Program-made: the position numbers and the translations under genes
Assembly: GCA_028282805.1 (NCBI GenBank)
Contig: JANQHD010000010.1
Location: forward strand, 1-64,000
Source: Phycisphaeraceae bacterium
Lineage (GTDB): Bacteria > Planctomycetota > Phycisphaerae > Phycisphaerales > Zrk34
Reading direction: 5' to 3'
DNA: 64,000 nucleotides
Shown here: positions 1 through 64,000 of the stretch, in pieces
Numbering within the stretch: the stretch's first letter is position 1
Layout of the letters: the number at the start of each line of letters is the position of its first letter
Notes under the pieces: model-generated
Told to the model about the DNA's origin: nothing
The model's input: the letters and a program-made list of their open reading frames with translations, nothing else
Database searches by the model: none

Positions 1-117
1 CAAGAGGTTCACCCGGCCCGCCCGCTCGGTCGCATCCTTGCTCATCCCAACAGTGGAGCGCAACAGACACGACCCGTCAAATGGTTTCTACTGAGCAAAG
101 CAAGTTCTAAGAGTAGC

Positions 118-756
118 TTGGCCGACGACGCCAAACAAGCGCTCGCCGAAGCCCGTGAGTCAGGCGATGCCAAGCAATTACAGAAAGTTCTAATCGACAT
201 TGCCGATTGCAAGAGTGATGAGATCAAGGCAGACATGATCGACTACATTAGGCTTTGCCGCGAGATCGCAGAGGTGGCCTTTATTCGTGGCGATATTAAT
301 GAATCAAGATCGCGCATTGACGCCATTTTGCGCGTTAATCCCGACGACATCGACGCAATTAATAGGCTTGGTACGATCTGCCTGTTGCAAGGGGAGCTCA
401 AGCAAGCACAGGTAGAATTCAACCGTGTGCTTACCCTTGCTGGCGATAACAAGCTAAATCAGGCTGTCGCTCTTAGCAATTTAGGTTTGATCAGCATGAC
501 GCGAGGAGAGCTAGAAGAAGCAGAGCGGTTAATCCGCAAGTCTATAGCAATAAATAAACAATACAAACGGCAGGAAGAGGTGACTGTCCAGTACGTCAAT
601 CTGGGGATAATTTATCTCTTGCGTGGAGAATTAGACGAAGCTGAGAAATCTTATCGCAATGCATTGGCTATTGATGAACAATTGGATCGGTATTTAGGTG
701 TAGCCTGTGATTACGGTAATCTTGGAGTCATATACATGAAACGGGGGGGCGCTTGA
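118..756 (+). pseudogene. TPR-repeat protein, 5' part of a frameshifted gene
   Basis: This is the N-terminal part of a tetratricopeptide-repeat protein. Repeats of about 40 residues with the pattern NLGxIYxxRGxLxEAE begin near residue 110, matching TPR_12-type helical repeats used for protein-protein contacts; no signal peptide is visible. The frame ends at a TGA just after a G7 run (743-749). Removing one G lets the protein continue in frame into 770-1366. A TTG at 118 is the only convincing start in this frame, but the frame is open to the window edge. An ATG at 81 would be in frame if one G at 83-84 were absent, so a second shift is possible. The gene is clearly AT-richer than its neighbours, which suggests transfer. 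Specific role unknown. Confidence 0.7.
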
Positions 757-769
757 CGAAGCGGAACGT

Positions 770-1366
770 ATGTACCAGATAGCGTTATCGATTAACAAGC
801 AACTTGATTATCAAAAAGGGGCAGCTGATCAATATGGCAACTTGGGTTTAATATATTGGAAACGCGGTGTGCTTGATAAAGCAGAACAGATGATTCGCAA
901 GTCTATGGAGATCTATGAGCAACTTAGCCACCGAGAAGGCATAGCTACGCAGCATAGTAATCTTGGCTTTGTTTATGAAGCACACGAAAACTATGATTTT
1001 GCGGAAGAAATGTATCGCAAGGCATTAACTATCAACCAAGATCTCGGCAACCAGGAGGGCATGGCTAACCAGTACGGCAGCTTAGGTCAGATATATGGAA
1101 AGCAAGGCAATCTGAAGGAAGCGCAGCAAATGTTACAAGAATCACTTGCGATCCATGAGCAACTTGGTAGCCAAGAAGGAATTGCTTGCGCTAGCGGCAA
1201 TATGGGAATCATAGCAGCGCAGGAAGGAAACCATAATGCCGCACGTAAGTTCTGGACAAAATCACGAGATATATTTACGAAAATCGGAATATCTCATAAA
1301 GCCAAGCAATCTCAATCTTGGCTAGATTCATTGCCTAAAGATGATCCCAACACATCTAACGCGTAA
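770..1366 (+). pseudogene. TPR-repeat protein, 3' part of the same frameshifted gene
   Basis: This continues the TPR array of 118-756 in another frame, with four more repeats of the same register (NLGLIYWKRG, NLGFVYEAHE, SLGQIYGKQG, NMGIIAAQEG) followed by a short C-terminal helix. The repeat interrupted at the junction reads through exactly if one G is removed from the G7 run at 743-749, so the two frames were one protein of about 415 residues. The ATG at 770 is an internal methionine of the repeat, not a likely real start. The break could be a real mutation, a slippage-controlled switch or a sequencing error in a homopolymer. Confidence 0.7.
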
Positions 1367-1401
1367 TAGCGGACCGATCAGAGCGGTCACGCCGGTGCGC
1401 C

Positions 1402-1501
1402 GTGCGCACAGAATGACAATCGGCGATCGCAGCGCGTGAGCGGGGGTGTTTTTGTCGTGCCGTGCGCACGGCGACACTGCGGTGCGCGGTCGCGTGCGCA
1501 C
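1402..1501. repeat. Spacer with three copies of palindrome GTGCGCAC
   Basis: The 288-bp spacer between the TPR gene and dapL holds no credible gene. It is very rich in CpG and GCGC. The 8-bp palindrome GTGCGCAC occurs at 1402-1409, 1462-1469 and 1494-1501, with further partial matches (GGTGCGC) between them. It could be a clustered protein-binding site or a compositional by-product; nothing here decides which. Confidence 0.35.
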
Positions 1502-1654
1502 GCGAGGGGCGCGTTGCGCGCAGGTGGGTCGCACGAACCGCGCGACCCGTGTTTATCGCACGCAATCAAGGGTGGGGCGGCGCGCCGTTTTGAATAGCGC
1601 AGGGTCTGTGCGCGACACGGGCGAGCACCGCTTCAGCGGTGCGGGCCTTAACGC

Positions 1655-2890
1655 TCAAACCCCCACGCCGGTGGTGATGCGCTGCATCGCCTCTTCAACG
1701 TTGGCGCGGCTGTTGAACGCGCTGATGCGGAAGTACCCCTCGCCCGCGGCGCCGAAGCCCGAGCCGGGGGTGCCGACGACGTGGGCCTCGCCGAGCAGCT
1801 TGTCGAAGAAGTCCCACGAGCTGAGCCCGTCGGGCGTTTTGATCCACACGTACGGCGAGTTGACCCCGCCGTACACGGCGTAACCCGCCTCGGTCAGCGC
1901 CTCGCGGATCAGCCGGGCGTTTTCGAGGTAGAACGCGACCAACTCGCCGGTCTGTTGCCGGCCCTCGTCGGTGTACACCGCCGCGGCGCCGCGTTGGATG
2001 ATGTACGACACACCGTTGAACTTCGTCGACTGACGACGGTTCCACAGGCCGTGCAGCGACACGCCCGTGCCGTTGGCCGCTTTGCGGCTTAGCGACCTGG
2101 GCACGACCGTCAACGCGCAGCGCGTGCCGGTGAACCCGGCGTTCTTGCTGAAACTGCGGAACTCGATCGCGCAGTCGCGTGCGCCGTCGACCTCGTAGAT
2201 CGAGTGTGGGATGTCGGGGTCGGTGATGAAGGCTTCGTAAGCCGCGTCGTACAGAATGATCGAGTCGTGCTGCTTGGCATAAGCGACCCACTGGGCGAGG
2301 TATTCGGCCGTGGCGACCGCGCCGGTGGGGTTGTTGGGGTAGCACAGGTAGATCAAATCCACCTTCTGCTCGGGCAGGGGCGCAACAAAATCGTTGTCGG
2401 CGGTGACGGGCAGGTAGACCAGGCCCGCGAACTCGCCGGCGTCGTTGGCGGCGCCGGTGTGGCCGGCCATGACGTTGGTGTCGACGTAGACGGGGTACAC
2501 CGGGTCGGTGACGGCGATGGTGTTGTCGGGGCCGAAGATGTCGAGGATGTTGCCGGTGTCGCACTTCGAGCCGTCGGAGATGAAGACCTCATCGGCGGCG
2601 ATGTCGCAGCCGCGCGCGGCGTAGTCGTGTGCGGCGATGGCCTCGCGCAAGAAGGCGTAGCCCTGCTCGGGGCCGTAGCCTTTGAAGGTGGCGCGGTCGC
2701 CCATCTCGTCGATGGCGTCGTGCATGGCCTTGCGGCAGGCGGCGGGCAGCGGCTCGGTGACGTCGCCGATGCCGAGCTTGATGACCTTCGCGGCGGGGTT
2801 GGCTTCGCTGAAGGCGCTCACCCGCCGGGCGATCTCGGGGAAGAGGTAGCCGGCCTTGAGCTTGAGGAAGTTTTCGTTGACCTGCGTCAT
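1655..2890 (-). CDS. dapL: LL-diaminopimelate aminotransferase
   Basis: PLP-dependent fold-type I aminotransferase that converts tetrahydrodipicolinate directly to LL-diaminopimelate for lysine and peptidoglycan synthesis in the cytoplasm. At 411 aa it has the usual DapL length. The N-terminus ([20 protein letters not shown]) and the [12 protein letters not shown] segment are typical of the family. The PLP lysine lies in [12 protein letters not shown], and the YPNNPTG and LYDAAYEAF motifs bind the cofactor. The DapL route is common in planctomycetes, chlamydiae and cyanobacteria. It diverges from the DJ-1 gene at 2975, so both probably use promoters in the 85-bp gap. Confidence 0.95.
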
Positions 2891-2974
2891 GGTTTTTATT
2901 CCGGGGGCGGTTTGGTTTCGGGTCGCTTATGATAGGGCCAAACTTCAACCATTCCACCCGAGCGGAGGCGAGCG

Positions 2975-3544
2975 ATGGCTAGTAGACGGATTCTGATGAT
3001 CGTGGGCGACTTCGTCGAAGACTACGAGGCCATGGTGCCCTTCCAGGCGTTGCAGGTGGTGGGCCACACCGTCGACGCGGTCTGCCCCGACAAGTCGGCC
3101 GGCCAGAGCGTCCGCACCGCGGTGCACGACTTCGAGGGCGACCAGACGTACAGCGAAAAACCCGGCCACAACTTTGCGCTGAACGCGACGTTCGCCGAGG
3201 TCGACCCGGCCAGCTACGACGCGCTGGTGGTGCCGGGCGGCCGTGCGCCGGAGTACCTGCGGCTGGACCAGCGCGTGCTTGACCTCGTGCGACACTTCGT
3301 GGAAGCCGACAAACCGATCGCGGCGATCTGCCACGGGTTGCAACTGCTGGCGACCGCCGGTGCGCTCGCCGGCCGATCGGCGACGGCGTACCCGGCGTGC
3401 GGGCCCGAGGTCGATGCGTGCGGCGGCGCCTACGTCGAGGTGCCGATCGACTCGGTGCACGTCGACGGCAACCTGGTCACCGCCCCGGCCTGGCCGGCGC
3501 ACCCGGCGTGGTTGAAGGCGTTTTGCGAGGTGCTGGGCGCGTGA
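2975..3544 (+). CDS. DJ-1/PfpI family protein
   Basis: A 189-aa single-domain protein of the DJ-1/ThiJ/PfpI superfamily. The nucleophile elbow is AAICHG with Cys119-His120, and an acidic residue near the N-terminus (Glu15 in FVEDYE) matches the position that activates the cysteine. The [11 protein letters not shown] segment is typical of PfpI-like members described as proteases, glyoxalases or deglycases; which activity applies cannot be read here. ATG at 2975 follows a GGAG-containing site. Its stop overlaps the GTG start of the methyltransferase, so the two are co-translated. Confidence 0.85.
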
Positions 3545-4467
3545 ACGACCCCGGCATGCGCGCGTTGATCGAGCGCCGGCTGCCGTTGTACGCCGAGCGC
3601 GACGCGGTAAGGCTGTCGCACCACGAGGCGGTGCGCGAGCTGACGGTCGACGATTACGGGGGGTGGGTGCTGTTGACGGATTACGGGGGGCATGGGCGCG
3701 ATGAACTCGCCCGCGTCGCTGAAGCGACGCTCGCCGGCTTGCGCGAGGCGGGCCGCCCGGCGCGGGGGGCGGTGTGCAAAGCCCGGCCCGACGACCTTTC
3801 GAAGCACGCGCAAGACTCACACGTCGAGCTGTTGGCCGGCGGCATGCCGCCCGAGCGTTTCGCGATCACGGAGCGCGGCGTGCGGTTCGAGGTTTCGCTC
3901 ACCGACGCGGGTTTTGGCACGGGCCTGTTTTTAGACATGGCCGAGGGCCGGCGATGGGTGCGCGACCATGCGCAGGGCAAAACGGTGTTGAACCTGTTCA
4001 GCTACACCGGCGCGTTCAGCGTGGCTGCGGCGTTGGGCGGCGCGGCGCGCGTGATCGAGGTCGACACCACGAAGAAGTGGCTCACCTGGGCGCAGCGCAA
4101 CCAGCAGCTCAACGGCGTCGACGCCGTGCGCCAACGCCGTAACGACGCGGTCAGTTTTTTGCAACGGCAAGACACGGCGAGCTTTGATTTGATCATCAGC
4201 GACCCGCCGAGCTTTGCGAACCCGAAAAAGGGCAAGCGGTTTACGATCGAAGAGGGGTACCGGTTGATGACGCCGCATCTGGCACGGGTCTTGCGAAATG
4301 GCGGGTGGGCGTTGGCGTGTTGCAACCACGCCCAGACCGACCGCAGGGTTTTTCGCCGATGGCTGCCGCGGGCCCTGACCGTGGTGGATTGGATCGAGCC
4401 ACCGACGGACTACCCGGGGGCGGATTATATGAAGGTGGCGGCCTTGCACAAACCGCCTAAGGATTAA
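3541..4467 (+). CDS. Class I SAM-dependent methyltransferase, RlmI/RlmK type
   Basis: A 308-aa methyltransferase resembling the RlmI and RlmK (C-terminal half of RlmKL) 23S rRNA enzymes. The SAM-binding motif I is [14 protein letters not shown], followed by an acidic strand ([11 protein letters not shown]) and the catalytic-type motif DPPSF in [17 protein letters not shown]. The PUA RNA-binding domain of RlmI is absent, so the target (probably rRNA) is inferred. The frame is open further upstream, but the GTG at 3541, overlapping the DJ-1 stop as GTGA, gives a start consistent with translational coupling and family length. Confidence 0.8.
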
Positions 4468-4493
4468 GCATTTGCCGCACCAAAACGGCAGAT

Positions 4494-4510
4494 TGCACGG
4501 TTTTTGTGCA
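4494..4510. promoter_or_regulatory. NtrC-like palindrome upstream of amtB
   Basis: TGCAC, seven bases, GTGCA. This has the spacing of the enterobacterial NtrC site (TGCACC-N5-GGTGCA), lacking only the innermost C and G. It lies about 170 bp before the amtB start, a normal enhancer distance, in the only spacer upstream of a nitrogen-assimilation operon. A second inverted repeat (TGCCG/CGGCA, 4473-4490) sits just before it. I found no good sigma-54 -24/-12 element downstream, which weakens the case. Confidence 0.4.
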
Positions 4511-4679
4511 CTCGCGTTCATGCCGAGATTTGACCTAAACACCTTCCCGTGCGTGTTTTAGAAACCGCTTGCGGTTCGGCATCCCATTTGTGACAGCAAG
4601 GCCGGCGTTCTTCTCATCAACAGGGAACTTGCGCCCATCGCGATCAGGTTTGAAGACCGACAACCAAAGGAGACGCGTG

Positions 4680-6038
4680 ATGACCAGACGCTTGACGTTT
4701 GGCCTGGCAGCGGTCGTGCTGTTGGGCCTGGCGGGGCTGACCCTCGCCAACGAAGACCCCACCGCGCCACCGGCCGAGACCGGGCAGGCCGCGCTCGAGG
4801 CGGCCGCCGCGCCGACGATCGACACCGGCACCACCGCGTGGATGCTGACCAGCACCGCGCTGGTGCTGCTGATGGTGCCGGGGCTGGCGATGTTCTACGG
4901 CGGGCTCGTGCGGACCAAGAACGTGCTCGGCACGATGATGCACTGCTTCGCCGCCATGGCGATCATCGGCGTGATCTGGATGATCTGCGGCTACGCCATG
5001 ACGTTCGGCTCAACGATCAAGGGCATCATCGGCTGGGACACCGCCAAGCTCTTCCTGCAAGGCTCGGACGGCGACTACTACTACCTCGACGAGGCGAAAA
5101 CGACCGCGATCCCCGAGCTGGTGTTCGCGATGTTCCAGGGCAAGTTCGCCATCATCACGCCCGCGCTGATCGCCGGCGCGTTCGCCGAGCGCGTGCGCTT
5201 CCGCGGCTACTGCGTGTTCATCGCGCTGTGGTCGCTGCTGGTCTACAACCCGCTGGCGCACATCGTGTGGGGCGGCGGCTACCTGACCGGCGAGGCGATC
5301 GACTTCGCCGGCGGCACGGTCATCCACATCTCGGCCGGCGTGTCGGGCCTGGTCGCGGCGATCTACCTCGGGGCGCGACGCGGCTACCCGGCGGTCGCCA
5401 TGCACCCCAGCAACCTCGTGATGACCATGATGGGCGCGGGCCTGCTTTGGGTCGGCTGGTTCGGGTTCAACGCCGGCTCGTCGGTGGCCAGCGGCATGCA
5501 GACGGCGCAGGCGTTGACCGTCACGCAGATCGCCGCCGCCGCCGGCGCGGTGACCTGGATGGTCATCGAGGGCATCCGGTACGGCAAAGCCTCGGCGCTG
5601 GGCATGGTCTCCGGCATCCTCGCGGGCCTCGTGGCGATCACCCCCGCCGCCGGCGACGTGGTGCCGTGGGGCGCGCTGGTGCTCGGGGCGCTGGCGAGCG
5701 TGTTCTGCTTCCTCGCGATCGCGCTGAAAAACAAGCTCGGTTACGACGACACGCTCGACGTGTTCGGCATCCACGGCGTGGCGGGCATCATCGGCGCGAT
5801 CATGCTGGTGTTCTTCCTCCGCCCCGACGACGGGGAGCCGCGCAGCTGGGCCGACCAGATCTGGCCGCAGTTCGAGGGTGTGCTGGTCAGCTGCGGCATC
5901 GCGGTCGTGGTGACGCTGGTCCTCGTGGTGTTGATCGACAAGACGCTCGGCCTGAAGCTGCACGACGACGGCGAGATGGCGGGCCTCGACCACCAACTGC
6001 ACGGCGAGCACGGCTACGGCCTGCTGAACCCGGAATAA
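4680..6038 (+). CDS. amtB: Ammonium transporter
   Basis: A 452-aa Amt/Mep/Rh channel that carries ammonium across the inner membrane. A cleavable signal peptide (residues 1-23, ending near LTLANE) precedes 11 predicted membrane segments. Family landmarks are visible: MFYGGLVRTKNVL, GAFAERVRF, YNPLAHIVWGGG with the first pore histidine, and DVFGIHGVAGIIG with the second. ATG 4680 was chosen because AAAGGAG (4666-4672) lies 7 bases before it and the signal peptide starts there. The P-II gene follows 42 bp downstream, the classic amtB-glnK arrangement in which P-II blocks the channel. Confidence 0.95.
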   Translation: MTRRLTFGLAAVVLLGLAGLTLANEDPTAPPAETGQAALEAAAAPTIDTGTTAWMLTSTALVLLMVPGLAMFYGGLVRTKNVLGTMMHCFAAMAIIGVIWMICGYAMTFGSTIKGIIGWDTAKLFLQGSDGDYYYLDEAKTTAIPELVFAMFQGKFAIITPALIAGAFAERVRFRGYCVFIALWSLLVYNPLAHIVWGGGYLTGEAIDFAGGTVIHISAGVSGLVAAIYLGARRGYPAVAMHPSNLVMTMMGAGLLWVGWFGFNAGSSVASGMQTAQALTVTQIAAAAGAVTWMVIEGIRYGKASALGMVSGILAGLVAITPAAGDVVPWGALVLGALASVFCFLAIALKNKLGYDDTLDVFGIHGVAGIIGAIMLVFFLRPDDGEPRSWADQIWPQFEGVLVSCGIAVVVTLVLVVLIDKTLGLKLHDDGEMAGLDHQLHGEHGYGLLNPE

Positions 6039-6080
6039 ACCAAACGCATCGCGCGACCCAGCGCGAAGGAGATACACACC

Positions 6081-6422
6081 ATGAAACTGGTGACCGCAAT
6101 CATTCAGCCCGACAAGCTCGACGCCGTGCGCGAGGCGCTGGTCAAGGCCGAGATCTACCGCATCACCGTCAGCCGCTGCGCCGGGCGCGGGCGGGCCGAG
6201 GACCTCGAGCTCTACCGCGGCCAGAAGGTCGCGCCGCACCTGCTGCCGAAGACCCGCATCGACATCGCGTGCAACGAGGAGTTCGTGGACGTGGCCGTTA
6301 ACGCCATCCTCAACGCCGCCCGCCACGGCCACGGCGAGGTCGGCGACGGCAAGATCTTCGTGACCAGCCTCGACAAGTGCATCCGCATCCGCACCGGCGA
6401 GGAAGGCGGCGACGCGATCTGA
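6081..6422 (+). CDS. glnK: P-II family nitrogen regulator with atypical T-loop
   Basis: A 113-aa P-II signalling protein. The C-terminal RIRTGEEGGDAI and the GDGKIFV strand are typical, as is the start (KLVTAIIQPDKLDAVREAL). The T-loop is not: where E. coli GlnB has a GRQKGHTELYRGAEY-type loop, this protein is one residue shorter, lacks the Gln39-Lys-Gly ATP/2-oxoglutarate segment, and has Val50 in place of the uridylylated Tyr51. It should therefore not be uridylylated there, and effector binding may differ. Linked to amtB, so control of the ammonium channel is the likely role. AAGGAGA lies 9 bases before the ATG. Confidence 0.9.
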   Translation: MKLVTAIIQPDKLDAVREALVKAEIYRITVSRCAGRGRAEDLELYRGQKVAPHLLPKTRIDIACNEEFVDVAVNAILNAARHGHGEVGDGKIFVTSLDKCIRIRTGEEGGDAI

Positions 6423-6489
6423 GCACGCCATAACCGTTGCACAAGTTCGTCGGCCGGGCGCCGATGAAATAGAACCCCGGGTCGGGGTC

Positions 6490-6527
6490 GCCCGTCGTAG
6501 GCTCAGCCTGCGGCGGGCACTGTTTTT
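6490..6527 (+). terminator. Rho-independent terminator of amtB-glnK
   Basis: Arms of 14 bases (6490-6503 and 6505-6518) pair fully if two G-U pairs are allowed, around a one-base centre, followed by ACTGTTTTT. It lies 68 bp after the P-II stop and ends the nitrogen operon. Confidence 0.6.
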
Positions 6528-6556
6528 AAGGGAGTTCGAGGGCATTGTATTTAGCG

Positions 6557-6591
6557 ACGGGCCTTCGGCCCGTTCTCGCCGCGAAGCGGCG
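6557..6591. other. Two adjacent GC hairpins after leuS
   Basis: ACGGGCC-TTC-GGCCCGT (6557-6573) and CGCCGC-GAA-GCGGCG (6577-6591) lie downstream of the leuS stop, at the meeting point with the amtB operon. No T-run follows on the minus strand, so they may be mRNA 3'-end stabilisers or a short palindromic repeat rather than a strong terminator. Confidence 0.4.
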
Positions 6592-6620
6592 ACCTCAAAA
6601 CACCAGCCCCGCCGGTACGA

Positions 6621-9497
<2,877 letters not shown>

Positions 9498-9562
9498 GGT
9501 GGGCAGATTGTATGCGGTCGGGGCGGTCTGACCAACGGGCGAATCGCGGGTAAAATGCGGTC

Positions 9563-10066
9563 ATGAAAAAGACCTCGGACCTGGAAACAGCGGTCAAACG
9601 GATCGGCGGCTACCTGCACAAGGTGGTGCCGGTGCTCGACGACGCGGGCAAGGTCATCAACTACGCCGTGCAACCGTTGATGGTGGAGTTCAAGGCGCGC
9701 GACGCGGCGCAGGTGGTGATCGGTTCGTCGATCCTGGCGGTGCCGGTGGCGTTCACGGCCGAGGCGTGGGAGGTGGCCGAGCAGCTGCCGCAGGCGAACA
9801 TCGCGATGCTGGCGGGTTTGTCGCTGGTGTTCATCGGGGTGTTCGTGTTCTTCAACTTCTACCGCAAGGTGCTGCGGGGCCACGTGTTCGATTTCATCAA
9901 GCGCGTGTTCGCGACGTACCTGATCAGCGCCGCGGTGGTGGCGGTGTTGCTGACGATCATCCAGAAAGCGCCGTGGCAGACCGACTGGCTGCTGGCGGTG
10001 GACCGGGTGGTGGTCGTCGCGTTTCCCGCATCGATGAGCGCCTCGCTGGCAGATTCGATCAAGTAG
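9563..10066 (+). CDS. Small integral membrane protein (DUF2391-like)
   Basis: A 167-aa protein with a soluble N-terminal third (residues 1-48) and four predicted membrane segments from residue 50 onward. The layout, with VVIGSSILAVPVAFTAEAWEV, a helical pair, then RVFATYLISAAVVAVLL and a final WQTDWLLAVDRVVVVAFPAS, resembles the DUF2391 family of putative integral membrane proteins; this match is from memory and tentative. It diverges from leuS across 65 bp. No function can be assigned. Confidence 0.65.
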   Translation: MKKTSDLETAVKRIGGYLHKVVPVLDDAGKVINYAVQPLMVEFKARDAAQVVIGSSILAVPVAFTAEAWEVAEQLPQANIAMLAGLSLVFIGVFVFFNFYRKVLRGHVFDFIKRVFATYLISAAVVAVLLTIIQKAPWQTDWLLAVDRVVVVAFPASMSASLADSIK

Positions 10067-10103
10067 CGGCGTCTGTACGCTGACCCATAACCAGGAGGCA
10101 CCG

Positions 10104-11525
10104 ATGACACGCTTTTTAACCTGCCTGATGTCGCTGGCCCTGTTGGCCTGCACCGCGCACGCGGCGGAGCGGCCGAACCTGATCTTCATCATCGTCGACG
10201 ACATGGGCTACGCCGACGCCGGCTGCTACGGCTCGACCGCGATCGCCACGCCGAACCTCGACGCGATGGCCAAGCGCGGCATGCGGTTCACCGACGCCTA
10301 CTCCGGCTGCACGGTCTGCGCCCCGGCGCGCAGCACGCTGATGTCCGGCATGCACATGGGCAAGACCCCCCTGCGCGGCAACACCGGCGGCATCCCCCTG
10401 CCCGCCGAGACCGTCACCACCGCCGAGGTGCTCAAGCAAGCCGGCTACGCCACCGGTGGGTTCGGCAAGTGGGGCCTGGGCGACCTCGACACCGAGGGTG
10501 CGGCCGAGAAGCAGGGCTTCGATAAGTTCTACGGCTACTACCACCAGATCCACGCCCACCGGTTCTACCCCGACTACGTGATCGACACGGGTAAGAAAGT
10601 GGCGCTGCCCGGCAACAAGGATTTTTACAAGCACAACAAGCACGCCGGCGGCCAGCCCGACGAAGACCACGGCCACAAGCGGCAGTACACGCACGACCTG
10701 GTCAAGCGGGAGATGTTCGACTGGATCCGCGCGCACAAGGATCGGCCGTTCTTCTGTTACGCGCCGTGGACCCCGCCGCACGCCGAGTACCGCCTGCCGG
10801 CCAGCGACCCGGCGTGGCAGATGTACGCCGACAAGCCGTGGAGCATCAACGCCAGGGTTCACGCGGCGTTCGTCAGCCAGGTCGACCGCCACGTCGGCGA
10901 GCTGTACGCGCTGCTCGACGAGTTGGGCATCGCGGAGAACACGGTCGTGATGTTCTGCTCGGACAACGGCGCGTCGAACCGGTTCGAGGGCGAGCTGGAT
11001 TCCAGCGGTGTGTTCAAGGGGCGCAAGCGGGCGATGTACGAGGGCGGGCTGCGCGTGCCGTGGATCGTGACCTGGCCGGGCAAAGTCGAGGCGGGCGCGG
11101 TCAGCGACCTGCCGATCTACTTCCCCGACGTGATGCCCACGCTTGCGGCGATGGCCGGCGGCTCGGCGCACGTGCCGGGTGGCATCGACGGCATCGACTT
11201 CGGCCCCGAGCTGGTCGGCCAGACGATGACCGGCCAGCGCGAGCGCGCGCTGTACTGGGAATGGCCCGCTTACGACTGGGGCAAGCGCAAGTACACCGGC
11301 GAGATGATGCAGGGCCTGCGGCGCGGCAAGTGGAAGATCGCACGCCACAGCAACAGCGACCCGTGGGAGTTGTACGACCTGTCGCAGGACCTCGGCGAGA
11401 ACAACAACCTCGCGGCCAAGCACCCGCAACTGGTCAAGGAACTCGACGCGCTGACAAAAAGCATGCGGACCGAGATGCCCCCGCAGCGCGAGCCGGAGAT
11501 GCCCAAGGGCAAGCGGTTTCGGTGA
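10104..11525 (+). CDS. Secreted arylsulfatase-type sulfatase
   Basis: A 473-aa type I sulfatase that would hydrolyse sulfate esters, probably of marine polysaccharides, outside the cytoplasm. Signal peptide at residues 1-20 (ending CTAHA). The formylglycine motif is C72-A-P-A-R76 (CTVCAPARSTLMSG), so a formylglycine-generating enzyme is needed for activity. The metal site begins at VDDMGYADAGCYG, and GGFGKWGLGD is the conserved lysine segment. A strong AGGAGG precedes ATG 10104. It follows the small membrane protein by 37 bp and may be co-transcribed with it. Confidence 0.92.
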   Translation: MTRFLTCLMSLALLACTAHAAERPNLIFIIVDDMGYADAGCYGSTAIATPNLDAMAKRGMRFTDAYSGCTVCAPARSTLMSGMHMGKTPLRGNTGGIPLPAETVTTAEVLKQAGYATGGFGKWGLGDLDTEGAAEKQGFDKFYGYYHQIHAHRFYPDYVIDTGKKVALPGNKDFYKHNKHAGGQPDEDHGHKRQYTHDLVKREMFDWIRAHKDRPFFCYAPWTPPHAEYRLPASDPAWQMYADKPWSINARVHAAFVSQVDRHVGELYALLDELGIAENTVVMFCSDNGASNRFEGELDSSGVFKGRKRAMYEGGLRVPWIVTWPGKVEAGAVSDLPIYFPDVMPTLAAMAGGSAHVPGGIDGIDFGPELVGQTMTGQRERALYWEWPAYDWGKRKYTGEMMQGLRRGKWKIARHSNSDPWELYDLSQDLGENNNLAAKHPQLVKELDALTKSMRTEMPPQREPEMPKGKRFR

Positions 11526-11536
11526 ATTGGTCAACG

Positions 11537-11619
11537 GGTCAATCAGATTGTATTCGGTCAACCCGGCCCGCTGAAGCGGGCCTCGCCGTTTGACTGACTG
11601 ACCGATCGACCGATTGACT
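11537..11619. repeat. Intergenic palindromic repeat, copy 1 (family shared with 20290)
   Basis: This element fills the gap between the sulfatase and folC. It has a central hairpin (GGCCCGC-TGAA-GCGGGCC) and outer arms made of GTCAATC-like words in inverted orientation. It matches 20290-20364 over almost its whole length with a few substitutions. Both copies lie downstream of a plus-strand gene and before a minus-strand gene. It may act as a terminator or a mobile palindrome. Confidence 0.65.
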
Positions 11620-11624
11620 GCGAC

Positions 11625-13088
11625 TCAGTTCGCCTCGGCGGCGGCGGCGCGTTTCGCGGCCAGGTCCTTGAGGAACTGCTTGGCCTCGCCCACGAGGTAG
11701 AAGCTGCCGGTCACACAGATCAGGTCCTCCCGGCTGACGGCGCGGGCGGCGAGGTTGAGCGCCTCTTCCAGGTTCGGTGCCAGCTGCGCCATCTTCTCCG
11801 AGACCTCGCCGAACTCCGACAGCAGGTCCTCCGGCTCGACGGCGCGCGGGTTCTTCTTGGCGCGGGTGAAGATGATCTTGTCGGCGCCGAGGTTCACCTG
11901 CTCGAGCATGCCCCGCACGTCCTTGTCCTGGGCGCAGCCGAACACCATCACCAGCGAATCGTAGGGGATGTGCGCGCCGATGGCCTTGATCAGCGCGGTC
12001 ATCGACGCGGCGTTGTGGGCGCCGTCCAACAAGATGCGTGGCTCGGGCCAGGCCAGTTCCATCCGGCCCTCGATGGCGGTCTCGGCCAGGCCCTCGATGA
12101 TCTTCGCGTCGGGCGCTTCGAAGCCGACGCCGCGGAGCTTGTCGAGGATGGCGATGGCCAGGCCGCAGTTGAGCGCCTGGTGCTCGCCCTTGAGGGGCAC
12201 GGGCAGGTGCTCGTAGTGCGCGATGGGCGTGGTCATGCAGACGCGCGTGTGCGGGCCGAGGTCGCGCGAGGCCTCGAAGCGGTAGGAGAACTCGATGTCC
12301 TGCCCGGCGAACTGCAACGGTGCGCCGACTTCCTCGGCCACCTCGCGCATGGCGGCGGTGACCTCGTCGGTCTGCTGCACGGTGATCGCCGGCACGTTTT
12401 CCTTGAAGATGCCCGCCTTCTCGCGCGCGATGGTGGGCAGGTCCTTGCCGAGGATGTCGGCGTGGTCGTAGCTGATCTGCGTGACGCCGCAGACGAGCGG
12501 CTCGAAGACGTTGGTCGCGTCGAGCCGGCCGCCCAGGCCCGTTTCGAGCACGGCGATGTCCACGGCCTGCTCGGCGAAGTACACCGCCGCGGCCGCGGTC
12601 ATGATCTCGAAGAAGCTCGGCCGATCCGACACCCGCCAGCGTTTGGTCTTGTCGGCGACGGTCTTGAGGATGTGGGTCAGGTCGGTCTGGCCGATCATCT
12701 CGCCGTTGACCTTGATGCGTTCGCGCAGGTCGACCAGGTGCGGCGAGGAGTACAGGCCCACGGTGTACCCGCTGGCGCGGAGCATGCTCTCGAGCATGGC
12801 GCAGGTCGAGCCCTTGCCCTTAGACCCGGCGATGTGCACGATCTTCAACTGCTCCTGCGGGTTGCCCATGGCCCGCAGCAGCTTGCGCATGCGATCGAGG
12901 TCGAAGGTGGTCTTGTTGTAGTGGACCTTGCGCATCCGCTCGTGGTCGGTGTGGCTGAAGAGCCAGCGGAGAGCGGTGTTGTAAGTTGTTATTTTTATGG
13001 AAGATGCGCTCGACGCGCCCCGACTGCGGCTGGTGGTGGTGCGTTTTTTCTTGCTGGTCGTCGGGCGTTTGCGTGTCGTGGGGGACAT
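11625..13088 (-). CDS. folC: Bifunctional folylpolyglutamate synthase/dihydrofolate synthase
   Basis: A 487-aa Mur-ligase-like enzyme that ligates glutamate to dihydropteroate and folates using ATP, in the cytoplasm. The P-loop is GSKGKGST, followed by LYSSPHLVDLRERI. The ETGLGGRLDATN segment and the C-terminal DGAHN motif are family signatures. The first 30 residues are a basic Thr/Ser/Arg/Lys-rich tail not found in most FolC proteins, so the true start might be further in; no better start with a ribosome site was evident. It diverges from leuD. Confidence 0.93.
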   Translation of the reverse strand: MSPTTRKRPTTSKKKRTTTSRSRGASSASSIKITTYNTALRWLFSHTDHERMRKVHYNKTTFDLDRMRKLLRAMGNPQEQLKIVHIAGSKGKGSTCAMLESMLRASGYTVGLYSSPHLVDLRERIKVNGEMIGQTDLTHILKTVADKTKRWRVSDRPSFFEIMTAAAAVYFAEQAVDIAVLETGLGGRLDATNVFEPLVCGVTQISYDHADILGKDLPTIAREKAGIFKENVPAITVQQTDEVTAAMREVAEEVGAPLQFAGQDIEFSYRFEASRDLGPHTRVCMTTPIAHYEHLPVPLKGEHQALNCGLAIAILDKLRGVGFEAPDAKIIEGLAETAIEGRMELAWPEPRILLDGAHNAASMTALIKAIGAHIPYDSLVMVFGCAQDKDVRGMLEQVNLGADKIIFTRAKKNPRAVEPEDLLSEFGEVSEKMAQLAPNLEEALNLAARAVSREDLICVTGSFYLVGEAKQFLKDLAAKRAAAAEAN

Positions 13089-13234
13089 CGTGGTTCCTGC
13101 TAGGGGGTGGACAAGGCCGGGCGGGGTCGGACGAACGGGCTATTGTAGAAAAAACGCCATCCGGTGTCAAATATCCAGCTATAAACTATTGCCGAAAAAC
13201 AACTTGCGCCAAGAACCGCCGTTTTTTGCTCAAA

Positions 13235-13264
13235 TTGCTCAAACCCGCCGTCGATGGCTATACT
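13235..13264 (+). promoter_or_regulatory. Putative promoter of leuD
   Basis: TTGCTC and TATACT with an 18-base spacer, ending 26 bases before the leuD start, in an AT-richer patch of the folC-leuD gap. The -10 matches five of six consensus bases and the -35 is weak. No transcription data support it. Confidence 0.35.
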
Positions 13265-13290
13265 CTCCGGTCTTTGCAGGAGCTTGCACG

Positions 13291-13848
13291 ATGAGCACGA
13301 CGATCCGCGGCAAGGCCTACGTGTTGGGCGATGACATCGACACCGACCAGATCATCCCCGCCCAGTACCTGATGTATAACCCGGCCGACCCCGAAGAACG
13401 CAAGTATTTCGGTATGTATGCCAACGTGGGCGTGCCCGCCGGCCAGCGCGGCCTGCCCGACGGCGACATCCCGTTCGTGCCCGAGGGCGAGTTTAACAGC
13501 GAATACACCATCGTCATCGGCGGCAAGAACTTCGGCTGCGGCTCGTCGCGCGAACACGCCCCGCTCGCTTTGGCCGAGGCCGGCGCCAAGGCCGTGGTCG
13601 CCGAGTTTTACGCCCGCATCTTCTTCCGCAACTGCGTCAACGGCGGGTACCTGGTGCCCTGCGAAGCGACCCAACGCCTCGTTGAAGAAATCGCCACCGG
13701 CGATGACTGCGAGATCGACGTCGAAGCCAACACGCTGACCAACCACACGCAGGGCAAGGCGTACGAGCTCGCCCCGCTCGGCGACGTCAAGCCGATCATC
13801 GACGCCGGCGGCGTGTTCGACTACGCCAAGCAGCAGGGCATGATCTGA
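13291..13848 (+). CDS. leuD: 3-isopropylmalate dehydratase small subunit (LeuD/HacB-like)
   Basis: A 185-aa aconitase-superfamily swivel domain. Family hallmarks are GDDIDTDQIIPAQYL near the N-terminus and GGKNFGCGSSREHAPLALA, whose SSR loop binds substrate. It pairs with an iron-sulfur large subunit (LeuC) in leucine synthesis; no leuC lies in this window, so it is unlinked or beyond the edge. ATG 13291 was chosen from GCAGGAG 8 bases upstream and from family length; the frame is open upstream, but that stretch shows no homology. A homoaconitase-type role cannot be excluded. Confidence 0.9.
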   Translation: MSTTIRGKAYVLGDDIDTDQIIPAQYLMYNPADPEERKYFGMYANVGVPAGQRGLPDGDIPFVPEGEFNSEYTIVIGGKNFGCGSSREHAPLALAEAGAKAVVAEFYARIFFRNCVNGGYLVPCEATQRLVEEIATGDDCEIDVEANTLTNHTQGKAYELAPLGDVKPIIDAGGVFDYAKQQGMI

Positions 13849-13883
13849 CCGCCGCGGTTTCATCGAAATCACGCCAACGCCAC

Positions 13884-13918
13884 CGGCCGCTGAAAACTTC
13901 GTTTCAGCGGCCGTCTTT
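13884..13918 (+). terminator. Terminator after leuD
   Basis: Twelve-base arms (13884-13895 and 13902-13913) around ACTTCG, followed by TCTTTA. It lies 36 bp after the leuD stop and before the next plus-strand gene, which has its own ribosome site. Confidence 0.6.
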
Positions 13919-13956
13919 ACTGGTAAACCCGGTCTGCGGACCAAGGAGGCCACGGG

Positions 13957-16900
13957 ATGCGGTATGGCATGGCGGTAGGCGTGTTGCTGATCGCGGCAAC
14001 GGCACTGGACGCACAGACGACCGTTTTCGAGGAAGCACTCGCCGGGCAACCCAGCGCGGCGTGGTCGAACCGAACGGTCGAAAAAACCCCCGCTAATGGC
14101 GAGCCGATGCTCGGCCGCTTCGGCAAGCAGCGCGTGACGCTGTCGCTCAAAACGCTGCCCGACCACGCGTGGGTGCGGGTGCGGTTCGACCTGCACATCT
14201 GCGGCAGCTGGGACGGCGACTCGCCCGAATGGGGCCCCGACGGTTTCAAGCTCACCACCGGCGACGAGCGGACGCTGATCGACACCACGTTCTCGAACGG
14301 GTGGGCGAACGCGTTTACCCAGGGCAAGGGCCAGTCGTGGCCGGGCGTGATCGGCGTGCACCGCTCGAAGCCGCGCGCCGGGGCGAAAGAGCGCAACACA
14401 CTGGGCTACCGCCACGGCAAGCAGGCGGCCGACTCGACCTACGCGATCGACGTGTTGTTGCCGCACACCGGCGATGCGCTCGCGTTGCACTTCGACGGGG
14501 CGCCCGACGAAGCGATCGGCAAAGAGTTCTGGGGCTTGTCGAACGTGCGGGTCACGACCCACGCCCAGCCGCCCGCGGGGGCCGACGCGGACCTGGACAA
14601 GGCGTGGGCGGCGCTGCGCGCGGACGACCCGACCAAGGCCGTGCGGCAAGCGGTGGCGGCGAACGAGCGGTTTGTCGAACACGTCGAGGCCGCGATCGCC
14701 CGCGGCGAGCTGACCCGCCCCATCGCCCTGCCCAAGCCCGAGCCGCACACCGTCACGATCATGCGCGACGAGAGTGACGAGGGTCACTTCAACCTGCTGT
14801 GCGGCAAGGAGCAGCGCCAGGCGCACATGACGGCGCACGTGCTGCAAGTCATCGGCACCGACCGCGCCCGCGCGGCGCTGAAACGGATCGAGCAGCTCAA
14901 CGCCGGCGAACAAGACCGGCTGCGCACGCTGACCGTGAGCGTGATCGACAAGCAAAGCAAGCAGCCGATGCCGGGCGTGAAGGTCAGCTTCCGCGGCGGT
15001 TGTTACAACTACAGCCCCACCACCACCGACACCGAAGGCAAGGCAACCCTGCGCATCGTCGGCCCCCTGCCGGCGTACCTCGGCAGCGTCTGCAAGGCCA
15101 AGGGCAAGATCGACATGCGGGTGCACTGGTTGAAGATCACCGAAGACGACCCGCTGCCCGAATCGTTTACCTACGAGATGGCCGACGGCGCCGAGATCGG
15201 CGGGCGCGTGATCAACGAAGACGACCAACCCGTCGCGGGCGCACAGGTCGCCGTGCACCTATCGATCACGCGGCAAGAACCGGCCAACGGCGTGGCATAC
15301 CCGGACGTGAGCGAGCTGAAAACCAAGACCGACCGCGACGGGCGCTGGGCGGTGAGCAAGGCGCCGGCCGGGTTCACCCGCGCCTCGCTCAAGCTGAGCC
15401 ACAAGCGTTACATCAACGACACCAGGTTCGGCGAATCGGGCACGCACACGCCGCAAGCCCTGCGCGAGAAGACCGCCGTGTCGGTGATGAAGCGCGGATT
15501 GACGCTGGCCGGCCGCGTGCTCGACGCCGACGGCAAACCCGTCGCGGGCGCCGAGGTCAAGCAAGGCCCCGACCGCTGGGGCACGGACTACCCCACGGCC
15601 ACGGCGGGTCGCGACGGACGGTTCGTGTTTGAAAACACCCGGCCCGGCCCGGTGGTGCTGACCGTTCAAGCGGCGGGCCACGCGCCCGACCTCAAGCGGC
15701 TCACCGTGTCGGCCGAGAGCGAGCCGGTCGAGTTCAAGCTTGAGAAGCCGAGCACGATCCGCATCCGCCTGATCGACGAAGCGGGCGAGCCGATCAGCGG
15801 CGCGACCATCGTCGCCGACACGTGGCGCGGGTTCCGGTCGATCGAATGGCGGGCAGAGACCGATCCCGCCGGCGAAGCCGAATGGACCGGCGCGCCGAGC
15901 GACGAGGTGGCGTACGACATCGTGGCCAAAGATCGGATGTCGGTGCGGAACCAGTCGTTGGCCGCGGGCGGCGACGAGCCCGTGGTGATCACCATGCGGC
16001 CCCTGCTGAAGATCGCCGGCACGGTGGTCGACGCGGAGACGGGCGAGGCGGTCGACAAGTTCAAGGTCGTGCCGGGCATCGACTGGGACGAGGCGCGACC
16101 GACCCACTGGGAATACCACGCCGGTCAGGAGCACCGCGCAGGCACGTTCGAGACGACGTTCAGCTACCCGCGGTTCGGGCACCGCGTGCGCATCGACGCC
16201 GACGGTTACGCGCCGTTCGTCAGCGAGCGGTTCACCGGCGAGGGCGGCGGGCAGAAGATCGCCGTCAAGCTGCGAGCGGCGCCCAACATCGAGGGCGTCG
16301 TCGTCGACGCCAAGGGCCAGCCGGTCGAGGGCGTGGAGGTGTACGTCGCGACCGCGGCGCAGTTCCCGCACATACAAAACGGCAAGTGCCAGCGGCACAC
16401 CCGCATGCCGATGTCGAAGACGGACGCGTCGGGGCGTTACGCGCTGCCGCCGCAGATCGACGCGTTCATATTGGTGGCTGTGCACGAGCAAGCGGGGTAC
16501 GCGACGGCGCCCGCAGACGAACTCGGCGAGGACGGCCGCATCGAACTGCTGCCGTGGGCGACCGTCCGCGGTGTGGTAAAGGTCGGCAAGAAACCAGTGC
16601 CCAACGCGCGGGTCACGTACTCGCGCAACGATGCGCCCGAGAGCGAAGAGCCCCGCGCTTACTTTCACAACTCGGCGAGCACCGATGAAAACGGGCGGTA
16701 CGTGTTCAACCACGTCCCCGCGGGCAAGGGCCGGGTCAGCCGCATGATGCAGACCGGGCCGGGCATGTACTCGACGACGGGCGGCGAGCCGTGCGATGCC
16801 AAGCCCGGCGAATCGCTGACCGTCAACCTCGGCGGCAAGGGTCGGCCCATCACCGGCCGGCTGGTCGCGCCGCGGGGTGTCGAGGTGCACGGCTTCGCCC

Positions 16901-17718
16901 ACAGCATGTGCTGGGTCCGTGAGAAGCACGAGCAGGAACCACCGCCCGTGCCCGTCGCCCCGGACGGCGCCGAGCAGATGACGCAGGAAGAGTGGATGCA
17001 GAGCGAAGCGGGCAAGGCGTGGCTCAAAGGGATGCGGGAAAAACTGGCGAACCTGCGCAGTTACAACTTCCGTGCCGATAGCGACGGCAAGTTCACCATA
17101 CCGGACGTGGAGCCGGGCGAATACGAGGTCAGCGTGTACATCTACGCGCCGCCCAAGTCGAACTTCGGCGGCTTCGACACGATGCTCGCCATGGCGAATC
17201 AGAAGTTCACGGTCGGCCCGATCGCGGGGGGCGCGAGCGACGAGCCGATGGACATCGGCGAGGTCGGGCTGGCCGGCACGGTGCCGCCCGGCGTCGGCGA
17301 CTACGCGCCACCGTTGGAGGTAAAGACGTTCGACGGCAAGACCGTGAAGCTGCGCGACCACGAGGGCAAGCACGTGCTGCTGGTGTTCTGGGCGACGTGG
17401 AGCGAGCAGTGCCTCGACCAGACGCCGCACCTGAAGCGCGTCTACGAGAAGTTCGGCGAGCACGAGAAGTTCGCCATGATATCGCTCAACCTCGACGACG
17501 AGCCGGAGCCCGCCCGCAAGCACATCGCGGAGAACAAGCTGGCCTGGCCGCAGGGTTCGCTCGGGCCGTGGGACGAGACGCGGGTGCCCGGCCAGTTCTC
17601 GGTGCAGGGCGTGCCGCACATCGTGCTCATCGACGGCGAGGGCAAGATCGTGGCTACGGACCTGCAAGTTGCGAAGCTTGAAGAGACGATCGCCGCGGCG
17701 CTGGGCGAGAGGCCGTAA
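13957..17718 (+). CDS. Secreted multidomain protein: carboxypeptidase-regulatory-like repeats plus C-terminal redoxin domain
   Basis: A 1253-aa exported protein. Signal peptide at residues 1-20 (ending LDAQ), then an N-terminal jelly-roll-like region of about 200 residues. Next come at least six carboxypeptidase regulatory-like (CarboxypepD_reg) Ig-type domains, recognised by recurring GRVxDxxGxPVxGAxV and TDxxGR motifs. The C-terminal 140 residues form a TlpA/AhpC-like thioredoxin fold (GDYAPPLEVKTFDGKTVKL, then LLVFWATW). The expected CxxC reads SEQC: Ser1149 replaces the first cysteine and Cys1152 is kept, so ordinary disulfide reductase chemistry is unlikely. GVPHIVLID carries the usual cis-proline. 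AAGGAGG precedes ATG 13957. Function unknown; a cell-surface scaffold is plausible. Confidence 0.85.
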   Translation: MRYGMAVGVLLIAATALDAQTTVFEEALAGQPSAAWSNRTVEKTPANGEPMLGRFGKQRVTLSLKTLPDHAWVRVRFDLHICGSWDGDSPEWGPDGFKLTTGDERTLIDTTFSNGWANAFTQGKGQSWPGVIGVHRSKPRAGAKERNTLGYRHGKQAADSTYAIDVLLPHTGDALALHFDGAPDEAIGKEFWGLSNVRVTTHAQPPAGADADLDKAWAALRADDPTKAVRQAVAANERFVEHVEAAIARGELTRPIALPKPEPHTVTIMRDESDEGHFNLLCGKEQRQAHMTAHVLQVIGTDRARAALKRIEQLNAGEQDRLRTLTVSVIDKQSKQPMPGVKVSFRGGCYNYSPTTTDTEGKATLRIVGPLPAYLGSVCKAKGKIDMRVHWLKITEDDPLPESFTYEMADGAEIGGRVINEDDQPVAGAQVAVHLSITRQEPANGVAYPDVSELKTKTDRDGRWAVSKAPAGFTRASLKLSHKRYINDTRFGESGTHTPQALREKTAVSVMKRGLTLAGRVLDADGKPVAGAEVKQGPDRWGTDYPTATAGRDGRFVFENTRPGPVVLTVQAAGHAPDLKRLTVSAESEPVEFKLEKPSTIRIRLIDEAGEPISGATIVADTWRGFRSIEWRAETDPAGEAEWTGAPSDEVAYDIVAKDRMSVRNQSLAAGGDEPVVITMRPLLKIAGTVVDAETGEAVDKFKVVPGIDWDEARPTHWEYHAGQEHRAGTFETTFSYPRFGHRVRIDADGYAPFVSERFTGEGGGQKIAVKLRAAPNIEGVVVDAKGQPVEGVEVYVATAAQFPHIQNGKCQRHTRMPMSKTDASGRYALPPQIDAFILVAVHEQAGYATAPADELGEDGRIELLPWATVRGVVKVGKKPVPNARVTYSRNDAPESEEPRAYFHNSASTDENGRYVFNHVPAGKGRVSRMMQTGPGMYSTTGGEPCDAKPGESLTVNLGGKGRPITGRLVAPRGVEVHGFAHSMCWVREKHEQEPPPVPVAPDGAEQMTQEEWMQSEAGKAWLKGMREKLANLRSYNFRADSDGKFTIPDVEPGEYEVSVYIYAPPKSNFGGFDTMLAMANQKFTVGPIAGGASDEPMDIGEVGLAGTVPPGVGDYAPPLEVKTFDGKTVKLRDHEGKHVLLVFWATWSEQCLDQTPHLKRVYEKFGEHEKFAMISLNLDDEPEPARKHIAENKLAWPQGSLGPWDETRVPGQFSVQGVPHIVLIDGEGKIVATDLQVAKLEETIAAALGERP

Positions 17719-17743
17719 CCCTCGCGGGCTTTGGAAAGGGACA

Positions 17744-17772
17744 AGCCCCGCCGCACGGTGTGCGGCGGGGCT
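17744..17772. terminator. Bidirectional terminator between convergent genes
   Basis: Thirteen-base perfect arms (17744-17756 and 17760-17772) around a GGT loop, lying in the 62-bp gap between the multidomain protein and the convergent peptidase gene. T-runs on either side are short. Confidence 0.7.
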
Positions 17773-17780
17773 ATTTCGTG

Positions 17781-19103
17781 CTACGGCGTGGGCTTGAGCG
17801 CGTCGGCCGAGCGGAGCTGGTCGACCTCGGCGCGGATGAGCCAGTCGCCGTTGCTGAAGCCGCGCGACCGGCCGCCCGGCAGGCCGAAGCGCGACCGGCC
17901 CGAGCCGGCGGTGTCGAAGAACACGAACACGCCCTTGGTGCCGGTCGGGTTGAAGTCGACACAGACGCGGAACTTGGCCGGCACCTCGGTCGGCTCGATG
18001 GGCAGGTCGACCCAGCGCGCCGCGCCGCGTTGGAAGCTGGCGTAGGGGAACGCGAACTCGCGGATCGCCTTGCCCTGCTCGTCGCACAGCGTGACGCGGA
18101 AGTCGTCGGCGGGCGGGCGCGGCGAACCGTAACGCGCCCCGTGGATGCGCACCTTCGTCAGGTACCAGCCCACGCCCGGCGAGTCGAAGGCCACGACGTG
18201 ACCGCTGCCCGCCATCGAGCGCTTGCCGGTCGGCTTGCCGTCGTCGTGCGAAAGTTGCCGGGGTTGCTTCATCATCGCCGCGGGCTTGGCGGTGCGGGCG
18301 TCGAACTCGCTCGACGGGCGTTTGACGACAAGCACGGGCTCGGCGCGGTTCCACCAGGCGGCGACCTTCTCGTCGGGGTGGCGCTCGACGAGCGTGGCGC
18401 GCAACGCCGCGCCGGGGTCGGCTAAATCGATCTTCGTTTCTTGCCACGCCTTGAACAGGCCGGGCACCCGCTCTTTGCCGATCAGCGTGACCAATTGCTG
18501 CCACAGCGCCGCGCCTTCGACGGTGCTGCCGGGCCGGGGTCGGCCGTCGTTTTGCAACTGCTTGTTCAAACGTTGGGTGCCGTCGGCGCGGTAGTCGTAC
18601 GGGTCGCACCAGCCCTTGTCGCCGAGCTTTGCGTGCACGGCGTCGACCAGGTGCGAGCCGAGGTAGTGGGCCCAACCCTCGGCCGCGGCGCTGCTGAGCC
18701 AGCGGCGCTCGGTGATCGGGCGGTACATCGCGAGGTGGCCAACCTCGTGGCACAGGCCGTACACGTGGTAGGCGCCGGTGACCTCGGGGCGGCGCAGGTC
18801 ATCGGGCCGGCGCAGCTGGAGCGTGATGCGGTCGTGGCCGTCGGTGAACAGACGCACGTGTTTCAGCTCAGGGTCGGCGGTCACGGTGACGGTCACGGTT
18901 TTGGGCATGTCAAAACCGTATTGATCGATCGCCGCCTGCCGTGCGGCTTCGACGACGCGCCCGATCGCCTCGGCCTGCACCTGTTCGATGCCCTGGTAAC
19001 TGACCGCGACGTGGTCCGACCGCCACACGGCGGGCTCGGCCGACACGTGAGTTGCAAACAAGAGAACGGCTGCTGTCGCGATCACGGTTCGATACGCCGG
19101 CAT
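17781..19103 (-). CDS. Secreted putative zinc metallopeptidase with C-terminal beta domain
   Basis: A 440-aa exported protein. Signal peptide at residues 1-22 (ending VSA). A gluzincin-like site is visible: HEVGH at 119-123 and an acidic residue in AAEGWAHYLG (Glu142), the spacing of peptidase_MA-like zinc enzymes. The C-terminal half (from about residue 290) starts with MAGSGHVVAFDSPGVGWYLTKVRIHGARYG and looks like a carbohydrate- or cell-surface-binding beta-sandwich. AAGGAG lies 9 bases before ATG 19103. Substrate unknown; it may be a remodelled, inactive relative, since only the motif can be seen. Confidence 0.75.
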   Translation of the reverse strand: MPAYRTVIATAAVLLFATHVSAEPAVWRSDHVAVSYQGIEQVQAEAIGRVVEAARQAAIDQYGFDMPKTVTVTVTADPELKHVRLFTDGHDRITLQLRRPDDLRRPEVTGAYHVYGLCHEVGHLAMYRPITERRWLSSAAAEGWAHYLGSHLVDAVHAKLGDKGWCDPYDYRADGTQRLNKQLQNDGRPRPGSTVEGAALWQQLVTLIGKERVPGLFKAWQETKIDLADPGAALRATLVERHPDEKVAAWWNRAEPVLVVKRPSSEFDARTAKPAAMMKQPRQLSHDDGKPTGKRSMAGSGHVVAFDSPGVGWYLTKVRIHGARYGSPRPPADDFRVTLCDEQGKAIREFAFPYASFQRGAARWVDLPIEPTEVPAKFRVCVDFNPTGTKGVFVFFDTAGSGRSRFGLPGGRSRGFSNGDWLIRAEVDQLRSADALKPTP

Positions 19104-19224
19104 ATCGGGCTCCTTCGCTGAAGGTTCAAGGCGGCCAATCGATATGACGCCGGGCGTCTGTCGTTTTCAAAAGAAAACAAGCGGGCTACAGCGGCGGGCG
19201 GTGCCAGCGATTAGAATCACGGGG

Positions 19225-20271
19225 ATGAGCGGCGAGAAGACCCACGACCAACACACCGTGGCGATCGTCGGCGCCGGGCCGGTGGGCCTGGAACTGGCGG
19301 TGGCATTGAAGCGGGCGGGCATCGACTACGTGCAGTTCGACAAGGGCACGGTCGGGCAGACCATGTTCTGGTGGCCGCCGCAGACGCAGTGGTTCAGCTC
19401 GAACGAGCGCATCGCGATCGCCGGCGTGCCACTGCTGACCACCGACCAGCGCAAGGCCACGCGCGAGGAGTACCTGGCGTACCTGCGCACCGTGGCGAGG
19501 ACGTTCGACCTGAAGGTTCGCACGCACGAGCCGGTCACCGACGTCGAACGCGACGGCGAGGGGTTCGTCATCACCTCGAAGCACGGGCAACGGACGCACA
19601 CCTGCCGGGCGCGGAAGCTGGTGCTGGCGGTGGGCGACACGGAGATGCCCAAGCGGCTAAACATACCCGGCGAGGACCTGGCGCACGTGACGCACGTGCT
19701 CGAAGAGCCGCACAAGTATTTTCAGCGCCGGCTGCTGATCGTCGGCGGCAAGAACAGCGCGGTCGAGGCGGCGCTGCGGTGCTGGCACGCGGGCGTCGAG
19801 GTGACGCTGGCCTGCCGCGCCGACGGCATCGACGCCAAGCACGTGAAGTACTGGCTGCGGCCCGAGCTGATCGGCCGGATCAAACGCGGCGAGATCGCCG
19901 CACACTTCGGCGTCGAGCCCGTCGAGATCACGCCCACCCACGCGGTCATGCGCCACGTCAAGACCGACGCGCGGTTCAACCTCGACACCGACTTCGTGCT
20001 GCTGGCCACGGGGTTCGTGGCGGACATGTCGCTGCTGCGCCGGTTGGGTGTCGAGCTGTTGGGCGACAACGAGCTACCCACGTTTGATGAGGACACGATG
20101 GAGACGAACGTGCCCGGCGTGTACGTCGCCGGCACCGCGACCGCCGGCACGCAGAACCGCTACACGGTGTTCTTGGAGAACTGTCACATCCACACGGACC
20201 GGATCGTGCACCACCTGCTGGGCAAGGCGCCCCCGACAACGCCGGAAGACCGGCAGATGCCGGAGACGTGA
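19225..20271 (+). CDS. ypdA: YpdA-family FAD/NAD(P)-dependent disulfide reductase
   Basis: A 348-aa flavoprotein with an N-terminal FAD-binding GxGxxG (VAIVGAGPVGLELA) and a second dinucleotide site (LLIVGGKNSAVEAAL). TQWFSSNERIAIAGVPLLT resembles the YpdA family, in which the enzyme (also called Bdr) reduces bacillithiol disulfide with NADPH. No CxxC redox pair is present, as expected for YpdA and unlike thioredoxin reductase. The bacillithiol synthesis genes at 56-59.5 kb in this window support the assignment. ATG 19225 was chosen because the first 27 upstream codons lack family similarity. Confidence 0.85.
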   Translation: MSGEKTHDQHTVAIVGAGPVGLELAVALKRAGIDYVQFDKGTVGQTMFWWPPQTQWFSSNERIAIAGVPLLTTDQRKATREEYLAYLRTVARTFDLKVRTHEPVTDVERDGEGFVITSKHGQRTHTCRARKLVLAVGDTEMPKRLNIPGEDLAHVTHVLEEPHKYFQRRLLIVGGKNSAVEAALRCWHAGVEVTLACRADGIDAKHVKYWLRPELIGRIKRGEIAAHFGVEPVEITPTHAVMRHVKTDARFNLDTDFVLLATGFVADMSLLRRLGVELLGDNELPTFDEDTMETNVPGVYVAGTATAGTQNRYTVFLENCHIHTDRIVHHLLGKAPPTTPEDRQMPET

Positions 20272-20289
20272 ATCGCGAAAGCGTTAACT

Positions 20290-20364
20290 GGTCGATCAGG
20301 TTGTATTCGGCCAACCCGGCCCGCTGAAGCGGGCCTCGCCATCTGACTGATTGACCGATTGACT
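20290..20364. repeat. Intergenic palindromic repeat, copy 2 (family shared with 11537)
   Basis: Near-identical to the element at 11537-11619, including the GGCCCGC-TGAA-GCGGGCC core. The right arm, read on the minus strand, is tandem GTCAATC-like words. It lies directly after the ypdA stop, again between convergent genes, and abuts a separate terminator hairpin. Confidence 0.65.
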
Positions 20365-20368
20365 ACCC

Positions 20369-20396
20369 AAAAACCCCGCGTCCGTGCGGGGTTTTT
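20369..20396. terminator. Bidirectional terminator between ypdA and the B12-binding gene
   Basis: AAACCCCGC and GCGGGGTTT (20371-20379 and 20386-20394) around a six-base loop, with a T-run on the plus strand and A-rich sequence on the other side, so it can serve both convergent genes. Confidence 0.75.
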
Positions 20397-20453
20397 TCGG
20401 AGCATCACCAGCTTCGGGCTTGGTGGTGGTTTGGGCGGATCAGGTATCGCGGG

Positions 20454-21158
20454 TCAGGCGGCCTTGCCCTGGCGGCGGCGGCGGCCGACGGTGCGCTGGT
20501 CGGAGGCCATGCGACGCTGCGGGTGGTCGTTGATCATGGCGATCAGCTCGGTCGGGCTCTTGGCCCACAGGTCGGCGCCGATCTCTTCGGCCAGGCCTTC
20601 GGCCCGGTTGAACACGCCGCCGCCAACGACGACTTGGAGGTTCGGGCAGACGCCCATGTCGTGCAACTGGTCGATGAGCAGGCGGATGTGCGGCAGGTCC
20701 TGCGGCGTGGACGAGAAGACGACTAGCACATGCGGTTCGGTCTCGCTGAGCGTGGAGACGATCTCGTCGTTGGCCACGCCGCCCCCGGCGAACGTCACGT
20801 GGTAGCCGCCGGCCTCGAGGATGTCGCACGCCATCTGGCCGGCGAGTTCGTTGGGTTCGTTGGGGCCGCACAGGAAGAGGATGGATCGGCCGTTGGGTTC
20901 CTGCTGGGGCAGACGCATCTGCATCTGGTCGGCAAGCATGCGCAGCAACCGGGTGGCGCAGTTGTGGGCCAGCACGGACAGCTGGTCGTTGCGGAACATC
21001 TTTTCGATCTGTTCGAGCGTGGGCCAGAACAGCTGCTCGATGACCTGCTCGGCGGGGGCGTCGGCCATGACGCACTCGTCGACGACGTTGCGGGCTTCGG
21101 CGCGGTCGCCGGAGATGAGGCTCTCGAAGAAACGCTCGATCAGGACCTGCTTGCTCAT
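20454..21158 (-). CDS. Cobalamin-binding-domain-like protein with degenerate B12 motif
   Basis: A 234-aa cytoplasmic protein. Residues 1-85 form a helical B12-binding-2-like cap, residues 90-210 a Rossmann-like B12-binding domain, and the last 20 residues are very basic (RTVGRRRRQGK). The usual DxHxxG cobalamin-ligating motif is replaced by PNELAG, so the histidine that coordinates cobalt is missing; VVVGGGVFNRAEGLAEEIGAD keeps the later glycine-rich turn. It may have become a sensor or scaffold. ATG 21158 follows GAAAGGCAG. A promoter-like pair lies 125 bp upstream, leaving a structured leader. Confidence 0.75.
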   Translation of the reverse strand: MSKQVLIERFFESLISGDRAEARNVVDECVMADAPAEQVIEQLFWPTLEQIEKMFRNDQLSVLAHNCATRLLRMLADQMQMRLPQQEPNGRSILFLCGPNEPNELAGQMACDILEAGGYHVTFAGGGVANDEIVSTLSETEPHVLVVFSSTPQDLPHIRLLIDQLHDMGVCPNLQVVVGGGVFNRAEGLAEEIGADLWAKSPTELIAMINDHPQRRMASDQRTVGRRRRQGKAA

Positions 21159-21503
21159 GGGTTGCTGCCTTTCGACTGCGTGGTCCGGCCCGCTCGTCCC
21201 TGATCGGCCTGCCAACTCTCTCTTTGGTGCCCGGCGATCCGTGCCGGGCGGTGTTCTCTTGCCAACACCCACTTGATCGGAAAGTATACGATTTTCTCTT
21301 CACCATTTCACCCATCTTTTCCAATTTAACATTTGTGACGGTTGTATCGCCTGAAACGGTCCAAAAACGCGGGGGCGTGCGAGGGTGTGTGAATCTACGT
21401 CAAGGCCGATAACGCAGAAATGAGCGAATCGTGTGGGCAGCCCCGACCGGGCGGGCACTTCACTGGCCCATTCCTGTCGGTGGCAAGGGGCTACACCGAG
21501 GAT
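21159..21503. other. Gene-free region: leader of the B12-binding gene and 3' flank of the sulfatase
   Basis: No gene is seen in these 345 bp. The part next to 21158 would be transcribed as a leader of about 115 nt with a seven-base-pair hairpin (21229-21235 with 21243-21249). An AT-rich patch at 21270-21350 holds the putative promoter. I looked for a cobalamin riboswitch and did not recognise one. The remainder (21350-21503) shows nothing. Confidence 0.5.
21283..21311 (-). promoter_or_regulatory. Putative promoter of the B12-binding-like gene
   Basis: On the minus strand, GTGAAA and TATACT are separated by 17 bases, inside the only AT-rich patch of this spacer. Four of six and five of six bases match the sigma-70 consensus. 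Confidence 0.35.
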
Positions 21504-24005
21504 TCAGGACCGTACGCTGCGCATGGATTTGGACCGACCCCGCCGGCCAAGCGACAGCCCGGCGAGCGCGAGGAAGATGAGGCTTGACGGTTCGGGCACG
21601 TTCGACGGCGCCCCCGAAGCCGATTGATCAAACCCAAAGGTCAGCCCCAGTGTGTTCAAGTCCGACAACGTGATCATCCCGTCGCCGTTGAAGTCGCCGT
21701 CGCCCCATCCGCCCGACAGTCCGAAACGACTTCCGAGCGTGTTCAGGTCAAGCAGGCTGATTCTTCGATCAAGGTTGGTATCGCCGTATTCGGTGCCGAG
21801 CACGTCATGGACAAGCGCATCGACATCGGAGCCGTCCGCGGGCCCGCCGTTAAACGCAAGATCGAACGCGTCATCCAGCGACCCAAGGTTGTCGTAGAGA
21901 AAATCGATGTCGTGCGCATCAACGTCGCCATCGCCGTCTGTGTCAAAAAGGAACGTGACCGACATGCTCAGGTCATCCAGCAAGACGCGGGCATCTTTGT
22001 TGCTCGTCGTGCCCTGGACGATGTTGCCCACCGCGAGGTACAGCTGCTCGCCCGCGCCGGCCGCCGCGATCACGTCCGGCGACAGGCGGAACGAGTAAAC
22101 CTGCTGCGCCCACGTCCCCTGAGCCACCGCGCCGTCCAGGTCGAACACCTCGCTGAGCACCTTGTCGCCGGCCGCGTTCTGGAGCGAGACCTCCAGGACG
22201 CCGGGGTCATCGCCCTGGCTGTCGGATCGCCGGCCGACCCATAATTCCAGTTCGATCTGCCAGCCCAGCGCTTCGCCGAACTCCACGAGGTTCCCCCAGT
22301 TGTCGTCCACCGCCCAGCGCGTCCAACCGTTGTCCGAGTTGAGGATCAGGATGTTGCTGCCGTCGTGCGATTGGTCGGCCATCTGGCTCGCGGTCAGGTC
22401 CTGCACCACGGTCGAGCTCGACTCCGTCCAGCCCTGCGGTGTGCTGGTGTCCCACTGCCCGTTGTTCAGCGGCGTGTTCTCCCACGACCTGTTCGGCAGC
22501 CTGACCTGCTCGTGATCCGGCTTCGTCTGCGCGAGGTTCAACGCCACGCCGTACTCGTTCGCCCACCATTGCAGGTACTCGTAGTCGGTCGCATCCGGCG
22601 CAACGCGGTTGGTCAGTGTGTTCTGAAGCGTGTTGCGCATCGCGTTGTACTCGCTGACCGCGTCGGGGTCGGGGTTACCGCCCATGTCGCCGGTGTCGGT
22701 CATCCACTGATCCAGGCGCGACTGCAGGTCCGCCAGCGTCGCGGCGTGGGCGGGGTCGTCGGCCAAGTTGTTGAACTCGTTGGGGTCGGCCGACAGGTCG
22801 TACAGCTCGTACTCGGGCCGGCTGTCGGTGAGGAACTTGGCTTGGTCTTCGGTGAGCAGGCCGCGGCCGTTCATGACCTTCATCAGCGTGTGCACCGGGT
22901 ATTGCTTGTGCTTGTAGGCGCTCTCCTTGACGTCGCCGAGCATGTAGGGCGTGGCCGGGTCGAAGTTGCGGATGAGCTTCATGTCGCCCACCTGCACGCT
23001 GCGCACCCGGTCGACCACGCCGTCCAATCGGTCCTTCGCCGCGAACACGGCGTCGCGACCGGTGAAGCTGGGGTCGGAGAAGTCCTCGCCCTGAACGTGC
23101 GACGGGATGGTCGCGCCCGCCAGGGCCAGGCTGGTCGCGGAGATGTCGATGTGGCTGAGCATGCGATCGTCGGTCGTGCCTTCCGAACCGGCCGGCACGA
23201 GGGTGCCCGTCGGGTCGCGGATCAGCAGCGGGATGTGGATCCCGCCGTCGTACAACCACTGCTTGTCGCGCACGTGCGGCGCGCCGTGGTCGCCGAAGAC
23301 CATCACGATCGTGTTGTCCGCCAGGCCGTCGATCTCCAGCCGGTCGAGGATCAGCCCCACGCCGGCGTCGAAGTTCTCCACGTCCGCCAGGTAGTCGGCG
23401 TAATCGGTCCGCGCCAGCTCGTGGTCGGGGTAGTAGTCGGGCAGGTCGAGGTTGCTGGGCCGGTTCGGGTCCGTGTTCTCGCCCTTGAAGTTCCGGTGCG
23501 GGCTGAAGAGCTGGACCTGCTGGAAGAACGGCGTGTTGGCCGGCCGCTGCGACCAGTTGCGTCCGTCGTAGACGTTGCCGAACGAAGACTGGAAGTTGTA
23601 GTCGGTCTTCCCGTTGGAGCTCATGTTCCAATTGCCGTTGCCCGTCCAGTAGCCGGCGTCCTTGAAGTACTGCGTGATCACGTCCACGCCGCCGGGCAGC
23701 GGCTGCTTGGTGCGCGTGCGGTGGTGGTGCGCCCCGATCGACGTCTGGTACATCCCCGTGATCAGCGCCGAGCGCATCGCCGAGCAGACCGGCGAAGTGG
23801 TGAACATGTTGGTGAACCGCACGCCCTCGGCCGCGATCTGGTCGATGTGGGGCGTGTCGACCGCCGCGGTTCCGTAAGCCCCGGCGTGTGCGCCCCAGTC
23901 GTCGCCGATGATCCACAGGATGTTCGGCTGGCTCGCCTGCCCCCGGGCCGTACCGGCTGCCAGGAACGCCGCCATGAACGACACTACCGCCAGCTTCAAA
24001 CGCAT
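21504..24005 (-). CDS. Secreted sulfatase with dockerin-like repeats and PEP-CTERM tail
   Basis: An 833-aa exported sulfatase. Signal peptide at residues 1-23 (ending AGTARGQA). The formylglycine motif is C74-S-A-M-R78 (PVCSAMRSALITGMYQ), the C-x-A-x-R variant. The catalytic domain runs to about residue 480, followed by a beta-sandwich (about 500-690). Then come calcium-binding dockerin-type loops (DTDGDGDVDAHD, DTNLDRRISLLDL, DFNGDGMITLSDL), and finally VPEPSSL, a hydrophobic stretch and an arginine-rich end: a PEP-CTERM sorting signal processed by exosortase. ATG 24005 was chosen for the GAAGGG site and the signal peptide. Confidence 0.92.
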   Translation of the reverse strand: MRLKLAVVSFMAAFLAAGTARGQASQPNILWIIGDDWGAHAGAYGTAAVDTPHIDQIAAEGVRFTNMFTTSPVCSAMRSALITGMYQTSIGAHHHRTRTKQPLPGGVDVITQYFKDAGYWTGNGNWNMSSNGKTDYNFQSSFGNVYDGRNWSQRPANTPFFQQVQLFSPHRNFKGENTDPNRPSNLDLPDYYPDHELARTDYADYLADVENFDAGVGLILDRLEIDGLADNTIVMVFGDHGAPHVRDKQWLYDGGIHIPLLIRDPTGTLVPAGSEGTTDDRMLSHIDISATSLALAGATIPSHVQGEDFSDPSFTGRDAVFAAKDRLDGVVDRVRSVQVGDMKLIRNFDPATPYMLGDVKESAYKHKQYPVHTLMKVMNGRGLLTEDQAKFLTDSRPEYELYDLSADPNEFNNLADDPAHAATLADLQSRLDQWMTDTGDMGGNPDPDAVSEYNAMRNTLQNTLTNRVAPDATDYEYLQWWANEYGVALNLAQTKPDHEQVRLPNRSWENTPLNNGQWDTSTPQGWTESSSTVVQDLTASQMADQSHDGSNILILNSDNGWTRWAVDDNWGNLVEFGEALGWQIELELWVGRRSDSQGDDPGVLEVSLQNAAGDKVLSEVFDLDGAVAQGTWAQQVYSFRLSPDVIAAAGAGEQLYLAVGNIVQGTTSNKDARVLLDDLSMSVTFLFDTDGDGDVDAHDIDFLYDNLGSLDDAFDLAFNGGPADGSDVDALVHDVLGTEYGDTNLDRRISLLDLNTLGSRFGLSGGWGDGDFNGDGMITLSDLNTLGLTFGFDQSASGAPSNVPEPSSLIFLALAGLSLGRRGRSKSMRSVRS

Positions 24006-24211
24006 CACATCGCCCTTCGTTACAAAGCAATAAGGTGAAAAGCCTCTCCGCCTCCTCCGGATAGGCCCCGATATCCAAATATATACCACAACCACTCGTT
24101 AGCCAGTCAATTCACGGGTCACCACGTCGAAAAGTCCCCGAGCAACTTCACGACCACCGAAACACCCGCACCCGTGCGCCAAACATGAAACACACGACAG
24201 GAGACTGTCGC

Positions 24212-24997
24212 TCAGGCCATCCGCCCGATGTACGTCACGGCGATGCCGAAGGTCAGCGGCACGGCACGCACGTCGCCGAACCCGCTGTCATGCATAAGTT
24301 CGAGCATCTGCTCGCGCTCGATGAACGTGCTGACCGACTGCGGCAGGTATTTGTAAGCCCCGGTGCGGTCGCGCGCAATCCACGTGGCGGTGCGCGGCAG
24401 CACGCGCTTGAAATAAAAGTTGTACAGCCCCCGCAGCAACGCGTTGCGCGGCAACGAGAACTCGAGGATCGCCAACCGCCCGCCCGGCCGCAGCACACGC
24501 GCGAACTCACCGATCGCCTTGGCCGGTAGCGCGACGTTGCGGATGCCGAACGCGATCGACACGACATCGACCGAAGCGTCGGCGATCGGTAGCCGCATCG
24601 CATCACCATCGGCATAAACGATTCCGGATTCCGGATTCCGGATTCCGGACTGCTTGTGCTCGGCGACTTGCAGCATTTCGTGGGTGAAGTCGACGCCGAT
24701 GACTTGCGCAGCCCCGCCGTCACGGAAGGCCATCGCCAAATCGCCGGTGCCGCAGGCGACGTCGAGCACGACGTCGGCGGGGCTGACCTGACAGAGCTTG
24801 ACGGTCTTGCGACGCCAGGCCTGGTCGCGCCACAGCGAGTGCACGCGGTTGTTCAGGTCGTAGCTGCGGGCGATGGCGGCGAACATGTGGCGGACGCGCT
24901 CGGCCTTGTCGGCCGCGGCGTGCGGGTCGGCCAGCTGGTCCGATTTCCAGGCGAGTTCGTCGTGTTTTTCGGCGTCGGGCGGCATCGGGGCCCGCAT
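24212..24997 (-). CDS. ubiE: Demethylmenaquinone methyltransferase
   Basis: A 261-aa UbiE/MenG methyltransferase that makes menaquinone, the likely electron donor for the act complex in this window. The SAM motif is VLDVACGTGDLA; the family signatures RVLRPGGRLAILEFSLP, SIAFGIRNV and the KYLPQSV segment are present. A short loop after VAEHK (residues about 117-126, SGIRNPESGI) is encoded by four tandem copies of the heptamer GATTCCG (24620-24647), absent from other UbiE proteins. ATG 24997 was chosen; 24985 is an equal alternative. Confidence 0.93.
   Translation of the reverse strand: MRAPMPPDAEKHDELAWKSDQLADPHAAADKAERVRHMFAAIARSYDLNNRVHSLWRDQAWRRKTVKLCQVSPADVVLDVACGTGDLAMAFRDGGAAQVIGVDFTHEMLQVAEHKQSGIRNPESGIVYADGDAMRLPIADASVDVVSIAFGIRNVALPAKAIGEFARVLRPGGRLAILEFSLPRNALLRGLYNFYFKRVLPRTATWIARDRTGAYKYLPQSVSTFIEREQMLELMHDSGFGDVRAVPLTFGIAVTYIGRMA
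24620..24647. repeat. Heptanucleotide tandem repeat inside ubiE
   Basis: Four perfect copies of GATTCCG within coding sequence. A change of one copy would shift the frame, while three copies would keep it. It lies in a surface loop between the SAM-binding strands. Confidence 0.9.
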
Positions 24998-25123
24998 GAT
25001 AGGCCACCGGCTTACCCCCGCCAACGCCAATTGCCCACCGGCTGCATCATCCGCAGGTCGCGTCGCCACCGCCCGCGGCGAGCGGCTAGAATAGACCGGT
25101 CGCAAACCAAGGGGTGTTGAATC

Positions 25124-26047
25124 ATGTGGACCAATCGCATCACTAAAACGTGGCTCGTGCTGGTCGTCGCGGTGGGCTTGGCCGGGCCGATGGCCGGCTG
25201 TTCACGCAACGAGGCGACGGGCCAGATGCAGTTGAACCTGCTCAGCGAAGAGGCCGAGATCAAGATCGGCCTGGAGAGCAAGGACGAGTTCATCAAGCAA
25301 TCGGGCGGGCAGCTGCCGGACGAGAAGATCAACCGTTACGTCAGCTTGATCGGCGAGAAGCTGGCGATCGAGTGCGAGCGGCCGAGCCTGCCGTGGGAGT
25401 TCACGGTGCTGGACTCGTCGGTGATCAACGCGTTCGCGCTGCCGGGTGGCAAGGTGTTCATCTCGCGCGGCTTGTTGGAGAAGATGGACAACGAGGCGCA
25501 GCTGGCCGGGGTGCTCGGCCACGAGATCGGCCACGTCACCGCCAAGCACGCCAACAACCGCATGACCAACGCGCTGATCGCGGCGGGCGTCGTCGTGGCG
25601 GTGGGCGCCGCGACGGACAACGATTGGGCGCCCGCCATCGCCGGCGGTGTGGCGGGCATCGGCCAGTTGAAGTTTTCTCGCGACGAGGAGATCCAGTCCG
25701 ACACCCTGGGCATGCGGTACATGACCCGGGCCGGCTACGACCCCGCCGGGCAATTGCAGGTGATGCAGATCCTCCAGGACGCCAGCGAGGGCCCCCGGCC
25801 GCCGGAGTTCCTCTCGACCCACCCGCTGCCCCAGACCCGCATCGACCGCATCGAGCAGGAACTGGCCACCACCTACGCCCAGACCCAGAACAACCCGGAT
25901 TACGCGCGGAACGCTGATCGCTTCAAGTCGATCGTGCTCAACCGGCTGTCGAAGCTGCCGCCGCCGAAGCACGACCCGGCCAACCAGCAGGCCGCTCTCG
26001 CCGAGCCCCGCCACCATGGCTCGTGGTGCGCCTGCGGGACGCATTGA
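25124..26047 (+). CDS. M48-family metallopeptidase, lipoprotein
   Basis: A 307-aa zinc peptidase of the M48 (BepA/YfgC-like) family. The lipobox LAGPMAGC places the lipid-modified Cys at 26, so it is anchored in a membrane facing the periplasm. HEIGH at 133-137 is the zinc site, and EEIQSDTLGMRYMTRAGYDP supplies the third ligand. STHPLPQTRIDRIE is the usual M48 C-terminal motif. The last 12 or so codons run into the direct repeat at 26036, so the present C-terminus was probably remade by that repeat. Likely role: outer-membrane protein quality control. Confidence 0.92.
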   Translation: MWTNRITKTWLVLVVAVGLAGPMAGCSRNEATGQMQLNLLSEEAEIKIGLESKDEFIKQSGGQLPDEKINRYVSLIGEKLAIECERPSLPWEFTVLDSSVINAFALPGGKVFISRGLLEKMDNEAQLAGVLGHEIGHVTAKHANNRMTNALIAAGVVVAVGAATDNDWAPAIAGGVAGIGQLKFSRDEEIQSDTLGMRYMTRAGYDPAGQLQVMQILQDASEGPRPPEFLSTHPLPQTRIDRIEQELATTYAQTQNNPDYARNADRFKSIVLNRLSKLPPPKHDPANQQAALAEPRHHGSWCACGTH

Positions 26048-26160
26048 GCCATCGTTGCTTCTGCTCACGGCAGCCGATGGCGAAATGCCCAATGCTCAAT
26101 GACCAATCAATGACCAATGCCCGAATGCTCAAAGGGCTCGCGTGGATCCGGTATTCCACA
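26036..26160. repeat. Direct repeat A with heptamer words, left of the HicBA module
   Basis: About 120 bp matching 27168-27275: GGGACGCA-TGAGCCATCG, then CACGGCAGCCGATG, then tandem words such as CAATGAC and CAATGCC, then GAATGCTCAAAGGG. Copy A breaks off after the left arm, just before the hicA stop; copy B keeps both arms. It overlaps the 3' end of the M48 gene. Confidence 0.7.
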
Positions 26161-26166
26161 CCACGA

Positions 26167-26414
26167 TCATTTGCCGTAGAACGCTTCGTCCGTGACACCA
26201 TCCTCGGGCGTCAACTCAAACTTGCGCCGGACCTGCCGAGTATAGACCCCCAACGTTTCCTTGCGTTTCGGGATGGTATAGGTGGCGACTCCCCTACTCA
26301 TCTGTTTGGCGAGTACGATGTGGTGCCCTTGCCGCGCCCCTCCGCGACGACTATGACGCTGTAGCGACGAAGGATCTTGAGCAGCGTGCGGGTTTTGAGC
26401 AACCGTTCGCCCAT
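26167..26414 (-). pseudogene. hicA: HicA-family toxin, frameshifted
   Basis: Small RNA-interferase-type toxin gene. From ATG 26414 one frame reads MGERLLKTRTLLKILRRYSV and then VAEGRGKG, which fits the HicA N-terminus (a helix, then a strand leading to the glycine-rich turn). That frame stops soon after. The neighbouring frame resumes with HHIVLAKQ, the catalytic-histidine region, and ends with RRKFELTPEDGVTDEAFYGK, also typical. One base appears to be missing near the AAGGG at about 26328, so the toxin is inactive or the base is a sequencing error. It follows hicB by 65 bp. Confidence 0.6.
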
Positions 26415-26479
26415 GACCGCATTTTAACAGGCCACGCGTAACGCGCAACTCATTCTGCCACCCCGGTCTGCCAATGATG

Positions 26480-26848
26480 TTAGCAGCAGGCTGTCATCCG
26501 GCCGTCGACGTTGTCGACAATGAACTGCCGCCCCTCAAACTCGGCCTCATCCTCGATGGTGTCCGGGGGCAGTTCGTCGACGTTCAGGTTGATCCGCCCG
26601 GTCAGCACGTCCTCACCCTTGGCAAACATCGCGAACAGGTGCGGCTCGGCGGGCATGAAGATGTTGTCGGGATTGCCGTTGTCGATGCTGGCGACCACCT
26701 GGCACGCCATCGCCGCACTCATCTGCTCGAACGCCTCCTCGCGCGTGGCACCGTCGCCAACGATGCTGGTCTCGAGACAATGTGCAAACCAGCGTCCGTC
26801 TTCCTGATAGAACACGATGCTCAGGTTGAGTCGGATCTTGTGCCGCAT
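26480..26848 (-). CDS. hicB: HicB-like antitoxin
   Basis: A 122-aa protein with the HicB partial RNase-H fold: LNLSIVFYQEDGRWFAHCLETSIVGDGATREEAFEQMSAAM is the recognisable HicB pattern. The usual C-terminal ribbon-helix-helix or HTH DNA-binding domain is not evident; instead there is an acidic tail (NVDELPPDTIEDEAEFEG) ending in ACC. It probably neutralises the HicA toxin encoded 65 bp downstream, in a hicB-hicA order. The module lies between two direct repeats and has no link to the surrounding genes, as for a transferred stability module. Confidence 0.7.
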   Translation of the reverse strand: MRHKIRLNLSIVFYQEDGRWFAHCLETSIVGDGATREEAFEQMSAAMACQVVASIDNGNPDNIFMPAEPHLFAMFAKGEDVLTGRINLNVDELPPDTIEDEAEFEGRQFIVDNVDGRMTACC

Positions 26849-27441
26849 TCCCGATACCCTTTCGGCTTACCGCGCACTGAAAGCCACGTCGTCAGGCCGC
26901 ACCGGCTGTACAGGAATATGATCGGTTGATCCGTTCCAAGCCCTGATTCGTGGTTTCGCGATACGTCAAATTAACCACTTCCGCCCCAGCCGGTCAATAC
27001 ATTCTAGGCGGCGTGCTGCTAAATCCATGCAAAATCAGTGTAATCTGGCATGAATTAAGCCTGACCCACTTAGTTAAATAGACGCACTCGCCTCTGCTGG
27101 CGTTTCACCCCTCAGAACAGTTATCGGGCGTTTTGGTCTCATTCCGCTAGTCGTCCGATGCGCCCGAGGGACGCACTGAGCCATCGTTCCCTCTATTCAC
27201 GGCAGCCGATGACGAAATGCTCAATGACCAATGCCCGAATGCTCAAAGGGCCCGCGCGGATTGGGTATTCGGTCATTGGGTTTTGATTGGTCGTTGGGCA
27301 TTGAGCATTGGTCATTGCGGCCCCTTCCCAGGCGGCAGAAATGGCCTTGCCAACCTTTCGGGGCCCGTATGGCCGGACCGCCTCAAAGTGCTTATACTGC
27401 CCGCTTTTCCGTCAATCGCGGACCAGTGAGGCAAGCAACCG
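26849..27441. other. Gene-free 593-bp region beside the HicBA module
   Basis: No gene is seen. 26849-27167 is of lower GC than the neighbourhood and shows no clear structure. 27168-27320 is direct repeat B with heptamer arms. The remaining 120 bp would hold the promoter of the foldase gene at 27442. Confidence 0.5.
27168..27320. repeat. Direct repeat B with complete inverted heptamer arms
   Basis: It repeats 26036-26160 and continues. The left arm (about 27213-27249) has words such as CAATGAC and CAATGCC on the plus strand; the right arm (about 27272-27317) has CAATGAC and CAATGCT on the minus strand. The centre is unique. Together the arms would form a long imperfect hairpin. Confidence 0.7.
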
Positions 27442-29448
27442 ATGTCCTTTACGTTCTTCCGTAAGTACAACAAGATCATCCTCGCCGTGGGCGGTTCGCT
27501 GCTCATGGTCATCTTCCTGATCCCCCAGGCCGGCAGCATGTTCCAGGGCGACCCGTCCAAGCAGGCCTACGGCTGGCTCGGCGACCAGAAGATGACCTGG
27601 GGCCAGGTCCACCACGCCGACTTCGAGATGCAGCTGCTCGGCAAGCTCTCGCCGCGGTTCGTCGACGAGTTGCAGGCCATCATCCCCAACCGCAAAGACG
27701 AAAACGCGCTGGTCTGGCACCTGATGATCCACGAAGCCCAACAGCAGGGCTTGTACGCCAGCGAGGCCGAGTCGGCGGAGCTGCTCAACGCGATGGGCAT
27801 CGACCTGACCCAGCAGGCCACGGCGCTGCGCGACGCGAAGGCCAGCAAGGCGCACCTCTACCAGGCGCTGCGCCACTTCCAGATGGTCAGTCGGCTGCAC
27901 CAGGTATCCAACGCGCCCCGACTCGATAACCAGCGGTACCTGCCGATCCAATGGTACAAGCGGCTGCGGTACCCCGCGCCCATCAGCGAACAGCAGCTGC
28001 GCCTCTTCGCCCGCGACATGGAGTCGTTCCTCACGGTCAATTACGTGGTCCTCGACGCCAACGACCACCTCACCGACGACGACGAGCCCACCGCCGGCCA
28101 GCTCGACGAGCTGTTCGGCAAGTTCGCCGACCCGAAGCCCGGCGTCGACAACCCGCACCGCCTCGACTACCGCCTGCCGCCCCGCGTGAAGCTCGAATAC
28201 ATCGCCGTCACCCTGGACAGCGCCATCGCCGCGGTCAAGGCCAAGACCGACGACGACGAGCTCTACCAGCGGGCCCACAAGTACTACACCAACAACCCCA
28301 AGCAGTTCATCCCCAAAGAGGCCTTCGACCCCACGGCCGAAGACGTGGCCGAGCAGCAGATCGACCTGACCCGCATCATGCCCCAGCCCTTCGACCGCGT
28401 GCAGCGCGAGATCGAGCAGCAGCTCATCCGCCAGGACGCGATCAAGAAGCAGCAGGAGGCGATCAACGCCATCGCCCACGCGCTCGACAACGACTCGAAC
28501 CGCTGGCCCCGGAACGACGACGGCGCCAAGCAGGTCCCCGACATCGCGCAGTGGGTCACCCTGGAATCGATCCAGCAAGAGGCGCAGGCCACCCACGGGC
28601 TGCTGCCCGTCGTCAAACGCTTCGAGGACGATTGGTTGACCCTCGAGGATGTCTACAACCTCGAGGGCTTCGGCAAATCGGAACTGGCGGACACGTCGAC
28701 CAACGTCCCCGACCCCGTCTGGCGCTACATCGCGCGCAGCCGCGAGCTGTACCCGATGAGCGTCGACCGCCTGCAGGTCGGCGTCGCGTCGAACGCCACC
28801 GTCACCCCGGCCACCGGCGACAAGTACGTCTTCCGGCTGATCGCCGCCGAGAAGGGCCACGTCCCCACCGACATCAACGAGGTCAAAGACGACATCGCCG
28901 AAGACGCCAAGCGGCTGAACGCCTACAACCGGCTCCTGCAACAATCCGCAGACAAGATGATCGCACAAGCCAAGGCCGAGGGCCTGGACAAGCTCGCCGA
29001 GTCGCTCGGTGAGGGCGCGGCCGTGGAGCTGCTCGGGCCCTTCCAGAAACTCCGCTTCAACCAGGAACAGACCACCAAGCAGTTCGTGGACGGTGCCTTC
29101 GACAAGGCCGCGCACATCATCAACGCCGGCCAACTGGACAAGATCGCCCAGGCCGACCGCTACGCGGCGATCGGCGTGGACGGCGAGATGAAGGTGTACA
29201 TCGTGGAGTACGTCGGCTTCAGCCCCACCACGGCGGACAAGCTGGCCGAGCCCCAGAACCGCGCCTCGTTCGCGTTCCTGTTCAACGAGTTGGATGCGCG
29301 CGGCGCCCTCTACGCCGCCGGCGAATACCCCTTCACCGCGGACGCGATCACCGAACGGCTGGGCTTCGTCCGAGGCAACAACCAATCCAAGCCCGACCAA
29401 GAAACACAAGAAGACGCCCAAACGCCCGCCGAGCAACCGGCCGAATAA
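27442..29448 (+). CDS. PpiD/SurA-like periplasmic foldase (peptidyl-prolyl isomerase related)
   Basis: A 668-aa protein with one N-terminal membrane anchor (residues 12-30, KIILAVGGSLLMVIFLIPQAG) and a large periplasmic part rich in helices, the layout of PpiD. The SurA_N-type chaperone region covers about residues 40-190. A PPIase-like central region is suggested by the YIAV and YKLEF-type strands, but the parvulin signature is not clear. A long Gln/Lys/Asp-rich stretch follows, ending in an acidic tail. It probably assists folding of exported proteins. ATG 27442 follows AGTGAGGCAAGC. A strong terminator follows. Confidence 0.75.
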   Translation: MSFTFFRKYNKIILAVGGSLLMVIFLIPQAGSMFQGDPSKQAYGWLGDQKMTWGQVHHADFEMQLLGKLSPRFVDELQAIIPNRKDENALVWHLMIHEAQQQGLYASEAESAELLNAMGIDLTQQATALRDAKASKAHLYQALRHFQMVSRLHQVSNAPRLDNQRYLPIQWYKRLRYPAPISEQQLRLFARDMESFLTVNYVVLDANDHLTDDDEPTAGQLDELFGKFADPKPGVDNPHRLDYRLPPRVKLEYIAVTLDSAIAAVKAKTDDDELYQRAHKYYTNNPKQFIPKEAFDPTAEDVAEQQIDLTRIMPQPFDRVQREIEQQLIRQDAIKKQQEAINAIAHALDNDSNRWPRNDDGAKQVPDIAQWVTLESIQQEAQATHGLLPVVKRFEDDWLTLEDVYNLEGFGKSELADTSTNVPDPVWRYIARSRELYPMSVDRLQVGVASNATVTPATGDKYVFRLIAAEKGHVPTDINEVKDDIAEDAKRLNAYNRLLQQSADKMIAQAKAEGLDKLAESLGEGAAVELLGPFQKLRFNQEQTTKQFVDGAFDKAAHIINAGQLDKIAQADRYAAIGVDGEMKVYIVEYVGFSPTTADKLAEPQNRASFAFLFNELDARGALYAAGEYPFTADAITERLGFVRGNNQSKPDQETQEDAQTPAEQPAE

Positions 29449-29468
29449 ACCCGCACGACCCGACCACG

Positions 29469-29498
29469 AAAAGGCCCGCCGATCGGCGGGCCTTTTTT
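29469..29498. terminator. Terminator after the foldase gene
   Basis: A perfect 24-base palindrome (AAGGCCCGCCGA and its complement, 29471-29494) followed by TTTTTT. A-rich sequence on the left means it can also serve the convergent tRNA-binding gene. Confidence 0.85.
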
Positions 29499-29557
29499 CA
29501 TCCAACTATGTTCACGCACGAACCGCCCCCGGTCATTCACTTCCGGGGGCGGGCGGG

Positions 29558-29947
29558 TTAACCGACGGTCGAGCCGGCGGGCGCTTCGTGGTCGGGGCGG
29601 AGCAGGATCACGTCTTGCACCACCTCCTTCTCGGCCGCGTCTTCGCCCTCGCCTTCGGTCACGACCTCGACGGCGCTGGCCGCGAGGAGCATGCCGTTGG
29701 ACTGCTCGCCGCGGATCGTGCGCGGCGCGAGGTTGGCCACGACCACGATCTGCCGCCCCACCAGGTCCTCGGGGTTGTAGAACGCCTTGATGCCCGCGCA
29801 GATCTGACGCCGGCCCAGCGGCCCTAAGTCGATCTGGAGCTTGAGCAGCCGGTCCGCGTTGGGGTGCGGTTCGGCCTCCACCACCGTCGCCACACGCAGG
29901 TCCAGTTTCATGAAGTCCGCAAACCCGATCTGTGCTTTGGTTTCCAT
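29558..29947 (-). CDS. tRNA-binding-domain protein (MetRS C-terminal/CsaA type)
   Basis: A 129-aa OB-fold protein matching the stand-alone C-terminal (beta-subunit) domain of methionyl-tRNA synthetase and CsaA. FADFMKLDLRVATVVEAEPHPNADRL and the ICAGIKAFYNPEDLVGRQIVVVANL segment are the family core. The acidic insert (EGEGEDAAEKE) before the last strand is less usual. Likely binds tRNA as a separate chain, or acts as a chaperone. ATG 29947 starts the homology. Confidence 0.88.
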   Translation of the reverse strand: METKAQIGFADFMKLDLRVATVVEAEPHPNADRLLKLQIDLGPLGRRQICAGIKAFYNPEDLVGRQIVVVANLAPRTIRGEQSNGMLLAASAVEVVTEGEGEDAAEKEVVQDVILLRPDHEAPAGSTVG

Positions 29948-30035
29948 AGTTCGGGTAAGATAGCAACCCCGCCGGGCCAGACCAACCACGCCCGGCGGCA
30001 GGCAGGGCACAACGAAACCGCAAAGGGGTTTACCC

Positions 30036-30170
30036 ATGGACCGAGCTACCCGCGTCCGTTTCGTGTCGTTGTCGCTCGCCGCAACGATCGCGGTCATCAC
30101 GGTCATCGCGTGCGGATGCGAAGAACCGACACCGCCGCCCGCCCCACCCAACAACGCGCCGCCCTGGTGA
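30036..30170 (+). CDS. Small predicted lipoprotein (44 aa)
   Basis: A short reading frame with a basic start (MDRATRVRF), a hydrophobic core (SLSLAATIAVITVIA) and a Cys-Gly-Cys at residues 28-30, fitting a signal peptidase II lipobox, then a Pro/Asn-rich tail. AAAGGGG lies 8 bases before the ATG. Its stop overlaps the GTG start of the next gene (GTGA), so the pair are probably coupled. It resembles small membrane-anchored lipoproteins; function unknown. Confidence 0.55.
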   Translation: MDRATRVRFVSLSLAATIAVITVIACGCEEPTPPPAPPNNAPPW

Positions 30171-30592
30171 GCGTGACCGAGGTGACCGTGCGTGAAGATT
30201 CAGGTTTGATCGAGGTCAACACCCGGCTCGACACGGATCAACACCCCACCGTCGCCAACGCGATCGCCCACGCGTTCCTCGACCGGCTCCGCAAGGAACA
30301 CATCGACCGGGTGCACCGCAAGGAGCAGCCGCTGGCCAAGACGCGCAACCGCCTGCTCGGCAGGATCGACCTGCTCGAAGACCAGATCGACGCGCTGTCG
30401 CGGCATCACGCCAACGCTGAACAAAGCGCAGACAAGGACAAGTGGGGTCGGCAGTTGGAAAGCCTGAAAACCGAGCTCACCTCGCTGCGCGGACAGTTGA
30501 CCGCGGCCGAGAAGCGGTTGGACCAGCTGCGTATCGACAGCGAGCAGCCCGACGCGATGGGCGCCAAACTCATCACACGGGCGCGACAATGA
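30167..30592 (+). CDS. Coiled-coil protein of unknown function
   Basis: A 141-aa hydrophilic protein. The first 50 residues (VREDSGLIEVNTRLDT, then ANAIAHAFLDRL) resemble the strand-helix pattern seen before the coiled coil in Wzz/GumC-type chain-length proteins, but it is too short to be one. Residues 50-130 form a predicted coiled coil (RLLGRIDLLEDQIDAL, then LKTELTSLRGQLTAAEKRLDQL). GTG 30167 was chosen because it overlaps the lipoprotein stop. No signal peptide of its own. Confidence 0.5.
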   Translation: MSVTEVTVREDSGLIEVNTRLDTDQHPTVANAIAHAFLDRLRKEHIDRVHRKEQPLAKTRNRLLGRIDLLEDQIDALSRHHANAEQSADKDKWGRQLESLKTELTSLRGQLTAAEKRLDQLRIDSEQPDAMGAKLITRARQ

Positions 30593-30596
30593 ACAA

Positions 30597-30618
30597 CCCG
30601 GGCATAGCCATGCCCGGG
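30597..30618. terminator. Hairpin at the 3' end of the oxidase operon
   Basis: CCCGGGCAT and ATGCCCGGG (30597-30605 and 30610-30618) in the 39-bp gap between convergent genes. There is no T-run, so termination strength is uncertain. Confidence 0.5.
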
Positions 30619-30631
30619 CGTTGCTCAAGAC

Positions 30632-31264
30632 TCACCGCAGGAACATCATCGTGCCGAACATCACCAGCCACACGGCGTCGAGGAAGTGCCAGTACATCGC
30701 CATGTGGGTCACGGGCGTGAACTGTTCGTGGTCGTAGGCGCCCCGCCGGGCCTTGCGGGTGATCACGGTCAGGGGGATCAGCCCGCCGACGACGTGCAGG
30801 CCGTGGACGATGACCATGAAGATGATCAGCGCGTACAGCCGGCTGTCGACCTCCGACAGCGAAGCCTGGCTCTTGGCGAGCATGGTCAGGGCGGGGATCT
30901 GGATGAGCAGGAACGCGTAGCCGAGCACGGTGGTGATGGTCATCGCCCGGCGGAACGGCCGCTGCCGCTCGACGGCGATGGACATGCCCGCGTAGTGCAG
31001 CGTGGCGCTGGACGCGAGGATGACGAACGTGCTCAGCCACAGCAGCAAGGGCATCGCGATCTCGCCCAGCGGCGGGTTGGGGTCGCGGTCGGGGTTGAGC
31101 AGTTGCAGGCGGATGACGACGTAGCCGATCATCGTCGCGCCGAAGAGCATGGTCAGCGAGGCGAGGAACAGCAGCATGCCGAACGTGCCGGTCTTCCTCA
31201 CGTCGGGCAGCGGCGGGCGGGCGGCCTTGAAAACATCGGTGTCGGACGGCTCGGAACGTGACAT
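30632..31264 (-). CDS. Cytochrome c oxidase subunit III-like protein (second copy)
   Basis: A 210-aa heme-copper oxidase subunit III-family protein with five predicted membrane helices. FGMLLFLASLTMLFGATMIGYVV opens the fold, and HYAGMSIAVERQ, ALIIFMVIVHGLHVVGG and HMAMYWHFLDAVWLVMF are subunit III hallmarks. The first two helices of the 7-helix form are missing, as in short CtaE/CoxO-like versions. It is the last gene of the act-cta operon and distinct from the 304-aa subunit III encoded at 31775, so the oxidase may carry two such proteins. Confidence 0.82.
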   Translation of the reverse strand: MSRSEPSDTDVFKAARPPLPDVRKTGTFGMLLFLASLTMLFGATMIGYVVIRLQLLNPDRDPNPPLGEIAMPLLLWLSTFVILASSATLHYAGMSIAVERQRPFRRAMTITTVLGYAFLLIQIPALTMLAKSQASLSEVDSRLYALIIFMVIVHGLHVVGGLIPLTVITRKARRGAYDHEQFTPVTHMAMYWHFLDAVWLVMFGTMMFLR

Positions 31265-31333
31265 GGCCCAACCTCCTCGTCGGCCAGGGTGTGGGGCGCC
31301 CTTGCCGCTCTCATTGTAGATCGGGTGAGCGGG

Positions 31334-31723
31334 CTATTCCGCTGTTTTATTCTTCAACGCCTCGCCGGACTCCTGCTCGAACGGCGTCGGGCCGGTCTCG
31401 GTGCGCGAGGGCTGGTACTGGCTGGTGTCGACCAGCGCGAACACGATGAACAGCGACACGAACACCAGCGAGAAGCAGAGCACGGCCCCGTTGAACGGGT
31501 TGTCCCAGCGCAGGTGCATGAAGTACAGCGCCACGACCGACGCCTTGACCGCCGCGATGCCGACCGCGATCGCGATGTTCAGCGGGCCGAGGTCGACCAT
31601 CCACGCGCCGACGGTCAGCGCCGTGAGCACGAGCAGGACCGCGAACACGGCGGCGAGCAAACCAAACGACACGACGTGCGGCTCGTCGTGGTGGTCTTCG
31701 GTGTGGGGGGCGGTGTCGGACAT
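31334..31723 (-). CDS. ctaF: Cytochrome c oxidase subunit IV
   Basis: A 129-aa membrane protein with three helices (FGLLAAVFAVLLVLTALTVGAW, IAIAVGIAAVKASVVALYFMHL and AVLCFSLVFVSLFIVFALVD). The VKASVVALYFMHLRW motif is the prokaryotic COX4 signature. The N-terminus is His/Asp-rich. It lies between the two subunit III genes in the oxidase operon and has a structural or assembly role in the inner membrane. Confidence 0.85.
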   Translation of the reverse strand: MSDTAPHTEDHHDEPHVVSFGLLAAVFAVLLVLTALTVGAWMVDLGPLNIAIAVGIAAVKASVVALYFMHLRWDNPFNGAVLCFSLVFVSLFIVFALVDTSQYQPSRTETGPTPFEQESGEALKNKTAE

Positions 31724-31774
31724 CGTTGTCTCGATCCCCGCGGGCCTCGCTCCGCTCGGCCGCGCGGCTTGGGG

Positions 31775-32689
31775 TTACGTGTGGATCAGGTACAGCAGCG
31801 GGAACAGGAAGATCCAGATCAGGTCGACCAGGTGCCAGTACAAACCGACCAGGTCGACGGCCATGTAGTTCTTGCTGGAAAAGTGCCCGCGCATGTTGCG
31901 GGAGAGGATCCAGCCGATCAGGCCCATGCCCACCAGCACGTGGATGCCGTGCAGGCCGGTCATGGCGAAGTAGATGTCGACGAAGTTGCGGCTCTGCACG
32001 ACCTGCGCGGGCGTCGGCTTGTCGTGCACCCACGGGATGTGGAAGCCCTTGGGCTTAGGCGGGTCGAGCTTGACCAGCCCCGCGGGGCCCGCGGCCGGGT
32101 CGGCGATGTCGCTGTGGAAGTTGACGGCGGGCGCAATCGCCGCGGCGCGCGTGGTGCCGTGCAGCACGGGCGCGGGCTCGGCCGGCTCGTCGTGCGCTTC
32201 GCCTTTCGCGTCGTGATCGTGGGCGTGATCGGCCTGGTGCTTGTTGTAGTATTTTTCGTACGCGACCACGTCGAAGAACTTGCCCGGGCCGGTGCCGTGG
32301 GAGAACTTGCCGGAGTATTCGATGTACTTGATGCACATGAAGCCCAGCCCGCCGAGCAGCGTGAGCGTCAGCAGGACCGAGGTGGCCTTGCGTTTGTTCA
32401 GCTGCGCGGTGCGGACGCCCCAGGCCATGGTGAAGCTGGAGGCGATGAGGACCAGCGTGTTGATCGCGCCCCACTTGGTCTCGAGCAGCAGGTGGCCGTA
32501 CTCGAAGGTCTCGGGGTTGTTGTGGCGGTAGACGGCGTAGAGCACGAACAGCCCGCCGAACATGAGGATCTCGGTCGCGAGGAAGACCCACATGCCGAGC
32601 TTGCCGGAGGACACCTGCTGCCCGGCGGACTCGAAGTGGTGGGCGACGTGCTCGTCGTGATGTTGATGGTCGGCGTCAGCCTGGCTCAT
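31775..32689 (-). CDS. ctaE: Cytochrome c oxidase subunit III
   Basis: A 304-aa subunit III of the aa3-type oxidase. GKLGMWVFLATEILMFGGLFVLYAV and the C-terminal ALTGLHGIHVLVGMGLIGWIL, then VGLYWHLVDLIWIFLFPLLYLIH are classic. Between helices 3 and 4 lies an extra hydrophilic region of about 85 residues (roughly 128-213), His/Asp-rich in its first part (KHQADHAHDHDAKGEAHDEP), that most subunit III proteins lack; it might bind metal, but this is only suggested by composition. Confidence 0.92.
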   Translation of the reverse strand: MSQADADHQHHDEHVAHHFESAGQQVSSGKLGMWVFLATEILMFGGLFVLYAVYRHNNPETFEYGHLLLETKWGAINTLVLIASSFTMAWGVRTAQLNKRKATSVLLTLTLLGGLGFMCIKYIEYSGKFSHGTGPGKFFDVVAYEKYYNKHQADHAHDHDAKGEAHDEPAEPAPVLHGTTRAAAIAPAVNFHSDIADPAAGPAGLVKLDPPKPKGFHIPWVHDKPTPAQVVQSRNFVDIYFAMTGLHGIHVLVGMGLIGWILSRNMRGHFSSKNYMAVDLVGLYWHLVDLIWIFLFPLLYLIHT

Positions 32690-32710
32690 CGTGGTGCGGT
32701 CCTTTGGTGA

Positions 32711-34531
32711 TCAATGCTCGGGTTCTTTGGGCTCGCAGGCCTTGTAGCCCTCCAGCGTGGGCTCGTAGGTCCAGCCGGAGTAGTTGTACGGGTCGTTGGG
32801 CTGCGGCTGGGTGGCGAAGTTCTCGTGCGGCGGCGGGCTGGAGCAGTGCCACTCGAGGGTGTTGGCGCCCCACGGGTTGCGCGACGCGGGCTTGCCGGCC
32901 ATCAGCGAACGCACCAGCACGTACGACAGGATCAGGAACCCGATGAGCATGCCGTACGACCCGATGGTCGAGATCTTGTGGCAGACCTCGAACAGCTGGA
33001 CCTTGGACTCGATGAACGACGTGTCCAGGCCCTTGCCGATCTGCGACGCCTTCCACGCCTCGACCGACCAGTCGGCGTAACGCCGGGGCATGCCGTGGGC
33101 GCCCATGATGAACTGCACGAAGAACGTGACGTTGAACCCCATGAAGATGAAGAACCACGCGACGAGCGAGGGCTTCTCGTCGTAGTGCTTGCCGAACATC
33201 TTCGGCCACCAGTAGTGCAGCGCCGCGAGGAACGCGAACACCGTGCCGCCGACCATCACGTAGTGGAAGTGGGCGACCACGAAGTACGTGTCGTGCAGGT
33301 GGATGTCGGTCGAGATCGCCGCCAGCGGCAGGCCCGTCAGCCCGCCGATCGAGAACACCCAGATGAAGCTCATCGCGTAGAACATCGGGCTCTTCAGCAG
33401 GATCGCCCCCTTGTACATCGTCGCCAGCCAGTTGAACACCTTGATCGCCGACGGCACGGCGATGAAGAACGTGATGAAGCTGAAGATCGCGTTGAGCGTG
33501 TCGCTCTGGCCGGAGGTGAACATGTGGTGGCCCCACACGAGGAACCCGAGCAGCGCGATGGCCAGCGAGCTCATGGCGATGAACGAGTAGCCGAAGATGT
33601 GCTTGCGGCTCATCGCCGAGATCACCTCCGACACCACCCCCATCGCCGGCAGGATCATGATGTACACCGCCGGGTGGCTGTAGAACCAGAAGAAGTGCTG
33701 GTAGAGGATCGGGTCGCCGCCCTTGGACGGGTCGAACACGCCGATGTCCCCGGCGCGCTCGGCGATCAGCAGCAGCAGCGTGATGCCCAGCACGGGCGTG
33801 GCGAGGATCTGGATGATCGCCGTGGAGTACAGCGCCCACAGCATCAGCGGCATCTTGAACCAGCCCATCACCTTCGGGCGCAGCATGTGGATCGAGGCGA
33901 TGAAGTTCACGCCCGTGAGGATCGAGCTGAAGCCCAGCAGGAACGCCCCGAACACCGCGGGGATCACCCCGCCGAACGTCGAGCTGGCCGGGTCGGTCGA
34001 GTACGGGGTGTAGAACGTCCAGCCCGTGTCCAGCCCGCCCAGCGCGATCGCCGCGATGAAGAACACCGCCCCCCCGCACCACAGGTAGAAGCTGAACAGG
34101 TTCAGCCGGGGGAACGCCACGTCCTTGGCCCCGAGCATGATCGGCAGCACGAAGTTCCCGAACGCCGCGGGGATGCCGGGGATGATGAACAGGAACACCA
34201 TCAACGCCCCGTGCAGCGTGAACATCTGGTTGTAGGTGTCTTGCCACTTGTCGTGGCCCAGCGCGTCGCCGATCAGCTTGGCCACGCCCGGCCCGGCGCT
34301 GAACAGCTCCGTGCGGAGCAGGATCGCCATGACCCCGCCGAGGAAGAACGAGACGATCACACCCACCAGGTACATCACGCCAATGCGCTTGTGGTCGAGC
34401 GTGGTCATCCAGCTCCAGATGCCCCGCGTCTCGTTGAGGTAGTTGATCGGCGCGTTTTCTTCCGCCGGCAGCGGCTGGGGGGCCCGCGGCGTCGGCGTCG
34501 GTGCGGTCGGTTGGGTGGGGGTCGTCGTCAT
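32711..34531 (-). CDS. ctaD: Cytochrome c oxidase subunit I, A2 type
   Basis: A 606-aa catalytic subunit that reduces O2 and pumps protons. Heme a ligand His107 ([10 protein letters not shown]), Cu-B ligand His286 followed by H335-H336 (VWGHHMF), and His421/His423 (VVAHFHYVM) are in place, as is the K-channel Lys364 (SAIKVFNW). In helix VI the usual Glu is missing and the sequence reads Y284-S285-H-P-A-V, the YS motif of A2-type oxidases such as the caa3 of Rhodothermus marinus. A Pro/Thr-rich N-terminus (residues 1-25) precedes the first helix. Confidence 0.96.
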
Positions 34532-34569
34532 AATCGGTCGCCTCGCCCGGTGACTGGGGCGGTGGGTGC

Positions 34570-35727
34570 CTAGTCCTTCAAGCTGCGGATGTACGAGAGG
34601 ATCGCCGCGATCTCACGCTCGGGGATCTTGCCCTGGAACTGCGGCATCTGGCCCGAGGCGTACGTCGCCACGACCTTCCGGTTCGGCTGGAGGATCGACT
34701 CACGCAAATAGTTCTCGTCGGCCACGGCCTTCGTGCCGTCGGTGAACGTGCGCTCCAGCCGGTACAGGTTCTTCCACGTCGGCCCCGTCGAGCGCTCGCC
34801 GTCGGCCGTGTGGCACTGCATGCAACCGTGCGACGTGGCCAGCATCTCGCCGCGCACGCTCGGCTGGATCATCTTCCCGGCCTTCTCCTCCCACTCAGTG
34901 TCGATCGCCGCGACCTTCTCCCGGAATTGCTCGAACTGCTCGGCGTTGCCGATCGCCAGCCACTCGGCGAACAGCTCGTCGGGCAGCTCCTTGAACGGCA
35001 GCCGCGCCGCGTCCTCGACCGCCTTGGCCCACTGCGCCTTCGTGTCGTACACCGTGACGCGCGAGAGCATCGTCGAGTGGCTCGTCCCGCAGTACTCGGC
35101 GCAGAAGACCGGGTACGTGCCGCTGCGCGTCGGCGTGAAGTAAAGCTCGTTGTACTTGTTCGGCACCGCGTCCTTCTTCACGCGGAACGCCGGGATGAAC
35201 AGCGAATGGATCACGTCCTTGTCCTCGCTGCGTACCACGACCTCCACCGGCACGCCCTTCGGCAGCAGCAGCTCCGGGTGGTTCTGCAACGCCGTGCCCG
35301 GGTAGCTGAACGACCAGTTCCACTTCTTGGCCAGCACGTCCACGCGGATCGTGTTCGCCGACGGGTTGGCCATGGTCACGAAGCCCTTCATGCCCACAAA
35401 GAAGATGATCATCACGATCACCAGCGGCGGCAGCGACCAGGCGATCTCCAACAGGTTCGAGTGGCTGGCCTGGCTGATCGCCTCCTGCCCGGGCTCGCGC
35501 CGGCGGTACTTCAGCGCAAACCACACCATCAGCACGATGATCAGCACGAAGAAGAACACCGACAGCCCGATGATGAAGACGAACAACGGGTCGGAAGCCT
35601 CGGCCTGGTCCGACGCCTGCTCCGGCAGCCCCGTGAGCGTGCGCAGCAGCGAGTCGGCGCCATCGGCCGAAGCCGTCGCCGCCGGGGCCGTGTTAGCGAG
35701 CGTAAGCAATCCGTGAATCGCGTTCAT
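34570..35727 (-). CDS. ctaC: Cytochrome c oxidase subunit II with fused cytochrome c domain (caa3)
   Basis: A 385-aa protein with two N-terminal helices (about 50-75 and 92-115), a periplasmic cupredoxin domain holding the Cu-A site ([12 protein letters not shown]), and a C-terminal cytochrome c domain with one CxxCH (CMQCH) and an [12 protein letters not shown] axial-methionine segment. The fusion defines a caa3-type oxidase that accepts electrons from alternative complex III or a soluble cytochrome. ATG 35727 overlaps the SCO1 stop (ATGA), so translation is coupled. Confidence 0.95.
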
Positions 35728-36629
35728 TTCCCTGACTCTTGCGTGTCCGCCGCGGCCTCGCGGGCGGGTGGGTGGTGTTTGATCATCTTCACGAGGGTGA
35801 TGCCGGCGAACAGGCTGAACAGCCCGCCCAGCCCAACCACGATCGACGCGAGCTTGACGATCTTCATCACCGAAGCCGCGTACGTGCCCGTCGCCGGGTC
35901 GTAATGGCTGCAACGCCACGTCAGCACGTCCACCAGCGAACCGACCTTGCCGCTCGACGCCTCGGTCAGCGCCAGGCGGACGGTCTTCGGGTCGCTGAAG
36001 CCCATCGGGAACAGGTACCGGCTGAGCCGGCCCTCGGGCGTGGCGACGTAGATCGCCGCGTCGTGGATGTATTCCTTGGTCGGCTCGTGCCACTTGAACT
36101 TGAAGCCGATCGTTTCGCACACCCGCGCGATGTTCTCGGCGTCACCGGTCAAAAAATGCCAGCTCTTCTCCGCGCCCTTGCGGTTGTACTCCGCGAGGTA
36201 GCCGATGCGCTTCTGCTCGGCGAGGTACGGGCCCTCCCGGTGGTCGAAACCGATCACCACGATCTCGAAGTCCTCCCCCGCCGTGGCCGGCACGTCCTGG
36301 AGGCTCTTGAGCGTGCTGTTGAGCACGATGCCGCACAGCGACGGGCAGCGGAAATAGATCAGCACGATGATCACGGGCTTGTCATTGTTGAAGTACTCGC
36401 CGAGCGTCACGGCCCGGCCCTTCGAGTCGACGAACTCCGCGTCGAGCGGCAGCTGCGCGTCGAGGTTCTGCGTGATGCCCACGTCCTTGAACTTCTCGGG
36501 CAGCTTCTCCGACGACTCGACCATCAATGGCGGCGACTGGTAACGCTGGCCGTGGGCGAGCGACGCGATCAGCGCCGACGCGATCGCCGCGGCGAGCAAC
36601 AGGTGCGTGATGTGGGTTCGGCGGTTCAT
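35724..36629 (-). CDS. SCO1/SenC-family copper chaperone
   Basis: A 301-aa protein with a thioredoxin fold that delivers copper to the Cu-A site of subunit II, encoded immediately downstream. Signal or anchor at residues 1-27. The copper motif is C95-P-S-L-C99 (YFRCPSLCGIVL), and a histidine sits in the EYIHDAAIYV segment. Unlike most SCO1 proteins it has a C-terminal membrane helix (IVKLASIVVGLGGLFSLFAG) and a short basic tail, a form common in act-linked clusters. The start overlaps the stop of the small membrane protein. Confidence 0.9.
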   Translation of the reverse strand: MNRRTHITHLLLAAAIASALIASLAHGQRYQSPPLMVESSEKLPEKFKDVGITQNLDAQLPLDAEFVDSKGRAVTLGEYFNNDKPVIIVLIYFRCPSLCGIVLNSTLKSLQDVPATAGEDFEIVVIGFDHREGPYLAEQKRIGYLAEYNRKGAEKSWHFLTGDAENIARVCETIGFKFKWHEPTKEYIHDAAIYVATPEGRLSRYLFPMGFSDPKTVRLALTEASSGKVGSLVDVLTWRCSHYDPATGTYAASVMKIVKLASIVVGLGGLFSLFAGITLVKMIKHHPPAREAAADTQESGK

Positions 36630-36928
36630 GGTTGCTTCTTCTGCTGCTCGACGTACAGTTCCATCGCGCGTTCGATCGGGATCGCCGCGATACCGCTCTC
36701 CGGCGTGACGACGCGGTAGTGGCTCAGCTTGTTCGTCGAATCTTTGCGGTGCGCGTCGAGTTCCTTGTCCACCACGGTCACGCGGTGCTCGTAATCGTAG
36801 GCGTCTTCCATGTAGTAAAGTAGCGCCCGCACGCCCGGCACGATCACGCCAAATACCAAGATCGTCGTCACGATGCCGATGGTGACGATCAGGGGCGTGT
36901 TCATCTTGGCGTAGTCTTTGTCGGCCAC
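36626..36928 (-). CDS. Small membrane protein of the act-cta operon
   Basis: A 100-aa protein with one membrane helix (TPLIVTIGIVTTILVFGVIVPGV) and a basic, soluble C-terminal part. I do not recognise a named family. It lies between actF and SCO1, overlapping SCO1 by ATGA, so it is probably a subunit or assembly factor of the complex III-oxidase unit. GTG 36928 was chosen because AAGGGC begins at the actF stop, 7 bases before it; ATG 36904 has no ribosome site but is possible. Confidence 0.7.
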   Translation of the reverse strand: MADKDYAKMNTPLIVTIGIVTTILVFGVIVPGVRALLYYMEDAYDYEHRVTVVDKELDAHRKDSTNKLSHYRVVTPESGIAAIPIERAMELYVEQQKKQP

Positions 36929-36939
36929 GGGTATTGCCC

Positions 36940-38208
36940 TTAAATGTTCTCGAACGCCAGCCCCTCGGGCAGGCGCGGGTCGTTGATCGCGATCAGGTTC
37001 CGCTTCTCGGCCAGCTTGGCGAACGCCGCCAACGCCACCCCGCCGACCACCAGCAGGCACGCCGCCAGCGACACGACGTCCACCCAGTTCACCCCGATCG
37101 TCGCGTGCGTCGCGTGGTCCTTCAGCTCCGGCCGCACCAGCCAGATCATGTCCAGGTAATGGATCGCCAGCAGCCACACCGCCCAGAACGCCAGCTTCGA
37201 CGTGTCGCGCTTGATGTACCGGCTGATCATGCCGAGGAACGGGATGAAGAAGTGGCCGACCAAAAGGACGATCGACACCCACATCCAGCCCCGCACCAGT
37301 TCGTGGTCGGGGTCGGTCGTCGCGCCGCGGCGGATGTACCACACGGTCTCTTCGGGGATGTTGCCGTACCAGATCAGCATGTACTGGCTGAACGCGATGT
37401 ACGTCCAGAACACCACGAACGCGAACATCATCTTGCCGATGTCGTGGTAGTGCTCCTTGTTGATCGAGCCGGTCAAAAGGCCTCGCTTTTGCAAGCGGAT
37501 CAGCGTCAGCGCCAACAGCGCGTGGAACGCCATGAACCCGCCGGCGAAGTAGTACACGCCGAAGATCGTGCTGAACCAGTGCGGGTCCAGCGACTTGAGC
37601 AGGTCGATGGCGAAGAACGTGATGCCCACCGCGAACAGCAGGATGCCCCACGTCGCCCGGCCCTGGAGCTTGAGCGTGATGGCCGGGTCGGCCGTCTCGT
37701 CTTGTTTGGTCGAGCAGCGCAGGAACGACAGCGCCAACAGCCCGAGCACGAGGAAGTAGCCGACCATGCGTGCGCCGAAGAACACGGGGTCGAGGAACGA
37801 CTGCTTCGCCGCGACGAGCGCGTCGCCGGCCTTGGGGTGGACCCACGTGTGGTAAATGTGTTCCATGCCGAACAGGATCGGCAGCACCAGCACGCCGAGC
37901 ACGGGCAGCGTGGCGGCGAACAGCTCGCCGATCCGCCGGTACGTGGTGATGGTGCCGGTCTTGGTCACGAAGTGCACCATGACGAACAGCAATGCGCCAA
38001 AGGCGATGCTCGCGACGAAAGCGAAGTTGGTCACGTACGCGTAGAGCACGCGCTCGAGGGCGTGGTCGCCGCCGAACAACGCCAGCGCCCCCGCCACCGC
38101 CAGCCCGACCAGCGCCGCGGCCGCGCCGAGCTTGAACAGGCGCGGCCCGATCGCGCCGAGCGTGCGCCGCGGTTCGCTATCCAGGATGGCCGATTCGTGA
38201 AAAGCCAA
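36940..38208 (-). CDS. actF: Alternative complex III subunit ActF
   Basis: A 422-aa integral membrane subunit with about ten helices, homologous to ActF of menaquinol:cytochrome c oxidoreductase and distantly to NrfD-type proteins. VTNFAFVASIAFGALLFVMVHFVTK, the FGMEHIYHTWVHP loop and AFSQYMLIWYGNIPEETVWYIRR are recognisable. It lies 24 bp after actE. With ActC it forms the membrane quinol-oxidising part. Confidence 0.9.
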   Translation of the reverse strand: MAFHESAILDSEPRRTLGAIGPRLFKLGAAAALVGLAVAGALALFGGDHALERVLYAYVTNFAFVASIAFGALLFVMVHFVTKTGTITTYRRIGELFAATLPVLGVLVLPILFGMEHIYHTWVHPKAGDALVAAKQSFLDPVFFGARMVGYFLVLGLLALSFLRCSTKQDETADPAITLKLQGRATWGILLFAVGITFFAIDLLKSLDPHWFSTIFGVYYFAGGFMAFHALLALTLIRLQKRGLLTGSINKEHYHDIGKMMFAFVVFWTYIAFSQYMLIWYGNIPEETVWYIRRGATTDPDHELVRGWMWVSIVLLVGHFFIPFLGMISRYIKRDTSKLAFWAVWLLAIHYLDMIWLVRPELKDHATHATIGVNWVDVVSLAACLLVVGGVALAAFAKLAEKRNLIAINDPRLPEGLAFENI

Positions 38209-38232
38209 TGCTTGTCTCCAATGCGCCGATGC

Positions 38233-38991
38233 CTATTGCTTGATCTTCGCCCGGTCCTCGGCCGGCAGCTCGTCGAGCTTCGTGCCCTGTGAGATCTGCA
38301 ACGCCCGCACGTAGGCGATGATCGCCCAGCGGTCTTCGGCGGGGACCTGCGAGGCGTAGCCCTTCATCGTCCGCGCGCCGTGGGTGATGGTGTTGAACAG
38401 CTTGCCGTTGGGGTACAGCGCTTCGCCGAACGAGCGCTTGCCGGTCTTCTCGTCGACCAGGTGCAGGTTGGTGGGCTGGACCCAGCCGGTGCCCGCGGCG
38501 CCGACGGTGATGGCGCGCCGGTTGATCATGCCCTGGCCGTCGCCGGTCTCGCTGTGGCACGGGGCGCAGAAGATGTTGTACCGCTCGCGGCCGCGCTCCA
38601 GCAGCGCCATGTCCACCACGACGCCGTCGGGGTAGCCGACGTACCACGCGGGCTCGTCGGCGCCGGCGGCGCTCTTGATCGTCTGGCCCGGCCGGTAGCC
38701 GCGGTACATGTGGTCGTCGGCGAACAGCCGGCCGCGGGCGACGGCGCCTTCGAGGCGCGGCCGCATCGCCCGGCCGTCGGCGAACGTCTCGTTGAACGCC
38801 TGCGCCTTGAGCTTCGGCTGCACGTCCATGTCCTGGAAGATGTGGATCGGCGGCTTTTCGGTCTTGCTCGTCCGCTTCAGCGCCACCAACGCCAACGGCA
38901 CCCACGACAGCACGACACCGATCAAGCCGAGGTAGATCAGCGCCATGGGGATCGGCGGCATCCAGCGGAACATTTTCACAGAGCGTGCCAT
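38233..38991 (-). CDS. actE: Alternative complex III subunit ActE, monoheme cytochrome c
   Basis: A 252-aa protein anchored by one N-terminal helix (residues 16-38) with a periplasmic class I-like cytochrome c domain. One heme site, CAPCH, is at 142-146, and a downstream methionine in ARTMKGYASQV is a candidate axial ligand. It passes electrons from the ActA/ActB hemes and clusters to the oxidase. The gene starts 8 bp after actD. Confidence 0.9.
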   Translation of the reverse strand: MARSVKMFRWMPPIPMALIYLGLIGVVLSWVPLALVALKRTSKTEKPPIHIFQDMDVQPKLKAQAFNETFADGRAMRPRLEGAVARGRLFADDHMYRGYRPGQTIKSAAGADEPAWYVGYPDGVVVDMALLERGRERYNIFCAPCHSETGDGQGMINRRAITVGAAGTGWVQPTNLHLVDEKTGKRSFGEALYPNGKLFNTITHGARTMKGYASQVPAEDRWAIIAYVRALQISQGTKLDELPAEDRAKIKQ

Positions 38992-38999
38992 GTGCCTCG

Positions 39000-39614
39000 T
39001 CAGTCCTCCACCGTTTCCACGCTCACCGCGTCAAGGCCCTTGAGCATCTCGATGGTTTTATCGCCTTCGTACACCGGGTCGTCGCCGCGGATCACCACGA
39101 AGAACCGGTCGTCGGTGGCGCGCTTGAAGCGCTGCGACTTGAAGACCGGGTTGTAAAGCCAGGGCAGGCGGTTGAGCAGCAGCATGCCGCCGAACGCGGT
39201 CAGCGCCGCCAGCAGGATCGTCAGCTCGAACGTGATCGGCACGTACGCCGGGCCGGACATGTACGGCTTGCCGGAGATGATCATCTCGTAACCCTGCAAG
39301 GGCGACGGCAGGCCCCCGATGGTCGTGGCCATGGTGTACAGCTGGAAGCCGATGCCGGCCAGCGCGCCGGTGATGCCCGCGCCCAGCACGAGCCACGGCA
39401 GGCGGGTCGGCCGCATGCCCATCGCGCCGTTGAGGTGGTGGACCGGGAACGGCGTGTGGCAGTCCCACCGCGTGAACCCGCGGTCGCGCACCGCCATCGC
39501 CGCGTGCAGCAGCGAGTCGACGTCCTCGAACTCCGCGAGCACGGCGTAGGGCTGCGCGTCGGGCTGGGTCGCCCGATCGGCCGCGGTTTCGGTCTGGGTT
39601 GTCGTCGCTGTCAT
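39000..39614 (-). CDS. actD: Alternative complex III subunit ActD (DUF3341)
   Basis: A 204-aa protein with two helices (PWLVLGAGITGALAGIGFQLY and VPITFELTILLAALTAFGGM) and soluble ends, the DUF3341 layout. AEFEDVDSLLHAAMAVRDRGF at the N-terminus is the family signature. It has no cofactor. ATG 39614 was chosen; an in-frame TTG 24 bases upstream begins in the repeat element and has no support. Confidence 0.88.
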   Translation of the reverse strand: MTATTTQTETAADRATQPDAQPYAVLAEFEDVDSLLHAAMAVRDRGFTRWDCHTPFPVHHLNGAMGMRPTRLPWLVLGAGITGALAGIGFQLYTMATTIGGLPSPLQGYEMIISGKPYMSGPAYVPITFELTILLAALTAFGGMLLLNRLPWLYNPVFKSQRFKRATDDRFFVVIRGDDPVYEGDKTIEMLKGLDAVSVETVED

Positions 39615-39633
39615 GACCGTGTCTCGTGTGAAA

Positions 39634-39693
39634 TCCAAATCTCAAAGGGCAAAGCTCAAAATGCACCGGCATTTGAGTTTTGGCTTTTGCCAT
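39634..39693. repeat. Heptamer palindrome in the actC-actD gap
   Basis: The left arm has words CAAATCT, CAAAGGG and CAAAGCT; the right arm, read on the minus strand, has CAAAAGC, CAAAACT and CAAATGC, around a CACCGG centre. It fills most of the 79-bp gap and would form an imperfect hairpin in the operon mRNA. Confidence 0.7.
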
Positions 39694-41193
<1,500 letters not shown>

Positions 41194-41198
41194 ATCTC

Positions 41199-41280
41199 TA
41201 TGTTCGATCTTCGATGTTCGATCTGCGATCTGTCGCCGTGCGGGTTCGATCGCACATCGCAGATCGGAGATCGCCGATCA
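41199..41280. repeat. Heptamer palindrome in the actB-actC gap
   Basis: Left arm words CGATCTT, CGATGTT and CGATCTG; right arm, on the minus strand, CGATCTC, CGATCTG and CGATGTG. The centre is about 20 bases. It occupies the whole 90-bp gap. Confidence 0.75.
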
Positions 41281-41283
41281 TGC

Positions 41284-44200
41284 TCAGTGATGCCCGCCCT
41301 TTTTCTCGGGGGCGTGTTTGTTCTCTGCCTTGTCGCTGTGTGCGGGGTTGGTGATCTTCGCGAGGTACTTGGTGCGGGGTCGGAGGTTGAGGTGGTCGAG
41401 CGCGCCGTAAGCCCGGGGGCTCTCGTACTGCAACCGGGCCACCTTGGAGTCCTTGTCGGCGAGGTTGCCGAACACGATCGAGTGCGTGGCGCAGGTCTGC
41501 TGGCAGGCGGTCTGGAGTTCGTCGTCGCCGACCCGCGGTTCGTCGCGCTTGCCCTGCGCGTTCTCGACGCGGGCGTTCTGCTTGGCCAGCTGGATGCGTT
41601 GGACGCAGTAGGTGCACTTCTCCATGACGCCGCGCATGCGCACGGTGACCTCGGGGTTGAAGTGCATGCGGGCGACCGGGTCGACGTCGGTCAGCTGCTG
41701 CTGGTCGGGGATGCCGAGGTAGGGCGGGGTCGAGCCGGTGATGCGCGGGTCGCGCGCGTTCCAGTCGAAGTAGTTGAAACGCCGCACCTTGTACGGGCAG
41801 TTGTTCGAGCAGTACCGCGTGCCGATGCAGCGGTTGTAGACCATGACGTTGAGGCCCTCGTGGTCGTGCACGGTCGCGGCCACGGGGCAGACCTGTTCGC
41901 ACGGCGCCGTCTCGCAGTGCACACACATCATCGGCTGGCTGAGCGACTTGATCTGCTCGGGCTTCTCGGGGTCGCCGGTGTAGTACCGGTCGATGCGCAG
42001 CCAGTGCATCTCGCGGTTCATGATGACCTGGCTCTTGCCGACGATGGGGATGTTGTTCTCCGCCTGGCAGGCGACGACGCAGGCGCCGCAGCCGATGCAG
42101 GTGTTCAGGTCGACGACCATGCCCCACTGGTACTGCGGCGCGGTCGAGTCGTTTTCCATCGCCGCGGTGTCGAGGGGGTTGACGAACTGCTGGGGGCCGC
42201 GGTCCTTGCTGAAACCGCCGGGCACAACCGATTGGCTGTCGGCGTTGAAGCCGGGCTTGTTTTGCAGGTCCTCGTTGGTGATGACGGGCAGCGCAACGGT
42301 GTGCGCGTGGCCGAGCGCGTGCTTCGGGTCGTGGTTGAATTGCTCCAACGTGGCCGAGCGGACCAGCTCTTCCTTGGCGAGCTTCTCCCGGCGCTTCGCG
42401 GCGATCGCGTCGATCGCGAAGTGGTCGTTGGTGTTGGCCAGCTTGTGCGACTCGCCGGTCGGCTTGACCGTGGCGCGGTACACGAAGCCCTCGCCCGCCC
42501 GCAGCGGGTAGGTGTCGAAACCGACCTTGTCACCGACGGGCCCGGCGCTGGTCCGGCCGTAGCCGAGCGTGACGCCGACCGTGCCGACCGGGTGGCCGGG
42601 CTGCACGAACACGGGCAGCTCGACGGCTTGCTCGTTGACCGTGATCGAGAGCATGTCGCCGTGCTTGACGCCCCACCGCTTGGCGTCGGGCACGCTGACC
42701 AGCACGACGTTGTCCCACGTCATGCGGGTCATCGGCTCGGGCAGCTCCTGCAACCAACCGTTGTTGGCGAAGCGCCCGTCGTAAATCTTGCTGTCGGGGC
42801 GGACGACCAGTTCGACGCCATCCGCCGGTTCGACGGGTTTCTGCGTCACGCGCGTCACCCTCGGCGTGGCCGTGGCGTACGCGCTGTTGGCGATCAAGCC
42901 GTCGTGCACCGCCTTGCGCCAAGCCTTCTCGCCCAGGCCGTGCGTCTGCTTGACCAGTTCGTAGCCGTCGGGCTTGGCGTCGGTGGTCAGCTGCGCGAGC
43001 AGTTCGATCACGCTGCGGCCGCCGAACAGGGGCATGATCAACGGCTGCACGATCGACACCGTGCCGTCGTAGCTGCGGGCATCGCCCCACGCCTCGAGGT
43101 AGTGCGCCCGCGGCAGGTGCCAGGCGGCGGCCTTCGACGTCTCGTTCTCGTAGTGGCTGAGGTGCACGACGGTCTGGGCGGATTCGATTGCCTTTTTGAC
43201 CGCGGGCGTGCCGTCGAACAGCGGGTTGCCGCCGAGTATCACCAGCGTCTGCGCGCCTTCGAGGTCGTCCGGCATGTATAGGTCGACCTGTTCGCTGAAG
43301 GTGACGGTTTTGCCGAACGCGCCGACCTTTTCGTTGATCGCGTGGCACAACGCGTGCGTCTCGGCCGACAGCGTCGCGCCGACGATGACGGCGGCGCGGC
43401 CCTTGTGTTTGCCCAGGTCGGCGGCGACGGTTTTGGCGTGCTCGGTCAGCGCATCGTTCGCACCCGCGGGGGCGTTACCGATGCCGAGCTCGGCGGCGAC
43501 CAGCACCGCAAGCGTTTCGATATCAGCCACGCGGGCCGGCAACCGTTCGTCCGCCGCCGCGCCGGTGACGGTGAACGCCGACTCGGCGACGTACAAGCGG
43601 TTCATCTTGCCGGTCGCATCCACGTCGCGTCGGCCGTCGGTGAACTGCCGCGCCAGACGCAGGTGGTCGGGGTGATCGGAAAGGAAGTCGCTGTCGAGCG
43701 ACACGATCACGTCCGCGCCCGACAAGTCGTAGTGCGCCCGCATCGGCTGGCCGAACGCGAGCTTGGCGCCCTTGACGGCGTTGCGGTCTTCCAGCGGCTC
43801 GAAGCAGCAGCCCTTGGCCTTGGGGAACTTGCTCGTGCCCTTGCGAACCATGGTTTGCAAAACGGTCGGCGAGCCGGTCGCTTCCATGAGGAACGCCAGC
43901 CCTTCACCCTCGGTCGCCTCGAACCGTTTGAAGTGCTCGGCGGCCCATTGATCGAACGCGGCCCACGTCGAGGCCTTGCCGTCGCGCTTCACGGCCCGGC
44001 TGCGGTGCGGGTCGTACACGTCCAAAATGGAAGCCTGGGCGAACGCCTCGGCCGCGCCGCCCGACGCCGGGTGCTCGGCGTTGCCCTCGACCTTGACGGG
44101 CCGGCCGTCGTAAGCCGTGATGAGCAGCGGCTTTGCCACGCCGCCCAACTCGTAGGCGGTCGCGTAGTGTTCCGGTTCGCCGGGCGTTTGGCCCTCGGGG

Positions 44201-44517
44201 CGGGCGTTGTAGGGCGCGAGCTTGCGCTGAGGCCAGCGCCGGCAACCGGTCAGCCCCGCCAGCGCCACCGAGGCGCCCATGAGCTTGAGGAACGCGCGCC
44301 GCGTCGGCTTGGTGATCAGCGACGGCGCGTACGTGGGGAACTCGTTCTCGACGAACCGCCGAAACTCCGGCGTGTCCGCCAGCTCGTCGAGGCTGCGCCA
44401 GTAGGTCGGGCCGGTGGCGGCCTGATGTTCAATCTGCGATGTGCGATCTTCGATCTTCACGTTGGTTGCGTCTTTCCGTCTTCGTTTGACCTGCCCACGA
44501 TGGTTCACATCGCACAT
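41284..44517 (-). CDS. actB: Alternative complex III subunit ActB (molybdopterin-like plus iron-sulfur)
   Basis: A 1077-aa fusion of a molybdopterin-oxidoreductase-like domain (about residues 75-780, lacking a clear Mo ligand, as usual for ActB) and a C-terminal four-cluster ferredoxin domain. Cluster motifs are CIGCGACVVACQAE, CVHCETAPCEQVCP, CIGTRYCSNNCPYK and CTYCVQRIQ. A twin-arginine signal (TRRAFLKLMGASVALAGLTGC) near residue 68 exports it folded, and the final Cys may be a lipobox. ATG 44517 lies in the repeat element. GTG 44460 would remove 19 odd residues but has only a weak ribosome site, so the start is uncertain. Confidence 0.92.
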   Translation of the reverse strand: MCDVNHRGQVKRRRKDATNVKIEDRTSQIEHQAATGPTYWRSLDELADTPEFRRFVENEFPTYAPSLITKPTRRAFLKLMGASVALAGLTGCRRWPQRKLAPYNARPEGQTPGEPEHYATAYELGGVAKPLLITAYDGRPVKVEGNAEHPASGGAAEAFAQASILDVYDPHRSRAVKRDGKASTWAAFDQWAAEHFKRFEATEGEGLAFLMEATGSPTVLQTMVRKGTSKFPKAKGCCFEPLEDRNAVKGAKLAFGQPMRAHYDLSGADVIVSLDSDFLSDHPDHLRLARQFTDGRRDVDATGKMNRLYVAESAFTVTGAAADERLPARVADIETLAVLVAAELGIGNAPAGANDALTEHAKTVAADLGKHKGRAAVIVGATLSAETHALCHAINEKVGAFGKTVTFSEQVDLYMPDDLEGAQTLVILGGNPLFDGTPAVKKAIESAQTVVHLSHYENETSKAAAWHLPRAHYLEAWGDARSYDGTVSIVQPLIMPLFGGRSVIELLAQLTTDAKPDGYELVKQTHGLGEKAWRKAVHDGLIANSAYATATPRVTRVTQKPVEPADGVELVVRPDSKIYDGRFANNGWLQELPEPMTRMTWDNVVLVSVPDAKRWGVKHGDMLSITVNEQAVELPVFVQPGHPVGTVGVTLGYGRTSAGPVGDKVGFDTYPLRAGEGFVYRATVKPTGESHKLANTNDHFAIDAIAAKRREKLAKEELVRSATLEQFNHDPKHALGHAHTVALPVITNEDLQNKPGFNADSQSVVPGGFSKDRGPQQFVNPLDTAAMENDSTAPQYQWGMVVDLNTCIGCGACVVACQAENNIPIVGKSQVIMNREMHWLRIDRYYTGDPEKPEQIKSLSQPMMCVHCETAPCEQVCPVAATVHDHEGLNVMVYNRCIGTRYCSNNCPYKVRRFNYFDWNARDPRITGSTPPYLGIPDQQQLTDVDPVARMHFNPEVTVRMRGVMEKCTYCVQRIQLAKQNARVENAQGKRDEPRVGDDELQTACQQTCATHSIVFGNLADKDSKVARLQYESPRAYGALDHLNLRPRTKYLAKITNPAHSDKAENKHAPEKKGGHH

Positions 44518-44540
44518 CGCAGATCGAACATCGTCGATCC
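44423..44540. repeat. Heptamer palindrome across the actA-actB junction
   Basis: Left arm (44423-44457) words CAATCTG, CGATGTG and CGATCTT; right arm (44506-44540), on the minus strand, CGATGTT, CGATCTG and CGATGTG. The 48-base centre includes possible actB starts. The left arm is read as the first residues of ActB (KIEDRTSQIEHQ). Confidence 0.75.
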
Positions 44541-44541
44541 T

Positions 44542-45453
44542 CTATCGGTGGCACGTCGAGCAGTCGGTCAGGTTTCGCGCCGACGGCACGTGGTGCATGC
44601 CCCGGTGGCGTTCGCCGATCAGCTTGCGTTGGGCCGGGGTTAACCGGTCGCCCACCGCGAGCTGCAAGCCCTCGATCTTCAGGTCGTTCAGCGCGTCGAC
44701 TTGCTCTTGGCTAAGCGCGTCGCCCCACGCGAGGTTGAACACCTCGTCGCGCGGCCGCAGCGACCGTTCGGTGTTGCGGTGACAATCGAGGCACCAGCTC
44801 ATCGACAGGTTCTCGACGGTGTACACGCCGTCTTCGCCCATGCGGTCGACCCGGCCGTGACACTCGACGCAGCTGACCCCCCCGGCCAGGTGCACCGCGT
44901 GGTTGAAGTACGCGTAGTCGGGCAGGTCGTGCACCTTCACCCACTGCACGGGCATGCCGGCCTTGGGGTTCGGCTCGTTCGGCACGATCCCCTCGCCCGG
45001 CTCGTCGACGCCCTTGCCATCCGCCTGGCGCACGTACGGCTTGGGCGTGGGGTAGCCGGTCACCGCGTTCTTGTACGGGTAGTACGACTCGAAAACCGGC
45101 AACAGCTTCTCGCTCGGCGGCTTGCCGAGCTGGTCGCCGCCGCTGTAAACCGCGTGGTGACAGTTCATGCACGTATCGGTCGACGGCACCGCGGCGAAGC
45201 TCGCGTTCTCGACCGAGCTGTGGCAGTACCGGCAATCCATCCCCAGCTGCCCGACGTGCACGTCGTGGCTGTAGGGCACCGGCTGAATCGGCTGGTAACC
45301 GACGTTCAACGTCGTCGGGCTGGCCGCCAGCGGCACCAGCACGTGCAGGTAAAGCGGTGCGCCGACCGCGTTGATCACGATCAACGGCAGCAACAGGTTC
45401 GACCACTTGGGGAATACGAAATGTTTGTGGGACGGATCCTTGTCCGCGTCCAT
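44542..45453 (-). CDS. actA: Alternative complex III subunit ActA, pentaheme cytochrome c
   Basis: A 303-aa periplasmic multiheme cytochrome with an N-terminal membrane anchor (LLLPLIVINAVGAPLYLHVLVPLA). Five heme sites are visible: CRYCH, CMNCH, CVECH, CLDCH and, at the extreme C-terminus, CSTCH. This matches ActA of alternative complex III. It is the first gene of the operon; the promoter must lie in the 228-bp gap shared with the divergent MFS gene. Confidence 0.94.
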   Translation of the reverse strand: MDADKDPSHKHFVFPKWSNLLLPLIVINAVGAPLYLHVLVPLAASPTTLNVGYQPIQPVPYSHDVHVGQLGMDCRYCHSSVENASFAAVPSTDTCMNCHHAVYSGGDQLGKPPSEKLLPVFESYYPYKNAVTGYPTPKPYVRQADGKGVDEPGEGIVPNEPNPKAGMPVQWVKVHDLPDYAYFNHAVHLAGGVSCVECHGRVDRMGEDGVYTVENLSMSWCLDCHRNTERSLRPRDEVFNLAWGDALSQEQVDALNDLKIEGLQLAVGDRLTPAQRKLIGERHRGMHHVPSARNLTDCSTCHR

Positions 45454-45681
45454 GAGCTTTCAGCTACTCCCGACACGCAAATGGACGTGCCATATTCAGT
45501 TCACCCGAGCGTGGCGGCATTGTAATGACTGCAAAACGAACGTCAAAGCGCATAAACGGGCTTAAATACACATATTGCGACAGGTTTGCATGTTCGCGCC
45601 GCCGTTGGCAAAGCGCACCCGCCGAACGAGTGTGGTCGGCGCTGCGTGCCATGAGCGCGCCGATCCGTTACCTTGCCCGCC

Positions 45682-46881
45682 ATGCCGCCCCTGATCGCCG
45701 CCGCACTGGTTGTGTTTTTGCAGATCGTCGCTCTCGGCGCGATCTTCCCCACGCTCGAACCGTACACCGAGCAATTCGGCGGCTCGACGTTCATCGCGGG
45801 CCTGCTATTCGCGCTGGTCACCGCACCCAAGGTGCTGCTTAACCCGCTGTGGGGCAGGCTTTCCGACCGCATCGGCCGCAAACCCGTGCTGCTCATCCTG
45901 CTCGCCGGCACGATCGCCGGTTCGCTGCTGTGGGCGCTGGCGCCGGTCATCGGCGGGCTGTCGGCCGGCGGGTTGGCCGTGTTGGCGCTGTCGCGTTTGG
46001 TGGTTGGTTGCTTCACGGCGCAGGCCACGGTGGCCCTGTCGATCGCGTCCGACACCTCGCGCCCCGACAGGCGCGCCGCCGCCATGGGCCTGCTCGGCGC
46101 CGCGTTCGGCACGGGCCTGCTGGTCGGCATGCCGCTCGGCGGCATCGTCGGCGAAATCCGCCTCGCTTACGTCGGTTGGCTGTGCGCCGCCTTCGAGTCG
46201 GCCGCGCTGATCGCCGCCCTGCTGTTGCTGCGCGAAACGCACCGGCCCACCGACGCCCCCACACAGCCGAAGCTGCGCGAGCTGTGGGCCATGGCCAGCC
46301 AACCCGGCGTCGGCACGCTGCTGACCATCACCGTGATCAGCTGGCTGGGCGCTTCGGTGATGATCCCCACGCTGCGTTCACTCGCCGAGTTCAAGCACGA
46401 GTACAACATACGCACGGCCAGCTACGTGTTCGCCGTGTGGGGCCTGGCGGGCGTGGTGGCGCAAGGCGGCCTGATCCGCCCCATGGTCAAACACCTCGGC
46501 GAAAAAAACACCGCGTTGATCGGCTACGCGCTGTTCATCGGCGGTTTCGTGTGGCTCGCGGCGCACCAAAGCGAATGGCAGATGTGGGCCGCGATGGCGC
46601 CCATCGGCATCGGCGGCGGCCTGGCCGGCCCGCCCGTCATCGCCATGCTCACCCACCGCGCCAGCGCCGATAAGCAGGGTCGGGTGCACGGCCTGAACCA
46701 GTCGGCCACCTCGCTCGGCCGCGCGATCGGCATGGCCGGCGGCGGCCTGCTCTACGACACGCTCAACCCCACCGCGCCTTACTGGTTCGGTGCGGCCGTG
46801 CTCGCCGTGACCCTGTTGTTGCTGATGAGCCTGAAGGCCGATCACTCGCCGGTCGAAACCGCCACGCCCGCGTCGCCGTAA
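45682..46881 (+). CDS. MFS transporter, TetA/drug:H+ antiporter-like
   Basis: A 399-aa 12-helix major facilitator. The motif A loop GRLSDRIGRKPVLL between helices 2 and 3 is intact, and the arrangement matches the DHA1/TetA-like drug-proton antiporters. Substrate cannot be named. ATG 45682 was preferred to a TTG three codons earlier. Its 3' end overlaps the DUF3179 gene by 40 bp tail-to-tail. Confidence 0.88.
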   Translation: MPPLIAAALVVFLQIVALGAIFPTLEPYTEQFGGSTFIAGLLFALVTAPKVLLNPLWGRLSDRIGRKPVLLILLAGTIAGSLLWALAPVIGGLSAGGLAVLALSRLVVGCFTAQATVALSIASDTSRPDRRAAAMGLLGAAFGTGLLVGMPLGGIVGEIRLAYVGWLCAAFESAALIAALLLLRETHRPTDAPTQPKLRELWAMASQPGVGTLLTITVISWLGASVMIPTLRSLAEFKHEYNIRTASYVFAVWGLAGVVAQGGLIRPMVKHLGEKNTALIGYALFIGGFVWLAAHQSEWQMWAAMAPIGIGGGLAGPPVIAMLTHRASADKQGRVHGLNQSATSLGRAIGMAGGGLLYDTLNPTAPYWFGAAVLAVTLLLLMSLKADHSPVETATPASP

Positions 46882-47909
46882 AGCGCGTACCACACGTACC
46901 AGCGCGTGTGCACCGTCGGCCGATCGGTCGGCACCGCGACCGTTTCGTCGAACACCAACCCGTGCACGCGCCACGCGCCGTCGTCGCCCCGCGTGGCGAC
47001 GATCGTGTCCAACGGCCTGTAACCCGAGGGGTGCTCGACCTCGACGGTTCGCTCGACCGCAAAGGCGGGGTACATGCGCTCGAACTCTTCCGAGTAAGGC
47101 AGCTTGCCCTGAAAACCGCTGCCGCCCTTGTAGTGCTTCTTGAACGCCTTGAGCCCCATGATGACCGAGCTGTCGGGGTGCGCCTCGTGCCACCGGCCCC
47201 ACTTGACCAACGAACACGGCAACAGCTTCAGCGCCTGCCCTTTCGACTTCGCCGGGCCGGCAATCGCGCGGCCGAGCAGCGGCGCCCACAGGCTCTCGTC
47301 GGCCGCCCCCGCCTGCCGATCGAACACGACCGGGCTCGAGTTGTACAGCAAACCGCTGAAGCCGAACGACCGCTCGCTGCCGCCGACGGTGCGCTCGAAC
47401 GCGACCGCGGTGTGCGTCAGCGAGCTGTAAACCACGGTGATGGGCACGCCACCCACCGTGTCGTTGACGATCTCGTGCCAGTTGAGCGTGCGCAGCGGGT
47501 ACGCCCGGGCCTCGCCGTTGATCACCACGCCCACGACGTTGTCGCTGGGCACGATGAACCGCGCCCACGAACCGATGCGCGGGTTGTTGCGCTGCTCAAC
47601 CTCTTCCGCGTCCGCCACGTCGGGCCCGTCCAGCGTCCGCATCGCGCCCTTCGGTTGGCCCGACGCGACCAGCACCGCGCGGTTCAGCTCGAAGTTCGAC
47701 AGGTCGAAGCCGTACGTTTCGACGTGGCGCCCGTCGCCGACCACCGACTGGCGCGCCTTGGCGATCATGTGGTACTGCGCCACCATCGACACCACAAACA
47801 ACGCCAGCGCCACGCCGCCGAACACCAAAAAGCTGCGCACGCCCGCGCGGTTCCAGCGGCGGTCGGTCAGCTTGTCGCTCGCGTTGTTCACGGTAATGGT
47901 TTCGGTCAC
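46842..47909 (-). CDS. DUF3179 domain-containing membrane-anchored protein
   Basis: A 355-aa protein with one N-terminal helix (SFLVFGGVALALFVVSMVAQY) and an extracytoplasmic DUF3179 domain. VVGVVINGEARAYPLRTLNWHEIVNDTVGGVPITVVY, SFGFSGLLYNSSPVVFDRQ and LWAPLLGRAIAG are the family motifs; the function of DUF3179 is unknown. The GTG start overlaps the ctaB stop (GTGA), so it is translationally coupled to heme O synthase, which hints at a role connected with oxidase assembly. Confidence 0.85.
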   Translation of the reverse strand: MTETITVNNASDKLTDRRWNRAGVRSFLVFGGVALALFVVSMVAQYHMIAKARQSVVGDGRHVETYGFDLSNFELNRAVLVASGQPKGAMRTLDGPDVADAEEVEQRNNPRIGSWARFIVPSDNVVGVVINGEARAYPLRTLNWHEIVNDTVGGVPITVVYSSLTHTAVAFERTVGGSERSFGFSGLLYNSSPVVFDRQAGAADESLWAPLLGRAIAGPAKSKGQALKLLPCSLVKWGRWHEAHPDSSVIMGLKAFKKHYKGGSGFQGKLPYSEEFERMYPAFAVERTVEVEHPSGYRPLDTIVATRGDDGAWRVHGLVFDETVAVPTDRPTVHTRWYVWYALYGDAGVAVSTGE

Positions 47910-48910
47910 GGCTGATCGTAGGCCGTCGGCCCCGCCGATGTTTCGGTCAATTGCGTCGTCGCCGTCAGCTGCGCCGCGTGGTTCAGCCAGTTGTCGCTGC
48001 GGTCGAACACCTGCAACCCCATCAGCAGCGGCAGGTAAAGCACCGACGCCAAAAACAGCTTGCGCGCCGCCGCGCGGTCGCGCTGCCGCAGCAGCTTCCA
48101 GCCCAGGTACGTCATCCAACCGCCCAACGCCAGCGACCCGACCAGGTACACCCACCCCGTCACGCCGACCAGCGTCGCCGTCAGCCCCACCGGCAGCAGC
48201 GCCAGGCAGTACATCAGCGAAGCCGTCGCCGTCAGCCGCCCCGTCGGGTCGACCGAAGGCAGCATCCGGTACCCGCCCTTGGCGTAATCGTCGCGGTACA
48301 TCCACGCCAGCGCCAGAAAGTGCGGCATCTGCCACACGAACAATATCGCCGCCAACACCCACGCCCCCGCATCCACCCGCCCCGTCGCCGCCGTCCAGCC
48401 GATCACCGGCGGTATCGCGCCGACCACCGCGCCGACCAGCGTGTTCAGCGTCGACCGCGTCTTCATCGGCGTGTACACCAGCACGTACAACAAAATGTTC
48501 GCCAGCGTCAGCCACGCCGCGAGGTTGTTGACGTATTCCGCCATCAACACCACGCCCGCCGCGCCGATCGCGATCGCAAACACCGTCGCGTGCAACACCC
48601 CCACACGCCCCGACGGCAGCGGCCGGCCCATCGTGCGCCGCATCTTCGCGTCGCGGTGCCGTTCGAGCACCTGGTTCAAGGCATTCGCGCTGCCCGCCGC
48701 CAGCAACACGCCCAGCGAACCGACCACGAAACGCAGCCAGTCGATCGCCCCGGCGCTGCCCAGCACGAAGCCCACCATCGCCGTCAACACCACCAGCGTG
48801 CTCAGCCGCAGCTTCATCAACTGCCCGTAAACACGCCGCAGCTCGCGCACCCGGTCGATCAGACCGGCGCGTTCGTTCGCCGCAAGGTTGGTGGTCGTCG
48901 CGGTCGTCAT
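47906..48910 (-). CDS. ctaB: Protoheme IX farnesyltransferase (heme O synthase)
   Basis: A 334-aa UbiA-superfamily membrane enzyme that attaches a farnesyl group to heme b to make heme O, the precursor of heme A for the oxidase. The prenyl-binding motif is in NALNQVLERHRDAKMRRTMGRPLPSG, and LYVLVYTPMKTRSTLNTLVGAVVGAIPPVIGW is conserved. Nine helices predicted. ATG 48910. It diverges from ctaA (heme A synthase) across 135 bp, so both heme genes may share control. Confidence 0.95.
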   Translation of the reverse strand: MTTATTTNLAANERAGLIDRVRELRRVYGQLMKLRLSTLVVLTAMVGFVLGSAGAIDWLRFVVGSLGVLLAAGSANALNQVLERHRDAKMRRTMGRPLPSGRVGVLHATVFAIAIGAAGVVLMAEYVNNLAAWLTLANILLYVLVYTPMKTRSTLNTLVGAVVGAIPPVIGWTAATGRVDAGAWVLAAILFVWQMPHFLALAWMYRDDYAKGGYRMLPSVDPTGRLTATASLMYCLALLPVGLTATLVGVTGWVYLVGSLALGGWMTYLGWKLLRQRDRAAARKLFLASVLYLPLLMGLQVFDRSDNWLNHAAQLTATTQLTETSAGPTAYDQP

Positions 48911-49045
48911 ATAGCGGCTCCGTCGGCCGGGCATACTAGACCATCGCCCCCACCGTCGGCAAACGCCGCGGCCCGACGATTGTGACACGCCCTGGCCAAC
49001 CCTAAAATGCGTCGCCCACCGCCAATTCACGGAGCCGCCCCGCCC

Positions 49046-50395
49046 ATGACCGCCCCCGACAACAACCCACCCCACGCCCGCGGCGGCGACGTACTCGCGT
49101 TCGGCTTCCTCACCGCCGTCGCCATGTGGGCCGTCGGTTACGTCACCCACCTGCCCGTGCTCGAAAAACAACTGCCCGGCGCACTCGTCTTCGCCCTGCT
49201 CATGGCCGTCGTGCCCGCCTGCGGCTTCCTCTTCGGCAAAACCACCCGACGCACGTTCCGCGGCGCACTCGTCGCCTCGCTGGTCACCGCCGCCGTCAAC
49301 CTCCTGGTGATCGGCTCGGTCATCGCCGACCCCGAAGCCCGCAAAACACTTTCCATCGCCCTGCCCGGCTACTTCTTCGCCCACACCGCGCTGTTCCTCC
49401 TCGGCCACGCGATCGGCCGAAAAACCCAAAGCCAACCACCCACACGCGAAAACTGGCTACCCCCGTTCGTGATCGCTACCCTCGCCGCCACCGCGCTCGT
49501 CGTCATCGCCGGCGGACTGGTCACCGGCCACGACGCCGGCTTCGCCGTGCCCGACTGGCCCACCAGCTTCGAGTCCAACATGTTCCTCTACCCGCTGTCG
49601 AAAATGACCGGCGGCATCTACTACGAACACGCCCACCGCCTGTTCGGCACACTCGTCGGCCTAAACGCGCTCGTCTTGCTCGCCTACACCTGGGCCACCC
49701 CCCAACGCCGCGCCGTGCGCACGCTCACCACCGTCGCCTTCGTCGCCGTCGTCGTGCAGGGCGTCATGGGCGGCCTGTGGGTCGAACTCAAAGGCATCGG
49801 CTACATCCTCTTCCACGGCACGTTCGGCCAAATCATCCTCGCGCTGTTCGCCGCCCTGCTCGCCATGACCTCCGCCGCCTGGGCCGACAAGCAACAACGC
49901 CTCGCCGCGCCCAAGGCCCTGACCGACCGCGTCCTCGGCATCGTCGCCATCGTCGCGCTCATGCTCCAGCTGGCGCTCGGTGTCCTCCTCCGCAAAAACT
50001 ACAACGTACTGCTCGAACACATCGTCTTCGCCTTCGTCGTCGCCGGCATCGCGATCGTGCTGGCGATCCGCGTCTCGGCGTACTACAGCCAGGTGCAAAC
50101 CCTCAAACGCTTAGCCGGCTGGGTCAGCCTCACGCTCGTCGTGCAGATCGCGCTCGGCTTCGTCGCCCTGCTCGCCCGGCAGAAAAACCCCGTCGCACCC
50201 CCCGTCGGTTCCGACACCGTCAACGACCCGGTCGACGCGTTCCTCACCACACTGCACCAGTCCGTCGGCGCCGCGCTGCTCGCGCTGGTCGTGACGCTGA
50301 CCGTGTGTGTCTTCCGCTTCGTCCACCGCCCGCAGTCGGCCGCGGCCGTCACCAGCAAAGCCCAAGTGTCCGACGCCACCAACGCCCATGCCTGA
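49046..50395 (+). CDS. ctaA: Heme A synthase (CtaA/COX15 family), with N-terminal extension
   Basis: A 449-aa membrane protein that oxidises heme O to heme A. The CtaA core starts near residue 145: GGLVTGHDAGFAVPDWP and YYEHAHRLFGTLVGLNALV with the heme-ligating histidines, and LEHIVFAF and TLHQSVGAALLALV in the second half. The first about 140 residues add three or four helices (DVLAFGFLTAVAMWAVGY onward) not present in the basic CtaA, possibly a separate membrane domain. ATG 49046 has ACGGAG 10 bases upstream; 49007 is an alternative. Confidence 0.9.
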   Translation: MTAPDNNPPHARGGDVLAFGFLTAVAMWAVGYVTHLPVLEKQLPGALVFALLMAVVPACGFLFGKTTRRTFRGALVASLVTAAVNLLVIGSVIADPEARKTLSIALPGYFFAHTALFLLGHAIGRKTQSQPPTRENWLPPFVIATLAATALVVIAGGLVTGHDAGFAVPDWPTSFESNMFLYPLSKMTGGIYYEHAHRLFGTLVGLNALVLLAYTWATPQRRAVRTLTTVAFVAVVVQGVMGGLWVELKGIGYILFHGTFGQIILALFAALLAMTSAAWADKQQRLAAPKALTDRVLGIVAIVALMLQLALGVLLRKNYNVLLEHIVFAFVVAGIAIVLAIRVSAYYSQVQTLKRLAGWVSLTLVVQIALGFVALLARQKNPVAPPVGSDTVNDPVDAFLTTLHQSVGAALLALVVTLTVCVFRFVHRPQSAAAVTSKAQVSDATNAHA

Positions 50396-50711
50396 GCCCC
50401 ACGCCACCCTCCCCGTCGCCGACCTGCCGCCCGGCACCGTCCAGCGCGTCATGCTCAACGACGAACCCGTCGCCGTGTGCAACGTCGACGGCAGGTTCTA
50501 CGCCATCCACGACCGCTGCACCCACGCCGACGCCCCCTTGAGCCCCGGCGGCCTCGAAGGCTGCCACCTCGTCTGCACCTGGCACGGCGCCACCTTCGAC
50601 GTCCGCACCGGCCAACCCACCTCACCCCCCGCCTCCGAACCCTGCCGCCGCTACACCGTCGAACGCCAAGGCGACACATTGATCGTCATCGATCGCGTGC
50701 CAAACGATTGA
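50388..50711 (+). CDS. Rieske [2Fe-2S] ferredoxin-like protein
   Basis: A 107-aa soluble Rieske domain. Cluster ligands are C44-T-H46 (CTHADAPLSPG) and C63-T-W-H66 (CTWHGATFDV). This is the NirD/bedA-like small ferredoxin size rather than a cytochrome bc subunit. ATG 50388 overlaps the end of ctaA by 8 bp, so the two are coupled; it may supply electrons to the CtaA hydroxylation or to another oxygenase. Confidence 0.9.
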   Translation: MPEPHATLPVADLPPGTVQRVMLNDEPVAVCNVDGRFYAIHDRCTHADAPLSPGGLEGCHLVCTWHGATFDVRTGQPTSPPASEPCRRYTVERQGDTLIVIDRVPND

Positions 50712-50726
50712 GCACAACGAGTAAGC

Positions 50727-51215
50727 CTACGGCTCCAATCCTTCAATGAGGTCGAGTATCTCATCGCCGATGTCCCCCGCGGGCTCGTCGAGCAGGTCGA
50801 TCGGGTCGTGTTGTGATGCCCGCCACTGCTGATAGGCTCGAACCTCAACCGGCTCGTAGCCCTTCATCTTCAACTCCAAGCGCTCCAGCGGCCCAAACAG
50901 CCGCGGCAGGTGAAGCTGGTGCCAATGTTGATACCGACCGAGTTCGAAATACACATACCCCCGACCGCTCGTATGCATCTCGATGCCGTGTCCGAACACG
51001 ACGAGCAAGTTCTCGATATCGCCCGCGGCCTCAACCGAAGCGGGGTAAACGCGAGAGACACCCCCATATTCGAAGTGAATCCAACCCGATCCGGCATTCA
51101 CGTCGCGGCAATACAGGTACGCCCCCACGTAAACCCCGAGCAACACCCCAAGCGCCGCGCCGCAAACAACCGCCCGCCGCCCCCACCGCTGAGCCTTGCC
51201 CGTCGCACGCGACAT
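50727..51215 (-). CDS. Hypothetical membrane-anchored protein
   Basis: A 162-aa protein with a basic start, one helix (AVVCGAALGVLLGVYVGAYLY) and a soluble domain of unknown type with aromatic-rich strands (GSGWIHFEYGGVSRVYP, then GRGYVYFELGRYQHWHQLH) and an acidic tail (DEILDLIEGLEP). I do not recognise a family. GGGGGTG lies 6 bases before ATG 51215. It ends the minus-strand run, 47 bp after the HemQ-like gene. Confidence 0.65.
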   Translation of the reverse strand: MSRATGKAQRWGRRAVVCGAALGVLLGVYVGAYLYCRDVNAGSGWIHFEYGGVSRVYPASVEAAGDIENLLVVFGHGIEMHTSGRGYVYFELGRYQHWHQLHLPRLFGPLERLELKMKGYEPVEVRAYQQWRASQHDPIDLLDEPAGDIGDEILDLIEGLEP

Positions 51216-51262
51216 CGCATCACCCCCAAGCCAGACTGTAGCGCAGCGCAAGTCCGGGTTCC

Positions 51263-51976
51263 TTACTCCGCGCTCTGCCACACTTTCCTGCCCACGAAGA
51301 ACGGCCCCAGGCTCGCGATCCACTGGCTCGTCTGCTTCGTCTTGCGCATCGTCTCCACCAGCTTGCTCAAGGGCGCGAGCGTGCCGCTGACCAGGCCGAC
51401 CACGAAGTCGTTGTCGTGGCGGTCGATGCCGTGGCACGCCAGGCGGATATCGTGCGCCGCGTCGGCCCGGCCGTACTTCATGCCCAGCGTGCCGTGCTCC
51501 ATCAATATCGCGCGCTGCTCGTCCATCGGCAGCTGCTGGAACCCGCCCTTGCGCCGCACCGGGTACCACACCGCCCACGGCCAACCCTCGTCGCGCAGCG
51601 TGCGCCTGGGGCGCTCGACCAGCACGTCGTCGAGGTCCGCCTCGTAACCGATCGCGTACGACCGGCCAAACATGGTCAGCTCCGGCTTCATCTCCAGGTT
51701 GTTGAACGGCGTGCCCTTGTACAGCCGGCGGACGTCTTCGACGAAGTAGTTCTCGTCTTCGCTGTACGTGACGACCGCGATCCCGGTGGGGTCGGCCACG
51801 TCTTCGTACAGCACGCCGCGCACGCCGGTGATCTCCAACGCCTCGATCGCGGCAGCGGTGTCGAAGCAACCGCCGAACGCCTGCAACTGCATGAACAGCC
51901 GGCGGTCGGACGTCGCGCCCTTGGCGCCGTGTTCGGAAAGGTCGAGCGGTTCGGGTTCGTTTAAGGGCATGTTCAT
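51263..51976 (-). CDS. Chlorite dismutase-family heme enzyme (HemQ/ChdC-like)
   Basis: A 237-aa chlorite-dismutase-superfamily protein. WYPVRRKGGFQQLPMDEQRAILMEHG and DIRLACHGIDRHDNDFVVGLVS are the family core; His182 (in ACHG) is the proximal heme ligand position and Tyr138 aligns with the coproheme decarboxylase tyrosine. It is therefore a candidate coproheme decarboxylase, the last step of heme b synthesis in this type of pathway, which fits the cytochrome-rich window. ATG 51976 overlaps the symporter stop (ATGA). Confidence 0.85.
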   Translation of the reverse strand: MNMPLNEPEPLDLSEHGAKGATSDRRLFMQLQAFGGCFDTAAAIEALEITGVRGVLYEDVADPTGIAVVTYSEDENYFVEDVRRLYKGTPFNNLEMKPELTMFGRSYAIGYEADLDDVLVERPRRTLRDEGWPWAVWYPVRRKGGFQQLPMDEQRAILMEHGTLGMKYGRADAAHDIRLACHGIDRHDNDFVVGLVSGTLAPLSKLVETMRKTKQTSQWIASLGPFFVGRKVWQSAE

Positions 51977-53334
51977 GGCGGCACAGCTTCATCCGGGGCG
52001 ATGCGTGTGATGATCTTCGCGCCCACCGCGTCGCCCCAGACGTTCACGGTGGTGCGGCACATATCCAACAGGCGGTCGACGCCGATGATCAACCCGATGC
52101 CCGCGACGAGGATGCCGTTGGTCTCGCCCGCGCCCTCACCGGTGAAGCCGAGCGACTGGTTGACGGCCATGATCACGGTGGGCATCAGCACCAGCGACGC
52201 CGAGGGGATGCCCGCGGCGCCGACGGCCGTGAGCGTCGCGGTCAACGCGATGATGACCAACTCCGCCAGGCCGAGGTCGAACCCGTACGCCTGGGCGATG
52301 AACACCACGGCCACGGCCTCGAACAACGCCGTGCCGTCCATGTTGATCGTCGCGCCGAGCGGCAGCACGAAGCCCGCCGAACGCTTCGACACGCCGCCGA
52401 GCAGCGTCGTGGCCTCGAACGTGACCGGCAGCGTGGCGGAAGACGAGTCCGTGCCGAACGCCGTCATCAACGCGCTGCGCACGCGGTGCATGAACAGATA
52501 CGGGTTGGCCCGGCCGAACACCCACAGCATCAACGGCAGCACGACCAGCGCATGGATGCCCAGGCCCGCGATCACCGTCGACATGTACACCGCGATCGCC
52601 GTGAGGAACACGCCCAAGCCCTTGGCGCCGATCGTCCAGGTGAGCAGGCAGAACACGCCCAGCGGCGCCAGCCAGATCACCACGACCACCATCTTCATCA
52701 TCACGCGGAACACCGCGTCGAAGAACTGGATCACCGGCTCGCCGCGCGGGCCGATCGTGGTCAGCACGATGCCGAAGAAGATGCTGAAAAAGATGATCGG
52801 CAGCACCTGGCCCGACGCGGCGGCGCCGAGCGGGTTTTCGGGGATGATCGAGCGGAAGATCTTCAGCAGCGCCGCGCCGAAACCGCTGGGCCCTTCCTCG
52901 ATCTTCTTTTGCACCTTCTCGGCGGCGGCGAAGTCTTTCTCTGCCTGCGCGACCGCATCGTCACTGATGTACTTGCCGGGGTTGATCAGCGTCACCAGCG
53001 TCAGGCCGATGGTGACCGCGATGAGCATCGTGACCATGTAGTAACCGAGCGTGGCCAGGCCGATCTTGCCCAGCCGGCGGAAGTCGCCCACGCTCGCCAC
53101 GCCCACGATCACCGACGAGATGATCAACGGCATGATGAGCATCTTCAATAAGCGGATGAAGATGTCGTTGCCCACGAACCACAGGCCGGTGCGCCACGAC
53201 TCGTAGGCGGCGGAGTCTTTGATCTGATACAGGCCGTGGCCCGCCAGCGCGCCGAGCAGCAGCGCCACGGCGATCGCCCAGGTGACCCAGCGCAGGCCCG
53301 AGGCGGAATGTGATTCCGATTGTGCGTCCGACAT
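51973..53334 (-). CDS. Dicarboxylate/amino acid:cation symporter
   Basis: A 453-aa DAACS-family (GltP/DctA-like) secondary transporter with eight helices and two re-entrant hairpins. The serine-rich hairpin TAFGTDSSSATLPVT and the substrate/Na segment VLPLGATINMDGTALFEAVAVVFIAQ, plus DRLLDMCRTTVNVWGDAV near the end, are diagnostic. Substrate probably glutamate, aspartate or a C4-dicarboxylate. ATG 53334 was chosen because the previous 12 codons have no support. A charged insert (DDAVAQAEKDFAAAEKVQKKIEEG) lies between the first helices. Confidence 0.93.
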   Translation of the reverse strand: MSDAQSESHSASGLRWVTWAIAVALLLGALAGHGLYQIKDSAAYESWRTGLWFVGNDIFIRLLKMLIMPLIISSVIVGVASVGDFRRLGKIGLATLGYYMVTMLIAVTIGLTLVTLINPGKYISDDAVAQAEKDFAAAEKVQKKIEEGPSGFGAALLKIFRSIIPENPLGAAASGQVLPIIFFSIFFGIVLTTIGPRGEPVIQFFDAVFRVMMKMVVVVIWLAPLGVFCLLTWTIGAKGLGVFLTAIAVYMSTVIAGLGIHALVVLPLMLWVFGRANPYLFMHRVRSALMTAFGTDSSSATLPVTFEATTLLGGVSKRSAGFVLPLGATINMDGTALFEAVAVVFIAQAYGFDLGLAELVIIALTATLTAVGAAGIPSASLVLMPTVIMAVNQSLGFTGEGAGETNGILVAGIGLIIGVDRLLDMCRTTVNVWGDAVGAKIITRIAPDEAVPP

Positions 53335-53385
53335 GCCGGTCAGGGTAGCGGGCGCGGGCGGGCCTGCCAAGAACGCGCCGGGTGG

Positions 53386-56031
53386 TTACCGTTCGATCAC
53401 GTGGTACACGCTGGTCGGCGACAGGCCGATGATCACCGAGCCGCCGTCGGCGGCCCGCTTGACGGTGACGGGCTTGTCGGCGGCGTAGCCGTTCTCGTCG
53501 AGCGGTGTGGCCTTGGCGTTGGCCCAGCGCGAGCCCTTGAGCCGCAGGCCGAGCTTGATCATTTCGACGCCCAGCGGCGCCCCGCCCATGTCGGTGATGC
53601 GCTCGCCGTTGACCTTGAAGCCGTAGGGCTGCTCATGGGTCATCGCCTGCACGAGCAGCTTGTTCGACTCGGCGATCGGCTTGTCGTCGAGCGACACCAC
53701 GACCACGGTCGCGAACGCGTTGGTCTGCTTGATCGCCACGTCGGTCAGTTCGATCACGCCGGCCTTGCCGAGAAAGCCCACCGCGCCCTGGGCGCGCGGG
53801 GTGTCGATGGTGAGCAAACCTTTGGCGTAATCGAGTTTGAGTTCGCCGGTGACGCTTTCGACACGCTTGGCGGCGGGGTCGATGAACTGTTTCAAGTCCG
53901 CTAAACCACGAGCGGCTTTTGGGTTGTCGAACGCGCGTTGCACCTTGCCGACGCAAAAACTCATCGCGCGGTAGTCGTCGATGCTCGGCTTGTGCTCGTG
54001 CGCTTCGGGCACGTCGGCCTGGCGCAGCGCATCGAACGCCGGCACACCGCCCGCCGAACCTTCGAGCGCAAGCACACGATCGATCGACAAACGCTCGACC
54101 ACGACCGGCGGCGACTCGCGCACGTCGCCCCGCCGGTACATCAGCGCCGCGGCGGGCGACGAACCGGCGATCGCCGGGCTCGACCACGCGAACTTGTGCA
54201 TCTGCTTGTCGTCGACGTAGTTGCTGTGGCAGGCGAACAGATACAAACCGTCGATGCCCTGCAGCGCCCCATACGCCGCCGACACGACCGGGCCCTCGGC
54301 CTTGTAGCGGTTGGGGTTCGTCCACCCGAGTTCGCTGACGATCTGCGGGTAGTCTGCGACCTGCCGCACGCGCAGCGGCGACTTGAACGGGCGCAGCGTC
54401 GTGGTGTTGTTGCGGAACGTGTGGCCGACGCGCACCGAATACGCGCTGCCGTCGCCCTCGTGCTTGCCGCCGAAGTAGCCGTGGTGGTCGATCACGTCGG
54501 CCGTGGTGTACGTGTAGCGCTCGACCGCGTCGAGCAGCTTCGGGTCGGCGGTGTGCCAGTTGCCCGCCACGACCAGCCCGCCGTAGCCAAGGTCGGTTTT
54601 GACGTAGCGCGTAGCGCCTTCGTAAAACCCGCGCTGCAACTCGGCGAGGTAGCGCACCTGGTCGGCCATGCGTTTGCGCTTGGCTTGACCGCCCTGGTTC
54701 AAACCCGCGCCCGTCATGTGCCACGCCTCGAGCACAGCGGTGTCTGTCGCACCACCCCACGCGCGTTTCGCCCTGCCAAGCGAACCGTAGCGTTTGGTCA
54801 GCCACGCGTTGAAACCCGCGTCGAGCGTGCGCCACTGCGCCGGCGGTATGTGCTTCTTCGCGAACGTCCAAAAAAACAGCGAGTCCTCGTTGACCAACTC
54901 CACCATCGCCAACGCCGGCTCCGTCGCCAACGGCCGGCCGGTGTACGGGTTCGGCGTGGTGAGTATCTGCCTCAACCACGCGCGGTGGATCGCCTGCATG
55001 CGCGGGTTGAAGTAAATCAGCGCGAAGCTCTTTTGGTTTTGGCCGTAACCTTCGATGCCCTGGCTGTCGCGCACGTCGAACCACAGCGGAAAATAAAAGC
55101 TCACCGTCGTGTAAATGCCCTGCTTTCTCATCGCGGCGATGAGGTAGTGCAGGTCGTCGAGCCGCTTGGCGTCGATGGCCTCGCCGTCGCCGGCGTCTTC
55201 GAACAGCGGCGAGTGGTAACGCACCATGTTCACGCCGAGCTTGGCGAGCTTGCGCGCGAGGTAGTCGACGGTCTGCCGGTTCTGCCCGGCGTTCTCGGCG
55301 CTCAGGTTCACCGCCCAGAACCGCACGCGCTTCCCATCGCCCAACACGAGGTGTTCGCCGTCGCGCCGCACGAAGCCGTTGACGCCCGCCTCGGTCTCGT
55401 TCAGGCGCCGCAGGTCGAGCAGCGCATCGTCACCAAACGTGTCGACGCCCGGCTCCCACGCGAAATAACCCCTGTCCGCCCGGCCCGAACGGAAGCCCGG
55501 CTTGTGCTTGCCGTTGGGCACGAACAGGTGCGGCGTCAGCACAAAGCAGTCAAACCCGCTGACCTTGCCCTCGCGCTCCTTGACCGTGAGCCGCAGCTCG
55601 AAATCGTGCTTGCCCTTCGCGAGCTTGACCTGCCCGAGGTACACCCAGTTCGCCGAAACGTGCGTGCGCAGCGGCACGCTGTCGGCCAGCGCTACGCCCT
55701 TGCCGCAGTGTTGCCAGGGTTGGTCGTCGAAGCGCCACTTGAACGAGCCGTGTTTCCAGAACTTGCGGCACCACAGCGCGTACTCGCCGTCGGCGTCGAC
55801 GTTGATGCGGTACCGCGCGTACGCCTCGCCCTCACCGGGCTTGCGGCCCTTGTCGTTCGTCAGCCAGTCGCCGCCGCTGAGCTTCGCCGCCTCGTTGCCC
55901 TGCGGGCTGAACCACGTTTTTTCAGGGAAGTTCGTGTCGGTGGCCGCTTCGCCTTCCCACCACACGTAATCCGCCGCGCCCGACGCGGTCGCCGCCCACA
56001 ACACCGCCAACAAGCACCACCGATACCGCAT
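53386..56031 (-). CDS. Secreted glycoside hydrolase-like protein with N-terminal beta domain
   Basis: An 881-aa exported protein. Signal peptide at residues 1-19 (ATASGA). An N-terminal carbohydrate-binding-like domain (residues 20-165, WWEGEAATDTNFPEKTW onward) is followed by a TIM-barrel domain of clan GH-A (about 200-640): LGVNMVRYHSPLFEDAGDG, and ALAMVELVNEDSLFFW with the Asn-Glu catalytic acid/base position. A final beta domain ends the protein. Family and substrate are uncertain (GH5-like). It starts 3 bp after bshA and is probably in that operon. Confidence 0.8.
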   Translation of the reverse strand: MRYRWCLLAVLWAATASGAADYVWWEGEAATDTNFPEKTWFSPQGNEAAKLSGGDWLTNDKGRKPGEGEAYARYRINVDADGEYALWCRKFWKHGSFKWRFDDQPWQHCGKGVALADSVPLRTHVSANWVYLGQVKLAKGKHDFELRLTVKEREGKVSGFDCFVLTPHLFVPNGKHKPGFRSGRADRGYFAWEPGVDTFGDDALLDLRRLNETEAGVNGFVRRDGEHLVLGDGKRVRFWAVNLSAENAGQNRQTVDYLARKLAKLGVNMVRYHSPLFEDAGDGEAIDAKRLDDLHYLIAAMRKQGIYTTVSFYFPLWFDVRDSQGIEGYGQNQKSFALIYFNPRMQAIHRAWLRQILTTPNPYTGRPLATEPALAMVELVNEDSLFFWTFAKKHIPPAQWRTLDAGFNAWLTKRYGSLGRAKRAWGGATDTAVLEAWHMTGAGLNQGGQAKRKRMADQVRYLAELQRGFYEGATRYVKTDLGYGGLVVAGNWHTADPKLLDAVERYTYTTADVIDHHGYFGGKHEGDGSAYSVRVGHTFRNNTTTLRPFKSPLRVRQVADYPQIVSELGWTNPNRYKAEGPVVSAAYGALQGIDGLYLFACHSNYVDDKQMHKFAWSSPAIAGSSPAAALMYRRGDVRESPPVVVERLSIDRVLALEGSAGGVPAFDALRQADVPEAHEHKPSIDDYRAMSFCVGKVQRAFDNPKAARGLADLKQFIDPAAKRVESVTGELKLDYAKGLLTIDTPRAQGAVGFLGKAGVIELTDVAIKQTNAFATVVVVSLDDKPIAESNKLLVQAMTHEQPYGFKVNGERITDMGGAPLGVEMIKLGLRLKGSRWANAKATPLDENGYAADKPVTVKRAADGGSVIIGLSPTSVYHVIER

Positions 56032-56034
56032 GCC

Positions 56035-57168
56035 TCACCCCCGCACCGGCGCCGCGGCGACCTGTTCGTAAAACGCCTCGTAGCGCGGCATGATCAGTTC
56101 CTTGCAGAAGCGCATGCGCGCCCGGTGCTCCGCGGCCACGCTCATGTTCACCCACGCGTCGCGGTCGCCGAGCAAAGCGATCGCTCTCTTCGCCATGCAG
56201 GCGACGTCGCCGACCTTGCACAGGTGCCCGCTGACGCCGTCTTCGATCACCTCGACCAGGCCGCCGCTGCGCGTGCCCAGCACGGGCGTGCCGCACGCCA
56301 GCGCCTCGAGCGCGCTCAGACCGAACGACTCGTAATCGCTGAGCAGCATGAACAGGTGGCTGTCGCGGTAGGCTCGCTCGATGTCGTCGCGCCGGCCGAC
56401 GAAGTCGACCTTGTTGGCGATGCCCAATTCCGCCGCCAGTTCCTGCGCGCAGCCGTGCTCGGGCCCTTCGCCCACCATGGTCAACCGCGCCGGCAGCTCG
56501 CGCTGCACCGCTTCGAACACGCGGATCACGTCGTACACCCGCTTGACCGGCCGGAAGTTGCTCACGTGCAACAGCTCGAACGGCTCGCCGTTTTCGGGGT
56601 ACCGCAAACGCTCGTCGGTGGTGAACCGCGCGCAGTCGACGAAGTTCGGTATCACCGCCGGCGGCTCGTCGAGGTCGAACTCTTCCTGCGTGCGGTCGGC
56701 CAGCCACTGGCTCACCGCCGTGGTGCCGTCGTTGCGCGTCATCGCGTAGCGACACACCCGGTAGAAGTCGTGGTGCGAGCCGACCAGCGTGATGTCCGTG
56801 CCGTGCACCGTGGTAACGACCTTGACCGGCGTGGTGCACGAACACAACATGTCGCGCGCCAGCATCGCGCTGACCGCGTGCGGCACCGCGTAGTGCGCGT
56901 GGATCACGTCGAGCCCCACGTCGGCCGCCACCTGCGCCAGCTTGTTCGCCAGGTTCAAGTCGTGCGGCGGGTAGCGGAACAACGGGTACTCCGTCACGTT
57001 GACCTTGTGAAAGTGCAGGTTGTCGTGCCGGCCCAAACGGAACGGCCGCTCGTAGCTGACCACGTGCACCTGGTGCCCGCGCTGGGCCAGCGCCACCGCC
57101 AGCTCCGTGGCGACGACGCCGCTCCCGCCCTGCGTAGGGTGACATGAAATCGCGATCTTCATCTGCAT
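56035..57168 (-). CDS. bshA: N-acetyl-alpha-D-glucosaminyl L-malate synthase
   Basis: A 377-aa GT4 glycosyltransferase that couples UDP-GlcNAc to L-malate, the first step of bacillithiol synthesis. KIAISCHPTQGGSGVVATELAVALAQRGH is the BshA N-terminal signature, and VVTTVHGTDITLVGS and SDYESFGLSALEALACGTPVLGT complete the retaining-GT4 sites. It lies 34 bp after bshB1. ATG 57168 or 57162 could start it. Confidence 0.95.
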   Translation of the reverse strand: MQMKIAISCHPTQGGSGVVATELAVALAQRGHQVHVVSYERPFRLGRHDNLHFHKVNVTEYPLFRYPPHDLNLANKLAQVAADVGLDVIHAHYAVPHAVSAMLARDMLCSCTTPVKVVTTVHGTDITLVGSHHDFYRVCRYAMTRNDGTTAVSQWLADRTQEEFDLDEPPAVIPNFVDCARFTTDERLRYPENGEPFELLHVSNFRPVKRVYDVIRVFEAVQRELPARLTMVGEGPEHGCAQELAAELGIANKVDFVGRRDDIERAYRDSHLFMLLSDYESFGLSALEALACGTPVLGTRSGGLVEVIEDGVSGHLCKVGDVACMAKRAIALLGDRDAWVNMSVAAEHRARMRFCKELIMPRYEAFYEQVAAAPVRG

Positions 57169-57202
57169 CACCAACCGGGCCCTGCGGGCCCGCGCTAAAC
57201 GG

Positions 57203-57970
57203 TTACTGAACGGGCAGCTCGCCGAGTTCCGGGTGCGTGTTGGCCGACGCGTGCACCTTGCCGAACGGCTCGTACACCGCCACCGGGTCTTCGATCGGCA
57301 CGGGCCGGCGCACCAAAAACGGCTCACCGAACTCGCGGTAGATCATGTTGCCGTAGTTCCGCGCCCGCCCTTCCAGTCGCTTGATGAACGTCGGCTCGGC
57401 GATCAGCGTCTCCAACCCGTCGACCGTCTGGTCGTGCAGCTGCGACATGTAACACTTGACCGACTCGATCTTCTGCTCCCAGTAGTCGGTCACGTCGACG
57501 ATGAAGCTCGGCTCGAACGGCGTGTGCGCCATGAAATACAGGTACTCGTGCGGCCGGTACGGCGTGCCCTTGGCCGGGTAGTTCGCGAAGCCCGAAGGGT
57601 ACATCGTGTCGCGCACGATCATGCCCGTCGCCGAGTGGTCGGGGTGCAAATCGTCCCAGTAGTGCGTGAGCACCAGCTTCGGGCGCAGCCGGCGGATCTG
57701 CTCGACCACCGCCACGCGCGCCGCGAGCGTGTTCTCCATGCGCCCATCCGGCTGTTCGAGGTTGATGCGTTCGCACACACCCAACACACGCGCCGCTTCC
57801 GCCGCTTCCTGCTCGCGCGTCTCCGGGGTGCCGCGTGTGCCCATCTCGCCGCGTGTCATGTCGATGATCGCCACGCGGTAACCGCGGTCGACCATCTTCG
57901 CCACGGTCCCGCCGCATATCATTTCGACGTCGTCGGGGTGGGCGCCGATCGCCAGCACGTCCACGCTCAT
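57203..57970 (-). CDS. bshB1: Bacillithiol biosynthesis deacetylase BshB1
   Basis: A 255-aa PIG-L/LmbE-type zinc amidase that deacetylates GlcNAc-malate. The zinc motif is H11-P-D-D (AIGAHPDDVEMICGG), and the third ligand lies in DDLHPDHSATG. GEMGTRGTPETREQEAAEAARVLG is typical of BshB1. AAGGAG precedes ATG 57970, which overlaps the bshC stop by ATGA. Confidence 0.95.
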   Translation of the reverse strand: MSVDVLAIGAHPDDVEMICGGTVAKMVDRGYRVAIIDMTRGEMGTRGTPETREQEAAEAARVLGVCERINLEQPDGRMENTLAARVAVVEQIRRLRPKLVLTHYWDDLHPDHSATGMIVRDTMYPSGFANYPAKGTPYRPHEYLYFMAHTPFEPSFIVDVTDYWEQKIESVKCYMSQLHDQTVDGLETLIAEPTFIKRLEGRARNYGNMIYREFGEPFLVRRPVPIEDPVAVYEPFGKVHASANTHPELGELPVQ

Positions 57971-59499
57971 GTTTCTTCTCCTTGCACTACAACAACCTCG
58001 TGCGCGATCGTGGTCGGGTCGGCCGACTCGATCCACTGATCGAGCGCCCCGCGCCCGTGCCGCGCGATCAATTCAAACACGTTCATCACCCGCTCCTGCG
58101 GCGCCCCGCCGGGCATGATCGCTTCCCACAGCGTACGCCGGTCGCGCTCGCCCCGGCCGGCGTCGTTCAAGCGGTCGGCCTGCACACGCCGCAACACGCG
58201 CCGTACCTGGTACGCGATCGACCGCCGGGCCCGCGCGATCAGCTTGCGGTTACGCCCGTCGTCGAGTTCGCCCAAGCGGCGTGACAGCTCGTCGCCCATC
58301 GCCTCGATGTCGCTCAAATCGCTGTCCAACGCCCCGGCCCGATCGTGCGCAGCGCAAACCTCGAACAACCGCTCGGCCGACAGCCCCAAACGCTCGGCGA
58401 TATTCAGCGCAAACCGGTCGACCCACGTCGCGCTCAGCCGCGGCCAGAGCGCCGAGCGCGTCAGCCCCACCGCGTCGTACAGGCCGTCGATCTGCCATTG
58501 GTACAGCATCTCGCTCGGCCCGCCCACCGTCGCCGCCACGGGCAACGCGTTGTCCTGCACAATCGGTCGAAGCCCCGCGCCCGCGCTGTACCGCTCGGGT
58601 TCGCGCCGCACGTCGTCGCCGCCAACCTTGTCACGCACGGGCCGCCGCACGCCGTCGACTATTTCGAACAGCGTCAGCTTCTCCAACTGCGGCTCGAACC
58701 CCTCGGCCCGCAGCCGCTCGCCGCCCCGCGCGAACGCCTCGTGGGCCGCGTCCAACCGGTCCACCACCTGCGCCAGCGCCGGCGCGAGCACGTCGCGCAA
58801 CCGCATCGGGTCGATTAACACAAACCGCCCCTCACCGAACAGTTGCACGAACAACGAGGTGAACAGCGTCGCGTAGTTCGTAAAGTCCGCCTGCGCCACC
58901 GCGTCGATCACCCACCGCCGGTCCGCCGTGGGCGGCAGGTGCTGCTGCAAGTCTGCAATCACCGCGTCGCGCTGCGCCCGCAGCGAAACCCCGCCCACCG
59001 GCGGGCGCTGCGCCGCGTTGCGTAACTCGTTGTGATCCGCCCGAAACTCGTGCGAGCCGACGTGGTAGTGGTCGACTTCCGCCAAGTCGTGGTCTTCGCT
59101 CGCGACCCAGAACGCCGGCACCAGCGGCAACGCATCGCTGCTCATACATCGACACAGCCGCAGCACCGTCACCGCCTTGTACACCGTGTACAGCGGCCCG
59201 AGCAGCAAGCCCGGCTGCTGACCCGCCACGATCAACCACCCGTTCGTGCGCAGCGCATCGACCGCTTCGTCACCAAGCGGGTTGCCGACCGATGCGTTGT
59301 ACTCGACCAGCCGCTGCGTCATCAGCGCCCGATCAACCGTGGCCGGCTCGTCGCGCCGTGGCGGGCGGGCGCAATCGAGCAACGGCAAGCCCGTCGGCAC
59401 GTCGCCCGCGCCCAGCCGTTGCCACAACGCCCCGCCGATCGGCGTTCGGTCGTACGGCAACGCGTGCCGCCGCAACGTGCTGCTCAGCAAACCTTTCAC
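57967..59499 (-). CDS. bshC: Bacillithiol biosynthesis cysteine-adding enzyme BshC
   Basis: A 510-aa putative cysteine ligase finishing bacillithiol. IVAGQQPGLLLGPLYTVYKAVTVLRL and FWVASEDHDLAEVDHYHV are BshC family hallmarks; the long helical C-terminal part is usual. It overlaps both the methyltransferase upstream (ATGA at 59496) and bshB1 downstream, so the three are tightly coupled. The pathway is completed by bshA and, for recycling, by the YpdA-like protein at 19225. Confidence 0.95.
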   Translation of the reverse strand: MKGLLSSTLRRHALPYDRTPIGGALWQRLGAGDVPTGLPLLDCARPPRRDEPATVDRALMTQRLVEYNASVGNPLGDEAVDALRTNGWLIVAGQQPGLLLGPLYTVYKAVTVLRLCRCMSSDALPLVPAFWVASEDHDLAEVDHYHVGSHEFRADHNELRNAAQRPPVGGVSLRAQRDAVIADLQQHLPPTADRRWVIDAVAQADFTNYATLFTSLFVQLFGEGRFVLIDPMRLRDVLAPALAQVVDRLDAAHEAFARGGERLRAEGFEPQLEKLTLFEIVDGVRRPVRDKVGGDDVRREPERYSAGAGLRPIVQDNALPVAATVGGPSEMLYQWQIDGLYDAVGLTRSALWPRLSATWVDRFALNIAERLGLSAERLFEVCAAHDRAGALDSDLSDIEAMGDELSRRLGELDDGRNRKLIARARRSIAYQVRRVLRRVQADRLNDAGRGERDRRTLWEAIMPGGAPQERVMNVFELIARHGRGALDQWIESADPTTIAHEVVVVQGEET

Positions 59500-60245
59500 G
59501 ACCGCACCCCCACCACGATCATGCGCGGCTTGCCTTCATCGAACGGCTCGCCGTCCATCGATCCGAAAATACCCGTTACCGCGAGCCCCGCGCCGGCGAA
59601 CCACGCGGCGATCTCGTCGGGCGTAAACAACCGTACGCGCTCGATCAACTCATTGATCGAGCCGTCGGCGTGCGTGCAGGTCGTGCGCTTGACCACACGG
59701 TCGCCTTCGATGCTGCGCCGGTTGTGCACGGCCATGCCACCGACGGCCCGCGTGTCTTCCGGCACGAGGTTCGCCACGACGTGGTCACGGTTGGCGTGGT
59801 CCATCAACAGCCGCCCGCCCGGCCGCAGCACCTTCGCCATCTGCCGCAGCGCCGCGCGGTTCTCGTCGTCCGACTCGAAGTAACCGAAGCTCGTGAACAG
59901 GTTGGTCGCCGCGTCGAACTCGTTTTCAAACGGCAGCGCCCGCACGTCCGCCCGCACCAGCCGCCCGGCCAAGCGCGGCCGCCGCTCCGCCTCAGCCAGC
60001 AGCGGTTCACTCAGGTCCACACCCATCACATCAAAACCCGCCTCGGCCATCGCCTCGGCGTGACGCCCGGCGCCGCAGCAGATATCCAGCACGCGCTCGC
60101 CGCCGGTCAGCCCCAGCAGTTCGACCGCACCCGCCGCTTCCCGCCGGGCCGAGGCGTCGTCGCGGTGGTGGTAGACCAACGGGTAATGCTCACCGAACGC
60201 GGTGATAAACCAGTCAGGTTCGGGTTGTGTGGTCTGCACGTTCAT
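59496..60245 (-). CDS. SAM-dependent methyltransferase in the bacillithiol operon
   Basis: A 249-aa class I methyltransferase. SAM motif I is VLDICCGAGRHAEAMAEAGF, followed by the acidic VMGVDLSEPLL and the post-motif FTSFGYFESDDENRAALRQM seen in small-molecule methyltransferases. Its stop overlaps the bshC start, so it heads the bacillithiol operon. Some bacteria make N-methyl-bacillithiol through a SAM methyltransferase (NmbA, described in green sulfur bacteria); this gene is a candidate for such a step, an inference from position only. Confidence 0.85.
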   Translation of the reverse strand: MNVQTTQPEPDWFITAFGEHYPLVYHHRDDASARREAAGAVELLGLTGGERVLDICCGAGRHAEAMAEAGFDVMGVDLSEPLLAEAERRPRLAGRLVRADVRALPFENEFDAATNLFTSFGYFESDDENRAALRQMAKVLRPGGRLLMDHANRDHVVANLVPEDTRAVGGMAVHNRRSIEGDRVVKRTTCTHADGSINELIERVRLFTPDEIAAWFAGAGLAVTGIFGSMDGEPFDEGKPRMIVVGVRS

Positions 60246-60369
60246 CCCTTGGCATCGGGCTTAGTGTTTAGATGCCGCCCGGGGCAGACGGTTTCAATCC
60301 CGCCGCCGGTTGCCCTCATATGTTAGCAGGGCGGCTTGGCCGTGGCCCGACATCGGGTAACATGTCGCC

Positions 60370-60972
60370 ATGATCGAAACCATCGCCGATCTTTTCCACC
60401 GTGGCGGGTGGGTGATGTACCTGCTGGTGCCGTTGAGCATCGTCGCCCTGACGCTCATCGTCGAACGCCTGTGGTTCTGGTGGCGCACCAACAACATCCG
60501 CTCCTTCACCCGCTACCAGCACGTCGCCCGACACCTGCGCGCCGGCGAACACGCCGCGGCCCAACAGCTCGTGGCCCGCGACCGGTCCGTCTACGGCCGG
60601 CTCGTGAGCAGCATGCTCGAAGAGAACGCCTCCGACGCCGTCGTCACCGAGGCCGTTGAAAACCAGCGCCCGCGCATGGAACGCTTCATGCCCACGCTCA
60701 ACACCTTCATCACCGCCGCGCCCATGCTCGGCATCATCGGCACCGTCACCGGCATCATCGCCTCGTTCAACGTGCTCAGCGAGGCCGACGTGGTCACCGA
60801 CCCGTCCAAGCTCGGCGGCGGCATCGCCGAGGCGCTGCTGACCACCGTCGTCGGCCTGGTCGTCGCCCTGGTCGTGCTGTTCCCCTACAACGCCTTCAGC
60901 GCACAGATCGACCGCACGCTCGGCCGGATGGAAGCCCTCGTCGCCGCCTACCGCACCGGCGTCGCCGAGTAA
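60370..60972 (+). CDS. MotA/TolQ/ExbB proton channel family protein
   Basis: A 200-aa inner-membrane protein of the ExbB/TolQ type with three helices (GWVMYLLVPLSIVALTLIVERLW, then TFITAAPMLGIIGTVTGIIASFNVL and LLTTVVGLVVALVVLFPYNAF). The TxxPxLGxxGTVxGxxxxF and conserved helix-3 Thr are present. No exbD/tolR partner is adjacent; the next gene is on the opposite strand. It powers outer-membrane transport or motility-like stators in relatives. Confidence 0.9.
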   Translation: MIETIADLFHRGGWVMYLLVPLSIVALTLIVERLWFWWRTNNIRSFTRYQHVARHLRAGEHAAAQQLVARDRSVYGRLVSSMLEENASDAVVTEAVENQRPRMERFMPTLNTFITAAPMLGIIGTVTGIIASFNVLSEADVVTDPSKLGGGIAEALLTTVVGLVVALVVLFPYNAFSAQIDRTLGRMEALVAAYRTGVAE

Positions 60973-60996
60973 CACACACCCACAGCCATTTTGGTT

Positions 60997-61251
60997 TCAC
61001 CGGCGCGACGGTCCGGCCATAAAAATCTCGCGGATGTCGCGCAGCGAATAACCGCCCGCGTTCAGCAGACGCACCATGCGGATGCGCTTGACCGCCGTGC
61101 GGTCGAACAGCCGTTGTTGGCCGTCGCTGATCGCGGTGGGCTCGACGACCTGCATGGACAGGTAGTACTGGAGCTGCGCCACGGTGACGCCCGCCGCGTC
61201 GGCCGCGTCTTGCAGCCGGAGCATGCCGTCATAATCGTTCTTCTGCGTCAC
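60997..61251 (-). CDS. Small MerR-family regulator (DNA-binding domain only)
   Basis: An 84-aa protein that is essentially one MerR winged HTH: LQDAADAAGVTVAQLQYYLSMQVVEP, then QQRLFDRTAVKRIRMVRLLNAGGYSLRDIREIFM. The usual dimer coiled coil and effector domain are missing, as in short MerR-like proteins that act as repressors. GTG 61251 is the likely start, ATG 61224 an alternative. It diverges from the SnoaL-like gene across a spacer with a 16-bp palindrome. Confidence 0.78.
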   Translation of the reverse strand: MTQKNDYDGMLRLQDAADAAGVTVAQLQYYLSMQVVEPTAISDGQQRLFDRTAVKRIRMVRLLNAGGYSLRDIREIFMAGPSRR

Positions 61252-61293
61252 GAGGCCGAGTTTAACATGGATTGAACGGCGCGGCGGCGCGAA

Positions 61294-61309
61294 TTTATTC
61301 GCGAATAAA
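61294..61309. promoter_or_regulatory. 16-bp palindromic operator candidate
   Basis: TTTATTCGCGAATAAA, a perfect palindrome, is the only AT-rich block in the divergent spacer, 43 bp from the MerR start and 102 bp from the SnoaL-like start. It fits a dimeric regulator site, most simply the adjacent MerR protein. Confidence 0.45.
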
Positions 61310-61411
61310 CCGCTCGCCGTTCGGCACTGGGTACAATGCAACCCTTGGGTCGGCCCGGGCGCCACGGGCCGGGGAGTGCCGGATACACATTCATTCAACA
61401 GGGAGCAGATC

Positions 61412-61804
61412 ATGAGCACCGCAGTCAGCACACAAGAGATCGGCGCGCAGCTCGTTGCGTTGTGTAGCCAGGGCCAGAACCTCGAAGCGATCAACACGCT
61501 CTACGCCGACCACGCGGTCAGCGTCGAGGCGATGGACTGCCCGGAAGAGGGCTTCCACCGGGTGACGGAGGGCATCGACGCCATTCGCGCCAAGAACGAG
61601 TTCTGGTTTGAGCACAACGAGGTGCACAGCGGCGAGTGCATTGGCCCGTTCCCCAACGACGACCGCTTCGCCGTGTTCTTCCGCTACGACGCGACCTGCA
61701 AGAAAACGAACCAGCGTTACCAGATGGACGAGGTCGGCCTGTACACCGTCGCCGACGGCAAGATCGTGCGCGAAGAGTTCTTCTACGCGATGCCGGAGGA
61801 GTGA
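61412..61804 (+). CDS. SnoaL-like domain protein
   Basis: A 130-aa NTF2/SnoaL-fold protein: QEIGAQLVALCSQGQNLEAINTLYADHAVSVEAM at the start and FFRYDATCKKTNQRYQMDEVGLYTVADGKIVREEFFY at the end are the cone-shaped fold pattern found in small-molecule isomerases, hydrolases and stress proteins. No catalytic pair can be assigned. AGGGAGCAG precedes ATG 61412. It diverges from the MerR gene and probably is its target. Confidence 0.85.
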   Translation: MSTAVSTQEIGAQLVALCSQGQNLEAINTLYADHAVSVEAMDCPEEGFHRVTEGIDAIRAKNEFWFEHNEVHSGECIGPFPNDDRFAVFFRYDATCKKTNQRYQMDEVGLYTVADGKIVREEFFYAMPEE

Positions 61805-61830
61805 ACGCCGCACAATGTTCGCAACTTATG

Positions 61831-61863
61831 AAGCCCACGGATTGCAACCCGTGGGCTTTTTTT
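61831..61863 (+). terminator. Terminator after the SnoaL-like gene
   Basis: AAGCCCACGG and CCGTGGGCTT (61831-61840 and 61849-61858) around an eight-base loop, followed by a T-run to 61863. It lies 26 bp after the stop. Confidence 0.9.
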
Positions 61864-61892
61864 GCGATTGAACTGAGTGGTATACTGCAGGA

Positions 61893-62267
61893 ATGTCCAA
61901 GCACTGGAAAGAAACATACACCCAAGAAGCGGCCGAAGCGGTCGGCATTCACCATCGCGAAGGTTCACTCGTATTGGGTGATACAGATGCAAAGTGGATT
62001 TATTACGTTCGCGTGTGTGGCTTTACTTTTGGCTTCTTCTCGCTCGACATGATCCGGCAGTACATCGACTATTTCAGTCGGAAGACTTTGCCGACATCCA
62101 GGTTCTTTGGAGCCTCTCCTTTTTCAGATGGTCCCGCCGCATCGGTTGGCGATGGCCAAAGTCCGTTCGAACGGCTGCCCGGACACCTTCGACACAAGAG
62201 CAAGCGGGAGAGAGTGCAAAAGGCATTGGAAAAAGCGTTAAGTGAGTTTGAGAAGGATTCGATTTGA
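61893..62267 (+). CDS. Hypothetical protein
   Basis: A 124-aa protein with no recognised domain. The N-terminal half (KWIYYVRVCGFTFGFFSLDMIRQYIDYF) is aromatic-rich and the C-terminal quarter is a charged helix (HKSKRERVQKALEKALSEFEKDS). It is AT-richer than its neighbours, which may mean transfer. ATG 61893 follows GGTATACTGCAGGA, a promoter-like TATACT and a GCAGGA ribosome site. Confidence 0.6.
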   Translation: MSKHWKETYTQEAAEAVGIHHREGSLVLGDTDAKWIYYVRVCGFTFGFFSLDMIRQYIDYFSRKTLPTSRFFGASPFSDGPAASVGDGQSPFERLPGHLRHKSKRERVQKALEKALSEFEKDSI

Positions 62268-62319
62268 TGAGATTCCTTCTGACGCGCTCCCCCCGCGGGT
62301 CGCGGCTAAACTCGGAATG

Positions 62320-62346
62320 AAAAACCCCGCCGTGAGGCGGGGGGTT
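62320..62346 (-). terminator. Terminator of the succinate dehydrogenase operon
   Basis: On the minus strand, a nine-base stem (AACCCC and CGCC pairing with GGCG and GGGTT, with two extra G) around a TCAC loop, followed by TTTTT. It lies 31 bp after the sdhB stop. Confidence 0.75.
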
Positions 62347-62376
62347 GTAAGGTTTTATACTTCCGGGGGCGGGGGG

Positions 62377-63153
62377 TTACTTGCCGGTGAAGAACTTCTT
62401 CACCCCGTGCCAGGTGGTCTTGCGGCCGACCTCGGCAATCGATTCCGTGAGCGGGATCTCCTTGGGGCAGACCTTCACGCAGTTCTGGGCGTTGCCGCAG
62501 TCGGCGACGCCGCCGGGTTCCATCATCGTGTCCAGGCGTTCGCCGGCGAGCTGGGCGCCGGTGTCGTGGCGGTTGAAGTAGCGGACCTGGCTGATGATCT
62601 GGGCGCCGACGAAGGCGTTGTCCTTGGTGAACTGCGGGCAGACCTCCAGGCAGCAGCCGCACGTCATGCAGCGCGACAGCGCGTAGCGAACGTCCTGGTT
62701 GTCCTGGTCTTCCTTGGGGCCGGGGCCGAGGGAGACCGTGCCGTCGATGGGGACCCAGCCGGCGATCTTTTCGAGGTTGTCGAACATGCGCTGGCGGTCG
62801 ACCATCAGGTCGCGGGTGACGGGGAACTTGGTCATCGGCTCGATGACGATGTCGCCGCCCTCTTGCAGCAGGTCGTCGACGAGGCGCGAGCACATCTGGC
62901 AGACCTGGCCGTTGACCACGGCGGTGCACGAGCCGCACACCTCTTCGAGGCAGGCCGACAGGTATACCGGTGGCGTGGTCGCCTTGCCCTCGACGGTGGT
63001 CGGGTTGGCGGCGATGGCCTGGAGCACGCTGATCACGTTCATGCTCGGCTTGTAGGCGACGTCGAAGGTCTCCCAGTACGGCGCGCTGTCGGCGGTGTCC
63101 TGGCGCTTGACCTTGACGCGGAAGGTTTTCGGCTTGTCGTTGGGGGCGATCAT
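62377..63153 (-). CDS. sdhB: Succinate dehydrogenase/fumarate reductase iron-sulfur subunit
   Basis: A 258-aa subunit passing electrons from the flavoprotein to menaquinone. The [2Fe-2S] site is CLEEVCGSCTAVVNGQVC; the [4Fe-4S] and [3Fe-4S] ligands lie in CMTCGCCLEVCP and CGNAQNCVKVCPKEIP. Its three cysteine clusters are complete. It follows sdhA by 55 bp on the minus strand. Acts at the inner membrane in the TCA cycle. Confidence 0.96.
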   Translation of the reverse strand: MIAPNDKPKTFRVKVKRQDTADSAPYWETFDVAYKPSMNVISVLQAIAANPTTVEGKATTPPVYLSACLEEVCGSCTAVVNGQVCQMCSRLVDDLLQEGGDIVIEPMTKFPVTRDLMVDRQRMFDNLEKIAGWVPIDGTVSLGPGPKEDQDNQDVRYALSRCMTCGCCLEVCPQFTKDNAFVGAQIISQVRYFNRHDTGAQLAGERLDTMMEPGGVADCGNAQNCVKVCPKEIPLTESIAEVGRKTTWHGVKKFFTGK

Positions 63154-63208
63154 GGGTTTTCCTCGAACGATTCTATAAACGCGGCCAAGCCGCGGCGCTA
63201 AATAATCC

Positions 63209-64000
63209 TTACTTCTTGCCGTAGCTGCGGACGCGGGGCTGGACCATCGGCAGCGGCACGTCCTCGTATTCCAGCACCGGCTTGTCGCCGGCCGCGTCGT
63301 ACTTGACGAGGCTGGTCTTGAGGTACGGCTCGTCGATGCGCTCGGGGTAGTCGGGCCGGTAGTGGCAGCCGCGGGATTCCTTGCGCTGGATCGAGGCGAG
63401 CACGATGGCCTCGGCGTAGATGATCATGTCGCCCAGCGCCCGCGTGAAGCTGAGGTTCTGGTTGGTCCACATGCCGGTGTCGGCCAGCGAGACCTCCTCG
63501 TAACGCCGCTTCCACTCCTGCACCTTCTCCGCGAGCTTGAGCAGGTTCTCCTCGTCGCGGATGACCGTGCAGAAGTCGTTCATCCACTGGCCCATCTCCT
63601 CGTGCAGCGTGTAGGGGTTCTCGCCGCCGTTGTTGCGGATGAGCTTTTTCTGTTTGGCGTCTTCCTGGTCGACGAACTTCTTGAACAGCGCGTCGGGCAG
63701 GTCGGCCGCGGCGGTCTCGAGGTCGTTGACGTAGTTCGCCACCGATGGGCCGTTGAAGATGCCGTCGAAGATGCAGTTCAGCAGCGCGTTGGCGCCGAGG
63801 CGCGTGGCGCCGTGGTAGGCGTAGTTGACCTCGCCGAACGCGTACAGGCCCGGCACGTTGGTCATCATGTTGTTCGGCGCGCCGTGCTTGAGCCCGAGGA
63901 TGTTCTTACCGTCCGACTCGTCGCCGGAGACCGGGGCGCGCTGCTCGGCGGTGTACACGGTGTACAGCCCGCCCATCGAGTAGTGCACGGCGGGGAAGAT
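63209..64000 (-). CDS. sdhA: Succinate dehydrogenase flavoprotein subunit, C-terminal part
   Basis: The final about 264 residues of SdhA; the gene continues beyond the window edge, so the FAD-binding N-terminal half is not seen. HYSMGGLYTVYTAEQRAP and GLYAFGEVNYAYHGATRLGANALLNCIFDG are the capping/FAD region of SdhA; SRGCHYRPDYPERID is the conserved C-terminal motif. It reads into sdhB. Confidence 0.93.
   Translation of the reverse strand: MFPAVHYSMGGLYTVYTAEQRAPVSGDESDGKNILGLKHGAPNNMMTNVPGLYAFGEVNYAYHGATRLGANALLNCIFDGIFNGPSVANYVNDLETAAADLPDALFKKFVDQEDAKQKKLIRNNGGENPYTLHEEMGQWMNDFCTVIRDEENLLKLAEKVQEWKRRYEEVSLADTGMWTNQNLSFTRALGDMIIYAEAIVLASIQRKESRGCHYRPDYPERIDEPYLKTSLVKYDAAGDKPVLEYEDVPLPMVQPRVRSYGKK

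Follow-up and report, generated by a model that had tools for sequence, protein, structure and literature searches.

Which thiol would a bacterium make when a methyltransferase gene stands at the head of its bacillithiol (bsh) genes? The locus that raises this question lies in a 64-kb window (the whole stretch of DNA analysed, positions 1-64000 of one contig) of a planctomycete genome of 3.9 Mb that is 99.8% complete. Planctomycetes were described in 2018 as a major lineage without a documented or predicted low-molecular-weight thiol (PMC6282198), and the reading favored below, that the operon directs the synthesis of N-methyl-bacillithiol, offers a testable answer to what shields planctomycete cells from oxidants and metals.

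Layout and gene content of the bsh locus

Four genes with intact reading frames run head to tail on the minus strand at 56035-60245, in the order methyltransferase, bshC, bshB1 and bshA. The coordinates bear out the preliminary description of this DNA, which had bshC, bshB1 and bshA complete and in order and a SAM methyltransferase overlapping bshC by four bases: the stop codon of the methyltransferase and the GTG start of bshC share the motif GTGA at 59496-59499. To this can be added a second 4-nt overlap, ATGA at 57967-57970, between bshC and bshB1, while the gap from bshB1 to bshA is 40 nt. The features relevant to the argument are as follows.

59496-60245, minus strand: nmbA, predicted SAM-dependent bacillithiol N-methyltransferase, 249 aa, ATG start (match to 9RI2, tree, diagnostic residues)
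57967-59499, minus strand: bshC, cysteine-adding enzyme, 510 aa, GTG start (TIGR03998, PF10079, PF24850, 4WBD)
57203-57970, minus strand: bshB1, GlcNAc-malate deacetylase, 255 aa (TIGR04001, PDB 6P2T)
56035-57162, minus strand: bshA, GlcNAc-malate synthase, 375 aa from the ATG at 57162 (TIGR03999, PDB 2JJM and 5D00)
53386-56031, minus strand: secreted glycosidase-like protein of 881 aa, starting 3 nt after bshA, in the same place in two genomes of the same family (G313, G317)
51973-53370, minus strand: SDF-family dicarboxylate/acidic amino acid symporter (PF00375, 372 bits)
60370-60972, plus strand: MotA/TolQ/ExbB-type gene, divergent from nmbA and located upstream of it in each of the family's six bsh-positive genomes
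19258-20220, plus strand: YpdA/Bdr-like FAD-dependent reductase (TIGR04018, 311 bits, under the cut-off of 339.9; PDB 7A76 and 7A7B, Bdr)

BshA and BshB1 score above the curated NCBIfam cut-offs of their families (465.2 vs. 273.7 bits for TIGR03999 and 262.6 vs. 182.5 bits for TIGR04001, respectively), and their sequences match solved structures, 2JJM and 5D00 for BshA and, for BshB1, 6P2T, entitled 'N-acetyl-alpha-D-glucosaminyl L-malate deacetylase 1'. The third enzyme is more divergent. Since its TIGR03998 score (236.9 bits, E 5e-70) is under the curated NCBIfam cut-off of 265.8, we name it BshC-like based on its Pfam domains (PF10079 and PF24850, both over their gathering scores) and its context; among PDB sequences it matches 4WBD alone, a solved structure of BshC (E 1e-26). 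Scores of this kind are common in the phylum, where only 55 of the 149 planctomycete genomes that match BshC reach the TIGR03998 cut-off. Taken together, we consider it highly likely that the four genes constitute a complete N-methyl-bacillithiol biosynthesis operon, presumably transcribed as one unit.

The operon may extend further in this family. The SDF symporter gene comes after bshA, either directly or behind the 881-aa gene, in the source genome (G000) and in G313, G299 and G309; in G209, of the same family, it lies about 6 kb off, and in G317 the contig ends inside the 881-aa gene. Neither gene was seen beside bsh genes in the other planctomycete loci examined, and the 881-aa protein had no match in Pfam, NCBIfam or PDB. 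It is possible that the 881-aa gene is co-transcribed with the operon and that the symporter is a family-specific operon extension, in which case the pair could serve precursor uptake.

Identity of the methyltransferase

The best PDB sequence match of the methyltransferase is 9RI2, the NmbA of Chlorobaculum tepidum, with an E-value of 5e-39 vs. 3e-16 for the runner-up. The published criteria for NmbA are E < 1e-20, > 25% identity and > 80% coverage; a genome that encodes BshA, BshB and BshC is a further expectation. The alignment to the C. tepidum protein (CtNmbA) covers residues 11-245 of 249 at 36% identity, with the caveat that our E-value comes from phmmer against PDB and the published search was BLAST against RefSeq, and all three bsh genes are found in nmbA's own operon. 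Identity to the Paenibacillus NmbAs is 37-42%. Model scores for daptide methyltransferases, UbiE, BioC and glycine/sarcosine N-methyltransferases were all far under their cut-offs, and these identities were discarded. The preliminary description had placed NmbA in green sulfur bacteria and had named it as the protein to compare with; the likeness is borne out, whereas the distribution has to be drawn wider, as NmbA is reported from 1765 species, with sparse members in several phyla and two enzymes assayed (PMC12719100, 2025).

Phylogeny and residue conservation point the same way. In a quick maximum-likelihood tree of 130 rows, whose deep forks are weak, the protein falls with its counterparts from the same family (support 97), within the planctomycete NmbAs. 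The experimentally supported lineages (C. tepidum, Paenibacillus and Bacteroidota) occupy neighbouring branches, and the paralogues from bsh-less genomes of the order branch apart as a clade of their own (SH-aLRT 95). Six residues (Y25, R28, D149, R177, K186 and E202) do not vary among the bsh-linked planctomycete proteins and CtNmbA; they are nearly always kept in other NmbAs, the exception being K for R177 in 12 of the 61 non-operon rows, and are varied or lost in the bsh-less paralogues. These diagnostic residues may take part in substrate binding; the substrate cleft of NmbA is described as holding conserved arginines (PMC12719100). Hence, by sequence, tree, diagnostic residues and the co-occurrence described below, the predicted protein is an NmbA.

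The preliminary description had called for a comparison with the NmbA structure. An AlphaFold2 model of the methyltransferase (pLDDT 92.8) returned 9RI2 as its top Foldseek match, but VIA-align did not set 9RI2 (Z 25.9) apart from several other methyltransferases of small molecules (Z 25-26), and the substrate therefore cannot be read from the fold by itself. Further, AlphaFold is reported to mispredict the Cap domain of NmbA (PMC12719100), whose strand order in the 9RI2 crystal is unusual, and the predicted pocket is therefore not to be trusted.

Alternatively, the enzyme might methylate a precursor or yield another derivative of bacillithiol (S-methyl, malate O-methyl or N,N-dimethyl). An identity to CtNmbA of only 36% leaves some room for such a shift, and NmbA is also reported to act on the secondary amine of a by-product (PMC12719100). 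We nevertheless regard this outcome as very unlikely, given that the NmbA-specific residues are unchanged and that the protein groups in the tree with NmbAs of lineages with verified activity. Widening the alternative to include a role of the 881-aa and symporter extension in thiol metabolism (e.g., import of malate or amino acid precursors) still gives it only a slim chance, although the cluster would then represent a new variant of thiol supply.

Distribution of nmbA and the bsh genes

Across a sample of 294 planctomycete genomes, 130 encode a close NmbA (E < about 1e-29, a line set after seeing the output), and bshC is present in 122 of these 130 vs. 27 of the 164 others (Fisher 7e-45, ignoring kinship). 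About half of the sample (149 genomes) carries bshC, at least 122 of them together with nmbA; a close NmbA without bshC occurs in eight genomes, most of them incomplete. The association is sharper still in the order of the source genome, in which bshC and a close NmbA are found in the identical six of 121 genomes, all of its own family. The two genes are tightly co-inherited. The preliminary description had held that a methyltransferase conserved in relatives without bsh genes would count against a modified bacillithiol. Homologues do exist in bsh-less genomes of the order, at E 5e-28 or weaker, but with their diagnostic residues varied or lost they are paralogues and carry no weight against the assignment; given the co-occurrence across the phylum and the identical six genomes in the order, this genomic objection fails.

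Gene order adds to the association. In 59 of the 294 genomes, from 21 families, nmbA is the immediate upstream neighbour of bshC and shares its strand, and a layout that recurs this often is not due to chance. Almost every planctomycete locus read over its full length keeps the order nmbA-bshC-bshB-bshA (one, L076, is without bshB there), with the limitation that these loci were preselected for nmbA near bshC, so that only the positions of bshB and bshA count as independent evidence. An unrelated methyltransferase, with a housekeeping or natural-product role and beside bshC only by accident, is thus extremely unlikely. Enzymes of class I abound, and this one weakly matches many families, but the adjacency in 59 genomes of 21 families and the strict co-presence with bshC in the order speak against a chance neighbour. 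Elsewhere, the nmbA loci of Bacteroidota, Paenibacillus, Chlorobiota and Ignavibacteria had no bsh gene beside nmbA within flanks of up to 6 kb. As a separate observation, nmbA is present in an Aquimarina genome as a tandem pair of almost identical copies (L122:6010-7930).

Redox partners were also considered. Bacilliredoxin (PF06491) occurs in five of the 121 genomes of the order, all five among the six bsh-positive ones (p 3e-8, ignoring phylogeny), and in the source genome its gene lies outside the operon (G000:C56:169898-170296). The reductase at 19258-20220 is possibly a bacillithiol-disulfide reductase. YpdA was discarded as a marker of bacillithiol use, being found in 58 of the 121 genomes, with or without bsh genes and never over the cut-off. 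That the operon is a foreign acquisition, unexpressed or non-functional, is suggested by its restriction within the order to one family (six of nine sampled genomes, vs. none of the other 112), yet we give this almost no credence in view of the four intact frames, the co-occurring bacilliredoxin and a gene order that the six family members share to the extent that their contigs show it.

Proposed pathway and relation to known systems

We thus favor the reading that the planctomycete host very probably makes N-methyl-bacillithiol, in line with the modified bacillithiol that the preliminary description had suggested for a planctomycete-like organism; the host belongs to Planctomycetota. The proposed route would follow the published one, i.e., UDP-GlcNAc and malate (BshA), deacetylation (BshB), cysteine (BshC) and SAM-dependent N-methylation (NmbA) (PMC6282198, PMC12719100). 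Specifically, BshA would join UDP-GlcNAc and L-malate, BshB1 would take off the acetyl group, BshC would add cysteine to give bacillithiol, and the NmbA orthologue encoded by the first gene would use SAM to methylate the cysteine nitrogen of bacillithiol. The product would act as the redox-buffering thiol of the cell, with the bacilliredoxin encoded elsewhere in the genome. We infer the N-methylation reaction and its thiol product in this host from orthology with the C. tepidum and P. polymyxa enzymes, which methylate bacillithiol in vitro (PMC12719100); deletion of nmbA in C. tepidum abolishes N-methyl-bacillithiol, a thiol of 412 Da (PMC6282198). If the same holds across the phylum, producers of this thiol may make up perhaps two fifths of the planctomycete sample.

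The chemistry is already known; what seems to be new against the literature we found is how the genes are distributed among planctomycetes and that the four of them form a conserved operon. The main text of PMC12719100 does not name Planctomycetes among the NmbA phyla, and we found no paper on bacillithiol in planctomycetes, as judged by title and abstract. The distribution seems under-reported. Organized as one operon, the pathway could also easily be transferred to a laboratory host as a whole.

The arrangement described here is shared with other phyla. The order nmbA-bshC-bshB-bshA is also found in Hydrogenedentota, Lentisphaerota and one Thermoanaerobaculia genome (an acidobacterium), where the contig allows, and nmbA-bshC in Gemmatimonadota, and in each case nmbA immediately precedes bshC on a shared strand; we found no description of these operons in the literature. 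A gene order conserved over several phyla is a useful marker for annotating NmbA among look-alike methyltransferases. Compared with the Bacillus pathway, the three enzymes BshA, BshB1 and BshC are common to both, with BshA and BshB1 over the curated cut-offs here, whereas the planctomycete operon has an extra methyltransferase and a divergent BshC that is under its cut-off. The closest counterparts are CtNmbA (CT1040) and the P. polymyxa NmbA, class I methyltransferases of similar length with the same SAM motifs and the same invariant residues outside the SAM site, encoded in genomes that also carry bshA, bshB and bshC. Apart from the 36% identity to CtNmbA, a difference lies in the organization: in C. 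tepidum the locus numbers are widely separated (CT0548, CT1419, CT1558 and CT1040), whereas in the window nmbA heads the bsh operon.
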